DNA of 64,000 nucleotides from Pseudovibrio ascidiaceicola. Lineage in GTDB: Bacteria > Pseudomonadota > Alphaproteobacteria > Rhizobiales > Stappiaceae. Below the pieces are notes generated by a model. That model had not been told where the DNA came from. It did not search any database and saw only the letters and a program-made list of their open reading frames with translations. Position 1 is the stretch's first letter; the number at the start of each line of letters is the position of its first letter. The position numbers and the translations under genes were made by a program. The stretch is taken from positions 1 through 64,000 of the forward strand of contig NZ_FOSK01000002.1 in NCBI RefSeq assembly GCF_900114245.1, given 5' to 3'. Positions 1 to 64,000 of this stretch are shown piece by piece.

Positions 1-1826
1 AACTGACCGTTCGGATCATATTGGAATTTGCCATCAATAAGAGACACTTCACCTGTCGTGCCACTGGCATCAAACGTGATGGTGGCTGTATCGGATGCAT
101 CCGGGTCGATATAAGCGGGCCCGATCAGAACACTGTCATCTTCCGAGGTGGAAGCAGCAATATCAGAGACGACCGGAGCATCGTTGGTGCCGACGATAGT
201 GACTGTTACCGGCCGGCTCGCAATCCCACCATTGCCGTCATCCAATGTCACAGTGAATGCAAGCTCAACCTGCTCACCTGCTGCCAGATAATCGAACACG
301 GTGGAAGCAGCAGAGAAGGTCAGATCAATAGAGCCTTCCACACTTGAAGCCGAAGACGTAACTCCTGTAACGCTCAGCAGAGCTTTAAGATCATCGTCAC
401 TCAAGGATGACAGGCCGGAAGTGACACCGGTTGTGCTGACATCTGTGATGCTGGCGGTGTGAGCATCATCAGATACATCCACATCCGTAAAGATCAACTG
501 AAGGCTCTGGGTAATCGGGGAAGTATCGGTGGTCTCCCACAACGCCAGTTCATTTGCAGGATGGGTGTAGTTGCCCAATGCATCGGGCTTGAACACATAG
601 ACGGACCCGGAGTTATAACCCTGGTCATCATCTCCTGGGGCACCAACCAGCACTGTACCATCCGAACTGATGGCAACGTGACTGCCAAAGGCATCTGTTG
701 CAACACCATCAGGCGCAACAAGCTTGGTTTGGGTATAACCACCCTGCCCATCTGGCACATAAACATAGACAGAGCCTGCACCATAGGCCACCGCATCATC
801 ATTGCTGGCGCCGACAACGATCACACCAGCTTCATTCATGGCAATAGCATTGCCGAAACCATCCTGAGCGGACGCATCTGAGGCTGTCAGAGTGATCGGA
901 GCTGCATATGCTCCTTCTGGAGTTGGTGCATAGATATAAACCGCTCCGGCATCACCATCGGCGCTATCAGCTCCCTTTGCACCAACAACGATGAGACCTG
1001 CTGCATTTACAGTAATAGAGCTGCCGAACTGATCGTAAGTCACCCCTTGCGGCAATGTCAGTTTGACCGGTACACCATAGTCTCCTGAAACATCTGGTTG
1101 GTAGACATAGACAGATCCACTCTGGGAGCCAAGATCATCATCACCAGGCGTTCCGACCACAACCAGTCCCGCGTCGTTTACCGAGACATGAGCACCAAAC
1201 ATTGCACCTGGGACACCATCAGGGGCACTCAAGGTCACATTGTCATAACTGCCGTCGTCATTGGGAATGAATACTTGCACAGCGCCTGTAACCGGCACAC
1301 CATTCGCAGTGCTCTGAGGGGCGCCGCTGACAATCACTCCACTCTCGCTGATGGCAACAGAACTACCCAGCAGTTGCCCTGCAGCTCCTTCCGATGCAAT
1401 CAACTTAACAGGCTCAGAGTAACCACCAGAACCATCAGGACGATAAACATAGATGGAACCTGAGTGAGATCCATTATCGTCATCAGCGGCAGCACCGACC
1501 ACAATCACACCAGCTTCATTTATGCTGACAGACTTGCCAAACTGACCTGCATTGACACCATCTGGAGCGGTCAGCTTGAGTTCAGTAACACCGCCAGCTC
1601 CATCTGGCTGACGCACGACAACGGAACCGCTCGCATACAATGTGCCTTCAGTATCTCCAGGAACACCAACAACAACCGTCCCAGCTCCATTCACCGCAAC
1701 ACTGGAGCCATAACCATCCACTGCAGCACCCTGCGCATCAACAACATGAGTGACAGAGGAAACAACCTCGGAGGAAATAATAACAGGGGCAGTATTGGAA
1801 GTGTTTGTTGGAGCTTGGTCAGACAT
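1..1826 (-). CDS. Large FG-GAP/VCBS-repeat surface protein, N-terminal part (cut by window edge)
   Basis: An uninterrupted minus-strand frame runs from an ATG at 1826 to the window start, so only about 608 N-terminal residues are visible. A GAGG Shine-Dalgarno lies just upstream of the ATG. After a short Ser/Thr-rich start there are seven FG-GAP-type repeats of about 60 residues, each with a phrase like FGSSV...N.AG..VVGAPGDD and GSVYVY.PD. Seven is the number expected for one seven-bladed integrin-alpha-like beta-propeller. They are followed by a VCBS-type domain ending in the hallmark GTNDAPVV, and a second one begins at the edge. There is no N-terminal signal peptide, as expected for giant adhesins secreted by type I systems (family knowledge). 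I infer a secreted adhesin or matrix protein; the C-terminus and any RTX signal lie outside the window. Confidence 0.85.
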   Translation of the reverse strand, partial: MSDQAPTNTSNTAPVIISSEVVSSVTHVVDAQGAAVDGYGSSVAVNGAGTVVVGVPGDTEGTLYASGSVVVRQPDGAGGVTELKLTAPDGVNAGQFGKSVSINEAGVIVVGAAADDDNGSHSGSIYVYRPDGSGGYSEPVKLIASEGAAGQLLGSSVAISESGVIVSGAPQSTANGVPVTGAVQVFIPNDDGSYDNVTLSAPDGVPGAMFGAHVSVNDAGLVVVGTPGDDDLGSQSGSVYVYQPDVSGDYGVPVKLTLPQGVTYDQFGSSITVNAAGLIVVGAKGADSADGDAGAVYIYAPTPEGAYAAPITLTASDASAQDGFGNAIAMNEAGVIVVGASNDDAVAYGAGSVYVYVPDGQGGYTQTKLVAPDGVATDAFGSHVAISSDGTVLVGAPGDDDQGYNSGSVYVFKPDALGNYTHPANELALWETTDTSPITQSLQLIFTDVDVSDDAHTASITDVSTTGVTSGLSSLSDDDLKALLSVTGVTSSASSVEGSIDLTFSAASTVFDYLAAGEQVELAFTVTLDDGNGGIASRPVTVTIVGTNDAPVVSDIAASTSEDDSVLIGPAYIDPDASDTATITFDASGTTGEVSLIDGKFQYDPNGQ

Positions 1827-2254
1827 AGCGGCCTCAAAATGACGACAAATAATCAGGCCAAACTATGAGTGCATTAATCATGCAAAACAATTTAAAGTTT
1901 AATCAATTATATATATGCAACCTATTTTAGATTTTTCGATCTCCTCATACGTTAATTTCACTCAGCAACGCATCTATTAGATGAAAAAATGAAGAAGAAC
2001 AAAAATACAAGAACCCTTAGCTTTGATTAGCGTCAAAATCTAATTAAGTTTAGTTTTTTATATCATCATATTTTAGTTGAAAACTTGCACTCAACATTTC
2101 TTTCGAACCGTATAGGACCGCTGAGCGACTTAGAATGCTCTCAATGACATTGCTTAGGCCGTTGCAAGCAAACCTTTTATCTGGTGTCACCAGAGAGTTT
2201 CTGCTTAGTGCCGTGTTTGAGGCATGTTGTTGAGACTGTAATCGTATGCTGGAT
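1827..2254. other. AT-rich intergenic region, no gene seen
   Basis: About 430 bases separate the start of the FG-GAP/VCBS gene from the 3' end of the LysR gene. It should hold the promoter of the adhesin gene. It is clearly AT-rich near 1880-2060. An 81-codon minus-strand frame at 2050-2295 overlaps the LysR gene end, has no family resemblance and is judged not to be a gene. Confidence 0.5.
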
Positions 2255-3199
2255 CTAGATTTGGTAGTTCTTAACCAGCAACATAAAGCGTTCAACCAAA
2301 GGATTGAGGGTCTTCTTTCGCCAGAAGATGGTCATTTTCATCTCTGGCAATGGGGGCGTTGTGGGAATTGAGCAAACATCCGGTGTAAGCTCCATAGTAC
2401 CAGGAACAATCATGCAAGCACCTGCACCAGACGCAGCTAGGCCGATTTGACCGCTAACGTTTGTCACTGCTGAGGGATAGATCTGCGGGATAGCTCCTAA
2501 TTCCTTTAGAGCATCAATCTGAAAGGAATATTGGCGCGGGTGCGCACTTACCGGCAGCAGAATTAATGGAAGATCAGAGACATTCTGAGCGGTTAGCACC
2601 GATTTGTTGGCCATTTTGTGAGACTTCGCCAAGCATAACTCATAGTGGGCAGACCAAAAAACCAACTGTTTCAGGTTCTTGGGAAGCTCCAGAGGGGTCG
2701 GTTGTGACATGAATGCGATGTCAATCTTGTTCGATGCCAACGCTTCACACATCTCGACTGCTGTTAACTCAATCAGATGGGTGAAGATGCTCGGATAAGC
2801 CACCCTAAAACCTCTAAGCAACTCATCAATCTGTCTGAAATTCTGGTAGCTTGGAATACCAACTCGCAACTCCTGCTGTTGCGCCTTGCTGTGAATGTTC
2901 TCCAGCTCTTCGCTACAATCGTTGAGCAGAGATTGAAACAATCGCAGGCATTGCTGACCCTCAGCTGTAACTTGAAAGCCTGTCGTTGATCTGGAAAGCA
3001 GGGACAGTTCGAGATTTTCCTCCAATTGAGAGATCTGCTGGCTAAGGGTTGGCTGGCTTACTCCTAAACTCTCTGCTGCCTTGCGAAAGTTCATAAAATG
3101 GCAAAGCTCGCAGAAATAGAGAAGCTGGCGAAAACTGAGGCGCCTCAGCATCGCTGTCCATTTTGGCTGTATCTGGTTCAAGGGCCGAGAGTCCTGCAT
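2255..3199 (-). CDS. LysR-family transcriptional regulator, divergent from SAH-hydrolase-like gene
   Basis: This is a 314-residue LysR-type regulator. The N-terminal winged helix-turn-helix (about residues 18-80) has the usual pattern of FRKAAESLGVSQPTLSQQI followed by LELSLLSRS. The C-terminal two-thirds is a periplasmic-binding-like effector domain. The start at 3199 adds 16 residues before a second Met (3151) that begins the conserved MLRRLSFRQ segment; neither has a strong ribosome-binding site, so the start is uncertain. It is transcribed away from the SAH-hydrolase-like gene, and the shared promoter holds a 19-bp palindrome typical of LysR operators. The inferred role is control of that neighbour; the effector is unknown. 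Confidence 0.88.
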   Translation of the reverse strand: MQDSRPLNQIQPKWTAMLRRLSFRQLLYFCELCHFMNFRKAAESLGVSQPTLSQQISQLEENLELSLLSRSTTGFQVTAEGQQCLRLFQSLLNDCSEELENIHSKAQQQELRVGIPSYQNFRQIDELLRGFRVAYPSIFTHLIELTAVEMCEALASNKIDIAFMSQPTPLELPKNLKQLVFWSAHYELCLAKSHKMANKSVLTAQNVSDLPLILLPVSAHPRQYSFQIDALKELGAIPQIYPSAVTNVSGQIGLAASGAGACMIVPGTMELTPDVCSIPTTPPLPEMKMTIFWRKKTLNPLVERFMLLVKNYQI

Positions 3200-3237
3200 G
3201 ATGCACTCAGTCTATTAAGATCTATCAGCGCAGTAGG

Positions 3238-3256
3238 TCATAGAAAATTTCTATGA
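3238..3256. promoter_or_regulatory. 19-bp perfect palindrome, probable LysR operator
   Basis: Two 9-base arms, TCATAGAAA and TTTCTATGA, are separated by one base in the divergent promoter region of the LysR gene and the SAH-hydrolase-like gene. LysR proteins typically bind interrupted palindromes of the T-N11-A type in such positions (family knowledge). That this LysR binds it is inference. Confidence 0.6.
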
Positions 3257-3356
3257 GCAATAACTTACTCATATTATTCGTCGTTTCCCAAACAGTTTAG
3301 CCTTCTCACTATGAAAACCAATACGAGCATTGTTGTCGGAATAATGGGAGGCATCA

Positions 3357-4589
3357 TTGCCATATAATACAAGCACAGTACTTGCAGAATGTTCATACGA
3401 CATAGCGGATGTAAGCCTGGCACCAGAAGGCACCAAACGCATTCAATGGGCGAAGGCTCATATGCCTATTATGAACAGTATCATTGAACGCATGGAGCAG
3501 CAGAAACCTTTCAAAGACCTGACGATTGGTGTGTGCCTTCATGTTGAGGCGAAAACCGGTGTCTGGATGGAGGCACTTACCAAAGGTGGTGCAACGGTTG
3601 CCCTCACAGGCTCTCCCGGATCAACTCAGGATGAGACAGCAGCGGCCTTGGTGAAAGATTTCGGGGTTCATGTTTTTTCTCAAAGGAATGAGACCTTTGA
3701 AGATCATATGGAGTACTGCAAGCAAATCCTGCGCTTTAAACCAGACATCATTGCAGACAATGGCGCGGATTTGCATGAGCTAATTTTTACCGGTAACGAA
3801 TTTGCAGATCTGCAATCAACTCTTCTGGGGGCAACAGAGGAAACAACGACAGGTGCAAACCGGCTCCGCGAGGACTTCAACTCCGACAAGTGGAGCACGC
3901 TCATCATCAACGACACCCAATCTAAGCGGATCATCGAAAACCGTTTTGGCGTGGGATCCTCTGTCGTTGACGGCATTATGCGGGCCACCAATGTGATGCT
4001 GCACGGTAAGAAAATTGTCGTTATTGGCTATGGATACTGTGGAGCAGGTACAGCACAGCGACTTCGAGGCATGGGCGCCCATGTCACGGTTGTTGAGAGT
4101 AACTCTCTTGTTCGTCTCGAAGCACATATGGAAGGCTTCTACACTTCCAAATTAGAAGCAGCTCTGCCTGATGCTGATATAGTTGTGACCGTAACAGGCC
4201 GTGATAACGTGCTTCGCAAGGAACATTTCCAGCTGATGCGCGATAAAACCATTATTGCGAATGCAGGACATTTCCAGCGTGAGATTGATGTACGAGCTCT
4301 GGCTGAGCTTAGCTCTTCTCACCAGCAAATCCGGCCACACATCACCGCCTATCAGATCCCAGATGGTGACAAGGAGCTGTTCCTTTTGTCGGACGCCAAT
4401 CTGGTTAATCTATCAGCGGGTGATGGCAATCCAATCGAGATTATGGATCTGGGGCTGGCGTTGCAGACGCTGAGCATTGAGCGCATTGCAACAGCTGCTT
4501 CAACGTTGAGCAACACCCCACAACCAGTACCCTACGACATTGAGATGAAAGTAGCTGAACTGGCCTGCAAGTACTGGATCAACCATTAA
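3357..4589 (+). CDS. S-adenosylhomocysteine hydrolase family protein, divergent paralogue
   Basis: This 410-residue protein belongs to the adenosylhomocysteinase family (SAH to adenosine and homocysteine, NAD-dependent). Visible family signatures are GATEETTTG, the NDTQSK segment with the conserved Lys, VVDGIMRATN, the NAD-binding GYGYCGAG, NAGHFQREID, and NLSAGDGNP near the C-terminus. It is shorter than typical bacterial AhcY (about 430-470 residues), lacks the usual C-terminal KPDHYRY-like tail, and the GYGDVGKG loop is altered, so it may act on a related substrate rather than in the main methyl cycle. The start is a TTG at 3357, chosen because GGGAGG lies 6 bases upstream and no in-frame ATG has a comparable site. 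A LysR gene diverges from it. Confidence 0.8.
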   Translation: MPYNTSTVLAECSYDIADVSLAPEGTKRIQWAKAHMPIMNSIIERMEQQKPFKDLTIGVCLHVEAKTGVWMEALTKGGATVALTGSPGSTQDETAAALVKDFGVHVFSQRNETFEDHMEYCKQILRFKPDIIADNGADLHELIFTGNEFADLQSTLLGATEETTTGANRLREDFNSDKWSTLIINDTQSKRIIENRFGVGSSVVDGIMRATNVMLHGKKIVVIGYGYCGAGTAQRLRGMGAHVTVVESNSLVRLEAHMEGFYTSKLEAALPDADIVVTVTGRDNVLRKEHFQLMRDKTIIANAGHFQREIDVRALAELSSSHQQIRPHITAYQIPDGDKELFLLSDANLVNLSAGDGNPIEIMDLGLALQTLSIERIATAASTLSNTPQPVPYDIEMKVAELACKYWINH

Positions 4590-4959
4590 ATCCAGCAACT
4601 TAGCTCAATAATATCATGAAGAAATTAGGAATTTGAACATACTGCATATGCTTAGCTTGCTTGGTATTGGGTGCATCATTTCCATGAACCCAAAAGCATC
4701 AAGCTCAGGTAATCCTCGGTGCAATTCTCATTCAGTTTCTCCGTGGATGGCATTACCTTTCCATTTGGCGGTCGAGGTTTTGCCATGATGGGTACGAATG
4801 AGAATTACCAGAACGCAATCTCGTTTACGGCCGCTACTAGCTATTTGCATTGTGCTAGAGTTCAGGTTCTGGAGAAAACCAAACTCACGTACCAATTGTG
4901 TTGACTGGTATCTGCACCAACCTACATTAGACGCCTCACAAACAGAGTATCAGCTAACC
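4590..4959. other. Intergenic region before LysR gene
   Basis: About 370 bases with no recognisable gene. Short frames here lack ribosome-binding sites and family features. A weak hairpin (TTGGGT/ACCCAA arms near 4665-4692) is present; there is no clear terminator. Confidence 0.4.
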
Positions 4960-5886
4960 ATGCCTCAAATCCCCTCCCTAAAAAGCATACAGGCATTTGA
5001 AGTGGTTGTGCGGCGTTTGAGTTTTAAGGATGCGGCGGAGGAGCTACATGTAACGCCGACGGCAATCAGTCATCAGATTAAGAACCTTGAAGAGCATTTT
5101 GGGGTGGCGTTGTTCCATCGTCTGCCGCGGTCGCTTCGCTTAACGAAAGAAGGTGAGATCTACGCGCCTTTTATCCGGGACGCTTTTGAGAAGTTGAATG
5201 CCGGGTCTGCGGCTCTCTTGAATGATGACCTTGATGGCACACTGACGATAACCACCACCAACTCCTTTGCCTCAAACTGGCTGGTACCGCGGCTCAAGCG
5301 ATTTTCAGAGCAGAACCCTTTGATTGCTGTGAAAGTTCTGGGCTCCGATGAGTTACTTACCTTTCCAAAAGACAACATCGACTTGGCAATCCGATATGGC
5401 GAGCCCGATCATGTTGACTTACACGCTGCCTGGATATTGGATGATTATGTTTCAGCTGTGTGTGCTCCAGATTATCTGCCTACTTCGCCAGAGCTATCAA
5501 TGCTTCAGAAAGGCCAGTTGATACAATATGAGTGGACAGGATTTTCAGACAAAGACCCGAGCTGGGAAGGGTGGTTCCAAAATCAAGGTTTTGGGTTTGC
5601 TCCGCAAAAACCGGTCAATACGTTTTCCGAAGAGCATATGTGCATCTCAGCGGCCAGAGATGGGCATGGGGTTGCTTTGGTTAGTCTGATCGCAGCTGCA
5701 CGCGACCTTGAAGAAAAACGCTTGGTTGCGCCATTCGATTATTCTGTCAAAAACAAAAGCTATTACTTGGTTTGTCCCAAGTCTTCAGCCAACAGGGCAA
5801 AAGTCCAGGTGTTTCAGGATTGGCTGCTGGATGAAGCAGATTTGTTTCGCGACAGCGTAATTGGTCAGCGTTTCTTTGAGAAGTAA
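4960..5886 (+). CDS. LysR-family regulator, GcvA-like
   Basis: This 308-residue LysR regulator starts MPQIPSLKSIQAFE, with the helix-turn-helix phrase FKDAAEELHVTPTAISHQIKNLEEHFG that is common in the GcvA-like subgroup. The frame is open upstream to 4798, but homologous proteins begin at this point and the upstream residues look non-coding, so the ATG at 4960 is chosen. The effector-binding domain includes NWLVPRL and DLAIRYG, typical of the group. It lies upstream of and codirectional with two NTF2-like genes and an azoreductase gene (gap 134 bases), so it may regulate them; this is inference. Confidence 0.88.
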   Translation: MPQIPSLKSIQAFEVVVRRLSFKDAAEELHVTPTAISHQIKNLEEHFGVALFHRLPRSLRLTKEGEIYAPFIRDAFEKLNAGSAALLNDDLDGTLTITTTNSFASNWLVPRLKRFSEQNPLIAVKVLGSDELLTFPKDNIDLAIRYGEPDHVDLHAAWILDDYVSAVCAPDYLPTSPELSMLQKGQLIQYEWTGFSDKDPSWEGWFQNQGFGFAPQKPVNTFSEEHMCISAARDGHGVALVSLIAAARDLEEKRLVAPFDYSVKNKSYYLVCPKSSANRAKVQVFQDWLLDEADLFRDSVIGQRFFEK

Positions 5887-6020
5887 ATGATGCCCTGAAT
5901 CTCATTCAGCCGTCAGCTGAAATCTCTGATGTTGTTCTCTGTTTTGTACTCAAGGTAGGACTGTGCCTGACCTTCTGATCTCTATGAGAGAGATACAGAG
6001 CCAATGGCAGAGGCAGTCCC

Positions 6021-6461
6021 ATGCGGTCGCAAGATCAAATTCAAAAGCTAATCAATCAATACAGTTTTACTCTGGATTCCGGAGATCTGAAAGGGTTTGC
6101 CGCCTTGTTTAAAGAGGCAAGTTGGCACTTTGACAGCTCGGATCCAGTTCATGGCAGCAAGGACCTGTATGATCAAGTTCTAACGCGAGTAATCTTGTAC
6201 AAAGACGGAACACCCCGCACCCGTCATATGTCCACGAACTTGGACATACGAGTTGATGAAGAAGCTGGGAAAGCTGAGTGCCAACGATATGTCGTCGTTG
6301 TTCAGCAAGCCGATGACTTTCCATTGCAGGTTATCTACTCAGGTGAGTATTTTGATGAGTTTATCCGCCAGCAAAACGGAGATTGGCGATACTCTAAGCT
6401 CACAATCCGCAAGCCGCTCTTTGGCGATTTAAGCCGCCATCTTCTGTCTCGGTTGAGTTAG
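6021..6461 (+). CDS. NTF2-like (SnoaL-type) protein
   Basis: This 146-residue protein has the cone-shaped NTF2/SnoaL-like pattern: an N-terminal helix (IQKLINQYSFTLDSGDLKGFAALF), then D/H-rich strands (GTPRTRHMSTN) and C-terminal strands. Family members include small isomerases, hydratases and non-catalytic ligand binders, and the exact reaction cannot be told. The next gene encodes a close paralogue only 13 bases downstream, and an FMN azoreductase follows, suggesting one transcript for aromatic or quinone-type chemistry (inference). Confidence 0.75.
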   Translation: MRSQDQIQKLINQYSFTLDSGDLKGFAALFKEASWHFDSSDPVHGSKDLYDQVLTRVILYKDGTPRTRHMSTNLDIRVDEEAGKAECQRYVVVVQQADDFPLQVIYSGEYFDEFIRQQNGDWRYSKLTIRKPLFGDLSRHLLSRLS

Positions 6462-6474
6462 GAGGATGACAGCT

Positions 6475-6915
6475 ATGCAGTACAGTGATCATGATCAGAT
6501 CCTGGAACTTCTCAATCGCTATAGCTTCACTTTGGATGGTGGAGACCTGGAAGGGTTTGCCGAACTCTTCACTGATGGCGAATGGGGCATGGAGGGCAGC
6601 ATGCATCAAGGAAAAGAGGCCTTATTAGCAGGTGTCCTATCTACTGTTTTACTCCAGCCGGACGGGACACCTAAGACCCGTCACATCTCTACCAACATCC
6701 AGCTTGAGATTGATATGGAGGCCTGCATTGCAACCTGCAAGCGCTATGGCCTTGTAATACAGCAGACAGCTGATCTTCCCTTAAAGCCAATCTTCTCGGC
6801 GGATTACTTCGATACTTTTTCTAAAGTGGATGATGTCTGGTGCTTCAAGAAATGCGAGCTCAAGCGCGCATTTGTCGGAGACCTTTCGCACTTGTTCTCG
6901 CAGCAACTCGCATAA
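6475..6915 (+). CDS. NTF2-like (SnoaL-type) protein, paralogue of upstream gene
   Basis: This 146-residue NTF2-like protein matches its upstream neighbour along its length (both share YSFTLD.GDL.GFA.LF and DGTP.TRH.STN), so the pair arose by tandem duplication. Two ATGs are possible. The one at 6466 directly abuts the GGAGG at 6461-6465, whereas the one at 6475 has 9 bases of spacing and aligns with the start of the paralogue, so 6475 is chosen. Two similar chains could form a heterodimer, since NTF2-like proteins are commonly dimers (family knowledge). Confidence 0.75.
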   Translation: MQYSDHDQILELLNRYSFTLDGGDLEGFAELFTDGEWGMEGSMHQGKEALLAGVLSTVLLQPDGTPKTRHISTNIQLEIDMEACIATCKRYGLVIQQTADLPLKPIFSADYFDTFSKVDDVWCFKKCELKRAFVGDLSHLFSQQLA

Positions 6916-6965
6916 CTTCCGGTGCACTCACGATCCAGAAAAGCAAACACAAGGAGACGTCTCTG

Positions 6966-7634
6966 ATGACAACGCTTTTACAAATTGACGCCAGTATTCG
7001 GGGAAGCGAGAGCATTGTTCCAGAGTACAACTCCATCTCCCGCAGCATCTCAGCAACCTTCATGAAGGAATGGCAACAGCACAAACCAAATGACACAGTG
7101 ATTTGCCGCGATGTTGGTATGCATCCACCAGATCATATAACTCAGGATTGGATCGCAGCGGTTTTCACTGCCCCAGAAAGCCGGAGTGACACACAAAATG
7201 CACTGCTTGCTCAGTCAGACAGTCTAATTGCTGAATTGGAGCAAGCCGACATCATAGTCCTGTCAACGCCGATGTACAATTATGGCATGCCAGCTGGTCT
7301 AAAGGCTTGGTTCGATCAGGTGATCCGTATCAACAAGACCTTCAGCTTCGATCTTAAACGTGGTGATTATCCGCTGGAACCAATTTTATTTGGCAAGAAG
7401 TTGGTTGCGATCACCTCTTCAGGAGAGTTCGGATTTGGGCCTGGTGGCATTCGTGAAAGCTGGAACCATCTCATGCCGCATATCAGAACCCTGAAAGGGT
7501 ATCTTGGGGTTGACGAACTGTTTGAAGTCACAGCTGAATACCAAGAATTTAATGACAAACGACATAAGACCTCCGTGCAAGATGCGCATGCAAAAGCGAG
7601 AGATTTGGCCGCAAAGCTTGCTTTACTGGACTAG
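6966..7634 (+). CDS. azoR: FMN-dependent NADH-azoreductase / quinone reductase
   Basis: This 222-residue flavodoxin-fold protein has the azoreductase hallmarks: an N-terminal phosphate-binding strand-loop (LLQIDASIRG.ES), the TPMYNYGMPAGLKAWFDQV segment that holds FMN, and INKTFSF. Family enzymes reduce quinones or azo dyes with NAD(P)H by two-electron transfer in the cytoplasm. The ATG at 6966 is preceded by AAGGAG with 9 bases of spacing and overlaps nothing, so it is preferred to an upstream GTG at 6840 inside the previous gene. It is last in the apparent operon with the two NTF2-like genes and is followed by a hairpin terminator. Confidence 0.85.
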   Translation: MTTLLQIDASIRGSESIVPEYNSISRSISATFMKEWQQHKPNDTVICRDVGMHPPDHITQDWIAAVFTAPESRSDTQNALLAQSDSLIAELEQADIIVLSTPMYNYGMPAGLKAWFDQVIRINKTFSFDLKRGDYPLEPILFGKKLVAITSSGEFGFGPGGIRESWNHLMPHIRTLKGYLGVDELFEVTAEYQEFNDKRHKTSVQDAHAKARDLAAKLALLD

Positions 7635-7660
7635 AGGTTCAGTCTAAGCAACAGCCAAAA

Positions 7661-7686
7661 CTAAACCCACCATCTGGTGGGTTTAG
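7661..7686. terminator. Bidirectional terminator between convergent genes
   Basis: A perfect 12-bp inverted repeat (CTAAACCCACCA / TGGTGGGTTTAG) lies between the convergent azoreductase and SMP-30-like genes. An A-run at 7657-7660 would give a U-run on the minus-strand transcript, so it serves best for the SMP-30-like gene. Confidence 0.7.
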
Positions 7687-7720
7687 AGCTGTCAGTTCCA
7701 GAAAAGATCGTGTTTGCTCT

Positions 7721-8734
7721 TCACTCAGACCCCACATGCTGGATGTGAAAAGTGTCTTTGAGCTCCTCACCTTCTTTCAAGGCGCTACCAAGCGTGTGCA
7801 GGTAACCATAGTTGACGTAAAGCTTGCCTTTCGCGACAACTCCAGTGGTTGGGTAAACATCACCCGTTTTGAATGTCTGCCCTATTGATGCAGAGCTCCA
7901 GTCATCATCAGAAACGAGCTGGAACACCGTGTTGGAGACAACTCCAGAAGCACGATTGGTGATTGCGATAAGCTCATCAGGGCCATTCAAGACGAGGCCA
8001 TCGGTTCCAATGAGTGGCTGAGGCAATGCTACTTCAGTGAAGGCTGATGGATCATTTAGAGGGACTTTGAAAAGCGAACCATCACTTTTCATGGCCACAA
8101 GAAGATACCCATTCTTATGATACTGAATACCGTTCAAATTAAATCCATCACCACGAAACCTATCATGCGAAAGAAACACGCTGGCTTCGCCGGATGGCGT
8201 AACTTTGTAAATGGATGCAGCCAGGCTATCCGTGACGTAGACATTGCCATCCGCATCAACTGTTAGGTCATTTGCAAACTTTTTCTCAGCGGGCTTGAGA
8301 TCTGACAAATCAATGAACTTTAGAGGGGCGCCTGTCGCTAAATCGTAGATCCCCAAGGCAACTGATGCGAACTTATCTGAGGGAGCGCTGCGCGTTGCTA
8401 CGCCATAATCAGAACTGTTGACCAGCAATCGCCCTCTTTCTGCATCAACGCAAATTCCAACTACCGAACGAAGGCGTTCATCATCAACCAAACGAGTTGT
8501 AGTCCCATCCTTGTAAAGTGCGATAACTTCGCCTTTTCTTATTGAGCCAAGTAAAAATCGTTCACGCTTTGCATCATACTCCAGCCCTTCAGGATAAAGC
8601 GCTTTGCTTTTTACGGAAAGTCCATCACTCTCTTTTGCATCAAACTCCAAAGTCGTCTGCTGGGCTACCGCTGACGAAAACATTAAGAGAGACAGAACAG
8701 ATGCTCTCCATAAAGTACGAACACAGTTACTCAT
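7721..8734 (-). CDS. Exported SMP-30/gluconolactonase-like beta-propeller protein
   Basis: This 337-residue protein has a signal peptide (positively charged start, hydrophobic core LSLLMFSSAVA, then AQQ). The mature part carries repeated strand motifs of the SMP-30/NHL-propeller type: YPEGLEYD, VVGICVD, FANDLTVDADGNVYVTDS, LNGIQYHKNGYLLV, TDGLVLNGPDELIAI. Related proteins are lactonases or non-catalytic propellers; the metal-binding residues cannot be assigned confidently. It acts in the periplasm or outside the cell. A GAGGT site precedes the ATG. It is a single-gene unit, convergent with the azoreductase gene. Confidence 0.75.
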   Translation of the reverse strand: MSNCVRTLWRASVLSLLMFSSAVAQQTTLEFDAKESDGLSVKSKALYPEGLEYDAKRERFLLGSIRKGEVIALYKDGTTTRLVDDERLRSVVGICVDAERGRLLVNSSDYGVATRSAPSDKFASVALGIYDLATGAPLKFIDLSDLKPAEKKFANDLTVDADGNVYVTDSLAASIYKVTPSGEASVFLSHDRFRGDGFNLNGIQYHKNGYLLVAMKSDGSLFKVPLNDPSAFTEVALPQPLIGTDGLVLNGPDELIAITNRASGVVSNTVFQLVSDDDWSSASIGQTFKTGDVYPTTGVVAKGKLYVNYGYLHTLGSALKEGEELKDTFHIQHVGSE

Positions 8735-9107
8735 AGATAATTACCTCATGTTGTTGCTCGTTTATGCTCATGAGGCTAAAGACGCAGGCTACTGCCCACA
8801 AACTCGTATAATTCATGCCGAAGCTGAAACTATCTTAGCTGAAACAACTCGTTGTGATGACTTCATGTAGTGGGAATGTGTGACCATTTGCGGACATTGG
8901 TGCGTAGTGTTGTTACGAAACGCCATGACTATTTTCAATTTCTGATTGCTTCTTTAGTCACTGTCTTTCTTGATGAGATGAGCGGCTTAAGCAAATGAGC
9001 GCAGTTCACTTGAGGCTACAGAGCGTGCTAAATCACCTACATATTTTTGACGCAGACAAATAGAAACATATTGCGTTTTTCGTTGTGGCTGCGGCAGAGT
9101 AGATCTT
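8735..9107. other. Intergenic region before the defence-like cassette
   Basis: About 370 bases with no convincing gene; frames at 8542-8870 are antisense or spill-over. It holds the upstream regions of the SMP-30-like gene and of the NACHT NTPase gene. A 10-base word GCGGACATTG at 8890-8899 recurs at 14392-14401 on the other side of the cassette. Confidence 0.4.
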
Positions 9108-12100
9108 ATGAAAAAACGGATTCTTCAACGTCAGCTGAGGTTCTGGGAAGGCCAAAAATCTTCCGTTGTCACCCTAGATTCTTTGAAAAGTGATAACCGA
9201 TCACTGATCGTGCTTGGTGAAGCTGGTATGGGCAAATCTATGCTGCTCAAAAGCTTGGAATCTAAAAACAATATTGCTTATTGCACTGCCCGAGCATTTC
9301 TTAGAGCTCCTGATCCAAAACGCTTGATTGGTGATGCTAGTACGTTGGCGATTGATGCACTTGATGAAGTCCCAGCCTTGCACGATGGAGATGTGATCGA
9401 CCGAGTTTTGGCCCGGTTAGTTGAACTGGGGTTACCGCAGTTCATTTTATCCTGCCGCGTCGCAGATTGGCGGAGCGCCACAGCCTTAGAAAGCATTCTC
9501 GAAGAATACGGTAGCGTACCTCTTGAGTTGCATCTGGAGCCTTTCTCAAGAGAAGACGCAGTCACTTTTTTATCAGATAAATTAAGCGACGAGGAGGCCG
9601 AGCTCACAGTCTGCCGTTTGGAGGAACTTGGGCTGAGCGGCTTATGGTGCAATCCTCAGACATTGGGCATGGTGAAAACAGTCGCCCAGCAAGGGAACCT
9701 GCCAAACTCTAAAGGAGATTTATTTTCTGAAGCAACCAAAATGCTGCGAAAAGAGCACCGTCAGGTAAAAGCTGATACTATTCTGGCAAACCTATCGGAA
9801 ACGGAGGTTCTCGATGCTGCGGGAGCTGCTTTTGCCACATTAATTCTTACAGGTAAGGAAGCATTATCCCGCGATGTTGCCCCAAATGAGTTCGATATTC
9901 CTGTCGCAGAAATTTCTGTCTTGCCGGGCGCAGGCCAGATAAGAGATATTTTGGGCTCCCGCTTATTTGAAGCCCTTTCACCCAAGCGCTTTACATACAC
10001 GCACCGTGCTGTTGCAGAGTTTCTGGGAGCCCGTTGGCTTGCAAAACAAGCAGATACTCCGCGTAAGAAACGAAGACTACTTCAGCTGTTTCACTGTCTG
10101 GCTTTAGTTCCAGCAAGCCTTCGAGGCCTTCATGCATGGTTGGCTTATCATTCAGGCGAACTGGCTAATCAAATCATTGCAGCAGATCCCATAGGCGTTT
10201 TGGAGTATGCGGATGCAAATTGGCTAGATGAATCAAAAAGCAGAGCACTACTAACTGCATTGCACAAACTTTCAGAAGAAAATCCTCGTTTTAAAGGCTG
10301 GTCAAAATATCGGGCTGATGGCTTGGTGCAACCAGGGTTGTTGCCCGAGATATGCAAGATCATCACAGATAGGTCGCATGAGTTTGGTTTCCGCTTGCTT
10401 ATCTTGGAAGTTCTAAAGAGTTCTGACTTGGTACCAAAACTACAGAATAAGCTTTTGGGCTTATTGCGCGACGCAAACGAGGTGTATGCAATAAGGAGTG
10501 AAGCGGGAGATCGGTTAACAGAGCTCAATACTTCTATCGAATGGACCAGTATTGTTGCTGGATTGTTTAAAGAAGGTGGCGAAGACTGTGTGAGGCTTGG
10601 CGGTGAGCTGATGGACAGTGTTGGTTTCGAGCGCTTCAACGACACTGAAATCCTTGCTCTCGTTAAAGCTCACTATGTCCTTCCCGAGGACGGGGTCAAC
10701 AATCTATTCAGTTTAGGCCGTAACCTCCCAGTTGACCGTATTCCAGCACTCCTTGACGGTATAGCGGGTATGCTAGCTGAAACTGATAGAAGTGAAGATC
10801 TTAAAGCAACGGGCGAACTTGCATTCGATGAACAAGGTGGCATTGAAGAGCTCACAGATTTAGTTTTTGAGTTAATTGCCAGATACCTTTTAAAGAAAGC
10901 GCCAACAGCTGAGAGACTTTGGCGTTGGCTGATGCCCTTTGACCCTGATCGTGGATTGCAGGACGCATCGAAAAAAGCCATTGCAGAAATTCTCCGCACC
11001 ACGGATGATCTTCGCCGCGCCGTGCAACACTACGCGCTCTTGGAACTGAAAAGCGATCAGAACATCTGGCAGCGTGCTTGGCGAATGAGGGAATTCGGGC
11101 TTTATCCCAATGAAGACGATGTTCTTTGGCTGCTTAAGCAAATTAGGCATGGAGACCCGCGTTGGCGCGATTTGGTTCAGTTATCTCACCATGGCACAGA
11201 GGAAGGAAAGCCAATAAGAGATTTTGCTCTTCGGTTTGCTGGCGATAATGCGGAGGATAAAGCATGGCTTGATGAACTTGAGAGCCCCAAAGTCCCGCAA
11301 TGGCAAATTGAACAAGAGCAGCGGAAGCAAACAGAAGCAGCTGAACGTGAAGAGACCCGCAAAAAAACACGCTCTGAATATGCAGATCGTATTGAAGAGG
11401 TGCGCAAGGGTGACTATGGCGGTATCGTTAATCCAGCGAAAGCCTATCTGAACTTATATAGAGATATTGGAGATGAAACCTCAAACGGGCCAGCGCGGGT
11501 TGAACAGTGGCTTGGGGCCGATCTACGCGAAGCAGTACTCGAAGGTTTTGAAACATTTCTGACCAAAGAAGAACCAAAACCAACTGCGACGGACATTGCT
11601 AGCAGTTATGCTGAAGGGCGAAGATGGGATGCAGCTTACATCATCGTTGCAGCTCTTGCTGAACGCTCACGCACTGGACGCGGGTTCGAGGGGCTTTCTG
11701 ATGAGCGTTTAATGGCCGGCTACATTGAGCTTGAACAGCATCCAATTGCTGAAAAAGCTGGAATCTCAGGCCTTAATAGCAGGCTAGAGAATGAGTTACG
11801 CGCAATAAAGAGTTGGGAAGAGACACAACGGTTATTGATAGAGCCCAAACTCAAAGCCGGGCATCAACACGTCACTGGCCTTTATCACCTTATGCGTAGT
11901 GACGAAGATGTTGACTTGGCTGGTGAGCTTGGCTGCGAATGGCTTGAGAACATCTCAAATCTCTCAGAAGAAGCAGAAGCTGAGATTTTAGGCAGGCTCA
12001 TAACGGTCCCAGCTGGCATTATGTTGGTCAAAAAACTAATGTCAGACCGTTTGCAAACGGCGATCAGTAACGAACTTCGTCGCACATGGGATGCTGCTGG

Positions 12101-13076
12101 CCTAATTGTAGATTTCGATGTAACACGAGAGAGGCTTGAGCGAAACCTCCCGATAGACCCAAAGTTACTATGGGAACTTCGTAAGCGGACTGGTCAATCA
12201 AACTTGTCATCACATCTTACTTCTGTGGGCTTGGAGCTACTAGCATGGACGTTTGCGACATTCAGAGCTGTTTTCCCGAAAACTGATTGGCCTCGGGGCA
12301 TGACGCATGGAAATGAAAATCCATGGGATGCTTCAGATTACCTGATTTCTTTGATTAATCGTCTCGGAAACGATGTGTCTCCTGAAGCGACTGAGTTGCT
12401 GATAGAGCTCAAAGACTCCGTAGAGGATGGCTATACTGAATTCTTGCGTAATGTGCTTGCAGAGCAAAAGCGCAAACGAGTGGAGTCCGAATGGACTGCT
12501 CCTGACCTACCTACTGTTGTGAGCACTGTCACCGATAAAGCTCCTACAAAGGCTGAGCAGCTTCAAGAGGTAATGCTTGAAGAGCTGGTTGATGTGCAAA
12601 GAGCTGTTCATGGCAGCAGTTGCGACTGGTACAAAGATTTCTTTAATGGCAAGGAGCCCAAACAAGAGGATGAGTGTAGAGATACCATCCTGAAGATGTT
12701 TGACGGCAAACTTCCATTTGAAATTCTTGCGTCTCCGGAAGGCCATTTGGGAGATGATAAACGTTGCGATATTGAGTGTACACTTGCGAATTTAATGGTC
12801 CCAATAGAGCTTAAGGGACAATGGCACGAAGACCTCTGGACTGCAGCTGACCGGCAACTTGATCGCTTATACTCCAACGACAGGCGCGCAGGATACGGAA
12901 TTTATGTCGTTCTGTGGTTTGGCGAGGATACTTCCAAAAAACTCCGTAAGCCGCCTAAAGGCATCGAAGTGCCGAAAACTGCTGAGGGACTTCGAAAAGC
13001 ACTCATTGCGAACAGTGCTTCGGCACATGATGGACGGACTGCGATAGTTGTTCTCAATTTAACACGGCCATCATAG
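9108..13076 (+). CDS. NACHT/STAND NTPase with C-terminal PD-(D/E)XK nuclease-like domain (putative defence protein)
   Basis: This protein has 1322 residues. The NTPase domain is at the very N-terminus: Walker A GEAGMGKS (37-44), Walker B LAIDALDE (80-87), a sensor-like FILSCR (112-117), PFSREDAV (about 145-152), NPQTLGMV and THRAVAEFLGA, which together are typical of NACHT-type STAND NTPases. A very long helical middle (about 330-1180) resembles a repeat sensor region and contains a charged, coiled-coil-prone stretch rich in E, K and R near residues 730-770. Near the C-terminus, D1221, E1234 and K1236 (context CDIE...PIELK) followed by WTAADRQLDRLY and GIYVVLWFG form a PD-(D/E)XK-type core. 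STAND NTPases with nuclease effectors are known anti-phage proteins (family knowledge); that role here is inferred. It shares one base with the next gene. The ATG has only a weak ribosome-binding site. Confidence 0.8.
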   Translation: MKKRILQRQLRFWEGQKSSVVTLDSLKSDNRSLIVLGEAGMGKSMLLKSLESKNNIAYCTARAFLRAPDPKRLIGDASTLAIDALDEVPALHDGDVIDRVLARLVELGLPQFILSCRVADWRSATALESILEEYGSVPLELHLEPFSREDAVTFLSDKLSDEEAELTVCRLEELGLSGLWCNPQTLGMVKTVAQQGNLPNSKGDLFSEATKMLRKEHRQVKADTILANLSETEVLDAAGAAFATLILTGKEALSRDVAPNEFDIPVAEISVLPGAGQIRDILGSRLFEALSPKRFTYTHRAVAEFLGARWLAKQADTPRKKRRLLQLFHCLALVPASLRGLHAWLAYHSGELANQIIAADPIGVLEYADANWLDESKSRALLTALHKLSEENPRFKGWSKYRADGLVQPGLLPEICKIITDRSHEFGFRLLILEVLKSSDLVPKLQNKLLGLLRDANEVYAIRSEAGDRLTELNTSIEWTSIVAGLFKEGGEDCVRLGGELMDSVGFERFNDTEILALVKAHYVLPEDGVNNLFSLGRNLPVDRIPALLDGIAGMLAETDRSEDLKATGELAFDEQGGIEELTDLVFELIARYLLKKAPTAERLWRWLMPFDPDRGLQDASKKAIAEILRTTDDLRRAVQHYALLELKSDQNIWQRAWRMREFGLYPNEDDVLWLLKQIRHGDPRWRDLVQLSHHGTEEGKPIRDFALRFAGDNAEDKAWLDELESPKVPQWQIEQEQRKQTEAAEREETRKKTRSEYADRIEEVRKGDYGGIVNPAKAYLNLYRDIGDETSNGPARVEQWLGADLREAVLEGFETFLTKEEPKPTATDIASSYAEGRRWDAAYIIVAALAERSRTGRGFEGLSDERLMAGYIELEQHPIAEKAGISGLNSRLENELRAIKSWEETQRLLIEPKLKAGHQHVTGLYHLMRSDEDVDLAGELGCEWLENISNLSEEAEAEILGRLITVPAGIMLVKKLMSDRLQTAISNELRRTWDAAGLIVDFDVTRERLERNLPIDPKLLWELRKRTGQSNLSSHLTSVGLELLAWTFATFRAVFPKTDWPRGMTHGNENPWDASDYLISLINRLGNDVSPEATELLIELKDSVEDGYTEFLRNVLAEQKRKRVESEWTAPDLPTVVSTVTDKAPTKAEQLQEVMLEELVDVQRAVHGSSCDWYKDFFNGKEPKQEDECRDTILKMFDGKLPFEILASPEGHLGDDKRCDIECTLANLMVPIELKGQWHEDLWTAADRQLDRLYSNDRRAGYGIYVVLWFGEDTSKKLRKPPKGIEVPKTAEGLRKALIANSASAHDGRTAIVVLNLTRPS

Positions 13077-14284
13077 TGGAACGTGTTTACGCTCTCCAAC
13101 AACTTGACGAGGCTGTTACGCGGAGCAAAGTTACGGTGGTTCAGGGGTTGCCTCGTGTTGGCCGTACATCCATTCTTGCTGAATGGAGACGTCAACGCCC
13201 TGATACCAAGCTTTGCCGTGAGATCGCAGACATCCTGTCAGGAACCGGCGTCTTTATTTTAGACCATGTAGATGCAAGATCGATTGACGCTATTAGCGCT
13301 AAGGTGCGCGAAGCCGACGAAGGTCGGCTACATGGACACTTAGTTGTTGCTCCAATTGACTTTGTCACTTCCGTGGGTTTGCGAAATGCATTGCCTGGCC
13401 TCGTGACAACGATTGATGTTAACCCTTTGCAGATTAACGAGACCACCGGTGAAGCAAGTGATTCATCTCTTTCAGCTGGACCGATAGATACCCCTCCCGA
13501 AGCATCAGCTCCAGTTAATGATCAAACGCCCGCACCTCATCAACATTGGCTTCGTGGCGGCTTCCCTGAAAGCCTTGAAGCGGAGACTGATGAACTTAGC
13601 ATGAAATGGCGCGATGACATGTTGGGTATCCTCTTAGATCGTGATTACTCCTGTCTTGGGATTGCAAGAGGTCTCCCGTTAGATCAAATACTCCTTTGGC
13701 TAGCGAATAAAAATGGGTCTGAACTCAACGAGGATGGGTGTCCTCTTGTTACAAAACAGGAGTTTCGTGATGCGATTAGAGTATTTGTTCGGTTGGGTCT
13801 GGTGCGGCGCCTGCCTAGTTACCCTGCTCGCAGCAAGTTGAGCTTAACCCGAAATCAGAAGGTCTTTTTAAGGGATACTGGTATCCTACACACTCTGTTG
13901 GGTATCGAGACTTGGGAGCAATTGGATTTACAACCTGATACCGTTAAAGGGGCTAGCTTTGAGAGTTATGCAATTGAAGCTCTAATCCATGCTGCAAATG
14001 GTCGTTGTGAAGCTCAATTCTATCGCCACAAGAATGCCGAGATTGATCTTGTGCTTAACTTTCCAGCACAACGAAATCGGCTAGTTGCAATCGAGTGTAA
14101 AGTAAATTCTAGTCGCTCCTTGAAATCAGGTTTCTATACAGCGTGCGAAGCAATCAAAGTAGCTGATCAAGACCGGTTTATGGTTCATTCTGATGAAAGA
14201 CCCTCCTATCACGGAGATGTCCCCAAACTAGACTTAAGAACAGCGATCAAACAAATCTCCAAGATCGCGCAAGAAAGGCAATAA
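13076..14284 (+). CDS. AAA_14/DUF4143-type protein with degenerate P-loop and PD-(D/E)XK core
   Basis: This 402-residue protein resembles the COG1373 group (AAA_14 ATPase plus DUF4143). The expected P-loop reads GLPRVGRTS (24-32), with Arg in place of the essential Lys, and the Walker B region reads FILDHVDA (60-67) without the usual acidic pair, so ATP hydrolysis is probably lost. The family phrase WLRGGFPESL is present. At the C-terminus GASFESYAIEAL, then D324, E340 and K342 (AEIDLVL...AIECK), make an intact PD-(D/E)XK nuclease-like core. The GTG start shares its first base with the TAG stop of the NACHT gene, so translation is coupled and the two products probably act together. A short hairpin follows the stop codon. 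Confidence 0.78.
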   Translation: MERVYALQQLDEAVTRSKVTVVQGLPRVGRTSILAEWRRQRPDTKLCREIADILSGTGVFILDHVDARSIDAISAKVREADEGRLHGHLVVAPIDFVTSVGLRNALPGLVTTIDVNPLQINETTGEASDSSLSAGPIDTPPEASAPVNDQTPAPHQHWLRGGFPESLEAETDELSMKWRDDMLGILLDRDYSCLGIARGLPLDQILLWLANKNGSELNEDGCPLVTKQEFRDAIRVFVRLGLVRRLPSYPARSKLSLTRNQKVFLRDTGILHTLLGIETWEQLDLQPDTVKGASFESYAIEALIHAANGRCEAQFYRHKNAEIDLVLNFPAQRNRLVAIECKVNSSRSLKSGFYTACEAIKVADQDRFMVHSDERPSYHGDVPKLDLRTAIKQISKIAQERQ

Positions 14285-14303
14285 ATTCACTTGTTAAGTG
14301 AAT
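14285..14303 (+). terminator. Small hairpin after the defence-like cassette
   Basis: A perfect 8-bp stem (ATTCACTT / AAGTGAAT) with a 3-base loop begins directly after the stop codon at 14284. No U-run follows, so it is only a weak terminator candidate or an mRNA 3'-end stabiliser. Confidence 0.35.
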
Positions 14304-14333
14304 AGCGTCTTCAACCCATGATGGAACCGCCCG

Positions 14334-14401
14334 AATGTCTGCTTCTGGCCCAAGTTTCTAGGCACTTCTGGCATGTAACAGCTATCTAACAGCGGACATT
14401 G
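14334..14401. repeat. Inverted repeat AATGTCTGCT / AGCGGACATT
   Basis: Two 10-base arms with one mismatch (14334-14343 and 14391-14400) bracket 47 bases just downstream of the cassette. The same GCGGACATTG word occurs at 8890-8899 and, in inverted form as CCAATGTCCG, at 17333-17342. Confidence 0.4.
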
Positions 14402-14470
14402 ACAGTCACCATCGTCGTCAGACGTTAACTCAAGGTTGAGCCCTTCCCAAATTCATCATTGATAATATCG

Positions 14471-15497
14471 CTAGTTTATCAACCCAAAGATCCAGCCCGC
14501 AGTCATGGAACCTGTTACGGCGAGGGTGAGGTAAAGGAGGAACGGTTTGATCTTCAGGACTGGGAAGATTGCCATTGCACCCCAGATGCTGACCACTCCG
14601 CCGGACACTAGAAATGCCATTGCTGCGCCAGAGGACATGCCGTGGTCCATGAGCGAGCGGGTTAACGGCAAGGCGGCGTAGCCATCCAGATAAGCCGGAG
14701 CACCAACAAACACTGCCAGTGGAATGGCCCACCAAACATCGCCGCCGACATATGCGGTCAGGGCTTCAGGTTCCAGCAGGCTTTGAAGCACGAACTCAGC
14801 GGCAAAGGCCGGGATCAGGCAGATCAGTACAAGTCGGGTGATTGCGATGAACTCCTCGCGAAAATGACGGCGATGTGCTGGTGAGCGCCAAATGGTCCAT
14901 TGAACCTTTCCGGATTGACAGGTCTGGCCGAGGTTTCCGACGAGGGTGTTCTCACGCAGTACTGATTGAGCCCAGGGGCGTTTGCTGGCGAATGCGGTTA
15001 TGGCCCCACCAAATAGGCCCAGTCCCATAGCGGCAATGGTTTTGCCAATGGCAAAGCTTATGCCCAGGGTGGCAGCCGTTGTGGCAAGCATTGCTGGGTC
15101 TGTGACAGGTGATGACAACCAGAAGGCCATAACCGGAGCGAGTGGCACACCGGCGGCCAGTAGACCGGCCATGAGCGGCCATGAGCGGCAAAACAGTGAC
15201 ACCACACACGGGTGTGACCGCGCCTATCAATGAGGCGGCCATAATGGTTTTCAGCAGATTGCCGTTAAAGACCTCAGCAATGTGGCGACTAGCACCGCTG
15301 GCGCTCACCCATGCGGCGATGAGTATGCCAGGAATAACCAGAGGTGAGACCTTAAGCAGGCTGATTGCAACAAATACGAGGGTTTCCTTGGCTTGGATAG
15401 GAAAAGCAATCGCGAGTGCTACCATGAGCATGAGTGCGATGGAGATCAGAATTTTCGTCTTTGAGATTGTGAGAGCGAGGGCGCTTTCGCTTGCCAT
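14471..15497 (-). pseudogene. Permease (YraQ/DUF318-type), frameshifted by a 10-bp duplication
   Basis: Two overlapping minus-strand frames encode consecutive parts of one polytopic membrane protein. The first part starts at the ATG at 15497 (AAGGA 6 bases upstream) and runs through FVAISLLKVSPLVIPGILIAAWV and GAVTPVCGVTVLPLMA. The sequence then continues in another frame as PLMAGLLAAGVPLAPVMAFWLSS to the stop at 14471. The junction is an exact tandem duplication of GGCCATGAGC (15167-15176 and 15177-15186); removing one copy restores a single frame of about 340 residues. The CxVT..P pattern after the first helices matches the predicted permease family often linked to metal or metalloid export. 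A LysR gene diverges from it. The intact frame looks well conserved, so the break is recent or reversible. Confidence 0.8.
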
Positions 15498-15512
15498 GGA
15501 GCATCCTTTCTT

Positions 15513-15536
15513 AAGTTGCCGGCAAGGTAGCAACTT
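15513..15536. promoter_or_regulatory. Inverted repeat AAGTTGC-N10-GCAACTT
   Basis: Perfect 7-bp arms lie 16-39 bases upstream of the permease start codon, so it is either in the 5' leader or an operator. It sits beside the larger 15541-15570 repeat. Confidence 0.4.
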
Positions 15537-15540
15537 GAAA

Positions 15541-15570
15541 GAATTTAAAGAAACGAATAGCTTTAAATTC
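15541..15570. promoter_or_regulatory. 10-bp perfect inverted repeat with 10-bp spacer, probable LysR operator
   Basis: GAATTTAAAG and CTTTAAATTC are separated by ten bases in the 100-base divergent region between the permease and LysR genes. Symmetry and position fit a LysR recognition site; binding is inferred. Confidence 0.6.
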
Positions 15571-15597
15571 AGATATCAATGAAAGCGAAATCTTATC

Positions 15598-16455
15598 ATG
15601 CCTCATCTGGATAGTGACTTGCTCAGAACGTTCCTTGCGGTCAGGGATACGGGCAGCATTTTGGCTGGTGCGGAGAGGATCCATCGCACCCAGTCTGCTG
15701 TCAGCGTGCAGATCCGAAAACTGGAAGAGCTGCTGGGCAAAGCTGTGTTTGTGCGCCATGGGCGCGGTGTGCGTCTTACAGCTGCGGGGGAACGGCTTGA
15801 GCCTGTCGCCCGAAAGGTTGTTAGGGAGCTCAACGACATTTTTGCTGAGCTCACCGGGGCAGAGCTTGCCGGGGTGTTGCGTATTGGAGTTCCTGATGAT
15901 TATAGCTCCGAGCTGCTTTTGCAGATTATTGCCGAGTTTGCGCGGGATAACCCCAAGGTGGAGCTCAACGTTCAGCGTTCTTTGAGCACTGGATATTCGG
16001 CGGCTCTGGCCTCTGGGCAGATGGATATCGCGGTGCATGAGGTTGCTGAACTGGGGCTGAACATGGAGCCGTTAAAAAATGAGCAGGTCGTTTGGGCAGC
16101 CTCCCGCGCCCATGCAGTGCATGAAGCTGATCCTTTGCCCGTAGCGCTGTTTGATCGTGACTGTTGGTGGCGGGACATGGCGGTGAATGCGCTGAACGAG
16201 AGCGGGAAGACCTACCGGGTCGTCTATTCCAGCGAGAGCGCAACAGGTGTTGCGGCAGCAGTGCGCGCAGGTGTTGCTGTCGGAGTGCTGAGAGCAGGGA
16301 TGTTAGGGGCTGACATCACGCCGCTTTCCGCTGAGCAGGGATTTCCGGCATTGCCCGCATCCAAGCTGGTGATTGAGTTTGGCTCGAACATCGACACCAA
16401 GACCTGCGGCGCGATGGCGGATGCTATTCGCAAAGCGTTTGCAGGCATGCGTTGA
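15598..16455 (+). CDS. LysR-family regulator of the divergent permease
   Basis: This 285-residue LysR regulator starts MPHLDSDLLRTFLAV, with the helix-turn-helix at about residues 18-45 (AERIHRTQSAVSVQIRKLEELLG) and then VFVRHGRGVRLTAAGE. The effector domain begins at VLRIGVPDDYSSELL. It is divergent from the broken permease gene, with a strong inverted repeat between them, so control of that permease is likely (inference). If the permease is inactive the regulator may now have no local target. Confidence 0.88.
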   Translation: MPHLDSDLLRTFLAVRDTGSILAGAERIHRTQSAVSVQIRKLEELLGKAVFVRHGRGVRLTAAGERLEPVARKVVRELNDIFAELTGAELAGVLRIGVPDDYSSELLLQIIAEFARDNPKVELNVQRSLSTGYSAALASGQMDIAVHEVAELGLNMEPLKNEQVVWAASRAHAVHEADPLPVALFDRDCWWRDMAVNALNESGKTYRVVYSSESATGVAAAVRAGVAVGVLRAGMLGADITPLSAEQGFPALPASKLVIEFGSNIDTKTCGAMADAIRKAFAGMR

Positions 16456-16729
16456 CACATTTCATATTGAGGGCGGATGACTATCTTAATGATATCTACT
16501 TCGCAACGTACCCATTGCATTCAATGAGGATCGAGATTTAGTAGTCTCTGATCAGTAAAGAGTAATTGTAGAAGTTATCGGGCAAACCTCTCGCTGCCCA
16601 TTGTAAAACACTTCAACGACTGCATATGGCGCCTCGGCGCTAGCTGATTGAGGTCACTCATTGGTACTCACGCGTGGTCCTAGATTAGTACCGTATATGA
16701 TCAAATGTTGGATCTATCTACCTCAACAT
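16456..16729. other. Intergenic region, nothing recognised
   Basis: About 270 bases between the LysR gene and a small hypothetical membrane protein gene. No gene, repeat or terminator was recognised. Confidence 0.4.
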
Positions 16730-17053
16730 TCAATCTAACCACCAACTGTCTCGTCTCAGTTTATATGGCAATGTGCGGTCAATGCCTTTTTGCTTAAATA
16801 GGCGCTGATTTTGTCGCCAAAAATAACCGCTTTTGGTGAAGTTGATGTTCTCTAGCTTCTTGCGAAAACGTGTTAAAACCCCGGCTAAGACGATGAGCAG
16901 ACTCGCAATGGCAACAAGATAAACTGCTCCAGAAGAATAGGAAGGATCAAACCAAGTTCGGACCAGCCAGAGGAAAGGCTCAAACGCCAGAATTGCTGAG
17001 GCCATACCAAACCAGAATGCCGCAAATTGATGGTGTGTAAGAATATGTTTCAT
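16730..17053 (-). CDS. Small two-helix membrane protein, hypothetical
   Basis: This 107-residue frame has two hydrophobic segments (about residues 11-31 FAAFWFGMASAILAFEPFLWL and 44-62 VYLVAIASLLIVLAGVL) and then a basic C-terminal tail (RFRKKLENINF...LRRDSWWLD). It looks like a real small membrane protein, but no family was recognised and no good ribosome-binding site precedes the ATG. It is isolated between regulators inside the probable island. Confidence 0.4.
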   Translation of the reverse strand: MKHILTHHQFAAFWFGMASAILAFEPFLWLVRTWFDPSYSSGAVYLVAIASLLIVLAGVLTRFRKKLENINFTKSGYFWRQNQRLFKQKGIDRTLPYKLRRDSWWLD

Positions 17054-17514
17054 GCAAATCGTTGTGCCACGCTATTTTGCAGAACCTATCCATCATCTGT
17101 GCAGATTTTCAGCATTTTGCGCAGGTGAGCTTAAGGCGCATGTTGTCGGGAATGAAACTGCTGCAGAAGGGTTGCTGCAAAAGCTGCAAAATGGCTTGCA
17201 ATCTGAGGAGGTAAAAGCACAAAGCACTGTCTATCTAACCTGCAAATGGTCAGTTGAGCAATTCTGGTTCGTGAACTTGTTTATTTTAGAAGCCTTCGGC
17301 TGAGGATGTCTCAACCTCAGCTAGAACCACTCCAATGTCCGGTAATGGCCCCTCTGCTACTACATCAAAGCGTTTAATCCATCTCTTAAGCTTCTTCATA
17401 ACTCCAAAGCATGACACTCCATATAAACCAGTAAGTTAGAAGATTCACTTTCGTTTCGCTTGACCCATTTAAATAAAATGGTACTCTCGACCCAATTCAA
17501 GAAGTGAGTCGAGC
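17054..17514. other. Intergenic region upstream of the island helix-turn-helix genes
   Basis: About 460 bases. An 83-codon plus-strand frame (17052-17303) has no family features and is probably not a gene. A 7-bp hairpin (GCTGAGG / CCTCAGC) lies at 17300-17322, and CCAATGTCCG at 17333-17342 is an inverted copy of the word at 8891-8900. Confidence 0.4.
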
Positions 17515-18006
17515 ATGACTGGGAAGAGTGACACTTACAGCCGTACATATACGGCGTCCGAAGTTGCCAAGATCGTTGGGATGAATATCGAGACGTTGCG
17601 GGTCTGGAGGCGGCGGAAGCAATTGGTGCTTGAGGGCGAGCGCCAAGGCTGGACCCGATATACCTTTAATGATCTGATGGCCGTTGCCACCTACCACAAC
17701 ATGGTACGCTCTCATTGCACAAATACGATTGCAGAGCTGATTGCCGGGACTGTCTCACAGCAGCTCGCCAACAAATGGTCTGGTATTCTTGGCACAGAAA
17801 GTAGTGTTTTCTGCCTTTGCAACAATGCAATGGATGAGGAAAATATTCAGATAGAGATGCATCTCGGACTGGAAGAGCTTCTGGAGGCGATCACTCAGAT
17901 TATGCGAAGCTCAAAACGTCAGCCTGCCTATCATATTGTCGATTGTGGCGCTTTGTTTTTGAAAGTGCTGGTGTCTTGCACAAAGGTTCGTGAGGAGAGC
18001 GAGTAA
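17515..18006 (+). CDS. MerR-like helix-turn-helix protein of an integrated element
   Basis: This 163-residue protein has an N-terminal MerR/excisionase-type winged helix: YTASEVAKIVGMNIETLRVWRRR, then GWTRYTFNDLMAVA. The C-terminal part (about 75-163) is not recognised; it contains several Cys residues (FCLCNN, VDCGALF, VLVSC). It is followed by a second small helix-turn-helix gene and a tyrosine recombinase gene next to tRNA-Phe, so a role as element regulator or recombination directionality factor is likely (inference). Confidence 0.6.
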   Translation: MTGKSDTYSRTYTASEVAKIVGMNIETLRVWRRRKQLVLEGERQGWTRYTFNDLMAVATYHNMVRSHCTNTIAELIAGTVSQQLANKWSGILGTESSVFCLCNNAMDEENIQIEMHLGLEELLEAITQIMRSSKRQPAYHIVDCGALFLKVLVSCTKVREESE

Positions 18007-18085
18007 TCGCTTTGGCTCATTAAATCACAGGCCCATGCTATCGGCATCAAAACTTCTATAGCCTGAAGATCGAGAGGGGATCGAT

Positions 18086-18325
18086 ATGGCGAGAGCGCAG
18101 TTGAACTTGAGTATCCAGCCGTATCGCATGCTGAAGAGAGCTGATGCGGCTTCCTATTGCGGACTAAGTGCAACCAGCTTCCTGGCCAATTGCCCGGTTC
18201 CCGCTGTTCTTCTTCCCGGAGGGCGCAAGGTCTGGGACGTCAAGGATCTGGATCGCTGGATTGAAGGCTTAAAGGAAGACAGCCGTCCATCGGATGATGA
18301 TCTCCTCAATCAGCTGGGAGCCTGA
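18086..18325 (+). CDS. Small excisionase/AlpA-like helix-turn-helix protein
   Basis: This 79-residue protein has MLKRADAASYCGLSATSFLANC, then GGRKVWDVKDLDRWIEGL, the usual layout of AlpA/excisionase-type DNA-binding proteins encoded beside integrases. Its stop codon is one base before the recombinase start, so the two are co-transcribed and translationally linked. It probably directs excision or regulates the recombinase. Confidence 0.65.
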   Translation: MARAQLNLSIQPYRMLKRADAASYCGLSATSFLANCPVPAVLLPGGRKVWDVKDLDRWIEGLKEDSRPSDDDLLNQLGA

Positions 18326-18326
18326 T

Positions 18327-19610
18327 ATGACGATAATCCGGGTCAAAGGCTTTAAGATCTTCAATGACCAGCATGGCAAGCTGCGGTGTTATCATCGCAA
18401 GACTGGTGAGCCGATCAATCTGGAAAAAGCGCCAATTGGCAGTGCTGCCTTTCTGGCGGAATGCGAGCGACTGACAAGCTTGATGTCAATGGCTGATACC
18501 AGCAGGCCGGGCACGCTCGGCAATCTGATTGACAAGTATCGCGCCAGCTCTGCCTTTCTTGAGTTGGCTGAGCGCACCAAGTCGGACTACCAGAAGGTCT
18601 TTGATTATCTGGCGCCAATCAACAACACACCCCTCTCCCGCTTTACCTCACCCTTCATAGTCAAACTCAGAGATAAAGCAGAGGAACAGCGTAAGCGGCG
18701 CTTTGCTAACTATGTAAAACAAGTGCTCTCTGTTTTGTTTTCTTGGGGCAAAGAACGTGGGTTCGTCAAAGAAAACCCTGCTCTTGGGGTTAAATCCATT
18801 CGCAAACCTAAGAACGCTCCAATCGCCAACAGGCCCTGGACGGATGACGAGCGCAGGATCGTTTTAAAACACGCCCCTGCTCAGATGGTCCCTGCCCTTA
18901 CCTTGATGATGTATACGGGACTTGGTCCGCAAGACGCGCTTACACTTGCCAAGCAACAATACCAAAATGGTTTCATCTCAACCCGGCGAGCCAAAACAGG
19001 GGCCCCAGTCTTTTGGCCTGTCATCGCACCTTTGAAAGCAGCTCTTGATGAAGCGCCAGATCACGAAGCGCCAACGCTTTGCGCAAACTCCAGAGGGCAA
19101 TCATGGACTGTTTCGGGGTTCAGAGCATCATGGCGCAAACTACGCATCCAATTAGAAGACAAGAGCCTGATTGAGCCGGGCCTTACTCTTTATGGTCTGC
19201 GGCATACGGTGGCGACTATTTTACGGGAGATTGGGCTGAACGACAGAGACCTTGCCGCCGCACTGGGACATGAGACAGAAGCGATGGCACGGCTTTATGC
19301 CAAGGGAGCTGATTTGCGCAAAAGCATGTCGGATATTGCTGTCCGATTTGAGAAGGAAATCACTTTGCGCGGGGAAGAGTTCAGCAAGCGGTTGGAGCAA
19401 AAGTGTCAAACCATGCCGAAAAAAGTGTCAAACCTTGAGAAAGCTGAGCGAATGCTCGATTTATTATCTAGTAATTTCAAGGAGATAAGTGGTGCCCGGA
19501 GGCGGATTCGAACCACCGACACGCGGATTTTCAATCCGCTGCTCTACCAACTGAGCTATCCGGGCATTTCGCGTTGGGCAGTGTGCCCCGCTGAGGTGAG
19601 GGTCTTATAG
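18327..19610 (+). CDS. Tyrosine recombinase (integrase) of a tRNA-Phe island
   Basis: This protein has 427 residues, with the start at 18327 after GGGAG with 7-base spacing. A SAM-like core-binding region (about 65-150, AERTKSDYQKVFDYL to VLSVLFSWGKERGFVKENPA) is followed by the catalytic domain: LMMYTGLGPQDALTL, GLTLYGLRHTVATILRE, AALGHETEAMARLYAKGAD. The second Arg, His and nucleophile Tyr (ARLY) are in place. The usual first Arg of TGxR is Gly here, though a related Hyphomicrobiales subgroup may share this variant. The reading frame runs through tRNA-Phe on the other strand (GARRRIRTTDTRIFNPLLYQLSYPG is antisense tRNA), so the native C-terminus was probably altered at integration. It catalyses site-specific integration and excision. 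Confidence 0.82.
   Translation: MTIIRVKGFKIFNDQHGKLRCYHRKTGEPINLEKAPIGSAAFLAECERLTSLMSMADTSRPGTLGNLIDKYRASSAFLELAERTKSDYQKVFDYLAPINNTPLSRFTSPFIVKLRDKAEEQRKRRFANYVKQVLSVLFSWGKERGFVKENPALGVKSIRKPKNAPIANRPWTDDERRIVLKHAPAQMVPALTLMMYTGLGPQDALTLAKQQYQNGFISTRRAKTGAPVFWPVIAPLKAALDEAPDHEAPTLCANSRGQSWTVSGFRASWRKLRIQLEDKSLIEPGLTLYGLRHTVATILREIGLNDRDLAAALGHETEAMARLYAKGADLRKSMSDIAVRFEKEITLRGEEFSKRLEQKCQTMPKKVSNLEKAERMLDLLSSNFKEISGARRRIRTTDTRIFNPLLYQLSYPGISRWAVCPAEVRVL
19490..19565 (-). tRNA. tRNA-Phe (GAA), integration site
   Basis: A 76-base cloverleaf with acceptor GCCCGGA/TCCGGGC, discriminator A and encoded CCA. The anticodon loop TTGAAAA gives GAA at 19530-19532 (plus-strand ttc). The 3' end faces the recombinase gene, the typical arrangement when an element has inserted into the tRNA 3' end; the other attachment copy should lie to the left and was not found by eye. 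Confidence 0.95.
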
Positions 19611-19721
19611 GGTGCCAGATTTCTTCTGTCCAGCACCTCAATGAGTTTTCCCAAAGGCTTTTAGGGGGTTAAATCTTTTTTTTCGCAGAGTGTATTGCAC
19701 GAAAGAAGTCAGGCCATAAAA

Positions 19722-19744
19722 AAGGGCGCTGTTCAAGCGCCCTT
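19722..19744 (-). terminator. Terminator of the inositol transport operon
   Basis: An 8-bp stem (AAGGGCGC / GCGCCCTT) with a 7-base loop is followed on the minus strand by a U-run, just downstream of the dehydrogenase gene that ends at 19769. Confidence 0.85.
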
Positions 19745-19768
19745 AATTCTCTCTCATTCTCAAAAACC

Positions 19769-20881
19769 TTAGACAGTGACCCAACTGGCCTGTTCGTGAG
19801 ATTTGGCCATGGTCTGAACGAGACCCTCGATGAAGATACCGCGTTCGAAGTCGATAAGGTGACTGTCTTCACCCTGGAGGCTTTTCAGGATCTCGTTTAC
19901 TTCAATAATCTTCAGATCGTTAAAGCCGAGACCGTGGCCCGGAGCCGGGATGAAGCGGTCGTATGGTGCATGGGCTGGCCCTGCCAGAACCGTGGTATAG
20001 CCCTGCCCTGCCACGTCACCTTCAGCTTTGTAGACGTGCATTTCGTTCATGCGTTCCTGATCATAAACGATAGACCCTTTTGAGCCGAAGATCTGCGCTG
20101 CAATACGGCCTTTACGGCCCCATGCAGAGCGGTTGAGCTGGAGGGTGCCGTTGCCGCCGTTTTCCAGTTCAAACAGCACGGTGGCTGCATCATAGGTCTC
20201 AACAGCTTTGTCGTTGCCTGCTGCGTCCTTACGGGTCGCATATGGTTTGGTCATGTGGCACATGACTTTTGAGATGCGCAGGTCCAGAGCCATGAGGAGA
20301 GACATGGTGTGCACGCCAAAGTCATCCAGTGCGCCAAAGCCGGAAGCTGCGCCGCTTTTGATGCCCCATTCATCATCCGGGTTGGCCATGAAGTCTTCGT
20401 CCATTTCCAGTCGGACTTGCAGCACTTCTCCGATTTCACCTGCATTCAACAGGTCACGGATGCGGCGCATCATGGGATTTTGGATGTAGTTGTACCCCAG
20501 GAAAGTTTTCTTGCCGGACTTTCGGGAGGCTTCCAGCATCTTCTGCGCGTCCGCGTAGGACGGAGCCATTGGCTTTTCGCAATAGACGTGCTTGCCAGCT
20601 TCCAGAGCTGCGATTGCCATTTCCGGGTGGAACTCATTCGGCGTGGTAATCGAGATAATGTGAATATCGGGATCTGCCAACATATCGCGCCAGTTGCCCG
20701 TTGACTTGGCAAAGCCGAAGTCTTTTGCACGTGCTGCTGCCAGCTCTTCATTCACCTCAGCAAGCGTCACCAATTCTGGCTTCAGCTCACCACCAAACAC
20801 ACCGGATACAGCATTCCATGCCAGAGCATGACATTTGCCCATGTATCCGGTTCCAATCAGACCTACGCCGATTTTTTCCAT
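19769..20881 (-). CDS. Gfo/Idh/MocA-family dehydrogenase of the inositol operon
   Basis: This 370-residue NAD(P)-dependent dehydrogenase has the Rossmann motif GLIGTGYMGKCHA at the N-terminus and EKP (VYCEKPMAPS) after strand five, with a C-terminal alpha/beta domain (GALDDFGVHTMSLLMAL). The ATG at 20881 is preceded by AGGA 8 bases upstream and fits the family; the frame open further upstream is ignored. It is the last gene of the transporter operon. Such paralogues beside iol genes oxidise scyllo- or other inositol isomers, or related sugars (family knowledge); the substrate here is not determined. Confidence 0.82.
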   Translation of the reverse strand: MEKIGVGLIGTGYMGKCHALAWNAVSGVFGGELKPELVTLAEVNEELAAARAKDFGFAKSTGNWRDMLADPDIHIISITTPNEFHPEMAIAALEAGKHVYCEKPMAPSYADAQKMLEASRKSGKKTFLGYNYIQNPMMRRIRDLLNAGEIGEVLQVRLEMDEDFMANPDDEWGIKSGAASGFGALDDFGVHTMSLLMALDLRISKVMCHMTKPYATRKDAAGNDKAVETYDAATVLFELENGGNGTLQLNRSAWGRKGRIAAQIFGSKGSIVYDQERMNEMHVYKAEGDVAGQGYTTVLAGPAHAPYDRFIPAPGHGLGFNDLKIIEVNEILKSLQGEDSHLIDFERGIFIEGLVQTMAKSHEQASWVTV

Positions 20882-21051
20882 CTCAGTAATCCTGGAAGTG
20901 CCCCTAGAATAGAACGTGCTATGAGGCGGGGCATTGATAAAATGAAGGAGCGGCATGATCGGGCAATGCCGCTCCTCAGTGTCTCACTGAACATTCTGAA
21001 TGTTGCGTATGCCTGACCCGAAAACCGATCTGCGATCTTCGGGAATACACA

Positions 21052-21831
21052 TCAAACAGTGCCGCCCAGTGATGCCTCCAAACTGGCAAGCTCCTGCCCG
21101 CCAGCCATGAGATCTTGTAGTTCCTCAGCGGTGATTTCACCCTTCTTCGCAGTGCCGAGGGTTTTGCCCCTGTTCAGCACTGTGAAGCGGTCACCCACTG
21201 CCATGGCGTGGCGTACGTTGTGCGAAATGAACACGACGCCAACACCCTTTTTGCGGACTTTGTCCATAGTCGAGAGCACGTTTGAAGTCTGGCGTACGCC
21301 AAGAGCAGAGGTTGGCTCGTCGAGGATGAGGACCTTCGCGCCGAAGTAAACGGCTCGTGCGATTGCGACTGTCTGACGTTCCCCGCCGGACAGTGTGCCC
21401 ACGGCCTGGTCTGGTTCACGCAGGTTGATACCCATCTTGGACATCTCTTCCATGGTCACTTCGTTTGCGTACTTGTGATCAAAGTAAGAGATTGGTCCGA
21501 ACTTCTTAACCGGCTCGCGGCCAAGCCAGAAGTTGCGGGTGATGGACATGAGGGGGATCATCGCAAGGTCCTGATGCACCGTTGCAATGCCTGCATTCAT
21601 GGCATCACGTGGGCTTTCAAAGACGTGCTTTTGACCATCCACGACGATCTCGCCCTTACTTGGCTTGTGCACGCCGGACATGGTTTTGATGAAGGTGGAT
21701 TTACCTGCACCATTGTCACCAAGCAGACAATGCACTTCGCCGGGCATGACGGAGAACGAAACACCAGCCAAAGCAATGACAGAGCCAAAATGCTTTTCGA
21801 TGTTCTTCATCTCAACAATAGGTGTCGTCAT
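21052..21831 (-). CDS. Sugar/inositol ABC transporter ATP-binding protein
   Basis: This 259-residue single-domain ABC ATPase has Walker [10 protein letters not shown]-loop HQDLAM, signature LSGGERQ, Walker [12 protein letters not shown] and a switch His in FISHNV. The short one-domain form resembles the FrcA type rather than the double-domain RbsA. It energises import through the permease encoded just upstream, from which it is separated by two bases. Context (the iol cluster) suggests inositol as substrate (inference). Confidence 0.88.
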
Positions 21832-21833
21832 GA

Positions 21834-22940
21834 TCAGCGCTCCCCTGTGACGCGCTTGCGGATCATGTTGTTAAACAACACCGCGATCAGCAGCATGGAA
21901 CCGAGGAAGACCAGATACCAGTCCTGATCGATGTTGGTGTAGCTGAGGCCGATCAGCACCATTCCGAAGATGATGGAGCCGAAGAAAGCACCAATTGCGG
22001 AACCGTAACCGCCTGTCAGCAAACAGCCGCCGATCACCGCTGCAATGATTGCCTCAAACTCCTTCTGGAAGCCACGACGAGCATCTGTTGAGCCTGCATC
22101 CATAACAGTCAGGATTGCGACAAGAGCTGCACAGCATGCGGTGAACATGAACAGGTACATCTTGACCTTGCGCACTGGCACGCCGGAATTACTTGCTGCG
22201 TTGCTGTCACCACCCGCTGCAAAGATCCAGCTGCCAAATGGGGAGCGAAGCAGAACCCAAGTTGCCAGAAGTGCCAGCAGGACAAACCAGAGAATATCAA
22301 CCGGGATGCCGTCTACTTTCGGCTTGCCGGACTTGAAGGTGTCGATCCAGCCAGCTTCGGCCAGCCAGTAGAAGAATGGTGTGAACGCTTCTCCACTGAA
22401 GAAGTCAGCAAGCCAGCTGCCTTCAAATTCTGCACGGATGCCGCGCAGCTGAGTTGAGCCGCCGGTTGCCGCTTTGAGGCCAACCAGAGACAGGCCGCGC
22501 AGGATAAACAGGAACGCAAGCGTTACAATGAAGGATGGCAGACCTGTGCGGATGACGATCTGTCCGTTTATGGCCCCCATCGCAGCAGCAGCCATGAAGG
22601 TGACGATGATCGCTGCATAGAGTGGCAGGTCAAAGGTGACCATTGCCGCGCCGAAAATCAGGCCTGTGAACGCAACCATGGAGCCAACGGAGAGGTCAAA
22701 CTCACCGCCGATCATGAGAAGTGCCGCCCCAATTGCCAGAATGCCGAGTTGGGCAGCAGGCGTCATGAAGTTCAGGATCCCCGCGAGGGTGAACATCTTA
22801 GGGTCAGCAGTAAAAAGAAAGAAGATTGTTACGAGAGCAAGGCCAGCAATGGCGCCGAGTTCAGGACGCTTCATGAGCCGGGATATGAGCGAGACGTTTT
22901 TTACTCTTTCGTCCGCGCTCTCAACAGCAAGATCGGACAT
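21834..22940 (-). CDS. Sugar/inositol ABC transporter permease
   Basis: This 368-residue permease of the ribose/CUT2 type has about nine or ten hydrophobic segments, with [35 protein letters not shown] and the cytoplasmic coupling region [15 protein letters not shown]. It forms the membrane channel for the ATPase and the periplasmic binding protein on either side. A hairpin in the 64-base gap after the binding-protein gene may set relative expression. Confidence 0.88.
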
Positions 22941-22969
22941 TTTATTTCCCTCAGTTTTGCATGAAATGA

Positions 22970-22989
22970 GAGGGATGCGTGCACCCCTC
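22970..22989 (-). promoter_or_regulatory. Intercistronic hairpin between binding-protein and permease genes
   Basis: GAGGG-A-TGC / GCA-C-CCCTC forms an 8-bp stem with one mismatch and a 2-base loop. Such hairpins often protect the abundant binding-protein mRNA and dampen read-through (known for ABC operons); the role here is inferred. Confidence 0.4.
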
Positions 22990-23004
22990 CCACAGCAAAG
23001 CTCC

Positions 23005-23931
23005 TTAGCGGATGCCTTGAGCGGACAGCTCTACAACCTGACCGGCTTTATCAGCGGTGATCAGGTTTGGACCGGATGGAACGTTGCCACCAGGGATAAG
23101 TCCGTACTCTGCATTGAGAGCCAGGAAGATAACGGGCAGGTAGCCCTGAAGGAACTGCTGCTGGTCGATTGCAAATGCTGCTTTACCGTCAGCGACTGAC
23201 TGCAGGAAGCCTGCAGACATATCGAAGGTTGCAACATTAACTTCACCAGTGCGTCCAACTGCTTCAACAGCTGCCACTGCTGGCTCACCTACGAGAGATG
23301 CACCAAGACCCATGATGGTGTCGATGTCTTCGTTGGATTCCAGAGTTGCCTTGATCTTCGCTTCAACTTCAGCTGGATCGTTGTTGGTTGGAACAACAGT
23401 TACGTTGCCGCCAAAGCCAGCTGCAAAACCGTCACAACGCAGGTCAAGGGACACGTTGCCCACTTCCTGGTTTACGCAGATGCCGACTTTGCCGCCCATG
23501 TCAGCAAGCTTTTCGCCTGCTGCTTTACCAGCGTCATACTCATCCTGGCCCACGTGCAACAAAGCGCCAAAGCTTGCAGACACATCACTACCGGAGTTCA
23601 TGGAGATGACAGGGATGCCAGCTTCTACTGCTTTGGTAATGGATGGGCCGAGCGCGTCACCATCTGGAATGGACACAACAATTCCGTCCGGCTCCTGAAC
23701 GATCGCTGCATCGATCAGCTGGCTCATGGCCACCATGTCAAAAGTTTCTGGAGCACGGTAAGAAACGTTAGCGCCGCTGTCTTTTGCTGCTTTGTCTACA
23801 CCGTTTTTAACAACAGACCAGAATGGGTCATTTGCCTGGCCGTGGCTCACAACAATGATGTCAGCAGCCATTACAGCAGGTGCAGTCATGATCGCAGCAG
23901 CAGCTACGAACGCGCGTAAAGTCATTTTCAT
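23005..23931 (-). CDS. Periplasmic sugar (inositol) binding protein
   Basis: This 308-residue protein of the ribose/galactose-binding type (periplasmic binding protein class I) has a signal peptide MKMTLRAFVAAAAIMTAPAVMA. The mature part starts DIIVVSHGQANDPFWSVVKNG and contains QEPDGIVVSIPDG, GIPVISMNSG and AIDQQQFLQGY, which line the ligand cleft. It is first in the leftward operon and divergent from the RpiR regulator gene. It delivers the substrate to the permease; inositol specificity is inferred from the neighbours. Confidence 0.87.
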   Translation of the reverse strand: MKMTLRAFVAAAAIMTAPAVMAADIIVVSHGQANDPFWSVVKNGVDKAAKDSGANVSYRAPETFDMVAMSQLIDAAIVQEPDGIVVSIPDGDALGPSITKAVEAGIPVISMNSGSDVSASFGALLHVGQDEYDAGKAAGEKLADMGGKVGICVNQEVGNVSLDLRCDGFAAGFGGNVTVVPTNNDPAEVEAKIKATLESNEDIDTIMGLGASLVGEPAVAAVEAVGRTGEVNVATFDMSAGFLQSVADGKAAFAIDQQQFLQGYLPVIFLALNAEYGLIPGGNVPSGPNLITADKAGQVVELSAQGIR

Positions 23932-24275
23932 ATAAACCTCCCAAGATTGGCGTTTGCCAATTTTAAGTTAGGGTTTCCCCTAGAAGTCTGATGTTTATCT
24001 CGTCCACAAACACCAGAGTTCGAATGCGTTTCCGCACGAATTGTAGTGCTCAGCCGTCCCACGGGCAAAAGCACCCATCACCCCCCATTATATCAACGCA
24101 AGCCTGATTGCGGCAAATGCGTGCTGAATCAGCACTTTAAAAGGGTGATGGACAGAGCACGTGTAACCGGCCCTACAATCGTAGAATTCATCCAAATTTT
24201 AGCAATTCAGAAAATTCATTCCAAATTTATAGAACGTACATTGCGGTTTTTCAAGTTTTGGAATAGATTTTTTTC
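23932..24275. promoter_or_regulatory. Divergent iol control region with repeated TTTGGAA-type motifs
   Basis: About 340 bases between the transport operon and iolR. A direct repeat AATTCATCCAAATTTTA (24185-24201) and AATTCATTCCAAATTTA (24213-24229) is followed by TTTTGGAATA (24256-24265) just before the iolR start. Further TTGGAA copies lie upstream of iolC (25171-25176, 25195-25200, 25246-25251). RpiR-type IolR in related rhizobia is reported to bind GGAA/TTCC-containing palindromes, so these are candidate operators (inference). Confidence 0.5.
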
Positions 24276-25127
24276 ATGACACAGAATTTAGACGCAATTA
24301 GCCCAGACATTCCCTCGGATTACGAGAGCCTGAAAGCTCGAATAAGTACTCTTTCGGACAGCATGCCCAAGCGCCTTTTGCAGTGCGCAAGATATGCTTT
24401 GGCGAATCCAGACAGAATCGCTCTTGGCACTACAGCTGAGATTGCCAGTGCTGCAGGCGTGCAGCCTTCTACTCTTGTTCGCTTTGCTCAAACGCTTGGG
24501 TTTGACGGCTTCTCGCAGATGCAGCAGATCTTTCAGGGACAGTTGGTTGGCCGCAACTCTGAGTATACAGAGCGCCTGACGAAGATCCGCGAGAGTGGAA
24601 CAAACACTCCGGGCAGCATTCTTGGCAACTTTGTAGAACGCTCCAAACAGTCGCTTGATGATCTTCTGCGCCAGGTCGACACAGTCGCTCTTGAGCGCTC
24701 CATTGAAGCGCTGTCAGCTGCAGAAAACATACACTTATTAGGCCTGAGACGTGCATACCCGGTCGTCAGCTACCTACACTATACATTGGGCAAGATGGGC
24801 GTGAGAACGAACCTTCTGGAATACACAGGCGGCATTCTGGAAGAGCGTGTTCAGTTCATCAATGAGAACGATGCTTTGTTTGTGGCGACCTTCAGTCCCT
24901 ACTCTCCTGAGGTGGTTGAGTTTGCGAGCAAGGCCTTTGGTCGGGGCGTCTCTGTTATATCCCTGACCGACAGCGTTCTGTCTCCAATTGCCCGCGTTTC
25001 TTCAACCGTTCTGGAGGTTAATGAGGCCGAGCACGGCGCGTTCAGATCACTCTCCACAACCATGTGTCTTGCGACTTCTATCGCTGTTGCCGTTGGCGAT
25101 GCGCGAAAGTGGACGTCCCTCTCCTAG
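24276..25127 (+). CDS. iolR: RpiR-family transcriptional regulator of inositol catabolism
   Basis: This 283-residue protein has an N-terminal helix-turn-helix (about 20-90: MPKRLLQCARYALANPDRIALGTTAEIASAAGVQPSTLVRFAQTLGF) and a C-terminal SIS sugar-phosphate-binding domain (about 130-265: IHLLGLRRAYPVVSYLHY, DALFVATFSPYSPE, VISLTDS). RpiR-type IolR proteins repress iol genes and respond to a phosphorylated inositol intermediate (family knowledge). It is placed between the transporter operon and iolC, with motif copies before both. Confidence 0.85.
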   Translation: MTQNLDAISPDIPSDYESLKARISTLSDSMPKRLLQCARYALANPDRIALGTTAEIASAAGVQPSTLVRFAQTLGFDGFSQMQQIFQGQLVGRNSEYTERLTKIRESGTNTPGSILGNFVERSKQSLDDLLRQVDTVALERSIEALSAAENIHLLGLRRAYPVVSYLHYTLGKMGVRTNLLEYTGGILEERVQFINENDALFVATFSPYSPEVVEFASKAFGRGVSVISLTDSVLSPIARVSSTVLEVNEAEHGAFRSLSTTMCLATSIAVAVGDARKWTSLS

Positions 25128-25296
25128 AGTACCTCTAAGGAATCAACGGGAAGCCGGCAAAGGACTGAAATTGGAAAGGAGCCTGTTTAAAATTTTGGAA
25201 CAAAGCTCATTCTATTTTGAACAGATATTCCACTTGTGATTATTTTTGGAATATGTAATCTTTCAGGAAATGCTAGTACCTGATTGGGAGAATCCG

Positions 25297-27210
25297 TTGA
25301 AATCACTTGATGTCATCACAATCGGCCGGTCATCGGTCGACCTGTATGGAACGCAGGTTGGCAGCCGACTGGAAGACATGTCTTCATTTAATAAGTATGT
25401 CGGCGGCTCACCAACCAATATGTCAGTCGGAACAGCCCGTCTTGGGCTGAAATCTGCCCTTATCTCCCGCGTAGGGGATGAGCACATGGGCCGCTTCATC
25501 CGCGAGCAGCTGGTTAAAGAAGGCGTTTGCGTTGATGGTCTTGTTACTGACAAGGACCGCCTGACCGCCCTTGTTATTCTTGGCATTCGCGACAAAGAGC
25601 AGTTTCCGCTGATTTTCTATCGCGAGAACTGTGCCGACATGGCGCTGTGCGAAGATGATATTGATCCTGAGTTCATCGCCTCAGCTGGCTGTGTGACTGT
25701 TACCGGTACCCACCTCTCGCATCCACGCACGGAAGCTGCTGTTTTAAAAGCGCTGCGTCTTGCGAAAGAGAACGGTTCCCGCACGGCTCTGGACATTGAC
25801 TATCGCCCGAACCTTTGGGGTCTTGCGGGCCATGGTGATGGTGAAGAGCGTTTCATCGCCTCTGAAAAGGTGACTGCTGAGCTGCAAAAGCACCTGCACC
25901 TGTTTGATCTGATCGTTGGTACGGAAGAAGAGTTCCATATCGCAGGCGGTTCTACCAACACGCTTGAAGCGCTGAATGCCGTGCGCAAGGTCAGCAAGGC
26001 TGCTCTTGTTTGCAAGCGTGGCCCGATGGGCGCTGTGGTGTTTGAAGACGAGATTGGCGCGAGCCTTGATGATGGCAAGTCCGGTCCGGGCTTCCCGATT
26101 GAAGTGTTCAACGTGCTTGGCGCGGGCGATGGCTTTATGTCTGGCCTGCTGCGCGGCTGGCTGAAGGATGAAACCTGGGAGACCACCCTCACCTATGCGA
26201 ATGCGTGTGGTGCGTTTGCTGTGTCCCGTCATGGCTGTGCGCCTGCTTACCCAAGCTGGGAAGAGCTGCAGTGGTTCCTTGATAACGGTTCCTCCGAGCA
26301 TGCTCTGCGCAAAGACAAGAAGCTGGAGCAGATCCACTGGTCTACCAACCGCAAGGGTGAGTGGTCCAACATGAAGGTGTTTGCCTTCGACCATCGCTCT
26401 CAGCTGGAAGACATGGCAGCCAAAGTTGGCGCGTCCGAAGACAAGATCCCTGAGTTTAAAGAGCTTTGCCTCAAAGCTGCTCAACAGGTTCGTGCTGGCG
26501 GTGACGACTACGGCATTTTATGCGATGGCCGTCTTGGTGAGGAAGCTCTGTTCAAAGCAACGGGTTCCGGTCTTTGGATTGGCCGTCCGGTTGAACTGCC
26601 AGGCTCTCGCCCACTGGAGCTGGAGATCGGCCCAGACCTTGGTTCGCAGCTGGCGGAATGGCCGGTTGAGCATGTGGTCAAGGTGCTGTGCTTCTACCAT
26701 CCAGATGACAGCGCTGAGATGAAGGCCCGTCAGGAAGAGACCATTTTACGCCTTGCGCATGCATGCCGTGAAAATAATCTGGAATTTTTGCTGGAAGTCA
26801 TCCCGTCCAAGGTTGGACCGGTTGATGATGATACCACCGCGACTATTATTCAGCGCTTCTATGATCTGGGTGTTTACCCTGACTGGTGGAAGCTGGAGCC
26901 ATTGAAGACTGACGCAGGCTGGCAGAAAGCTTGTGACGCGATCAAGTCAAATGATCCTTGGTGCCGCGGTATTGTTGTTCTTGGCCTTGATGCACCAGCT
27001 GAGGAGCTCGCTGCGAGCTTTGAGGTTGCAGGCAAGTATGACCTTGTGAAAGGTTTTGCTGTGGGCCGCACTATTTTTGCTGAAGCTGCTGAAAAGTGGC
27101 TTGGCGGAAACATTTCTGACGAAGAAGCCATCGCTAACATGGCTGCAAAATTTGAAGGCCTCGGATCTGTCTGGGAGCAGGCCCGAATGGATAAGAAAGA
27201 AGTTGCATGA
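25297..27210 (+). CDS. iolC: Fused 5-dehydro-2-deoxygluconokinase / DUF2090 aldolase-like protein
   Basis: This is about 637 residues. The N-terminal PfkB sugar-kinase half (LDVITIGRSSVDLYG, VGGSPTNMSVG, GAGDGFMSGLLRG with the catalytic Asp) phosphorylates 2-deoxy-5-keto-gluconate. The C-terminal half (from about FAFDHRSQLEDM) is a DUF2090 domain, annotated elsewhere as the phosphogluconate aldolase step, which would replace a separate IolJ. The start is uncertain: TTG at 25297 has GGGAG with 6-base spacing and matches where homologues begin; the frame is open to a TTG at 25246 and includes an ATG at 25270 without a usable site. The stop overlaps iolD by 4 bases. Confidence 0.85.
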   Translation: MKSLDVITIGRSSVDLYGTQVGSRLEDMSSFNKYVGGSPTNMSVGTARLGLKSALISRVGDEHMGRFIREQLVKEGVCVDGLVTDKDRLTALVILGIRDKEQFPLIFYRENCADMALCEDDIDPEFIASAGCVTVTGTHLSHPRTEAAVLKALRLAKENGSRTALDIDYRPNLWGLAGHGDGEERFIASEKVTAELQKHLHLFDLIVGTEEEFHIAGGSTNTLEALNAVRKVSKAALVCKRGPMGAVVFEDEIGASLDDGKSGPGFPIEVFNVLGAGDGFMSGLLRGWLKDETWETTLTYANACGAFAVSRHGCAPAYPSWEELQWFLDNGSSEHALRKDKKLEQIHWSTNRKGEWSNMKVFAFDHRSQLEDMAAKVGASEDKIPEFKELCLKAAQQVRAGGDDYGILCDGRLGEEALFKATGSGLWIGRPVELPGSRPLELEIGPDLGSQLAEWPVEHVVKVLCFYHPDDSAEMKARQEETILRLAHACRENNLEFLLEVIPSKVGPVDDDTTATIIQRFYDLGVYPDWWKLEPLKTDAGWQKACDAIKSNDPWCRGIVVLGLDAPAEELAASFEVAGKYDLVKGFAVGRTIFAEAAEKWLGGNISDEEAIANMAAKFEGLGSVWEQARMDKKEVA

Positions 27211-29039
27211 GCACGATCAGATTAACAGCCGCGCAGGCTCTGGTTCGCTATCTAGCAGCCCAGAAGACGCCTGAGGGAGACAGCTTTATTGCTGGGGTCT
27301 GGGCTATTTTCGGTCACGGTAACGTGGCGGGTCTTGGTGAAGCGCTTTATCACGCTCAGGACACGCTGCCGACCTACCGCGGTCACAACGAGCAAGGTAT
27401 GGCCCATGCGGCTATTTCCTATGCCAAAGCATCCAACCGTCGCCGTGCGATGGCTGTGACCACCTCTATTGGTCCCGGTGCGACCAACATGGTGACTGCT
27501 GCTGCGCTGGCTCACGTGAACCGCCTGCCGGTTCTGCTGTTGCCAGGTGACGTGTTTGCAAACCGTGCGCCGGACCCAGTACTTCAGCAGATTGAAGACT
27601 TTCAGGATGGCACCGTCAGTGCAAATGACACTTTCCGCCCTGTAAGCCGTTACTATGACCGCATCCAGCGCCCTGAGCAACTGCTGACTGCTCTGCCACG
27701 CGCTATGGCGGTTATGACTGATCCGGTTGAGTGCGGTCCTGTAACTCTGGCCATGTGTCAGGATGTGCAGGCAGAAGCATTTGACTGGCCACTGAGCTTC
27801 TTTGAAGAGCGCACCCTGCACTTCCGCCGCCCTGCACCAGATGCGCTGGAGCTGGAAACTGCGGTTGCTGCTATCCGCGCTGCGAAGAAGCCAATGATCA
27901 TTGCTGGTGGTGGTGTGCACTACTCTCTGGCAACGGATGATCTGAAGAGCTTTGCTGAGACACACAATGTACCGGTTGCTGAAACGCAGGCTGGCAAGTC
28001 CGCTCTGCCATGGGATCATGAGCTGAATCTGGGCAGTATTGGTGTGACCGGTTCTGCTGCTGCGAATGCGATTGCGGAAGATGCTGATCTGATCATCGCA
28101 GTTGGCACACGCCTGCAGGACTTCACGACAGGCTCCTGGGCACTGTTTAAGAACCCGGATCGTCGTATCTTGCAGCTGAACGCCGCGTCTTATGACAGTG
28201 GCAAGCACAATGCGCTTCCGCTGGTGTGTGATGCGCGTGTTGGCTTGCAAGCTCTCAGCCAGAACTTAGGCGACTGGAAGGCTGCGACCGAGACTGCGTC
28301 TCACCTTGCGACCTGGCTCTGCGCCGTTGAGAATGCAACAGCTGCCCCTGAGGGCGGCAATGAGCTGCCAACTGATGCGCAGGTGATTGGCGCTGTTCAG
28401 CGTGCCTCCAACGCTGACACCACTGTTGTGTGTGCGGCTGGCGGCCTGCCGGGCGAACTGCATAAGCTTTGGAAGACCGACAAGCCGGGTGGTTACCATC
28501 TGGAATACGGCTTCTCCTGCATGGGCTACGAGATTGCCGGTGGTCTTGGCGTGAAGATGGCCAAGCCTGAGAACGAAGTGGTCGTCATGGTTGGCGATGG
28601 CAGCTACATGATGATGAACTCCGAGCTGGCGACTTCTGTCATGCTGGGTCACAAGATCATTCTGGTGCTGCTGGACAACCGCGGTTACGGCTGCATCAAC
28701 CGTTTGCAGATGGCAACCGGTGGTGACAACTTCAACAATCTGTTGGATGACGCTTACCACGTTGAGCCATCCAACATTGATTTTGCTGCTCATGCGGGTG
28801 CAATGGGGGCAACCTCTGAGCACGTGAAAAGCATTGATGAGCTGAGTGAAGCTCTGGAGCGTGCAAAAGCCAGCACCAAGTCCTACTGCATTGTGATCGA
28901 CACCGATCCGCTGCCAACCATGCCGGAAGGTGGCCACTGGTGGGATGTTGCTGTGCCAGAAGTATCAAAAAGAAAAGAAGTTAATGAAGCTCGCAAGGGC
29001 TATGAGCATGCGCTGATCAATCAGCGTTTGGGGGACTAA
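27207..29039 (+). CDS. iolD: 3D-(3,5/4)-trihydroxycyclohexane-1,2-dione hydrolase (ThDP-dependent)
   Basis: This 610-residue thiamine-diphosphate enzyme opens the ring of the trione intermediate in inositol breakdown. Visible features are an N-terminal PYR domain ([26 protein letters not shown] with the catalytic Glu), a central domain ([24 protein letters not shown]) and a C-terminal ThDP-binding motif ([15 protein letters not shown]). Length is typical. It overlaps iolC by ATGA and precedes iolE by 5 bases. Confidence 0.92.
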
Positions 29040-29044
29040 GGCCA

Positions 29045-29953
29045 ATGATCCGTTACGGAACCAACCCAATTGCGTGGAGCAATGACGACGACCGTACTCT
29101 TGGTGCGCACATTTCTCTGGAACAGTGCCTGAGCGAGGCTGGCAAAATCGGCTTTGACGGCATTGAAAAGGGCCACAAGATGCCAACCGAGCCAGCTGCT
29201 TTAAAAGCTGCGCTCGACCCGCATGGTCTTGCCTTTGTTTCCGGCTGGCATTCCCTGAACCTGTTGGCGCATAGCGTTGAAGAGGAAAAGAAGGCGATCC
29301 AGCCGCACCTCGACCTGCTCAAAGCCATGGGCTGCAAGGTCTGCATCACTTGTGAAACTTCCAACGCGATCCACGGTGCTGATGACACACCGCTGGCAGA
29401 CAAGCCTGTGCTTGCTGACGACCAGTGGGCAAAGTTTGGCGCTGACGTTGAAGCGGTTGCTGCTTATTGTGCTGAACAGGGCATCTCGCTCGTTTACCAT
29501 CACCACATGGGTACTGTGGTACAGAGCGGTGAAGAGATTGATCGCTTTATGGACGTGACCGGACCGAACACCTACCTGCTGCTGGACACTGGCCATGCAT
29601 GGTTTGGTGGTGCAGATCCGGTAGAAGTTGCCAAGAAGCATATGGCTCGTGTGCGTCATTTGCATGCGAAGAACGTTCGCCCGACTGTCCGTGCACAGGT
29701 TGAAGGCGAGCGCCTGAGCTTCCTGGAAGGCGTCCGCCGCGGTGTGTTCACCGTTCCTGGCGATAAAGAAGGCGGCGTTGATTTTGAACCTGTGCTGAAG
29801 GTTGCAGCCGAGCATGGCTATGAGGGCTGGCTGGTGATTGAAGCAGAGCAGGATCCTGATCAGCGTAATCCGTTCACATACCAGAGCATGGGCCTGATAG
29901 CACTGCGCGAGATGGCTGTTAGCGCTGGTCTTGATAAGAAGGTAGTCGCATGA
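29045..29953 (+). CDS. iolE: Inosose dehydratase
   Basis: This 302-residue TIM-barrel protein of the xylose-isomerase-like family starts [12 protein letters not shown], typical of IolE, with metal-ligand regions around [30 protein letters not shown] and [10 protein letters not shown]. It dehydrates scyllo-inosose to the trione used by IolD. It is translationally linked to iolB by a 4-base ATGA overlap. Confidence 0.92.
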
Positions 29954-30774
29954 GCAAGCTTCTCGTAAAACCCAATGGTAAAGAGGGCAAGGTGCATGAC
30001 ATCACGCCTGAAAGCGCCGGTTGGGGCTACGTTGGCTTTGGCCTTTACCATCTGGAACCGGGCGCAAGCGCCAAGGAGCTGATGAAGGGCAAAGAAGCCA
30101 TTCTGGTTATCGTGGAAGGCAAAGCGTCCATCACCTCCGATGGTCAGGACTTTGGCACACTTGGTGAGCGCAAGAACGTGTTTGAGCGCATCAAGCCATG
30201 GTGTGTGTACGTTCCTGCCGGAGCTGAGTGGAGCGCAACCGCTGTTACCAAGCTGACACTGGCTGTGTGTACTGCCCCTGCAAAAGACGGCAGCTATCCT
30301 GCCCGTGTGATTGGCCCGGATGATATTCCAAGTGTTGAGCGCGGCGTTGGTGCCAACACCCGCTACATCCACCCGATTGCCATGGAAGACCAAGACTTTG
30401 CAGAGAGCCTGCTGGTGACTGAGGTTTATACCCCTCAGGGCAACTGGTCCTCTTATCCTCCGCATCGTCATGATGAAGATAACTTCCCGGAAATGACCTA
30501 TCTGGAAGAGACGTATTATCACCGTCTCAACCCGGACCAAGGTTTCGGCTTCCAGCGTGTGTTCACTGAAGATGGTGAGCTGGATGAGGCGATTGCCATG
30601 TCCAGCGGGGATGTTGTGCTTGTACCAAAAGGTCACCATCCGTGTGGCTCCCCTTATGGCTACGAGATGTACTACCTGAATGTGATGGCTGGCCCGATGC
30701 GCAAATGGCGCTTCCAGAACCACCCTGACCACGACTGGATTGCTCAGCGCGACGCTAAACCTGCGGACGCCTAA
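29950..30774 (+). CDS. iolB: 5-deoxy-glucuronate isomerase
   Basis: This 274-residue cupin (KduI/IolB family) isomerises 5-deoxyglucuronate to 2-deoxy-5-keto-gluconate, the IolC substrate. The metal-binding region [25 protein letters not shown] and the motif [29 protein letters not shown] are present. A perfect 10-bp hairpin follows before iolG. Confidence 0.92.
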
Positions 30775-30790
30775 GGCACCTGATATCCGC

Positions 30791-30820
30791 ATGTTCCCAG
30801 AGCTATTTTGCTGGGAACAT
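30791..30820 (+). terminator. Perfect hairpin between iolB and iolG
   Basis: ATGTTCCCAG and CTGGGAACAT form a 10-bp stem with a 10-base loop, and a 6-bp hairpin (GCGTTT/AAACGC) follows at 30821-30835. There is no U-run, so it may attenuate, process or stabilise the mRNA rather than end it. Confidence 0.5.
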
Positions 30821-30906
30821 GCGTTTAATAAACGCGTAGGTTCTCCGGAAACCACCAGGCATTCGTTGGAAATGCGCGATATAAACGCTGTTGTGAAAGA
30901 TAAGCT

Positions 30907-31899
30907 ATGACTGTTTCAATTGGCCTGTTGGGAGCTGGCCGTATTGGCAAGACCCACGCAAAAGCTGTGAGCCAGCTTGAAAATGCCAAGCTGGCTGCTG
31001 TGTTCGACCCGTTTGAAGATGCTGCAAAAGAGATCGCAGCTCAGACAGGTGCACGTGTTGACGGCCTTGATGCCATCATGAATGACCCGGCTATTGATGC
31101 TGTGATCATCGCGACCCCAACTGATCTGCACGCTGAGCAGATTGAGCAGGCTGCGCGTGCTGGTAAGGCAATCTTCTGCGAAAAACCAATCCATCTGGAT
31201 GGTGACCGTGTGCGCGAATGCCTGAAGGTTGTTGAAGAGACCAGCGCAAAGCTGATGGTTGGCTTCAATCGTCGTTTTGACCCGAACTTCGCTGAAGTGA
31301 AGCGCCAGATTGAAGCTGGTGTGATTGGTGACGTTGAGATGGTTCAGATCACCTCTCGTGACCCTTCCCCGCCACCAGTCGACTACGTGAAGCGCTCCGG
31401 CGGTCTGTTCAAAGACATGATGATCCATGACTTTGACATGGCTCGCTTCCTGCTTGGCGAAGAAGTTGTTGAAGTGAACGCAATGGGCAGCGCGATCGTT
31501 TCTGAAGAGATCGGCGCAGCTGGTGACGTGGACACGGCAACTGCAACTTTGAAAACGGCAAGCGGCAAGATCTGCACCATCACCAACTCCCGCCGCGCAA
31601 CATACGGTTACGACCAGCGCGTGGAAGTGCACGGCTCTAAGGGCATGGTGTCTGCAGAAAACATGCGTACCACCACTGTGACTGTTGCAAACGGCGAAGG
31701 TTACACTGCTGAGCCTCTCATGGACTTCTTCATGGAGCGCTATGAAGCAGCTTACCGCATTGAGCTGGCTGCCTTCGTTGACGCTTTGACCAGTGGTTCC
31801 GAGATCTCTCCAAACGGTTTCGACGGTTTGAAAGCTCTTGAGCTGGCAGAAGCAGCAACTGCAGAAGTTGCTAAAGCACGCGATCTCGCAAACGCTTAA
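30907..31899 (+). CDS. iolG: myo-inositol 2-dehydrogenase
   Basis: This 330-residue Gfo/Idh/MocA dehydrogenase has N-terminal GLLGAGRIGKTHAKAV for NAD, AIFCEKPIHLDGD with the catalytic Lys region, and GGLFKDMMIHDFDMARFLLGEEV in the substrate domain, as in IolG. It oxidises myo-inositol to scyllo-inosose, the first step of the pathway. It is separated from iolB by 132 bases with hairpins, so it may have its own promoter or altered expression. A strong terminator follows. Confidence 0.9.
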   Translation: MTVSIGLLGAGRIGKTHAKAVSQLENAKLAAVFDPFEDAAKEIAAQTGARVDGLDAIMNDPAIDAVIIATPTDLHAEQIEQAARAGKAIFCEKPIHLDGDRVRECLKVVEETSAKLMVGFNRRFDPNFAEVKRQIEAGVIGDVEMVQITSRDPSPPPVDYVKRSGGLFKDMMIHDFDMARFLLGEEVVEVNAMGSAIVSEEIGAAGDVDTATATLKTASGKICTITNSRRATYGYDQRVEVHGSKGMVSAENMRTTTVTVANGEGYTAEPLMDFFMERYEAAYRIELAAFVDALTSGSEISPNGFDGLKALELAEAATAEVAKARDLANA

Positions 31900-31921
31900 G
31901 CTGCTTTCAGATTTTAGTATG

Positions 31922-31955
31922 AAAAGGGCCGATGCATTGCACCGGCCCTTTTTTG
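31922..31955 (+). terminator. Rho-independent terminator after iolG
   Basis: A GC-rich stem (AAAAGGGCCG against CGGCCCTTTT with a bulged A.C step) is followed by a run of T. It ends the rightward iol operon, and the A-run on the other side may also stop the convergent paaN transcript. Confidence 0.85.
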
Positions 31956-31971
31956 TTTCCAAAACTTCGGC

Positions 31972-33636
31972 TTATGCCATGGCTGCCTGACGGCGGACGG
32001 TGGCGATGCGGAAGCGGTTGGCGACGTAGGCGCCGTCTGTGAGGCTGGCGTTGCCTGCCGGGTTGGCGCCGGTGACGTGGAAGTCAGAGTAAGCTGCTGA
32101 CTGGTTCACATAGATGTTGCCAGTGAGGTTCACAGAAAGCGGTGCGCCTGCCCATGCGTAGGCGTCAGTGGCCTGATCAATCACCTCTTCCTTTGTTGAG
32201 TACAGCGCTGCGGTGATTGCACCGTGGCTCTTGGCTGAACCCGCTGCTCGGGCGATGGCATCGTCAATGTCATCACAGGCAATGATGAAGGAGATCGGGC
32301 CGAAGCGCTCCTGCATGTAGGCTTCTTCTTCTTTGGAATCGACAGCCACAACAGTTGGCGTTGCAGAGCGTGCGCCGTTCATGCCTTCCACTGGCTCGGA
32401 TGAGCGGATCACTTTGCCCAGTTTTCCTGCTGCAAAAATGCGTTCCAGTGTGGACGGGTTCTGCACGGCACCAAGGATTGCAGCTGCGCGGGCCGGATCG
32501 CCGAGGAGCTTGTCCAACGAGATCTTGATGGCTTCTGCCACTTCCTCAAAGCTCTTCTTGCCATCATTGGTTTCAATGCCATCACGGGGAACGAAGATGT
32601 TCTGCGGTGTGGTGCACATCTGACCAGAATAGAGCGACAGGGAGAACGCGATGTTGCTGGCCATGCCGCGCAGGTTGTCGGTCGATTCAATCGTAATCGC
32701 GTTGACGCCTGCTTCCTCGGTGTAAACCAATGCATCGCCTGCATTTTCACGCACCCATGCACCAAAGGCATTGGAGCCGGTGAAGTCGATGATTTTTACA
32801 GCATCATTGGTAACAAGCTCTTTGGTCTTTGGCGCGTCCGCGGTGTCAGCAGCCAGCATCATCACGTTTGGATCAAAGCCTGCTTCTTTCAGCACGTCCC
32901 GGCCAATCTGAATGGAGATGGCCATTGGCAGGATCGCCATTGGGTGCGGTTTGATGATGACCGGATTGCCAGTAACGAAGCTTGCGAACATGCCCGGATA
33001 GGTGTTCCAGGTTGGGAAGGTTGCACAGCCGATAACCAGCGCAACACCGCGTGGCACAACGCGGAATTTCTTGTCGAGCACGATCGGGTCATGCTTGCCC
33101 TGCGGCTTTGTCCAGGTCACCTCAGTTGGTGTCTGGGTCATTGCGTCATAGGCATAAGCGACGGCTTCCAATCCCCTATCCTGCGCGTGTGGACCACCTG
33201 CCTGAAACGCCATCATGAAGGCTTGACCGGAGGTGTGCATCACCGCGTTGGCGATGAGGAAAGACTTTTTGTTGATGCGAGCCAGCATTTCCAGCGCAAC
33301 GCCAACGCGCTCTTCAACGGTGGCCTTCGCCCAGCTCTTGCCTGCTTCTGAGGCTGCTTTGACCAGCTCTGCGGGATCAGCATCTTCATAGGTGACGCCC
33401 AGCTCTTTGCCATAGGGAGACGATTCTGCGCCTGTCCAGTTGCCGTTGGTTGGCTGGCCCAGTGCGAATGGCTTGCCAAGAATCCCCTCAAATTCTGCAA
33501 GCTGATCGTCTTTTGCTGTTTCACCATAGATCTTACCGGATGCGATCTCAGGATAAGCAGACCAGTAGTCTCTTGATTTACTTGTCTTTATTGCTTGAAA
33601 GAGCGTGTCTTTGTGCGTTTCAAAAAAGTTACTCAT
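31972..33636 (-). CDS. paaN: PaaN-type aldehyde dehydrogenase of phenylacetate degradation
   Basis: This 554-residue aldehyde dehydrogenase-like protein of the PaaN group has the cofactor region VIGCATFPTWNTYPGMFASF, catalytic Glu region LVYTEEAGVNAI and catalytic Cys in YSGQMCTTPQN. Unlike E. coli PaaZ it has no C-terminal MaoC-type hydratase domain. It oxidises the semialdehyde made after ring opening (family knowledge). The ATG is preceded by GAGGAGG. It is divergent from paaG with a TetR-type palindrome between them. Confidence 0.87.
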   Translation of the reverse strand: MSNFFETHKDTLFQAIKTSKSRDYWSAYPEIASGKIYGETAKDDQLAEFEGILGKPFALGQPTNGNWTGAESSPYGKELGVTYEDADPAELVKAASEAGKSWAKATVEERVGVALEMLARINKKSFLIANAVMHTSGQAFMMAFQAGGPHAQDRGLEAVAYAYDAMTQTPTEVTWTKPQGKHDPIVLDKKFRVVPRGVALVIGCATFPTWNTYPGMFASFVTGNPVIIKPHPMAILPMAISIQIGRDVLKEAGFDPNVMMLAADTADAPKTKELVTNDAVKIIDFTGSNAFGAWVRENAGDALVYTEEAGVNAITIESTDNLRGMASNIAFSLSLYSGQMCTTPQNIFVPRDGIETNDGKKSFEEVAEAIKISLDKLLGDPARAAAILGAVQNPSTLERIFAAGKLGKVIRSSEPVEGMNGARSATPTVVAVDSKEEEAYMQERFGPISFIIACDDIDDAIARAAGSAKSHGAITAALYSTKEEVIDQATDAYAWAGAPLSVNLTGNIYVNQSAAYSDFHVTGANPAGNASLTDGAYVANRFRIATVRRQAAMA

Positions 33637-33735
33637 TGTTCCTCCTCGAAAAACCTGCGCCTACCGCAGTGCTTCTTCGACCAATGTGTGAGTTGAATTC
33701 CAATTGACAGCGGTTTCACTTCCAGACAATAATTT

Positions 33736-33749
33736 ACCGACCGGTCAGT
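33736..33749. promoter_or_regulatory. Probable PaaR (TetR) operator between paaN and paaG
   Basis: ACCGACCGGTCAGT is a 14-bp palindrome with one mismatched pair centred on CCGG, in the divergent paaN/paaG promoter region. It resembles ACCGACCGG-type operators of TetR-type PaaR regulators; the cognate tetR gene is at 36508. Confidence 0.6.
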
Positions 33750-33898
33750 CATTTCAAGCAAAAAGTGCTAGAACCATCGACCAGCCTACGAAGTGATTAG
33801 GTTTTCCAGAGGGCTCTCCTCATGAATTTGGAAGTTCATTGAAGGAGATTCGGTGGTTCACTGGGGAGTGATGATTGATCTATTTGGAGGGAGAAACC

Positions 33899-34714
33899 AT
33901 GAGCGAGACCACTGTCATTTCCGAGCAGAGCATTTTGGTGGATGTGCATGACACCTACCACGTGATTACGCTGAACCGCCCTGACAAGCTGAACTCGTTC
34001 AATGACGAGATGCACGGTGCGCTGTACGCGGCGCTGGAAGCTGCGGACGCAGATGACAACTGCCGCGCCATTTTGCTGACAGCAGCTGGCAAAGGGTTCT
34101 GCGCAGGTCAGGACCTTGGTGACCGTGTTAAGCCAACAGCGGACTCTCCTCCACCCGATCTTACTCAGACTATCGGCGATTTTTACAATCCCCTCATCCG
34201 CAAGCTGAAGTCGATCAACCTGCCAATCGTGTGTGCGGTCAATGGCGTGGCAGCTGGTGCAGGCGCCAACATCGCCATGGCGTGCGATATCGTGATCGCC
34301 TCTGAGAAAGCCAAGTTTATTCAGGCCTTTGCCAAAATCGGGCTGGTGCCGGATTCTGGCGGCACCTACTTCCTGCCACGTCTTGTCGGCTCTGCCCGTG
34401 CGCGCGGCCTTGCCATGCTGGGTACGCCGATCACCGCTGCACAGGCTGCGGAATGGGGCATGATCTGGAAGTGCTCTTCTGCCGAGACATTCCTTGAAGA
34501 AGCCACTGCCATGGTTCAGGAGCTTTCTGTCGGTCCAACTGTTGGGCTTGGCTTGATCAAGCAAGCGCTGAATGCTTCAGAAGGCAACACACTGGATGAG
34601 CAGCTTGATCTTGAGCGGGATTATCAGGGTGAAGCGGGCCGTACACCGGATTATCTGGAGGGTGTGACTGCCTTCATGGACAAGCGGGCTCCAAAGTATT
34701 CAGGCAAGCGCTGA
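33899..34714 (+). CDS. paaG: Enoyl-CoA hydratase/isomerase PaaG
   Basis: This 271-residue crotonase-fold enzyme has HVITLNRPDKLNSF, oxyanion-hole segments GKGFCAGQDL and NGVAAGAGANIAMACD, and IGLVPDSGGTYFLPRLVG. PaaG isomerises the ring-epoxide CoA ester to the oxepin form. The ATG at 33899 follows GGAGGGAG and fits the family; an in-frame ATG 24 bases upstream has no such site. Its stop shares a base with the paaI start. Confidence 0.88.
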   Translation: MSETTVISEQSILVDVHDTYHVITLNRPDKLNSFNDEMHGALYAALEAADADDNCRAILLTAAGKGFCAGQDLGDRVKPTADSPPPDLTQTIGDFYNPLIRKLKSINLPIVCAVNGVAAGAGANIAMACDIVIASEKAKFIQAFAKIGLVPDSGGTYFLPRLVGSARARGLAMLGTPITAAQAAEWGMIWKCSSAETFLEEATAMVQELSVGPTVGLGLIKQALNASEGNTLDEQLDLERDYQGEAGRTPDYLEGVTAFMDKRAPKYSGKR

Positions 34715-35145
34715 TGAACAAGCAGGACTTGGCGGAGGCCGTTGCGGCCTCCATGTGGGACGAAGATGAAGCAACGCAAGCGCTTGGAATGACGCTGGAC
34801 GAGATAGCACCCGGACGGGCTGTGATTTCCATGAAGGTGTTAGAGCGCATGACCAACGGGCACAAAACCTGTCATGGTGGATACATTTTTACCCTTGCGG
34901 ACAGCGCCTTTGCGTTTGCCTGCAACAGCCACAACCAGCGTGTTGTCGCCTTTCAGTGTTCCATCACGTATCTCGCCCCAGCCTTTGAGGATGATGTTTT
35001 AACGGCAACTGCCGAGGAACTTACCGTGCAAGGCCGATCCGGCATTTACGACATTCATGTGCGCAATCAGGACGGCGCACATATTGCAGAATTTCGCGGA
35101 AACTCGAGGACCATCAAAGGGACTCATATCGAGTTAAGCACCTAG
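34714..35145 (+). CDS. paaI: Acyl-CoA thioesterase PaaI
   Basis: This 143-residue hotdog-fold thioesterase has MTNGHKTCHGGYIFTLADSAFAFACNS, the PaaI hallmark with the Asp and Gly of the active site. It hydrolyses stalled aromatic CoA esters to free CoA. It starts within the paaG stop codon (TGATG), so translation is coupled. Confidence 0.9.
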   Translation: MNKQDLAEAVAASMWDEDEATQALGMTLDEIAPGRAVISMKVLERMTNGHKTCHGGYIFTLADSAFAFACNSHNQRVVAFQCSITYLAPAFEDDVLTATAEELTVQGRSGIYDIHVRNQDGAHIAEFRGNSRTIKGTHIELST

Positions 35146-35179
35146 TTTTTATGGATAACCAGCATTTGAGGAGGAGAAA

Positions 35180-36493
35180 ATGTTGGAGGTTGAAGAACGC
35201 AGGCCCGATCTGGAGCCTATTGAAACGGCTGCGCGGGAGGACCTCGCAGCGCTGCAACTGGAGCGCATGCGCTGGTCAGTGCGGCACGCCTATGAGAACG
35301 TAAAGTTCTATAAAGACAGTTTTGATGCAGCTGACGTGCATCCTGATGATCTGCAAAGCCTTGCTGATCTGGCGAAGTTTCCATTCACCACCAAGCAGGA
35401 TTTGCGCGACAATTATCCGTTTGGGATGTTTGCTGTTCCGGAAGAGGATATCTGCCGTATTCATGCATCCTCTGGCACCACTGGCAAGCCTACCGTTGTC
35501 GGCTACACCAAGAAAGACATTGAAACCTGGGCTGGTGTGGTTGCGCGTTCCATTCGTGCGGCAGGCGGTAAGCCGGGTGACAAAGTGCACATCGCTTATG
35601 GGTACGGGCTGTTTACGGGCGGTCTGGGTGCGCACTACGGCGCGGAAGCGCTTGGCTGTACCGTTATTCCAATGTCAGGCGGTATGACAGAGCGGCAGGT
35701 ACGGCTCATTGAAGATTTCAAGCCTGAGATCATCATGGTCACCCCGTCTTACATGCTCTCCATTTTGGATGAGTATCGCAAAGAAGGCCTTGATCCGCGC
35801 AAGAGTTCCATCAAGATCGGCATCTTTGGAGCTGAGCCATGGACCAACTCCATGCGCGAAGAGATTGAGCAAGCCTTCGACATGCATGCGGTTGATATCT
35901 ATGGGCTTTCAGAGGTTATGGGTCCGGGTGTGGCGCAGGAGTGTGTGGAGACCAAGGACGGTCTACACATCTGGGAGGATCACTTCTATCCGGAAATCAT
36001 CGATCCGGTAACTGGTGAGGTTTTGCCGGATGGATCGGAAGGTGAGCTGGTGTTCACCACGCTGACGAAGGAAGGTCTGCCGATCATCCGCTATCGCACC
36101 CGTGACCTGACCCGTCTGATGCCGGGTACGGCCCGCAAGATGCGGCGTATGGAAAAGATCACCGGTCGCTCTGATGACATGATGATCGTACGCGGTGTGA
36201 ATGTGTTCCCGACCCAGATTGAAGAGCAGATGCTGCGCTGTGACGGGCTCTCCCCTCACTACCAGATCCAGATTGCCCGCAAGGGGCGCATGGATCAGTT
36301 GACCGTCAACGTGGAAGCCGCTGCACATGCAACGTCTGACGCTGATCGTTTGGCAAGCGCCAAGGAACTGGCGGTTCATGTGAAAAACAACATTGGAATT
36401 TCGGTTGGGGTAGACGTGGGCCTGCCAAATTCCATAGAACGAAGCCAAGGCAAGGCCACACGGGTTATCGACCTGCGGCCTAAAGAAGACTAA
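35180..36493 (+). CDS. paaK: Phenylacetate-CoA ligase
   Basis: This 437-residue adenylate-forming ligase has the P-loop-like IHASSGTTGKPTVVGYT, GYGLFTGGLGAHYGAE, IYGLSEVMGPGVAQEC, YRTRDLTRL and the hinge region ITGRSDDMMIVRGVNVFP. It activates phenylacetate to its CoA ester, the entry reaction of the pathway. GAGGAGGAG precedes the ATG. The length is typical. Confidence 0.93.
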   Translation: MLEVEERRPDLEPIETAAREDLAALQLERMRWSVRHAYENVKFYKDSFDAADVHPDDLQSLADLAKFPFTTKQDLRDNYPFGMFAVPEEDICRIHASSGTTGKPTVVGYTKKDIETWAGVVARSIRAAGGKPGDKVHIAYGYGLFTGGLGAHYGAEALGCTVIPMSGGMTERQVRLIEDFKPEIIMVTPSYMLSILDEYRKEGLDPRKSSIKIGIFGAEPWTNSMREEIEQAFDMHAVDIYGLSEVMGPGVAQECVETKDGLHIWEDHFYPEIIDPVTGEVLPDGSEGELVFTTLTKEGLPIIRYRTRDLTRLMPGTARKMRRMEKITGRSDDMMIVRGVNVFPTQIEEQMLRCDGLSPHYQIQIARKGRMDQLTVNVEAAAHATSDADRLASAKELAVHVKNNIGISVGVDVGLPNSIERSQGKATRVIDLRPKED

Positions 36494-36507
36494 CGGAATT
36501 AATAAGC

Positions 36508-37119
36508 ATGGCGCGCACCAGAGCAGCGGATTATGACGACAAACGCAAATCCATCTTAAAGTTATCGGCGCGCGCCTTCGCGCAGCAAGGCTATGACAAA
36601 ACCTCGATGGCACAGCTCGCCAAGATCTGTGGTTTCTCCAAGGCTTTGCTCTATCACTATTACGAGAACAAAGAGACGCTGCTGATTGACATCATCAGCG
36701 CTCACCTTGAAGAGCTGGTGGACGCGGTGGAAAGTGTTGCTCAGGCAGAGCAGGACCCGTTGGAGCGCTTACGCGGCCTGTGCCGTGCTTTACTGCTGGC
36801 TTATGAGGACGCAGATTCTGAGCATAAGTTGCAGATCAATGAGCTGTCCTTTCTTCCAACAGAGAAGAAGCAGGACATCATTGAGCTGGAGCGCAAACTG
36901 GTTGCCATCTTTGCCAAGGCGGTTGCGGCCACAAACCCGCAGTTTGGCGATGGAAGTGCTTTGATCAAGCCCGTTACCATGAGCCTGTTTGGCATGCTCA
37001 ACTGGTCTTATCTGTGGTTTAAGCCGGGCGGCGACCTGACCCGCGAAGGTTACGCGGATCTGGTGGTGCAGTTGTTGCTGAACGGTTCGCAGTCCATACA
37101 GGGGAAACTGGCGAGCTAA
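36508..37119 (+). CDS. paaR: TetR-family regulator, PaaR-like
   Basis: This 203-residue TetR protein has the helix-turn-helix TSMAQLAKICGFSKALLYHYYENKETLLIDII and a C-terminal ligand domain. As last gene of paaG-paaI-paaK it is the obvious regulator of the set, matching PaaR repressors that respond to phenylacetyl-CoA in other proteobacteria. The candidate operator is at 33736-33749. Confidence 0.85.
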   Translation: MARTRAADYDDKRKSILKLSARAFAQQGYDKTSMAQLAKICGFSKALLYHYYENKETLLIDIISAHLEELVDAVESVAQAEQDPLERLRGLCRALLLAYEDADSEHKLQINELSFLPTEKKQDIIELERKLVAIFAKAVAATNPQFGDGSALIKPVTMSLFGMLNWSYLWFKPGGDLTREGYADLVVQLLLNGSQSIQGKLAS

Positions 37120-37135
37120 GCCTCGCCTGCCGCTC

Positions 37136-37723
37136 TTATGATTTCACCAGCGCCTTTGCGGTGAGCTGCTGCATCATGTCTATGTAGCGGGCTTGCGTCC
37201 AGTTGCAGTCGATACGCAGCTGTTCCCAATTGCGGACGGAGAGGATGGTGAGAAGCATATCGGTTGCTTCTTCTTCACTCATGCTGTCCGTCAGTGCGCC
37301 ATCTGCCTTGAGCGCTTGAACCGCTTTTTCGCAGCCATCACGGATGGCGCAGATTCGGTCGTTCCAAGCAGCAGCTGCCTCTTCATCGGTCTCCTGCATG
37401 GCCATCAAAGCTTTGGCCACACCAAAAATCGTTGGGATGTAATTGCCCCAGGTTTCGACCCAGATCTCCAGTCTTTGCGTACCGGATGCAGCGCTTCGGC
37501 TTTTAGCCAGCTTGGCATCTATGTCGTGCACCTCATCCAGATAACGCGTTGTAGCAGTGAGCAAATCTGCCCGGTTGGGAAAGTGCAGATAGAGCGCCTG
37601 ACGGCTGATTTTTGCAGCTTTTGCGATGTCTGACATGCGCACAGCACTGCCATTTCCGGCCTCCAACAACTGCCATGTGGATTTGAGGATGCGATCACGA
37701 GTGGGAATATTCTGACTTGACAT
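37136..37723 (-). CDS. TetR-family repressor
   Basis: This 195-residue TetR regulator has the helix-turn-helix VRMSDIAKAAKISRQALYLHFPNRADLL. It is divergent from an NAD(P)-binding oxidoreductase-like gene, and two TTGACA-N3-TGTCAA palindromes lie between them, one covering its own start codon. It probably represses itself and the neighbour. The inducer is unknown. Confidence 0.88.
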   Translation of the reverse strand: MSSQNIPTRDRILKSTWQLLEAGNGSAVRMSDIAKAAKISRQALYLHFPNRADLLTATTRYLDEVHDIDAKLAKSRSAASGTQRLEIWVETWGNYIPTIFGVAKALMAMQETDEEAAAAWNDRICAIRDGCEKAVQALKADGALTDSMSEEEATDMLLTILSVRNWEQLRIDCNWTQARYIDMMQQLTAKALVKS

Positions 37724-37731
37724 GATGTCAA
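37717..37731. promoter_or_regulatory. TetR operator 1, palindrome over the repressor start codon
   Basis: TTGACATGATGTCAA: 6-bp arms TTGACA/TGTCAA with a 3-base centre, overlapping the ATG of the divergent tetR gene. Confidence 0.65.
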
Positions 37732-37742
37732 TATAGGTGCGA

Positions 37743-37757
37743 TTGACACGATGTCAA
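37743..37757. promoter_or_regulatory. TetR operator 2, palindrome in the divergent promoter
   Basis: TTGACACGATGTCAA repeats the arms of operator 1 with its centre 26 bp away. A further half-site CTTGACACC follows at 37758-37766. Confidence 0.65.
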
Positions 37758-37790
37758 CTTGACACCACGTAAAGCTGAAAGGATAGAGCC

Positions 37791-38420
37791 ATGAAAGTTA
37801 TCGTATTTGGTGCAACAGGCACTGTTGGCAAACTCGCCACGCATAAGATGCTGGCAGATGGACATGAGGTGACGGCCTTTGCCCGCAGCCCAAGCAAGTT
37901 ACAGATTGAACATGAAAACCTGACGCTCCGGGCTGGTGATGCAGCATCCCGCGATGCAGTTGCCGCCGCGGTTGAGGGACAGGATGCCGTGGTGATTACG
38001 CTTGGCGCGGGGATGTCGCGCAACAGCACCATCCGGTCTGCTGGTACGCGCAATGTCATTTTGGGAATGCAGCAACATGGGGTGAAGCGGCTGGTCTGTC
38101 AGTCCACTCTGGGTGCTCATGAAAGCTGGCCGAACCTCAACTTCTTCTGGAAGCGGGTCATGTTTGGTGGGTTATTGAGGCCTGTGTTCAAAGACCATGA
38201 ATTACAGGAGGAACTGGTTCGTGTCAGCGGTTTGGACTGGACTATCGTGCGGCCCAGCGCGTTTGCACCAGCTCTTGCAACTGGCGGCTACAAAGAGAAC
38301 TTCCCAGCTTCTGAACGTAGCCTTTCCCTAAAGATTGCCCCTTCCGATATTGCCGGTTTTCTCAGTCGCCAGCTTTCTGAGGCGCAGTACCTTCACCGCG
38401 CTGTGGGGATCTCCAATTGA
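37791..38420 (+). CDS. NAD(P)-binding NmrA/SDR-like protein
   Basis: This 209-residue Rossmann-fold protein starts MKVIVFGATGTVGKLATHKML, the GxxGxxG nucleotide-binding loop of atypical short-chain dehydrogenases, with QDAVVITLGAG and LDWTIVRPSAFAPA typical of the NmrA-like/flavin-reductase-like group. It may reduce flavins or quinones, or act as a redox sensor; the substrate is unknown. It is controlled by the divergent TetR. AAAGGA precedes the ATG. Confidence 0.82.
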   Translation: MKVIVFGATGTVGKLATHKMLADGHEVTAFARSPSKLQIEHENLTLRAGDAASRDAVAAAVEGQDAVVITLGAGMSRNSTIRSAGTRNVILGMQQHGVKRLVCQSTLGAHESWPNLNFFWKRVMFGGLLRPVFKDHELQEELVRVSGLDWTIVRPSAFAPALATGGYKENFPASERSLSLKIAPSDIAGFLSRQLSEAQYLHRAVGISN

Positions 38421-38566
38421 GGCTGTGGGTTTTGCCAAATGACAGGCAGGCTTTGCGGTGTGCGATGCCTGCCTTTTTCTCAAATGCCTTATTGCAGTAA
38501 AATGCAGCTTGCAAGACTCTTCTATTTTTCCGAGAGTTACCAGAAGACTCAAGGAATAGACCCACC

Positions 38567-39115
38567 ATGAAAACAGAACGCGAAAAGATGGAAGCAGGTG
38601 AATGGTACACCTGCATCGATGACGAGCTGGAGACGCTGCGGCAAGCGGCTTATCACGCTGTACATGAGCATCGGACCCTGCACCCAAGCAAGCGCGGGTG
38701 GATCAGCCCTGCCCTGCGCGCTCTGCTTGGCAGTTCCACTGACAGCACAATCATTGAAGCACCCTTTCACTGCGCGTATGGCATCAACATTCATTTGGGC
38801 GAGCGGGTTTTCCTCAATGCAGGCTGCACGATTTTAGATACTGCGCCTGTCCACATTGGTGACCAGACCATGCTTGGCCCCAATGTGCAGATCTACTGCG
38901 CCCAACACCACAAAGACGCTGAGAAGCGCTGCGCAGGGCTGGAGTTTGCCAAGCCCGTGACCATTGGCAAGCGAGCGTGGATTGGCGGTGCTGCGATCAT
39001 CATGCCGGGCGTGACCATTGGCGATGAAGCCATTGTTGGTGCAGGGAGCGTGGTGACCAAAGACGTACCAGCCGGAGCCACCGTGGTGGGCAACCCCGCA
39101 CGGGTGAAAGGCTGA
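38567..39115 (+). CDS. Maltose/galactoside O-acetyltransferase family protein
   Basis: This 182-residue protein has an N-terminal Mac domain (KMEAGEWYTCIDDELETLR) and a left-handed beta-helix of hexapeptide repeats (INIHLGERVFLNAGCTILD, VTIGKRAWIGGAAIIMPGVTIGDEAIVGAGSVVTKDVP). Such enzymes transfer acetyl from acetyl-CoA to sugars. The substrate is unknown. It is a single gene, convergent with the cytochrome b561 gene, with a hairpin between. Confidence 0.88.
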   Translation: MKTEREKMEAGEWYTCIDDELETLRQAAYHAVHEHRTLHPSKRGWISPALRALLGSSTDSTIIEAPFHCAYGINIHLGERVFLNAGCTILDTAPVHIGDQTMLGPNVQIYCAQHHKDAEKRCAGLEFAKPVTIGKRAWIGGAAIIMPGVTIGDEAIVGAGSVVTKDVPAGATVVGNPARVKG

Positions 39116-39131
39116 CCCTCAAAAGAGAGGC

Positions 39132-39161
39132 ACTGGCTGCCGGTTTTCCCATGCAGCCAGT
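39132..39161. terminator. Hairpin between convergent genes
   Basis: ACTGGCTGC / GCAGCCAGT is a perfect 9-bp stem with a 12-base loop, followed by TTT, between the acetyltransferase and cytochrome b561 genes. Confidence 0.6.
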
Positions 39162-39171
39162 TTGGATCGGG

Positions 39172-39747
39172 TCAGACTTCCAGCGTTTGTTGCCCGGCCT
39201 CTGCCTGCGAAGCTGCTTGTCTCTTTCCAAACCACATTCTGCTGATGAGACGATCTCGCAGGATAAACTGGTGAAACGCCCATCCACCAACATGCAGCAC
39301 AATCAGAGCAGTCAGCACGTTTGCGATGACACCATGGGCGACACGTGCAGGATATACTGCAAGATCTGCCGGGAGTGGGTCTCCGGAACCGCCCAGCGTT
39401 ATTGCGAAGAGGTCTGCGTTGTTGGCCATGACGAGACCAGAGAGCACCATGCCTGCGACCAGCGCATACATGGCCCAGTGGGTCAGCCCAGCGGCCGTGT
39501 TGAGCGCGGTTTTTCCCGTGTTTGCTTTTGCAGGCTTCATTGTCACGAAACGAGTGATAAGGCGCAGGAGCAGGAGTACCCCAACGACCATGCCCCAGAT
39601 GATATGTCCGGTCATGCCAGTGAGTTTTTGCGGGTCGGTGCTTTCCATAGCTGCCATGATGGGCCCTCCCACCACCAAAGCCATAAATATCATAAGGGCC
39701 AGGATCCAGTGCAGGGCTACTAAGACCGGGTGATAGCGTGTTGTCAT
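39172..39747 (-). CDS. Cytochrome b561-type membrane protein
   Basis: This 191-residue integral membrane cytochrome has four hydrophobic helices. Haem-ligand His residues are seen in PVLVALHWILA, GHIIWGM, THWAMYALVAG and LHVGGWAFHQFILRD. Family members carry electrons from quinol or superoxide. The ATG at 39747 has GGAG with 6-base spacing and begins MTTRYHPV; an upstream TTG is not used. It is divergent from a LysR gene. Confidence 0.85.
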   Translation of the reverse strand: MTTRYHPVLVALHWILALMIFMALVVGGPIMAAMESTDPQKLTGMTGHIIWGMVVGVLLLLRLITRFVTMKPAKANTGKTALNTAAGLTHWAMYALVAGMVLSGLVMANNADLFAITLGGSGDPLPADLAVYPARVAHGVIANVLTALIVLHVGGWAFHQFILRDRLISRMWFGKRQAASQAEAGQQTLEV

Positions 39748-39773
39748 CGGGTGCTCCAATCATCAATCGTAAA

Positions 39774-39794
39774 AGGAACCGACGGCGGGTTCCT
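39774..39794. promoter_or_regulatory. Inverted repeat near the cytochrome b561 promoter
   Basis: AGGAACC / GGTTCCT, a 7-bp stem with a 7-base spacer in the b561/LysR divergent region. It may be an operator or a leader hairpin; evidence is weak. Confidence 0.3.
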
Positions 39795-39888
39795 GATTAT
39801 GTCTGGAGTGCATTTTACGTTACACAAAGAGAACAAGAATGATATGATAAGAAACATCGTATTACTATAATGTAACAAAAGAGATACC

Positions 39889-40791
39889 ATGAGGTCATTG
39901 GACTGGGAGCTGTTGCCGTCTTTTCTTGCTGTTGCGCGGGCGGGCAGTTTGCGGGCGGGCGCTGAGTTGCTTAGGACCAACTATGGCACTGTGAACCGCA
40001 ATATTCAGGCTCTTGAGGCCAGTTATGGGGTGGCATTGTTTAGTCGTTCCACCAAAGGCTTCAAACTGACTGATGCCGGCGAAGCCGTTCTGCCGTTTGC
40101 TGAGCAGGCTGAACAGGTGATCATCAATGCGCGCAAACGCGTTGAGGGGCTGGACAAGAGCGAAGCAGGGACGCTCCGCTTTTCTGTTACGCCCACCTTT
40201 GCCTATGATGTGATTTCTCCGATCATCAGCAGGTTTCAGGAGGCCTATCCTGATATTCAGGTGGAGCTGAGACTGACTTCTGCCGTTGAGGAGATCAACA
40301 AGGACGAGACAGATGTTTCTCTGCGTGCGGCCTATGAAGTGAGCGAGGATGTGGTTGCCCGCAAACTCTACCCCATGACCGTCGGCATCTATGCAAGCCA
40401 AACCTACATTGACACCGTGTTTGCACAGTCCGGGCCGCAAGGCTCCGGTCTTTCGTGGATTGGGTGGCCGGGAGACACACAGGCGGCCAACTGGGTCGCT
40501 CAAAGCCCCTTCCCTCACGCTGACATCCGGCACATGGTGTCCGACGGGTATATGCGCCTTCGGCTATTGAGAGAGAACTGCGGTATCTCTTACCTTCCCG
40601 TTGTGTTTGAAAAGTTCTTCCCTGATCTTTGCCGCGTCCCCGGTACAAAAGCTGAGTTAGGACAATCGCTTTGGATCGTGCTTCATGCTGATTTACGCAA
40701 AACCGTGCGGATTCGCCGTTTTGTGGATTTTCTCGCAGATGAACTCATGGATTTGAAGCGCGACATGCAGGGAGAGCTTTACCGGCGTTAG
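39889..40791 (+). CDS. LysR-family regulator
   Basis: This 300-residue LysR protein starts MRSLDWELLPSFLAVARAGSLRAGAELLRTNYGTVNRNIQALE; the helix-turn-helix is the group that reads a LDWELL start. The effector domain has TLRFSVTPTFAYDVISPII. It is divergent from the cytochrome b561 gene, which it may control (inference). Confidence 0.86.
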   Translation: MRSLDWELLPSFLAVARAGSLRAGAELLRTNYGTVNRNIQALEASYGVALFSRSTKGFKLTDAGEAVLPFAEQAEQVIINARKRVEGLDKSEAGTLRFSVTPTFAYDVISPIISRFQEAYPDIQVELRLTSAVEEINKDETDVSLRAAYEVSEDVVARKLYPMTVGIYASQTYIDTVFAQSGPQGSGLSWIGWPGDTQAANWVAQSPFPHADIRHMVSDGYMRLRLLRENCGISYLPVVFEKFFPDLCRVPGTKAELGQSLWIVLHADLRKTVRIRRFVDFLADELMDLKRDMQGELYRR

Positions 40792-40893
40792 GACTGCCGA
40801 CTTAAGTGCAGGTCACAATAACCTCAATTGCGGGTTGGTGAAGCTGCGTATAGTCTGTGGGCATCTGATCATTCCAGCGAACATAAGTGACCT

Positions 40894-41511
40894 ATGAAAC
40901 TGTTTTATGCCCCCGGCACGATCTCGATTGCCGTTGCCATTGCTCTTGAAGAATCCGGCGTACCCTACACCACGCACAAAATTGATTTTAGGAACCCTGA
41001 CGTCAGCCGTCCGCAGCTGTTAGAGGTGAACCCGAAGGGCCGTGTTCCTGTTCTGGTGACAGACCATGGTATTTTGACAGAGGCTGGCGCGCTGCTCGAC
41101 TATGTCGCTGATCTTGCTCCAGATGACAGCCTGAAGCCTTCTGATCCCTTTAAGGCCGCCAAGATGCGTGAGGCCATGTACTATCTGGCCTCCACCATGC
41201 ATGTGAACCACGCCCATAAGCTTCGTGGTGCCCGTTGGGCAGATAAGGAAGCGAGCTGGGAGGACATGCGTGCCAAGGTGCCAGAGACCATGACAGCCTG
41301 CTGCGCCTATGTGGAAGAGAACATCATCACAGGCCCATACGTGCTTGGCGAAACCTTCTCCATTGCAGATGCCTACCTTTACGTGGTGAGCACATGGCTC
41401 AAGGGCGATGGTGTGGACATCACTCCGTTTCCAAAGTTCAACGCCTTCCAGAAGCTGATGGAAGAGCGAGATTGCGTGAAAGCGGTGAAAGCTGCAGGGA
41501 TGCTGGGATAA
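40894..41511 (+). CDS. Glutathione S-transferase
   Basis: This 205-residue protein has an N-terminal thioredoxin-like domain (MKLFYAPGTISIAVAIALEESG, NPKGRVPVLVTD with the cis-Pro, ILTEAGALLDYVADL binding glutathione) and an all-helical C-terminal domain (GETFSIADAYLYVV). It conjugates or reduces electrophiles with glutathione in the cytoplasm. It is a single gene with a hairpin terminator downstream. Confidence 0.88.
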   Translation: MKLFYAPGTISIAVAIALEESGVPYTTHKIDFRNPDVSRPQLLEVNPKGRVPVLVTDHGILTEAGALLDYVADLAPDDSLKPSDPFKAAKMREAMYYLASTMHVNHAHKLRGARWADKEASWEDMRAKVPETMTACCAYVEENIITGPYVLGETFSIADAYLYVVSTWLKGDGVDITPFPKFNAFQKLMEERDCVKAVKAAGMLG

Positions 41512-41529
41512 GCTTCAGAACCAAAGTGT

Positions 41530-41560
41530 GCAGCTGCCGCATCCTATTTGGGGCAGCTGC
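41530..41560 (+). terminator. Hairpin after the glutathione transferase gene
   Basis: GCAGCTGCC / GGCAGCTGC is a perfect 9-bp stem with a 13-base loop and a short TTT tail, between convergent genes. Confidence 0.6.
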
Positions 41561-41590
41561 TTTGCATTGGCTCAGCACCAATTGGGTGTT

Positions 41591-42304
41591 TTAGTTTGCC
41601 ATCTCAAATGCAATCTCTCCGCTATGGAGAAAGCACGACTTGGTGAAGACAGTCAGGTCGACCGGGTTTGGAAGACGAATATCCGACAGGTCTGGTAAGG
41701 ATTTACTCGCAAGATCGAAGTCCCTTTGCACCTGCGATATCAATGCGATGATAATGCCTGTTTTCCGTGCAAACTCTTTGAGCACATTGAGCTGGGATGA
41801 GAGTTCCGGGTTTTGCCGTTTCTGATCAAGCAGCTGCAAGTAATCAATGACAACAAGCGTCTTATGGGGCGCATCCCGAAGTTCATTGATGATGTAGCTG
41901 GCGCAAATCTCATCTGAGCAATCCAGATGGAAAGCATCCCTCATCTCAGCAGGATTATAACCAAGTTGGGATACACGCTTCAAAACATCTGCAGGCGTGT
42001 ATTCAAGGGTAAAGAAGTAACTCTCGCCCCCTGCTCTGCTGGCTTGAATGGCCAGTTCCAATCCAAACAGGGTTTTGCCTTGACCCGGCCGTGCTGCGAT
42101 CAGAACAAGATCTCCGCCGTCCAACTGGCGCAAGCATTTTTGAGCCCGACCAGACCGGGAGCCTGAGACCGACAGGTGGCTCCAGCTGCTATAGCCTTCT
42201 TGTTGTGCAAGCTGATCCAGCGCCGCATGCAACGGCATGCCACTTTCGCGCGCGGTGAGCTTTGCTTGTCTTTTCAGCTGGTGAACAGGACTGGATAGTT
42301 TCAT
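41591..42304 (-). CDS. Orphan DnaB-like P-loop ATPase
   Basis: This 237-residue protein corresponds to the RecA-like C-terminal domain of DnaB helicase preceded by a short helical extension (residues 1-50) in place of the DnaB N-terminal and linker domains. Walker A is ARPGQGKT (71-78), an acidic site is in FFTLEYTP, Walker B is LVVIDYLQLL and ISQVQRDFD resembles the DnaB sensor. Without the DnaB collar it is unlikely to be the replicative helicase. AGGG precedes the ATG. The role is unknown. Confidence 0.75.
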   Translation of the reverse strand: MKLSSPVHQLKRQAKLTARESGMPLHAALDQLAQQEGYSSWSHLSVSGSRSGRAQKCLRQLDGGDLVLIAARPGQGKTLFGLELAIQASRAGGESYFFTLEYTPADVLKRVSQLGYNPAEMRDAFHLDCSDEICASYIINELRDAPHKTLVVIDYLQLLDQKRQNPELSSQLNVLKEFARKTGIIIALISQVQRDFDLASKSLPDLSDIRLPNPVDLTVFTKSCFLHSGEIAFEMAN

Positions 42305-42527
42305 TGAAGAACCCTCTCTTCAGAGCACAAATTGCAGTCCCTCCTTATGCGCTTGCTCGAACAGTATGGTTCTGGTCCTGAAGTCCTACATGTAAAATGC
42401 TTCCCGAGTTGGAGGCCGGAGGCTTGGACTTAGCCTTGTTGCAAGGATAGAAATCTAGCTTGCTGCAATCAAGAGCCAGTTGTGCTTTTCAACATGCTGC
42501 TAAGAAGACCCAGCCTCTGCCGGTTGC

Positions 42528-43016
42528 TCAAAGATCAAGCCGATACACAACTTGCTGCTCGCCAAATCGTTCAAGTTGCCGGGTTTGTTGCATGCCCAGC
42601 TTTTGTAGCAGGCGGATGGAGCGACTATTTTGGAGTTGGGTTTCAGCGAGAATGGATGTCAGGTTCAGCTCCTGCATCGCGAATGGCAGGAAAGCATTGA
42701 GGGCTTCCTCTGCATATCCCTGCCCCCAGTGTTCCGGCAGGAACTCGTAGGAAACTTCCATGTCTTCTCCTTGATGGTAAGGAGCTAAACTGAGCAGGCC
42801 GAGGAACTCATTGGCTCTTCTGGATCGCACTGTGGCATGATACACTCCCGTTTCAGAGATCACCTTTGCACATCGGATTTCGATAGATGCAGGGCTTTGC
42901 TTTCCACCCAGAAACATTCTCGTTTGCTCATTGGTGAATAGTCCTCGGAGTGCCGATTTATCTGCGTGCATTGGCTGGGAGAGTAAGCAACGCCGCGTTA
43001 CAAGTGGTTTTCTCAT
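42528..43016 (-). CDS. GNAT-family N-acetyltransferase (RimJ/RimL-like)
   Basis: This 162-residue GNAT protein has VSYEFLPEHWGQGYAEEALNAFLPFAMQEL, containing the acetyl-CoA pyrophosphate loop QGYAEEA, and LAETQLQNSRSIRLLQKLGM, typical of the ribosomal-protein acetyltransferase-like group. It acetylates an amine of a protein or small molecule; the substrate is not known. GAGGGG lies upstream of the ATG. Confidence 0.82.
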   Translation of the reverse strand: MRKPLVTRRCLLSQPMHADKSALRGLFTNEQTRMFLGGKQSPASIEIRCAKVISETGVYHATVRSRRANEFLGLLSLAPYHQGEDMEVSYEFLPEHWGQGYAEEALNAFLPFAMQELNLTSILAETQLQNSRSIRLLQKLGMQQTRQLERFGEQQVVYRLDL

Positions 43017-43228
43017 TGCACTGATCCCCTCACCTTCCTTTATGCGTTGCGCTGTTTTCTTCAGCTCAATTTCTCTCAGATCAAATGCAATATTGAATAG
43101 AGTATCTCGGCCACCTTTATTGGCATGGTAATACTACTTAGCCTTCTTTGGTTTTGTTATTTCAGCAGAGACGTCCCCGAGTCATAATTGGTCAGTTGAT
43201 TAAGATTGTCGGCAAGAAGGGCGAGCTT

Positions 43229-45706
43229 ATGGCTCCTGGCAACGATAGGGAACAACAACCCAACGAAAACCCTGCTCCAGACCATGAAAACTGGGTTCAG
43301 GCGATGGGGCAAGAGCTCAATCTGCAGTTTGGACCTGACGGTGAAGGTGAGCAGATCCCTGTTGGTGGTCCTGAGAACCAAGTGCGGCCAGAGGTTCGGG
43401 TCAATGATGCTGAGGTTCAGCCGCCAGATGCGCCACAAGATCCGCCCGCGCAAGGTATGCCGAATATGCCTCCGCTTGCGGTTCCAATGCAAGATCGCCT
43501 CAATGAGCAGCCTAAAGCCGGCAGCCGGATGCAGGTGGAGTATAAAGAAAATGGCACGATGGTCATTGATCCTTACTCTGTGCCCCGCACAATCGCGACA
43601 GGCCATGGCGCTGGCTTGGACGGTGTCCGCCACGCGGTTTATGCACCCACCCGATTGTCTACGGATGTTGAAGGCAAAATAACACCACCTCTTCAGGGTG
43701 ACGCGTTGGCTCAACAGGCCCTTGGGCGTGGTGGTACGGGATATTTGCAAACCTATCCAGATATGGAAGACGCCGTCATCAAGCGCCCTTACAGCTTTGG
43801 TGAGGGAGAAAACCAGCAGTTTCTGGGGATGGAGTCCATCATTCACGAGACGACTATCCTATCCGCCCTCGGTGAGTTTGAAGGCGCCAAGGGCGTTGAG
43901 AATATCATCAAGGTGAAGGGCTCCGGCGTGACTGGTGATGGTGAGCCTTTCGTGATCATGGAAAACCTTAAGGGGGGCACGCTGGACGATCGCATCGCGA
44001 ATGAAGGTCTTCCTCCAGCACAACTGGATCAGTTTGCAGAAGGTTTGCTCTCCGGGATTTCCTTTCTGCAAAACCGTAATGTGATCCATCAGGATCTGAA
44101 GATCGATAACATCATGTTCCGCGAACAGGACAGTGTTGAACCGGTGATCATCGACTTTAATGCTGCCTCCGCCACAGAAGGTATTGCCGCAACCACAGAT
44201 GACTACGAAGAATTCCGCTATGAGCGGGATGGTGAGCCGAACATGCAGCCACCAGAGAAACAAGGCAACGAGATTAATCTGGCGAAGATCACCCCCAAAG
44301 CAGATTCCTGGACCGGCGGCCTTTGTCTTGCCGCAGCTGTCATTGGCAAGCGAAGCCAGCAACAGCTGGTTCAAGAAGCCAGACTAGCCGGTGAAGATCA
44401 GGCAGCGGTTGATGCAGCCCTTGATGCCCGGCTGGGTACGGCACCGGAACACATCAAGGTGGCCATCAAAGGCATGATGCGGGTTGATGTGGCTGAACGT
44501 TTGACGGCTGAGCAAGCGCTTGCGCTGATGCAGCAGAACAATCCGAACTTTGTGCCAGAGGAACAGCCGCAACCACAGGTACCTGAGCCAGAACCCCAAG
44601 AGCCGGAGCGGGTTTATAACGAAGAGCCCAAGGAAGGCAGCCCTATCCGGGTTCAGAGAAAACGAAATGGCACACTGGTGATTGAGCCGGACAGCGTGCC
44701 AACCGGCGTGCAGATGGTGCAGCAGCGCCGAGGACGTGATGCCGGTGCTCGTGGCAATGTTTATGGACCGACACGGCATAGCTTGCGGGTGAACCAGCAT
44801 GTTCCACCCCCAATCGTGGATGGAAACCATGATCAACCCGGTGTGCTTGCCCATGGCGCCACAGGTGTGCTGCAAGACTTTCCGCATATGGAAAATGCCG
44901 TTTTAAAACGACCGAACGCGGTGCAAATTGAAGAGGGAGAACCACTGACTTTCATTGGGGTTCCTCAGATTCTGCGTGAAGCTAAAATCCTGACTGCCCT
45001 CTCAGATTTTGATGAGGCGAAGGGCTACGAGAATATTCCGCAGATTAAAGGGACCGGCATCACAGATGAGCAAGAGCCCTTCATGGTGATGGAAAAGCTC
45101 AAGGGCGGCAATCTGGCAGAGCGCATACCAGAAGACAAAGGCCTGCCAGAAGAACAGGCCGAGGCCTTTGCCAATGGCCTGCTGAATGGGTTGGACTTTC
45201 TGCACAAGCGAAACATCGTTCATCAGGACCTGAAGCCCAACAACATCATGTTCCGTGAGGAAGGTGATGATGTGCCGGTGATCATTGATTACGACCTTGC
45301 AACCGCGCATGAAGGTGTTGCGACAGGAACTGGCGATGGCGAGCCCGATGGATTTGATCTGAGCGGTACACCTGACATTATGCCGCCGGAAGCGCGCAAC
45401 CCCGGCCCCAACAATGAGAACCTGAGTGAGAAGATTGACGCATGGTCTGCTGGTCTTTTGCTGGTGACAGCCGTTGCCGGAAGCTCAGCCTCCGATCTTT
45501 TGAAACGAGATCTGATTGACTTCCGCAATGGTGCCAACACAGACTCCACTCAGCTGCGCGTGTTGCTGGAGCGGCACTTAGCGGGTGTTCCGCAAAACAT
45601 GAAGGAGGCCATCATCGGCTTGCTCAAGCTGAACCCAACAACCCGCCTTTCCGCAGAACAGGCCCTCACCCTGATCAACCACGCCAAGGGTCGTCCGGGC
45701 GGATAA
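43229..45706 (+). CDS. Tandem two-module Ser/Thr protein kinase-like protein
   Basis: This 825-residue protein has a proline- and acid-rich, probably disordered N-terminus (1-95) followed by two copies of a module of about 370 residues. Each copy has a leader (GSRMQVEYKENGTMVID at 98; GSPIRVQRKRNGTLVIE at 470) and a kinase-like domain. Copy 1 has G-loop GRGGTG (166-171), K185, E207, HQDLKIDN (287-294) and DFN (309-311). Copy 2 has HGATG (542-546), K560, E584, HQDLKPNN (665-672) and DYD (687-689). Catalytic Asp, Lys and Asn are kept in both, while DFG is altered. There is no signal peptide or membrane helix. The frame is open to 43148, but the ATG at 43229 (after AAGGGCGAG) starts the plausible protein. 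Substrate and role are unknown; a secreted effector or signalling kinase is possible. Confidence 0.75.
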   Translation: MAPGNDREQQPNENPAPDHENWVQAMGQELNLQFGPDGEGEQIPVGGPENQVRPEVRVNDAEVQPPDAPQDPPAQGMPNMPPLAVPMQDRLNEQPKAGSRMQVEYKENGTMVIDPYSVPRTIATGHGAGLDGVRHAVYAPTRLSTDVEGKITPPLQGDALAQQALGRGGTGYLQTYPDMEDAVIKRPYSFGEGENQQFLGMESIIHETTILSALGEFEGAKGVENIIKVKGSGVTGDGEPFVIMENLKGGTLDDRIANEGLPPAQLDQFAEGLLSGISFLQNRNVIHQDLKIDNIMFREQDSVEPVIIDFNAASATEGIAATTDDYEEFRYERDGEPNMQPPEKQGNEINLAKITPKADSWTGGLCLAAAVIGKRSQQQLVQEARLAGEDQAAVDAALDARLGTAPEHIKVAIKGMMRVDVAERLTAEQALALMQQNNPNFVPEEQPQPQVPEPEPQEPERVYNEEPKEGSPIRVQRKRNGTLVIEPDSVPTGVQMVQQRRGRDAGARGNVYGPTRHSLRVNQHVPPPIVDGNHDQPGVLAHGATGVLQDFPHMENAVLKRPNAVQIEEGEPLTFIGVPQILREAKILTALSDFDEAKGYENIPQIKGTGITDEQEPFMVMEKLKGGNLAERIPEDKGLPEEQAEAFANGLLNGLDFLHKRNIVHQDLKPNNIMFREEGDDVPVIIDYDLATAHEGVATGTGDGEPDGFDLSGTPDIMPPEARNPGPNNENLSEKIDAWSAGLLLVTAVAGSSASDLLKRDLIDFRNGANTDSTQLRVLLERHLAGVPQNMKEAIIGLLKLNPTTRLSAEQALTLINHAKGRPGG

Positions 45707-45716
45707 GTTTCCTCTC

Positions 45717-46214
45717 CTACACGCCTAGCTTCACAACCACGTTGAGGAGTGTGTCGCGGAGGGATTGGACTTCTTCTTTGGTGAGGTTCTGGTAGATCAC
45801 GCGGCGGTCGCCGGCCATCACGCTCTCCATGGCTTTTTCGACAGTGGCTTTCCCCGCCTTTGTTAGACGTACGATCTTGCTGCGTTTGTCGGTGTCGTGG
45901 TCAATACGTGTCACGAGACCATCCGCTTCCAGCTGCTTGAGGATTTTGGTCATGCCGCCTGATGTCATCAGCAGAGCGCGGTACAGATCACTCGGGGACA
46001 TTTCCCATGGCTCAGGACAGCCTCGCAGTGCCACCAGCACCTCAAAAGCGCCATTGGTCAGACCGTAGACTTCCAACTCTTTCGTGCAGTTCTGGTCGAG
46101 GATTTCGGCGAACCGGTTCATACTGAGAAACAGCTCTGTTTCAATAGAGACAGCTTCCGGCCAGTTCTGGCGCATTTGCTCAAGGGCTTTGCCCATTGGG
46201 TAGGCTTTCGACAT
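45717..46214 (-). CDS. MarR-family regulator
   Basis: This 165-residue MarR protein has LNxxGL-like winged helix features (SPSDLYRALLMTSGGMTKILKQLEADGLVTR, then DTDKRSKIVRLTKAGKATVEKAM). It is divergent from a PACE efflux gene with repeated GAAAGATAG words between, so it probably represses that pump. GAGGA precedes the ATG. Confidence 0.87.
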   Translation of the reverse strand: MSKAYPMGKALEQMRQNWPEAVSIETELFLSMNRFAEILDQNCTKELEVYGLTNGAFEVLVALRGCPEPWEMSPSDLYRALLMTSGGMTKILKQLEADGLVTRIDHDTDKRSKIVRLTKAGKATVEKAMESVMAGDRRVIYQNLTKEEVQSLRDTLLNVVVKLGV

Positions 46215-46260
46215 GAGATCCTCATCACAGTTTATCGGATTTCTAAATTAAACCTTGCCA

Positions 46261-46308
46261 GAAAGATAGTTTGAATATATCTATCCAGAAAGCTACTTAG
46301 AAAGATAG
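46261..46308. promoter_or_regulatory. Repeated GAAAGATAG in the MarR/PACE divergent promoter
   Basis: GAAAGATAG occurs at 46261-46269 and 46300-46308, and AGATA...TATCT at 46264-46282 forms an interrupted inverted repeat. They are candidate MarR sites. Confidence 0.4.
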
Positions 46309-46315
46309 GTGTGAC

Positions 46316-46759
46316 ATGAGAAGTTTCTGGGACAGAGTTCGGCACTCCGTGTTGTTTGAAGGGATCGCCCTTTCAATCGTCGCAGTGTTCGGAAGCTGGA
46401 TTACGGGTCATTCCCTTGCAGAAATCGGTGTTCTCGGACTGATCATGTCCCTGATCGCCATGGGCTGGAACTTTGTTTACAACTGGCTCTTCGACAATTG
46501 GTATGTGGCCAACCGCGGTACCCAGCCAAGAACCATCGCTCTGCGCGTTGTGCACGCCCTTCTGTTTGAGGGCGGACTGCTCGGGTTCGGCATCGTTGTA
46601 ATCATGTGGTGGTTGCAGATGAATTTCGTTCAGGCATTGTTGCTTGATATCGGCTTTGCGGTGTTCTTCCTGATCTACGCCTTCGTCTACAACTGGGTTT
46701 ACGATCTGGTGTTCCCGATTCCAGTGCCAAAGCTGTCTGAGAGTGCTCAGCAAGCATAA
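46316..46759 (+). CDS. PACE-family efflux transporter
   Basis: This 147-residue protein has four hydrophobic helices in two similar halves, each ending with a pattern like WNFVYNWLFDNW and YNWVYDLVFP, the signature of the proteobacterial antimicrobial compound efflux (PACE, AceI-like) family. It exports biocides such as chlorhexidine or short diamines (family knowledge). It is probably repressed by the divergent MarR. A strong terminator follows. Confidence 0.87.
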   Translation: MRSFWDRVRHSVLFEGIALSIVAVFGSWITGHSLAEIGVLGLIMSLIAMGWNFVYNWLFDNWYVANRGTQPRTIALRVVHALLFEGGLLGFGIVVIMWWLQMNFVQALLLDIGFAVFFLIYAFVYNWVYDLVFPIPVPKLSESAQQA

Positions 46760-46768
46760 GAACGCAAA

Positions 46769-46799
46769 AAAAGCCGGAATAACGCAAATTCCGGCTTTT
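46769..46799. terminator. Bidirectional terminator between PACE and paaE
   Basis: A 12-bp perfect stem (AAAAGCCGGAAT / ATTCCGGCTTTT) with a 7-base loop lies between the convergent PACE and paaE genes, with A and T runs on either side. Confidence 0.85.
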
Positions 46800-46834
46800 C
46801 CTTTCAAACCAACGCAAACTGGCTGTTTGATAGA

Positions 46835-47917
46835 TCAGATGTCGTCGTAATCGACTGTTACATCATCCGTTTTCGGTCTGGACTGGCAAGTGAGCACGTA
46901 GCCTGCCTCAATCTCCCATGGTTCCAGCGAGTAGTTAACGGCCATGTCGACTTTCCCGGAGACCACCTTGGCGCGGCAGGTGCAGCACATTCCGCCCTTA
47001 CAGGAGAACGGTGCTTCTATGCCCAACCGCAGGGCACCATCAATGATGGTTTCACCCGGCTCCAAAGTGACGTCGTGGCGTGCACCATCAACGATCATGG
47101 AGACCTTGGCCTTATGGTCTACAGCGCTGGAATCCTTAGCTTTATGAGCTGCGTGCGGATCACTGCCATCTGCAGGTACAAACAGTTCGTTATGGATGTG
47201 CTCCAAAGGAATACCATGGCTTTGGCAGACTTGTTTGGCGGCCTCGATCATGTCACCCGGACCACAAAGGAAGACGTGGTCGATGCTACTCTCGCCAACG
47301 GTCTTTGTGATGAATTCCTCAATTTTTTCAGAGGTTAAGCGACCATTGAAGAGGCTCAGTTCCTGCTCTTCACGAGACAAAATATGGTAGACACTCAAAC
47401 GATCGAGGAAGCGATCCTTCAGGTCATCAAGCTGGTCTTTGAAGATCACACTCTGAGAATTCTTGTTGCCGTAGAACAGGAAGAAATGACTGTTCGGCTC
47501 GTCTTCCAGCACAGCTTGCACCATGGACATTATTGGCGTGATGCCAGACCCTGCTGCAAATGCGGCGTAAACCCTTGCATCTTCAGTGGTTCCTCTTGGC
47601 AGATTGAAGCGGCCCATTGGGGTCATCACGTCAATCTCATTGCCAACAGAGACATGATCCAGAGCAAAGCTTGAGAAGCGGCCACCCTCCACTTTCTTGA
47701 TCGCAACGCGGATGTCATCATCCTTGGGAGACGAGCAAATGGAGTAGGATCGGCGTGTATCTTCGCCGTTGATAAATTCGCGCAGGGTGAGGTACTGCCC
47801 TGGAATAAAAGAATAATCTGACTTCAAGTCCGCAGGAATCTCAAAGGCGATAGAGACAGCTTCCTCTGTTTCCTGATGGACTGACTTGATCTTCAATCTA
47901 TGAAACCGTGGCGACAT
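46835..47917 (-). CDS. paaE: Phenylacetyl-CoA epoxidase reductase subunit PaaE
   Basis: This 360-residue FAD/2Fe-2S oxidoreductase has a flavin-binding region RRSYSICSSP, NAD-binding GSGITPIMSM, FLCGPGDMI, and a C-terminal plant-type ferredoxin domain with the cluster Cys in SCKGGMCCTCRAKV and LTCQSRP. It passes electrons from NADPH to the di-iron PaaA. It is last in the paaABCDE operon and starts after GGGAGG. Confidence 0.93.
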   Translation of the reverse strand: MSPRFHRLKIKSVHQETEEAVSIAFEIPADLKSDYSFIPGQYLTLREFINGEDTRRSYSICSSPKDDDIRVAIKKVEGGRFSSFALDHVSVGNEIDVMTPMGRFNLPRGTTEDARVYAAFAAGSGITPIMSMVQAVLEDEPNSHFFLFYGNKNSQSVIFKDQLDDLKDRFLDRLSVYHILSREEQELSLFNGRLTSEKIEEFITKTVGESSIDHVFLCGPGDMIEAAKQVCQSHGIPLEHIHNELFVPADGSDPHAAHKAKDSSAVDHKAKVSMIVDGARHDVTLEPGETIIDGALRLGIEAPFSCKGGMCCTCRAKVVSGKVDMAVNYSLEPWEIEAGYVLTCQSRPKTDDVTVDYDDI

Positions 47918-47959
47918 GGTTTCCTCCCTTACATCTACCGGTGCCTTCAGGCGAACGGG

Positions 47960-48469
47960 TCAGATGCACTTGAAATAGTCAAAAGGCTCGGAGCAATCAT
48001 TGCAGCGGTAAAGCGCTTTGCAAGCGGTCGAGCCAAACTCGGAAATACGTCTGGTCTTGGCAGAGTTGCACTTGGGGCAACGGACTTGTTCCTCACCAAA
48101 CAAGGCCCGGCGTGATGCCTTGCCGTTTGGAGGTGCAATGCCGTAAACCCTTAGCTTTTCACGCGCTTTTTCTGTGAGCCAATCGGTGGTCCAGGCTGGA
48201 GTGAGGACGGTCTTGACATCCACCCTCTCAAAACCTGCAGAGAGCAAAGCCGCTTCAATATCGAAAGCGAACATGCTCATGGCCGGGCAACCTGTGTAGG
48301 TTGGTGTGATGCTCACTTGCACAGAGCCATCAGTCTGCACGTGCACATCGCGCAGAACACCCAGATCCTCAATAGTGAGCACCGGCACTTCGGGATCGGG
48401 CACATCGCACACCGCATCCCAGGCCTTTTGGTCCAACTCAGATCTCAGAATTTTCGCTGCAACTGCCAT
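47960..48469 (-). CDS. paaD: Phenylacetate degradation protein PaaD (epoxidase assembly)
   Basis: This 169-residue MIP18/DUF59-family protein has VCDVPDPEVPVLTIEDLGVLRDV, TPTYTGCPAMSMF, and a C-terminal zinc-ribbon-like pair CPKC and CNDC. PaaD aids iron-sulfur or di-iron maturation of the epoxidase. It lies 14 bases after paaC and 42 before paaE. Confidence 0.92.
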   Translation of the reverse strand: MAVAAKILRSELDQKAWDAVCDVPDPEVPVLTIEDLGVLRDVHVQTDGSVQVSITPTYTGCPAMSMFAFDIEAALLSAGFERVDVKTVLTPAWTTDWLTEKAREKLRVYGIAPPNGKASRRALFGEEQVRCPKCNSAKTRRISEFGSTACKALYRCNDCSEPFDYFKCI

Positions 48470-48483
48470 GGGTTAGCTCCCGA

Positions 48484-49239
48484 TCACCACTGGGCTTGCG
48501 GGAAAGAGCGCTGCAGATACTGCATTGGCGACAGAATATGTCCCAGATGCTCGCTGTGCTCACCTTTACGGCCACCCGTCTGCATCCAGCTTTCTGTTGG
48601 ACGTTCCAGATTGGCCCGGACCAGAACCGTGTTCACCGTCTCGTCCCATAAGTGCTTGATAGACATAGGGTCTATGGCAACTTCTTCGGCAACCAACGAT
48701 GATACAACCTCGTCACACTCAAACATCTCGCCGGTGTACATCCAGAGGAACTCCAGCGCGTTATTGATACGATTGTGGCTTTCCTCGGTGCCGTCGCCCA
48801 GACGGATCACCCACTCTGCAGAATGGCGCAGATGGTAGGTTGCTTCCTTTTCTGCCTTTGCGGCCAGACCTGCCAGTTGTTCGTCTTTCGAGCTCATCAT
48901 TGCTTCCCAGAAAGGAAGCATAAACGCAGAGAAGAGGAACTGGCGCATGATGGCATACGCGAAGTCATCGTTGGGCTGTTCGACAAGCAGAAGGTTGTTG
49001 AACTCCCGCTCAACCCTATGGAAACACAGGGCATCTTCGTCACGGCCCTTGCCTTCGATCTGACCTGCGTAGGTGTAGAGCTCGCGGGCGTGACCAATGA
49101 GATCGAGCGCGATATTGGTGAGTGCGATGTCTTCTTCCAGATGAGAAGCGTGACCACACCACTCGCCCAGTCGCTGGCTCAGGATTGCGGAATCGTCAGC
49201 CAGCCGCATGCAATATGTAAATAGTGCCGTATCTGTCAT
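48484..49239 (-). CDS. paaC: Phenylacetyl-CoA epoxidase structural subunit PaaC
   Basis: This 251-residue ferritin-like subunit has the PaaC patterns LGEWCGHASHLEEDIALTNIALDLIGHARELY, ATYHLRHSAEWVIRLGDGTEESH and ALEFLWMYTGEMF. It pairs with PaaA as the non-catalytic structural subunit. Two adjacent ATGs (49242 and 49239) follow AGGAGG; the second has the better spacing. A longer open frame upstream overlaps paaB and is not used. Confidence 0.92.
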   Translation of the reverse strand: MTDTALFTYCMRLADDSAILSQRLGEWCGHASHLEEDIALTNIALDLIGHARELYTYAGQIEGKGRDEDALCFHRVEREFNNLLLVEQPNDDFAYAIMRQFLFSAFMLPFWEAMMSSKDEQLAGLAAKAEKEATYHLRHSAEWVIRLGDGTEESHNRINNALEFLWMYTGEMFECDEVVSSLVAEEVAIDPMSIKHLWDETVNTVLVRANLERPTESWMQTGGRKGEHSEHLGHILSPMQYLQRSFPQAQW

Positions 49240-49249
49240 CATGGCCTCC

Positions 49250-49537
49250 TTACATATTCGCGACTTCGTCAGGCAACTCATAGAATGTCGGGTGGCGATA
49301 GATCTTTGAAGCTGTTGGCTCAAACATCTCGCCCTTCTCGTCCGGATCATTCGCGATGATAGCTGCTGACGGGACAACCCAGATAGACAGCCCTTCTCCG
49401 CGGCGTGTGTAAACGTCTCGCGCTGCTTGCAATGCCATTTCCGCATCAGCTGCATGGACAGAACCGGCATGTCTATGGGACATGCCATTGCGTGCTCTGA
49501 TAAAAACTTCCCAAAGTGGTGTTGCTTGTTCGCTCAT
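49250..49537 (-). CDS. paaB: Phenylacetyl-CoA epoxidase subunit PaaB
   Basis: This 95-residue PaaB has LWEVFIRARNGMSHRHAGSVHAADAEMALQAARDVYTRRGEGLSIWVV, typical of the small bridging subunit. The ATG at 49537 begins MSEQATPLWEV as in homologues. It lies between paaA (13-base gap) and paaC. Confidence 0.93.
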   Translation of the reverse strand: MSEQATPLWEVFIRARNGMSHRHAGSVHAADAEMALQAARDVYTRRGEGLSIWVVPSAAIIANDPDEKGEMFEPTASKIYRHPTFYELPDEVANM

Positions 49538-49550
49538 GTTCCGCCCTCCC

Positions 49551-50534
49551 TTAAGCAGCTGATTTCTTTGCGGCTTGCTTTGCAGCGTACGCCTGCGCAG
49601 CCTCACGCACCCAGGCACCGTCCTCATGCGCCTTGATGCGGTCTTTCATCCGCTGCTTGTTGCAGATGCCATTGCCTTTAATGGTGTTGTAAAACTCGTC
49701 CCAGTCCGGCTCACCATGCTCCCAGTGCCCAGTTTCTTCGTTGAGCTTGAGATCTGGATCCGGCAGAGAAATGCCAAGAACCTTTGCCTGAGGCACAGTG
49801 GCATCGACGAACTTTTGACGGAGTTCATCGTTGGTGAAGCGCTTAATCTTCCACTTCATGCTATCAGCTGAGTGCTTGCTGTCCTTGTCGGACGGGCCAA
49901 ACATCATCAGTGCAGGCCACCAGAGGCGATTGACAGCGTCCTGAACCATCTCCTGCTGCTCCGCTGTGCCTTTCATCATGGCAACCAGAAGATCGTAACC
50001 CTGACGCTGGTGGAAGCTCTCTTCCTTACAGATGCGGATCATCGCGCGGGAATAAGGTCCGAAAGAACAGCGACATAGCGGGATCTGGTTCATGATCGCG
50101 GCGCCATCGACCAGCCAGCCGACAGCACCAACATCAGCCCAGTTGAGGGTCGGGTAGTTGAAGATGGAAGAGTATTTGGCTTTGCCGCTCAGCAACTGAT
50201 CGACCAGTTCTTCGCGGGAAACGCCCAGAGTTTCTGCGGCAGAATAGAGGTAGAGGCCATGTCCACCCTCGTCCTGAATCTTGGCGAGCAAGATGGCTTT
50301 GCGCTTCAAGGACGGAGCACGCGTCACCCAGTTGCCCTCTGGCAACATGCCAACCACTTCGGAGTGCGCATGCTGAGAGATCTGCCGAACCAACGTCTTG
50401 CGATAGGCTGCTGGCATCCAGTCGTTGGGCTCAATCTTCTCTTCACGATCAATGCGAGCTTGAAAAGCAGCAAGCTTCTCTTCGTCCTCAACACCAGCTT
50501 CAACAGCCGGGTTGTTCAATGCTTGCGTATACAT
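49551..50534 (-). CDS. paaA: Phenylacetyl-CoA epoxidase catalytic subunit PaaA
   Basis: This 327-residue di-iron oxygenase subunit shows metal-ligand regions [21 protein letters not shown] and [15 protein letters not shown], with [15 protein letters not shown]. It epoxidises the ring of phenylacetyl-CoA. The ATG at 50534 follows GGAGGG at a long spacing and fits the family start MYTQALN. It is first in paaABCDE, with paaX upstream in the same direction and an inverted repeat between. Confidence 0.94.
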
Positions 50535-50583
50535 AGGTAAGGTCCCTCCCAAGAGCACACCAATGTTCGTTTCCGCTTCAATA

Positions 50584-50622
50584 TGTCACAGAATATCATT
50601 CTCACAAGTATTTTCTGTAACA
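50584..50622. promoter_or_regulatory. Inverted repeat upstream of paaA, candidate PaaX operator
   Basis: TGTCACAGAA (50584-50593) and TTCTGTAACA (50613-50622) are 10-base arms with one mismatch and a 19-base spacer, in the 129 bases between paaX and paaA. Confidence 0.55.
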
Positions 50623-50663
50623 TTTAAGAGTGCATTTTAGGACAATTCTAAATTCGCTAATGA

Positions 50664-51554
50664 TTACAAAGGTTGGAACCGTTCAAAAAAAGCGGGCTCA
50701 GGAGGTGGCAGCGTGCCTTCTGCATTCTTGGCGTTAGAATCAAGCCAGATCTCACCGTGGTCTCTGAGAGTGTTGTAGATGCCTGCTGCAAGCTCTCGTG
50801 CAACACTTCCCGCCCACTTTTCTGGCAGGGCTTGCAGAGGCAATTCCGGATCTCTGAGAACCAGTCGCCGAAGGTCATGGATCAGTATGATACGGATGAT
50901 CAGAGCTGTTTCCGGCGCAATAGGAGCGCGCGCGCCGCACTCAAGAAGCGCTTGCAGGCCGCTGTAGTTCTCAATGAACTCGTGATAGCCCTGTTGCAGG
51001 CTTTCCAGATTCCAGGCCTGCCGGGCAAGCTGCACGGCTCTTTCTGGCGGTGCCGTGGATTGCATAAACACGATCTTGTCGGAAGACTTGGGCAGTTGCT
51101 GTCCGATGTTTGGTTTGATCAACACGTTCGGTGCAATCACGCCAAAGCCCTGATCTGTCAGATGTTCCCGGCGTTCAGCACGCCCCTCTCCCTCACTCAA
51201 AATTGCTGTGATCCAACTGCCATTACCTTTGGCAGGACCACGAGCATAAATGCGGGGCGTTGCCTGATCAAAGGTCTCGCGACCCATTTTGGTCAGGCGA
51301 TAAAACGAGTTGCGGCCAATGCGTGTGCGCTCCAACCAGCCATCGTTGGCCAGACGAGACATAGCCGTGCGGACCACACCTGAGTTGACCCCAACCATCT
51401 GCATGATCTCGGTGATGTTCCCCATCCAGAGCTCAGCACCACGCGGCGCAACGCAATCTCCAAAGATCGAGATGATCATCGACCATGAGCGGATTGGCTT
51501 TTGCGCGTGAAAACGATCAATGAGCCTTTGTTGTTCCGTTTCGAGAATGCTCAC
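50664..51554 (-). CDS. paaX: PaaX-type repressor of phenylacetate catabolism
   Basis: This is about 296 residues. PaaX family features are RSWSMIISIFGDCVAPRG, a GntR-like winged helix (MVGVNSGVVRTAMSRLANDGWLERTRIGRNSFYRLT) and a C-terminal domain with LIHDLRRLVLRDPELP. It represses paa genes until phenylacetyl-CoA accumulates (family knowledge). A GTG at 51554 has AAGG with 9-base spacing and is preferred; an ATG at 51587 adds 11 residues but has no ribosome-binding site. Confidence 0.87.
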   Translation of the reverse strand: MSILETEQQRLIDRFHAQKPIRSWSMIISIFGDCVAPRGAELWMGNITEIMQMVGVNSGVVRTAMSRLANDGWLERTRIGRNSFYRLTKMGRETFDQATPRIYARGPAKGNGSWITAILSEGEGRAERREHLTDQGFGVIAPNVLIKPNIGQQLPKSSDKIVFMQSTAPPERAVQLARQAWNLESLQQGYHEFIENYSGLQALLECGARAPIAPETALIIRIILIHDLRRLVLRDPELPLQALPEKWAGSVARELAAGIYNTLRDHGEIWLDSNAKNAEGTLPPPEPAFFERFQPL

Positions 51555-51658
51555 GTTCACACGCCTTTTGAGATTTTGAAGCTGCATATTTGTAAGGGGT
51601 CAATGCGCTTTTGTGCAAGCCTCTGTTTAAAAAGAGCAATAATGAGCAAGACAAAGAA

Positions 51659-51684
51659 AAGCCGGAGGCGTGTGCCTCCGGCTT
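51659..51684 (-). terminator. Terminator of the 5'-nucleotidase-like gene
   Basis: An 11-bp stem (AAGCCGGAGGC / GCCTCCGGCTT) with a 4-base loop, followed on the minus strand by TTTTC, downstream of the nucleotidase gene. Confidence 0.85.
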
Positions 51685-51710
51685 AATTTCATCTGCTCAA
51701 CAAGATCAGC

Positions 51711-53309
51711 TTATTTTGCAGTTGCGTCAGTGATGCGACCAGCCAGTTTAGGCTCATATGCACCGCCCTGCGCTTTCAGGAAGTCAGCAAGTACGAACTC
51801 AAGGCCTGGACCGTAGTCGTATGCATTTTTGCCTTCTGCGGAGAAGATCTTGTAACCGTCACCACCGTTACGAACGTAGTTGTTGGTTGCAAGCTTGTAG
51901 ACCTTGTCTGCTTCGATTGCAGAACCGTCTTCCAGAGTTACTTCAACAATACGCTCACCAGCAGGCTTGGACGCATCGAAGGTGAACTTCAGACCAGCAA
52001 CCTGTGGGAAGCGACCAGCGCCTTCTTCGATCTTGGACAAACCGTTTTCCAGAGCGGTTTTGATGAACTTACCTTGAAGTTCAAAAGTCGCCAGAGTGTT
52101 CTGGAAAGGAAGAACTGCCAGAGCTTCACCCATGGTTACTTCGCCAGCGTCGATGGAAGCACGCAGACCACCACCGTTGGTGATTGCAATCTGAACACCT
52201 TTATCTTTGGTTGCTGCAAGCATAGCGTCAGCTACGAGAACACCCATTTCACACTCACGTGCGCGGCAAGACTTGCGGTCACCATCTACTGGTGCTGCAG
52301 TTGCGCCGATAACTTCGGTGCGGATTTCGTCAAGCGGACCAGCAAGTTCTTTGATGCGTGCTTTGATTGCTTCGTTTTCAGCAACCTTTGCATCCATGAT
52401 GATTGGCTCACCAACGGCTTCAACAACGTCGCCGTTGTCGTCAAACTTCACGTTCAGCTCACCGAGGAACTTACCGTAAGCGTATGCAGATACGATCGCA
52501 GTTTTCTTTCCGTCCGGACCTTCAACCCAAGTTGGGTATGGGCCTTCAGCGCGGTCAGAGGTGTTGGACAGGAATGTGTTGGTGTGACCACCAACGATCA
52601 CGTCGATGCCAGCAACAGCAGCAGCAACTTTCTTGTCAACGTCATAACCGGAGTGAGACAGAACAACGATCTTGTTCACGCCTTCAGCCTGCAGGTTTGC
52701 TACCTGAGTGGTTGCTGCCTGGATTGGGTCGAAGAAGTGAACATGCTCACCTGGGCTTGCAAGGTCGCTGGTGTCGTCTGGAGTCAGACCGATCAGGCCG
52801 ATCTTTTCGCCATCGCGCTCAACAATCGCGGTTGGCATCAGAACGTCAACGAGTTTCGCTTCTTTAGAAACGTCAGCGTTTGCAAGCAGAACAGGGAACT
52901 CAACAGCATCCATGAAGCCACGGAGAACTTCTGGGCCATCGTCAAACTCGTGGTTACCGACAGTCATTGCGTCGTAACCAAGAGTGTTCATGAATTCAGC
53001 AGCAGCCTTACCTTTGTAGTAAGTGTAGAACAGAGAACCCTGGAACTGGTCACCCCCATCCACGAGGATAGAGTTTTTCGCAGCCGCACGGCGCTCTTTA
53101 ATTGCTGTTTCCAAACGGGCAGTGCCACCCAAACACTTGCCTTTTGCATCATCCTTTGCGGAACAGTTCGAGTCGTACTTGTTGATTGGCTCAATGCGGG
53201 AATGGAAATCATTCGTATGCAAAATGGTCAGATCAAATTCTGCCATAGCCGGCGCGGAAACGCCAAAAGACAACAAAAGCGCAGTTGCGCCCAAGAGATG
53301 CTTTTTCAT
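51711..53309 (-). CDS. Exported 5'-nucleotidase/UshA-like metallophosphatase
   Basis: This 532-residue protein has a signal peptide MKKHLLGATALLLSFGVSAPAMA. The N-terminal metallophosphatase domain has LTILHTNDFHSRIEP, VDGGDQFQGS, TVGNHEFDDGP, LSHSGYDVD and VGGHTNTF, the metal ligands. The C-terminal 5'-nucleotidase domain has TNGGGLRASIDAGEVT, LPFQNTLATFELQG and ATNNYVRNGGDGY. It hydrolyses nucleotides in the periplasm to give nucleosides and phosphate. Two Cys (about 49 and 59) may form a loop disulfide. It is a single gene. Confidence 0.9.
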   Translation of the reverse strand: MKKHLLGATALLLSFGVSAPAMAEFDLTILHTNDFHSRIEPINKYDSNCSAKDDAKGKCLGGTARLETAIKERRAAAKNSILVDGGDQFQGSLFYTYYKGKAAAEFMNTLGYDAMTVGNHEFDDGPEVLRGFMDAVEFPVLLANADVSKEAKLVDVLMPTAIVERDGEKIGLIGLTPDDTSDLASPGEHVHFFDPIQAATTQVANLQAEGVNKIVVLSHSGYDVDKKVAAAVAGIDVIVGGHTNTFLSNTSDRAEGPYPTWVEGPDGKKTAIVSAYAYGKFLGELNVKFDDNGDVVEAVGEPIIMDAKVAENEAIKARIKELAGPLDEIRTEVIGATAAPVDGDRKSCRARECEMGVLVADAMLAATKDKGVQIAITNGGGLRASIDAGEVTMGEALAVLPFQNTLATFELQGKFIKTALENGLSKIEEGAGRFPQVAGLKFTFDASKPAGERIVEVTLEDGSAIEADKVYKLATNNYVRNGGDGYKIFSAEGKNAYDYGPGLEFVLADFLKAQGGAYEPKLAGRITDATAK

Positions 53310-53653
53310 AGGTCTTGCCTTTATTCAATTGCCCCAAGCAATTTAACGAGACGGCTACGCGAGAATCTCTATATCCGCGCAAACCTCCCAAGAACACGCT
53401 CGGTACAATTGCCCATAACTGTGACAGGCACAAGACTAAAGGAGATATATTTCGCCATCTAACTGAAAAAAAATTCAGAGCCTGACTTTTTTATCGCGAG
53501 CCTTTTTAGCATCCATTACAAGGGGTGGGATTGTTGAGAATCCTTATAATATATCAACTTGTTGGCTCAATAAATCAGAGGTAGAAAACGCCCTAATTTG
53601 GTAAAATTTATCGAAAAAACCCTTAGATTCTCGAAATATTTATCCCCAAATGC
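53310..53653. other. AT-rich intergenic region, no gene seen
   Basis: About 340 bases upstream of the nucleotidase gene and downstream of yacG. No repeat or RNA gene was recognised; it should hold the nucleotidase promoter. Confidence 0.4.
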
Positions 53654-53851
53654 TCAGTGCAGAATACGTGAATTTTCTAGGTCAGAGATATCAGTTTCAG
53701 AGAACTCTTCCTCAACTGCGGGTACGGAATAGTGACCACTCAACCACTTGTTGAGATCCACTTGTTTACACCTGTCTGAGCAAAACGGCTTTGTTGCCTC
53801 TTGTGCTGGTTTCTCGCAGATCGGGCATTTTGCTGATGGCTTCTTCATCAT
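53654..53851 (-). CDS. yacG: DNA gyrase inhibitor YacG
   Basis: This 65-residue zinc protein has CPIC then CSDRC (four Cys), and VDLNKWLSGHYSVP, the YacG hallmark. It binds GyrB and limits gyrase (family knowledge). Two adjacent ATGs follow GAGAGAG; an upstream TTG is not used. It normally follows maf in this order of bacteria, but here an unrelated gene on the other strand lies between. Confidence 0.88.
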   Translation of the reverse strand: MMKKPSAKCPICEKPAQEATKPFCSDRCKQVDLNKWLSGHYSVPAVEEEFSETDISDLENSRILH

Positions 53852-54233
53852 CTCTCTCAACTGCTAGTTTTGATCTTCGACGACATGACTGTTCGCCTAT
53901 CCGGCTCAGCAGAGCATCTGCCAGTGCCTCTAGCCAGAATTACGCAGGACATCAAGAGATAAAAACAGATCATTTTGACGGTTTTGCCGAATTAAGAGTA
54001 ACGATGCGTCACCCACCTCTTCACAACTGGAAATTATCTCCTAAATTTAAGGTGTTAAACAGTTTAGGTGCAAACAACTTTGCAGCGATTAAAGTTCAGA
54101 CTAATATTACTCACAGGCAGGCACTTTTGAACATGTGCGTATCCTTATTCGAAAACCAGAACCACTTTTCAGGGATACGCTCTGAGTTCTGTATGAGTTT
54201 GAGAGTATCTCGCGAAAACCGGGGAAGCGTATA
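53852..54233. other. Intergenic region upstream of yacG and a quinol-monooxygenase-like gene
   Basis: About 380 bases. A 147-codon plus-strand frame (53791-54234) overlaps yacG and has no family pattern, so it is not called. It should contain divergent promoters. Confidence 0.4.
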
Positions 54234-54593
54234 ATGAACAATGAAGTTTCTTGGATTCTAACAGCGCACCTGGCCACCGCAGAACCAAAAGTCTTTGAAG
54301 GACTGATGGTGGAGATGGTGAAAGCAGTCCAGCAGATGCAGGGTGATACCACAGCCTATGTCTGGTACCTGAGTGAAGATGGTCAATCCTGCGAGATTTT
54401 TACGAGCTTTAAGGACAGCAATTCGGCAATGCTGCACCTGACGTGGTTCTCCAACACATATGCAAAGCAGTTTATGGACACACTGCACCCGACAGGTATG
54501 ACAGTTTACGGCAAGCCAACACAGGAGCTGCGCAACGCGCTCGCAAGCCTATCACCACGGTACGTGCAAACTGTGGGTGGGTTCGCGCGTTAG
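54234..54593 (+). CDS. ABM/quinol monooxygenase-like small protein
   Basis: This 119-residue protein resembles dimeric alpha-beta-barrel (ABM-type) proteins: WILTAHLATAEPKVFEGLMVEMVKAVQ, TTAYVWYLSEDGQSCEIFTSFKDSNSAMLHL, and a C-terminal GMTVYGKPTQELRNAL. The function is not known; such proteins can be monooxygenases or degradative isomerases. It sits on the opposite strand inside the usual maf-yacG order and is convergent with maf. Confidence 0.65.
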   Translation: MNNEVSWILTAHLATAEPKVFEGLMVEMVKAVQQMQGDTTAYVWYLSEDGQSCEIFTSFKDSNSAMLHLTWFSNTYAKQFMDTLHPTGMTVYGKPTQELRNALASLSPRYVQTVGGFAR

Positions 54594-54610
54594 CTTTAGC
54601 CTTCTCCTGC

Positions 54611-55246
54611 CTATGCAGCAGGAACGGCGTCTTCGTCCCATGTCTTTTGAGTTGGATAGCCAGCTGACTGCAAGAGGCTTGCGGTCTCCAGTAGAGGCAA
54701 ACCGACAACACTTGGGTAAGACCCGATCACACGTGCGATAAACGCACCAGCAAGGCCCTGAATAGCGTAGCCGCCTGCTTTGCCACGCCACTCCCCTGAG
54801 GCGAGGTACTTTTCCGTGTCATGAGAAGACAGACGACGGAACCTCACACGGGTTTCAACCAGTTTTGTGCGAACCACACCATCAGGCATGTTCACGCAAA
54901 CGCCGGTGTAAACCTTGTGCATGCGACCAGAAAGCAGTTGAAGGCAGACACTTGCCTGCTCCTTGCTCTCGGCCTTTGGCAGGATGCGGCGACCAACTGC
55001 AACAACCGTGTCAGACCCCAGGATGAGGGAATGCGCTTTTTCGTCATCCCGGTCGATCAGAACACGTGCAGCGGCGGCTTTGCCGCGTGCAAGTCTTTGA
55101 GCCAGCGCGCGCGGGCTTTCCCCACGCACAGGCGTCTCATCAATGTCTGCGGGCAAGAGGAATTCCGGTTCTATACCAATCTGCTGAAGCAACGCCAGAC
55201 GACGTGGTGACCCGGAGGCCAATACTAACGGCAGTTCTTTGGTCAT
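54611..55246 (-). CDS. maf: Maf-like nucleotide pyrophosphatase
   Basis: This 211-residue Maf/HAM1-fold protein has [42 protein letters not shown], and [14 protein letters not shown]-like [15 protein letters not shown]. Maf proteins hydrolyse non-canonical or pyrimidine nucleotides to monophosphates. It is part of the conserved infA-maf-yacG block, with a 78-base gap from infA. Confidence 0.92.
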
Positions 55247-55324
55247 ATGCCAGTTCCCCGATAAATTTACAGACCAGAGCTCAACTAAGGCAGGTTCATC
55301 ATGAACCCGCGCTCAGTGGATCGC

Positions 55325-55543
55325 TTATTTGTAGCGATAGGTGATACGACCCTTTGTCAGGTCATATGGTGTCATTTCCACGAGCACTTTATCGCCAGCC
55401 AGAACGCGAATACGGTTTTTACGCATACGACCAGCAGTGTGAGCGATAATTTCGTGATCGTTTTCAAGTTTCACACGAAAAGTCGCATTAGGAAGGAGTT
55501 CGACGACGACGCCTGGAAACTCCAGCATTTCTTCTTTAGCCAT
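55325..55543 (-). CDS. infA: Translation initiation factor IF-1
   Basis: This 72-residue S1/OB-fold protein starts [53 protein letters not shown], the universal IF-1 sequence. It binds the 30S A site during initiation. A longer open frame upstream is non-coding. Confidence 0.97.
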
Positions 55544-55715
55544 TAGGATTCCTGATTTGTTAAATGGAATTTTCGCGGAACCTACCGGATAACTCGTCAA
55601 AAGTGAACAGGCTACCACCATTTCTTGGAGGGCAGTTTCACGAGTTTTACCGCATATTCCATGTTTTGGGGTGGAAAACACATGCAAAGGCCACGCGTAG
55701 AGCATTTTCAGCAGC

Positions 55716-56147
55716 TTATTGCATACGTTGTTCTATCTTTCTCTTAAGCGTATCACGCACCGCTCTGTACGCATCCATGATCTGTGAACGGCTTCCTGTG
55801 GCTACCGTTGGATCGATCGTTGGCCAGTACTCAACATCCACATGCTGCGTACGTGTCAGCTCCAATGCCTTATGATGTGCTTCCGGCGCGAGTGTAACGA
55901 TAAGATCGAACCCGTCCTCAGCCAGATCCTCAAATGTCTTGGGATGGTGATTGCTCAGGTCCATCCCAAGTTCATCCATAACAGAATCGACAAACGGATC
56001 ACGTTCGCCTGCAAAGACGCCACAGGAGCGTGTATAGACCTGTTTGGGATAGAGCAGCTGGGTCAGCCCCTCTGCCATCGGAGAGCGTACGGCGTTCATT
56101 CTGCAGATAAACAGGATGGAACTTGGCCGTGACATAAACTCGGCCAT
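55716..56147 (-). CDS. Low-molecular-weight protein tyrosine phosphatase family protein
   Basis: This 143-residue LMW-PTP/arsenate-reductase-type protein has the P-loop [15 protein letters not shown] (C-x5-R-S) near the N-terminus and the general-acid segment YWPTIDPT. It dephosphorylates tyrosines or reduces arsenate; the local context (a conserved housekeeping cluster) does not decide which. The ATG at 56147 has GGGGGT upstream and lies two bases after the UPF0262 stop. Confidence 0.85.
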
Positions 56148-56149
56148 AC

Positions 56150-56659
56150 TTACCCCCGGTGCTGCAAGGCGCAAATGAGCGTAAACAGTCGTCGGGCGGT
56201 TTGATGGTCGATGGTGATTTTCCCTTTCAGGCGTTCTTCCAATATGCAGGCCCCGTCGTCATGCAGTCCACGACGCCCCATATCGATTGCTTCAATCTGC
56301 TTGGGAGAGGCACTACGAATTGCATCGTAGTAACTCTCACAGATCATGAAGTAGTCTTTAATGATCTTCCTAAAAGGGGTGAGCGAGAGGATATGGGTTG
56401 CTATTTCGCTTCCCATTTCATCGCGGATTCCCAATACAAGCTTGCGCTTGATCATAGCAAGATCCAGTCGGTACGGGCCCTGATCGGGCCCGACCGGAGA
56501 AAACATGTTTTCCTCGACCAGATCAAAGATCGCAATTTTTCGCTCCCGCTCGACGTCTTTGTCGGCGCGCACAATAGAATCCGGATCAAGGACCACCTCA
56601 AAAAGGCGTTCTATTCCTTGTTGTCTCTGTTCTTCGTTTACAGGGACTTCCTTGTGCAT
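56150..56659 (-). CDS. UPF0262 family protein
   Basis: This 169-residue conserved alphaproteobacterial protein of unknown function has [82 protein letters not shown]. It always lies near hisD in related genomes. The ATG at 56659 is preceded by GGAAAAG. Confidence 0.92.
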
Positions 56660-56690
56660 CAAGCGATCTTTTCCTTACTGGATCAGTTAA

Positions 56691-57986
56691 CTAGTGGTTT
56701 AAGCGGATGGAGACTGAACGTCCATGCGCCTGCAGGCCTTCCACTTCTGCCAGCATGACGGCTGCGGGGCCGATCTGTGCCAGATTTTCCGGGTTACAGC
56801 GCAGAAGCGAGGTTCTCTTCACGAACTCCAGCGTAGAAAGGCCAGAGGAGAAACGGGCCGAGCGAGCTGTCGGCAGCACATGGTTTGAACCGCCCACATA
56901 ATCGCCGATCGCTTCTGGAGTGTAACGCCCAACAAAGACAGCACCAGCATTTCTCATTTTTGGCAGCAGCGCATCAGGGTCATCAACACACAGTTCAAGA
57001 TGTTCCGGTGCAAAACGGTTGGAGAGCACCATAGCGTCATCCAAATTGTCGACGGTGATGATCGCGCCGAAATCATTCCAGCTCTGACGCGCAACATCTG
57101 CACGTGGCAGCGTGGTGAGCTGACGCTCAACGGCCTCTTCTACAGCTCCCGCCAACTCTTCGCTATCCGTGATGAGAATGGACTGTGCCACCGGATCATG
57201 CTCTGCCTGAGAGAGCAGATCGACGGCGACCCAGTCCGGGTTGTTATCTTTGTCAGCTACAACGAGGATTTCGGATGGGCCGGCGATCATGTCGATGCCG
57301 ACAGTTCCGAATACACGGCGCTTTGCTGCTGAAACGTATGCGTTGCCAGGGCCAACAATCTTGGAGACCGGTGCAATCGTTTCTGTGCCGTATGCCAGTG
57401 CACCAACAGCCTGAGCGCCGCCTACGCGGTAGATCTCGGAGACGCCGGACATCTTAGCTGCAGCCAACACGAGTGGGTTGAGCACATCATCAGGGCTTGG
57501 AACCACCATTACGATCCGTTCAACGCCAGCCACTTTCGCAGGGACAACGTTCATAAGGACGGAGGATGGATAGCTGGCAAGACCACCGGGGACATAAACA
57601 CCAACGGCTTCCACTGCAGTCCAGATGGCACCCAGCTCTACGCCGATGGCGTCTTTGTAGGTGTAGCTTTCAGGCAGCTGCTTTTGATGGTGGGAACGAA
57701 TACGATCATGGGCAAGCTGCAAGGCTTCCAGTGTTTCAGCAGGGATTTGCGCAACAGCTGCCTCAATCTCTGCTTCAGTTACTTTCAGCTCGTCCATAGA
57801 TTTGGCCGACATGCGGTCAAATTTATTGGTGTACTCGAGCACAGCCGCATCACCGCGCAACTCAACATCCCGCAGGATGTCGCGCACGATATGATCCACA
57901 TCCTCTGAAGTTTCCCGCTTGCTTCCAAGCAGGGCACGGATTTCTTCTTCGAAACCTTCAGACTTTGAGGAGAGCTTAATCGCCAC
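56691..57986 (-). CDS. hisD: Histidinol dehydrogenase
   Basis: This 431-residue enzyme has GGLASYPSSVLMNVVPAKVAGV, RVGGAQAVGALAYGTETI, VGPGNAYVSAAKRRVFG, IDMIAGPSEILVVAD and DLLSQAEHD (zinc and substrate binding), and FVGRYTPEAIGDYVGGSNHVLPT. It oxidises histidinol to histidine in two NAD-dependent steps. The start is a GTG at 57986. The gene lies between DUF2948 and UPF0262. Confidence 0.96.
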   Translation of the reverse strand: MAIKLSSKSEGFEEEIRALLGSKRETSEDVDHIVRDILRDVELRGDAAVLEYTNKFDRMSAKSMDELKVTEAEIEAAVAQIPAETLEALQLAHDRIRSHHQKQLPESYTYKDAIGVELGAIWTAVEAVGVYVPGGLASYPSSVLMNVVPAKVAGVERIVMVVPSPDDVLNPLVLAAAKMSGVSEIYRVGGAQAVGALAYGTETIAPVSKIVGPGNAYVSAAKRRVFGTVGIDMIAGPSEILVVADKDNNPDWVAVDLLSQAEHDPVAQSILITDSEELAGAVEEAVERQLTTLPRADVARQSWNDFGAIITVDNLDDAMVLSNRFAPEHLELCVDDPDALLPKMRNAGAVFVGRYTPEAIGDYVGGSNHVLPTARSARFSSGLSTLEFVKRTSLLRCNPENLAQIGPAAVMLAEVEGLQAHGRSVSIRLNH

Positions 57987-58112
57987 GTTATCGTTCCCAA
58001 TTTACTATAGTTCCCGGGACTGTTTTTCCCGAGATGATGTCAGATTTTTAGAGATGCAGTCCAAGCCTTCAGGTTGTGTCGGGATTTTACGAAACTATCC
58101 CGCGCTTTCCAA

Positions 58113-58559
58113 CTAGCCTTCTAGGTCATGTTCAGGTCTGCTTTCAGTTTCCCAAACGGAGCCCAGATCTGCCAGTTGTGCTTCGATGCACTCAATATTT
58201 GCTGCAATAGCAGCCCCACCGGAAAACTCAAGCTTCAACTGACCCGCTGGTGCATTTGTCTCTTCAAACAGCACACAGAGCAAAGACAGGACCATGTCTT
58301 TGTTTGTCTGGTTGATTTTCTGAGCTTTGACTGCATCAACCCGAGAAACAGAAAGAACGGAGCGTGCGCGCATTCTTCTTTTCTGGTTGTTTTCGTCTGT
58401 TTCCCAAAGGTATCGGTTCATAGTCAGCACCAGGCGGCGCTCGGCAGGTAAGTACTTGATATCTGCGAGTTTCAGAACACTGTCCTGCACCATGGAAGAG
58501 ATGATCTGCAAATCTTCCTGATCCAGCGCCATCAGCTTCATTGGTTTTACCTGTTCCAT
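58113..58559 (-). CDS. DUF2948 family protein
   Basis: This 148-residue alphaproteobacterial protein of unknown function has KLMALDQEDLQIISSMVQDSVLKLADIKYLPAERRLVLTMNRYLWE and a C-terminal LEFSGGAAIAANIECIEAQLADLG. It is found between murA and hisD in related genomes. AAGGGAT precedes the ATG. Confidence 0.92.
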   Translation of the reverse strand: MEQVKPMKLMALDQEDLQIISSMVQDSVLKLADIKYLPAERRLVLTMNRYLWETDENNQKRRMRARSVLSVSRVDAVKAQKINQTNKDMVLSLLCVLFEETNAPAGQLKLEFSGGAAIAANIECIEAQLADLGSVWETESRPEHDLEG

Positions 58560-58715
58560 ATTGATCCCTTGCAGATTTTCCTAGCCTCGCGCACCGTATA
58601 TAGCGCAAGACATCCTTACTATTACAACAATTTACAGAAAAACATCTATGAATGAACGGAGCAGATTTCAAGCATGAAGGTGTGATCCAGTTTCTTTGAG
58701 AAAATCTCCATGAAA

Positions 58716-58744
58716 AAACCCGGACTGAAAAACAGACCGGGTTT
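58716..58744 (-). terminator. Terminator of murA
   Basis: AAACCCGG / CCGGGTTT stem with a 13-base loop, followed on the minus strand by a U-run, just downstream of murA. Confidence 0.8.
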
Positions 58745-58765
58745 AAATCTTTTGCTTCAGTTTTG

Positions 58766-60055
58766 TTAGGCCGAGATACGCTCGATCACGGCACCGCAGC
58801 GCGACAGCTTCTCTTCCAGCCGTTCAAAGCCGCGATCAAGGTGATAGACACGGCTGACCGTCGTTTCGCCTTCTGCTGCCAAACCAGCGATGACGAGAGA
58901 AACAGATGCGCGAAGGTCTGTTGCCATGACCTGAGCGCCGCGCAGGGTTTCAACACCCTCAACAGAAGCCACCTGCCCGTCCAGTGTGATCTTGGCGCCA
59001 AGACGTGCCAGTTCCTGAACGTGCATGAAACGGTTTTCGAAGATGTTCTCAGTGATCTTGCTCACACCTTTGGAGCGGGTCATGAGCGCCATGAACTGTG
59101 CTTGCAAATCTGTTGGGAAACCCGGGAAAGGCTCAGTGGAAACGTCTACCGGGCTGATACCAGCTCCGTTACGTTTAATTTTGAGACCCATATTGGTTTC
59201 AGTGATTTCTGTGCCGGTCTGGCGCAGGACATCCAATGCACCTTCGAGAAGATCGCCGCGTGCGCCTTCCAGAGTTACTTCACCGCCCGTCATCGCCACG
59301 GCCATGGCATAGGTGCCGGTTTCGATGCGGTCAGGAATAACTGGATGGCGGTGTGCACCCAGACTGTCTACGCCCTGAATATGGATCGTATCCGTGCCTG
59401 CGCCTTCGATCTTTGCGCCCATACCGATCAGACAGTTTGCAAGATCTGTGACTTCTGGTTCCTGAGCGGCGTTTTCAATCACGCTTTCGCCCTTGGCCAA
59501 TGTCGCAGCCATCATGACTGTATGTGTTGCACCTACAGAGATTTTCGGGAAGACAACCCGGCCACCCTTCAGACCGCCTTTGGCATCTGCCTGAACATAG
59601 CCGCGATCCATCTCAATATCAGCGCCAAGTGCTTTCAGACCATCGATAAAGAAGTCAACCGGACGGGTACCGATTGCACAACCGCCTGGCAGAGACACAC
59701 GAGCTGTATGCATACGTGCGAGCAGTGGACCGATGACCCAGAAGCTTGCACGCATTTTGGACACGAGCTCATATGGAGCAGTTGTGTCGACGATGTTGCT
59801 GGCATTCAGGTGAACAGTTTGACCGGTCATTGTATCCTGACCAGCCCGTTTCCCGTCGACCGAATAGTCTACTCCGTGGTTGGAGAGAATCTGAGTGAGA
59901 AGTGCGACATCACGCAAGCGGGGCACATTCTCAAGGGTCAACGTATCTTCGCAGAGCAGTGACGCGATCATCAAAGGCAGCGCAGCATTCTTCGCGCCTG
60001 AGATCGGAATAACACCATTAAGCTGATTGCCACCAACAATACGAATTTTGTCCAT
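58766..60055 (-). CDS. murA: UDP-N-acetylglucosamine 1-carboxyvinyltransferase
   Basis: This 429-residue MurA starts [22 protein letters not shown] and has the active-site Cys in [15 protein letters not shown], with [13 protein letters not shown] and [13 protein letters not shown]. It commits UDP-GlcNAc to peptidoglycan by enolpyruvyl transfer. It is first in the leftward core block, with its own terminator before DUF2948. Confidence 0.96.
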
Positions 60056-60359
60056 ACTTCTATAACCCCAATAAAGCCCGCGGCGGGAAACACAAATTTG
60101 AAGAAGAATTGATCGTGTCCACTAACATCAGGGCTGTGGCATAAGCAAGGCAGCGCTTCTGCCTAGTTTCTTCCCCAACGGTTTTCCCCAATAGATCCTG
60201 CTGATATTTCGCATTAGCAAGACTTACAAGGACCGCAATATCCTACTCCGCCCAAAACCTGCAGTTTTCGGCGAGATTTCCATATATTTCCAATTTAGCG
60301 ATAAATGCTAGATTTTTACTTAACGCCCTCGCTATTGGGTAGAGCGCATACAGCAATCT
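60056..60359. other. Intergenic region upstream of murA
   Basis: About 300 bases with no gene. It should hold the murA promoter. No repeat was recognised. Confidence 0.4.
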
Positions 60360-60515
60360 CTAGTCTTCGTCAGTGCTCTTCTTAGCAGCCTGTTTTCTAC
60401 GACGTAGGTTGGCACGTAAGGCTTCGGCCAAACGATCTGCTTTTGGGTCGCTTTTTGGCTTTGCTGCGGACTTTAACTGGTTGCCCGTCGTTTCGGTTTT
60501 CTTTGAATCTGTCAT
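60360..60515 (-). CDS. Small basic conserved protein, function unknown
   Basis: This 51-residue lysine/arginine-rich protein begins MTDSKKTETTGNQL and ends with DRLAEALRANLRRRKQAAKKSTDED, a C-terminal pattern seen in small alphaproteobacterial proteins. The ATG at 60515 is chosen; the frame upstream adds non-conserved residues. The role is unknown. Confidence 0.7.
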   Translation of the reverse strand: MTDSKKTETTGNQLKSAAKPKSDPKADRLAEALRANLRRRKQAAKKSTDED

Positions 60516-60765
60516 GCTCAACAGGTACACGAGGACGGGATTGAAGCCAAGTGCCCTAATATACGACAAGTGCATGGCAATGCTCTCATTTCGCTGTGTT
60601 ATTCAGTTTCCACAGAACTGCCAATAAAACCCCTTGCAGGTTTAAAAGGGTTATGACATAAGCCTCCTCGTTCCGAGGGCACTTCCTGCGGAGCACTTAC
60701 CTCGTTGCAAAATACGCTGGTTTGGAAGATATGAGAAGCGCTTAAGTGCTTCATATTTATGCGAT

Positions 60766-60840
<75 letters not shown>

Positions 60841-60872
60841 TTCTTCTAACAGCACTGCACAAATTTCGGCGC

Positions 60873-60947
<75 letters not shown>

Positions 60948-61465
60948 TTCTTCTTCACAATTGATCATTTCACTGAACTGCATCAGGCATATCGCATTCT
61001 TGCTGTGAAATCTGATTTTAAAAAATCAAAGAATTTTAGAACAATTTACAACTCTGCCGTGAGCCTTCTCTGTCGCACAGACTTTTCTGAGGGCGAGTAA
61101 TCGCACTTATCAACGGTAATCCATCGATAATCCAAAGCAGCCGCGAAACAAACAAACTCACCTGAACACATAAATATCAGCTCAATGAAATAAAATTCCA
61201 CGTCATTGAGCTGAGCCTCACCTGCCCTTGCGGCACTGTGTCTGAGATACAACGTGCCACAATTCGACCAAATTTCATCTTGGAGTTGGTTTACATGTGG
61301 CGGGAGTCCTGCGACGTTTCTGTGGTCTTGGGGGCGTATTGGGGTAGTTTTCCAACCAACCGTTTTGCGGATCGGGGAAGAGGGTATGCCGCCCAAGCGC
61401 ACCTGCATGAGCTCTCGTGCAAGTGTCCGCTGATATTCATTTTGTTGGAGTTTCAGGAGGTAAAA
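60948..61465. other. Intergenic region, nothing recognised apart from weak hairpins
   Basis: About 520 bases between the tRNAs and a small protein gene. A GATTTTAAAAAATC hairpin lies at about 61012-61027. Frames at 61046-61510 (minus) and 61238-61465 (plus) have no family features. Confidence 0.4.
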
Positions 61466-61648
61466 ATGGATCAGGCAGTCATCGACGCAGATGTCCCAAC
61501 AGCAGCACACGGAAAGTTTTCCGAAGCAGAGTTACAGATGCTTCGCTATCAACTTGAAGAAGCAGAGTTCGCCAAACTCATCCGATTGGTATCCAGTCTT
61601 CCATCAGAAAAATGGGACCAGGCAATCAAGGCCCTCTCCGCTCTGTAG
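61466..61648 (+). CDS. Small 60-residue protein
   Basis: This 60-residue protein begins MDQAVIDADVP and has a helical, charged C-terminal two-thirds (MLRYQLEEAEFAKLIRLVSSLPSEKWDQAIKALSAL). It has a strong AGGAGG with ideal spacing, which supports expression. The family is not recognised. The frame is open upstream to 61238, but without a ribosome-binding site. Confidence 0.6.
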   Translation: MDQAVIDADVPTAAHGKFSEAELQMLRYQLEEAEFAKLIRLVSSLPSEKWDQAIKALSAL

Positions 61649-61702
61649 GCGTCACGGGTGATCCACCTTGGGGGCAGCTCGACGCTTCCAAGGAGGTATT
61701 GC

Positions 61703-61720
61703 ATGTTTGATTACGGATAA
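61703..61720 (+). other. Five-codon mini-ORF with near-perfect ribosome-binding site
   Basis: AAGGAGGT (61690-61697) with 5-base spacing precedes ATG-TTT-GAT-TAC-GGA-TAA. There is no longer gene in this frame before the convergent response-regulator gene, so it is a leader-peptide-like or remnant site. Confidence 0.3.
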
Positions 61721-61726
61721 GAGAGC

Positions 61727-62236
61727 TCAGACCATGGTGGCTGAGTTTGCTTCGCCAATCATGCTATTTCCGTCCCAGTTCTTCTTGTGTCCGCGGACTT
61801 CACGCGGTGCGGGGCCGAAGTAACCTGCTGTTTTCACAAAATCTCTTGGCTGAAGAATAATTGAGGCAATGCGCTGATAGAGCGACTTGGCGGAGATTGG
61901 CTTACACAGCAACTCGTGAATGCCCAATTTTCTGGCCTCAATAATGCGACTGCGCTCAGTATGAGCTGTGACCATAATAATTGGGATATAAGCGTACGGA
62001 TTATTCTGGGTACGGATCATGCGTACCATGTCTGCACCATCGAGAATTGGCATAACCCAGTCGAGAATCAGGATATCCGGATTAGCGCGATCCATCGCTT
62101 CCAGACCAGAAGCCCCGTCTTCCGCTTCGACGATTTTCCGGGCCCCAAAACTCTGAAGCATTGTACGCAGGATTGTGCGCATGTAAGCGCTGTCTTCAAC
62201 CACCAAAAACGATAAGGATGAGAGGTCTATACTCAC
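61727..62236 (-). CDS. CheY-like receiver protein
   Basis: This 169-residue stand-alone receiver domain (about 8-130) has FLVVEDSAYMRTILRTML (acidic pair), ILILDWVMPILDG (phosphoacceptor Asp), IIMVTAHTE (Thr) and CKPISAKSLYQRI (Lys). It is followed by a 40-residue tail (FGPAPREVRGHKKNW) without an output domain. It is probably a phosphorelay adaptor or chemotaxis-type regulator. The start is a GTG. Confidence 0.87.
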   Translation of the reverse strand: MSIDLSSLSFLVVEDSAYMRTILRTMLQSFGARKIVEAEDGASGLEAMDRANPDILILDWVMPILDGADMVRMIRTQNNPYAYIPIIMVTAHTERSRIIEARKLGIHELLCKPISAKSLYQRIASIILQPRDFVKTAGYFGPAPREVRGHKKNWDGNSMIGEANSATMV

Positions 62237-62537
62237 GCAGTCATGCCCCGGTCACTTGACGTAACCCAATTAAATTAGAACAGAAATTCAGTTATTAGTT
62301 ACAAGGTGTGGCAGAGAACAAAACAAATTGCAAGACTGCCCAATTATAGTTCTATGTCAAAGACTATGTCTGCGATATATATAGGCTGATATGCGTTAGG
62401 TGAAAATATCCTTTGATAAATCCGCAATTCCATGGACCGCGTCAATGTGTCCTTCGACAGGGATAAGGATTATCGCTAAGTTTAGGCTAACTCTAAAGTA
62501 TCGCCAAATAATACCGCCGCAATATAAGGGGCAAAAA
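62237..62537. other. Divergent region between response regulator and hemA
   Basis: About 300 bases, AT-rich. It should hold the hemA promoter. No Fnr or other box was confidently recognised. Confidence 0.4.
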
Positions 62538-63815
62538 ATGGACTACCAAAATATCTTCAATGAAGCGATTGCTTCTTTGAAGGATGAAAAACGGTACCGC
62601 GTATTTGCTAATCTCGAACGCATTGCAGGGCGTCACCCACACGCTCTCTGGCGTAAAGAAAATCAAAACCTCCGTGAAATCGTCATTTGGTGTTCAAACG
62701 ACTACCTCGGGATGGGCCAACACCCTAAAGTTATTGATGCCATGACGGAAACCGTTCAGCGTATGGGAGCAGGCGCAGGCGGCACGCGTAACATCTCAGG
62801 CACGAACTACCCTCTGGTACAGCTTGAAGAAGAACTTGCTGATTTGCATGGCAAAGAAGGTGCCCTCGTCTTTTCCAGCGGTTTTGTTTCCAACGAAGCG
62901 TCCATTTCAACAATTGCAAAATTGCTTCCTGATTGCCTGATCCTGTCTGACCAGCTGAACCACGCTTCCATGATTGCGGGTGTTCGCGGCGCAGGAACTT
63001 CCAAGCAAGTATGGCGACATAATGATCTTGAGCACCTTGAAGACCTGCTCAAATCTGCTGGAAACGACCGCGCAAAACTGATCGTGTTTGAATCCGTGTA
63101 CTCCATGGATGGCGATATCGCACCGATCGAGCGCATTTGTGATCTTGCCGACAAGTACAATGCAATGACCTACATCGATGAAGTGCATGCTGTTGGCATG
63201 TACGGTCCACGCGGCGCAGGTATTGCTGAGCGCGATAATGTTATGGATCGCATCGACATCATTGAAGGTACTCTAGCGAAAGCATTTGGTGTGATGGGCG
63301 GTTACATCACCGCTTCTCAGACCATCATTGATGCGGTTCGCTCTTATGCTCCGGGCTTTATCTTCACAACTGCTATTCCGCCAGGACTTGCTGCGGCTGC
63401 AACAGCTTCCATCAAGCACCTAAAAGAATCCGGCGTAGAGCGTGAAGGCCAACAACGTCAGGCACAGCGCACGAAAGACGTGTTGAAAGCGGCAGGTCTT
63501 CCTGTGATGCCTTCTGACACGCACATCATTCCGGTGCTTGTTGCTGATCCTGATCTGTGTAAGCAGGCAACCGACCTTTTGCTGGATAAGCATGGCATTT
63601 ACATTCAGCCAATCAACTATCCAACAGTTCCACGCGGTACAGAACGTTTGCGCATCACTCCGGGTCCAGTTCACAACGATGCTCTGATTGACCACCTGCG
63701 TGATGCTCTGGTGGATGTATGGCAGACGCTTGAGTTGCCATTCACCGATGCTCCAGCTGAAGAAGATCTGGATGCTGCGCAAGGTCAGGCTGTTTATCAG
63801 TTTGCAGGCGGCTAA
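62538..63815 (+). CDS. hemA: 5-aminolevulinate synthase
   Basis: This 425-residue PLP enzyme of the alpha-oxoamine synthase family starts [34 protein letters not shown] and has [66 protein letters not shown], the PLP Lys in [15 protein letters not shown], and [15 protein letters not shown]. It condenses glycine and succinyl-CoA, the Shemin route to haem typical of alphaproteobacteria. The frame is open upstream to 62400 but homologues start here. Confidence 0.96.
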
Positions 63816-63835
63816 AAACCACTTCAATTCATTGC

Positions 63836-63865
63836 AAAAAGGCCGGCATATTTGCCGGCCTTTTT
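63836..63865 (+). terminator. Terminator of hemA
   Basis: AAAAAGGCCGGCA / TGCCGGCCTTTTT, a 13-bp stem with a 4-base loop and T-run. Confidence 0.9.
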
Positions 63866-63972
63866 TGTTAGCTACATTGGCGCATAGAAAAAGGCTTGAA
63901 GCGGATCGCTTACAAGCCTCTCATCTCGTTATGCTTTTCGCTAAATACAACTAGTAACGACCAGATATCTAC

Positions 63973-64000
63973 TCAGGAAACCTTGCGTTTCGCAGCTTCT
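63973..64000 (-). CDS. Possible C-terminal end of next gene
   Basis: A minus-strand frame entering from the window end terminates at 63973 with the residues EAAKRKVS, convergent with hemA. Too short to identify. Confidence 0.3.

Follow-up and report, generated by a model that had tools for sequence, protein, structure and literature searches.

An EruA-family NACHT antiphage protein is repeatedly encoded beside a DUF4143 protein with a predicted nuclease unit

The window, the whole 64,000-nucleotide stretch analysed from the start of contig NZ_FOSK01000002.1 of Pseudovibrio ascidiaceicola, carries two consecutive genes that overlap at one nucleotide (Table 1). The coordinates of both open reading frames, and the single base common to the TAG stop and the GTG start, agree with those given in a preliminary description of this DNA, and a search of the genome with gene 1 and gene 2 returned a single match apiece. 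The neighbour on the 5′ side encodes an SMP-30-like protein (a weak match, below the Pfam cut-off); on the 3′ side follow an ArsP-type permease, a LysR regulator, a MerR-type regulator and a phage-type integrase. An integrase-bearing tRNA island had been proposed nearby. The integrase, overlapping a tRNA-Phe gene about 4 kb downstream of the pair, is there and is a possible vehicle of the two genes; copies of the tRNA-Phe of at least 14 bases were found nowhere else in the window, and the island borders thus stay undrawn. In an empty-site search of 16 same-genus genomes, the integrase stretch was present at 91–96% in two (G749 and G753), and the left flank gave short, weak matches only, in three others. 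PADLOC models applied at 1e-5 to the 10 window proteins flanking the pair yielded no match and no other defence gene.

Table 1. Features of the gene pair and of its downstream flank (window positions).
Feature	Position	Strand	Remarks
Gene 1	9108-13076	+	ATG start, 1322 aa; EruA-family NACHT/STAND protein
Walker A (P-loop) of NACHT module	9216-9239	+	Residues 37-44; G40, G42, K43 kept in 109/111 rows, 2 gaps
Walker B region	9354-9368	+	Residues 83-87; D83, D86, E87 kept in 110/111 rows, 1 gap
PD-(D/E)XK-type core, protein 1 (predicted)	12666-12917	+	Residues 1187-1270; E1187, E1211, D1221, E1234, K1236, Q1250 invariant in alignment A1, 31 rows
Gene overlap	13076	+	TAG stop 13074-13076, GTG start 13076-13078; from the sequence
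Gene 2	13076-14284	+	GTG start, 402 aa; DUF4143 partner
Degenerate P-loop GLPRVGRT	13145-13168	+	Residues 24-31; lysine to arginine; alignments A2, A4
PD-(D/E)XK-type core, protein 2 (predicted)	13937-14233	+	Residues 288-386; E296, E322, D324, E340, K342
Phage-type integrase	18294-19610	+	Pfam Phage_integrase, 40.2 bits; overlaps tRNA-Phe; outside the pair
tRNA-Phe	19490-19565		Inside the integrase span

The pair had been presented as an undescribed system. For protein 1 this does not hold: NCBIfam model NF058535 (EruA, NACHT domain-containing antiphage protein) matched it with 1218.9 bits against a curated cut-off of 1000, nearly end to end (residues 12–1318 on model positions 5–1317 of 1318), which places gene 1 in a named antiphage family and rules out a wholly new system. 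For this gene, that is an outcome which the preliminary description had itself listed as counting against its claim. HyoA (NF058534), a related large NACHT antiphage protein, reached 115 bits, far under its cut-off of 1200; Avs4 (NF041815), whose cut-off is 1500, scored 8.2 bits; and PADLOC models gave no match at E values up to 1. The Pfam NACHT model scored 24.0 bits, below its gathering score of 26.7. It matched 15 of 31 relatives at E values up to 0.01, NACHT is part of the NCBI family name, and Walker A and Walker B, the marks of the NACHT/STAND class, are both preserved in protein 1. In an AlphaFold model of residues 123–1322 (pLDDT 88.5) the middle is long and mostly helical, and the closest PDB folds, at about residues 143–430, were NLRC4, NLRP9 and NOD2, identifying this part as NLR-like. 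PDB sequence searches with protein 1 alone returned a single weak, unrelated match, and those with alignments returned mainly P-loop proteins. Variability among EruA sequences is highest in residues 420–1140, consistent with what is expected of a sensor.

PD-(D/E)XK nucleases share a core of a helix, three strands, a helix and a strand, with D, ExK and Q as the motif residues. From model residue 1065 onward, the predicted structure of protein 1 runs helix-strand-strand-strand-helix-strand, with E1211, D1221, E1234, K1236 and Q1250 at the expected places. These positions are near-invariant in the 111-row alignment (E1211 in 108 rows, D1221 in 107, E1234 in 108, Q1250 in 107), and K1236 is kept in 107 rows, the remainder being three gaps and one S. 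Pfam models found no match in the C-terminal unit, and the PDB folds listed fall mostly before about residue 1020 and do not reach it; the C-terminus of EruA is predicted to be a PD-(D/E)XK-type nuclease unit by motif and model, not by a profile or fold match. Alignment and model together uphold the domain reading first given for protein 1, namely a NACHT module, a helical middle and a C-terminal PD-(D/E)XK motif.

Protein 2 matched Pfam DUF4143 (PF13635) with 68.2 bits (gathering score 28.1) and, over residues 7–346, the DUF4143-type PADLOC candidate model PDC-S01, which carries no cut-off, with an E value of 3.4e-30. AAA_14 (PF13173) and all other Pfam AAA models gave no match in this protein at E values up to 1. 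The structural model (pLDDT 85.1, pTM 0.87) has PabY2304, RPP1 and CED-4 as its PDB folds for about residues 1–290, and residues 288–371 adopt the helix, three-strand, helix, strand order. Within this core E296, E322, D324 and E340 are invariant and K342 is at least 90% conserved (25 rows); the intact second nuclease motif that had been reported is thereby confirmed in its residues (E322, D324, E340, K342) and in its strand order. The AAA module had been called decayed, and it has indeed lost the P-loop lysine and the second Walker B acid. Simple decay is a poor description of it, since pN is 0.32 and pS 0.74 between the window and genome G748, similar to the rest of the protein; these values show purifying selection and rule out plain pseudogene decay of the partner, and the module appears to be retained as a pseudo-NTPase. 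Between two other partners (L033 and L130), the NTPase part is more variable than the rest (pN 0.39 versus 0.24). Protein 2 is predicted from these features to join a STAND-like pseudo-NTPase module to a C-terminal PD-(D/E)XK-type unit. When the profile of the EruA alignment was compared with that of the partner alignment, no relation was seen.

EruA relatives were sought in 385 class genomes, 398 phylum genomes, 151 relatives and 5 viral contigs, and further loci were taken from 7 of 28 plasmid records and from genome contigs. A single-protein scan of the genome contigs produced no confirmed match, and the EruA of G116 found no match in E. coli genomes. The 136 loci entered, 135 of them with an EruA-like open reading frame, were reduced by 13 (three duplicates, one locus lacking an EruA frame, seven HyoA-type loci, and two fragments below 250 bits, L120 and L159). 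The remaining 123 loci are a non-random sample, mostly from the best 80 of at least 166 confirmed relatives in genome contigs, together with the class and phylum genomes, the relatives and the plasmid records. The window, G748 and G123 exceed the EruA cut-off; G422, G667 and G065 fall just under it (997, 981 and 934 bits), and "EruA" therefore denotes the wider family here.

A DUF4143 gene lies directly beside EruA in 54 of the 123 loci of this sample, 47 upstream and 7 downstream, and 69 loci have neither; the script counted 46, 7 and 70, and L177, where the EruA start had been called too early, was reassigned upstream by hand. Many of the paired loci are metagenome bins. Gene ends mostly overlap or stand within a few bases of one another. 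Among the unpaired loci are the Burkholderia relatives of about 42% identity; a partner is thus not always required by EruA, and the EruA motifs are preserved in loci with and without one. When the Pfam DUF4143 model was run on 42 EruA genomes or records (a set that leaves aside HyoA-type genomes and G508, a short fragment), 22 matches were found in 13, of which 8 adjoin EruA: four downstream (the window's genome G000, G748, G123 and a Paracoccus plasmid) and four upstream (G065, G422, G667 and G615). A rough calculation with 22 genes and two EruA-flanking slots in about 4,000 genes puts the number of such cases expected by chance at about 0.01.

HyoA-type loci differ from EruA loci in this respect: none of 20 control loci (17 genomes) has a DUF4143 frame, these controls having been assigned by score and length, with five of the six scanned above the HyoA cut-off and one just under, and five of the 20 (L078–L082) having only about 1.5 kb of flank. 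Nor did other neighbours recur to any extent. Among 101 other close same-strand frames beside EruA, the largest recurring groups had three members, made up of near-identical Burkholderia genes or of frames lying in another reading frame within the partner gene. The recurring Burkholderia gene encodes SLFN_AlbA_2 and HATPase_c_4 domains. DUF4143 itself occurs in bacteria and archaea. It turned up in 33 of 200 genomes from the phylum, and so is not ubiquitous, and in 5 of 14 control genomes. The profile of upstream partners (A3), applied to the 398 phylum genomes at 1e-60, matched nine; the three matches above 600 bits adjoin EruA, and the other six (475–556 bits) lie in genomes with no listed EruA match, the two inspected (G397 and G628) having no EruA in the stretch fetched. 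In this small sample the upstream subfamily proper is thus tied to EruA, unlike its nearest kin.

The two gene orders have separate histories. In an EruA tree built with FastTree only, upstream pairing falls almost wholly in one clade of 48 rows, 42 of them paired when L177 is counted (41 by script), with L144 outside; this clade spans 11 phyla (NCBI rank), with many metagenome bins. The seven downstream cases sit among unpaired rows in the half of the tree that holds the window. In the partner tree, one clade consists of upstream partners in 44 of 45 rows, a figure that is not a rate because linked rows were collected via EruA, and its remaining row is an unlinked G397 gene. The seven downstream partners belong to a different subfamily, which they share with 12 unlinked rows. 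A careful partner tree thinned to 56 rows reproduced this split with support of 100/100 and 100/99. A single ancestral DUF4143 partner that merely changed sides was rejected (the one-clade constraint costs 232 lnL units, p 1.1e-7); a single origin of the downstream partners is compatible with the data (p 0.53; six rows, L140 left out). With the partners on the two sides coming from different DUF4143 subfamilies, it looks as though EruA recruited this kind of partner on two separate occasions.

Within each arrangement EruA and partner distances are correlated. The upstream set gave r 0.848 (40 pairs; none of 2000 permutations as high) and the downstream set r 0.897 (7 pairs; 4 of 2000 as high), which, together with the recurrent adjacency, bears out the proposed link between the two genes. 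The partner is the less variable protein in upstream pairs (median distance 0.64 versus 1.28 for EruA) and the more variable one in downstream pairs (1.89 versus 1.36).

The P-loop is intact in all 44 upstream partners of the tree set, and AAA_14 with an intact P-loop was found in all three upstream partners scanned. The seven downstream partners are mixed: two (L042 and L136) keep the P-loop, four (the window, L113, L033 and L130) have arginine for lysine, and L140 lacks the NTPase module together with the ExK lysine. Of 42 unlinked relatives, 38 have an intact P-loop; protein 2, for all that it aligns to PDC-S01, differs from these in its degenerate one. The catalytic pattern of the nuclease unit is present in 40 of 44 upstream rows, three of the other four retain ExK by eye and L155 has lost the lysine; among downstream partners the catalytic residues are kept in 6 of 7. 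The P-loop losses suggest that the partner ATPase is dispensable in the downstream lineage, in which case the NACHT module of EruA would have to supply the switch. The lysine losses in L140 and L155 argue against an indispensable second nuclease; taken with the 69 unpaired EruA loci, they point to a role that is regulatory or optional.

Taken together, a model for the pair emerges. We consider it on balance probable that the pair is a two-component variant of Eru antiphage defence, in which the DUF4143 protein is a dedicated partner of EruA, as co-nuclease or regulator. EruA would combine an NLR-like sensor and an effector in one chain: its helical middle would sense an infection cue, its NACHT module would act as an ATP-driven switch and oligomerise, and its C-terminal PD-(D/E)XK-type unit would cut DNA. 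The DUF4143 protein, produced from the same overlapping and presumably co-transcribed operon, would bind EruA; its STAND-like module, presumably no longer an ATPase in the window's lineage, would serve for docking, and its nuclease unit would act jointly with, or gate, that of EruA. Of the two roles we prefer that of co-nuclease, since nearly all partners retain their catalytic residues. Against the two-component model, the upstream pairing sits in a clade whose members partly score under the EruA cut-off, and the 10 flanking window proteins scanned include no known defence gene. A bolder form of the model, which we hold to be rather unlikely, borrows from plant paired NLRs, where two STAND-type proteins are encoded together and one has a degenerate P-loop. 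In such a bacterial counterpart the sensor NACHT protein would act via a smaller STAND-type nuclease recruited at least twice, the pseudo-ATPase in the window's lineage would be switched entirely by EruA, and both PD-(D/E)XK-type units would cut the two DNA strands in one complex. The partner module fits the RPP1 and CED-4 folds; the likeness is one of arrangement, and no common descent is claimed.

The main rival makes the partner a brake that, like an antitoxin or inhibitor, keeps the EruA nuclease inactive until infection, its nuclease fold serving for binding. Upstream partners precede EruA in the operon, mostly overlapping it, and the downstream lineage stays beside EruA even after losing the ATPase motif or, in L140, the whole module and the ExK lysine; but a pure binding module sits poorly with catalytic residues retained in nearly all partners, and the many EruA genes that lack a partner must be controlled otherwise. 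We rate the brake as a tentative alternative, clearly below the dedicated-partner model in probability. It is improbable, to a greater degree, that EruA and DUF4143 proteins stem from two distinct defence genes, carried along in the same islands but acting independently. In favour of such independence, the two also occur separately: six of the nine genomes that carry an A3-type partner lack any listed EruA match, and DUF4143 is found in 33 of the 200 phylum genomes. Known defence families, moreover, lie near linked pairs (among 119 of 128 chosen flanking proteins, taken without a control set, PADLOC found mad3 in three, AriA in two, and AbiLi, DarG, Cas1 and others in one each). Against independence stand the overlapping or near-touching ends, the two gene orders and the correlated trees, and other close neighbours recur in at most three loci. 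Plasmid exclusion, stress-induced killing or another role outside phage defence would fit the EruA relatives on conjugative plasmids, one of them with a DUF4143 partner; such a role seems very improbable given the antiphage family name at NCBI and the STAND-nuclease architecture reported for antiphage proteins.

Returning to the model of a dedicated partner, its EruA half has known parallels. Avs proteins likewise couple a STAND NTPase to a PD-(D/E)XK effector, although Avs4 itself is remote from protein 1. The bNACHT25/32 proteins have the same two parts with the nuclease at the N-terminus, according to their description (PMC12169576), whereas in EruA the predicted nuclease lies at the C-terminus, behind the solenoid of the model. 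The EruA family model names one protein, and nothing in the material consulted places a DUF4143 gene in the named system. In the open-licence literature, with subscription papers and most preprints outside its scope, we found, among the titles listed, no antiphage paper using the names EruA or HyoA, nothing that combines NACHT, DUF4143 and defense, and no function for DUF4143, a domain mentioned in one paper, on Thermus Argonaute; the main text of the DefensePredictor paper (PMC13092281) has no Eru, Hyo or DUF4143. The pairing of EruA with DUF4143 is the new part of this work and may be in print elsewhere.

The recurrence of the same kind of pair in distant bacteria suggests a two-part anti-virus machine, and we infer a defence function for it. 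Through their repeated, tight association with a named antiphage protein of the NACHT type, DUF4143 proteins gain a first role that can be tested. An NLR-like bacterial protein appears to have acquired a nuclease partner twice, and the stages of the partner ATPase, from intact through degenerate to missing, make the need for each domain testable in natural variants.

Downstream of the gene for the DUF4143 partner, the ArsP-type permease gene looks frameshifted in sequence, because its two overlapping ORFs cover different parts of the Pfam model. Between the two genes lies a dispersed intergenic repeat, which recurs elsewhere in this genome, on different contigs, as well as in several other genomes from the genus; in one of these (G748), a copy is located about 2.3 kb from that genome's own Eru pair, the adjacent EruA and DUF4143 genes. 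Contigs C6 and C8 of G748 carry the Eru pair and a second large gene, judged to be HyoA-type from its score and length.

The integrase stretch beside tRNA-Phe is matched, in whole or in part and at 93–96% identity, in the same-genus genomes G749 and G753, the latter holding two copies, and on contig C35 of the genome from which the window derives.

Features in the window and at EruA-like loci (L-numbers)
Feature	Location	Position	Strand
Dispersed intergenic repeat, ~41 bases, just past gene 2	window	about 14311-14351	
ArsP-type permease, two overlapping frames	window	14471-15533	-
Integrase stretch	window	about 17416-19480	
Cas1 gene, immediately upstream of EruA	L042	11614-12759	-
NERD-domain gene, just upstream of EruA	L200	5810-6865	
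DUF4143-EruA pair, upstream order	L211	2027-7306	

The L211 pair resides on a contig from a viral collection, and in a Kordiimonas bin (L101/L137) a single TAA divides EruA into two ORFs. Other genes adjoin EruA as well; at L042, a DUF4143 partner is present downstream in addition to the Cas1 gene. The Burkholderia loci L034, L035 and L129 share a related 488 aa gene that precedes EruA, the L034 copy of which bears SLFN_AlbA_2 and HATPase_c_4 domains. The NERD-domain (nuclease-related) gene preceding EruA in Shewanella frigidimarina (L200) is possibly another nuclease partner.
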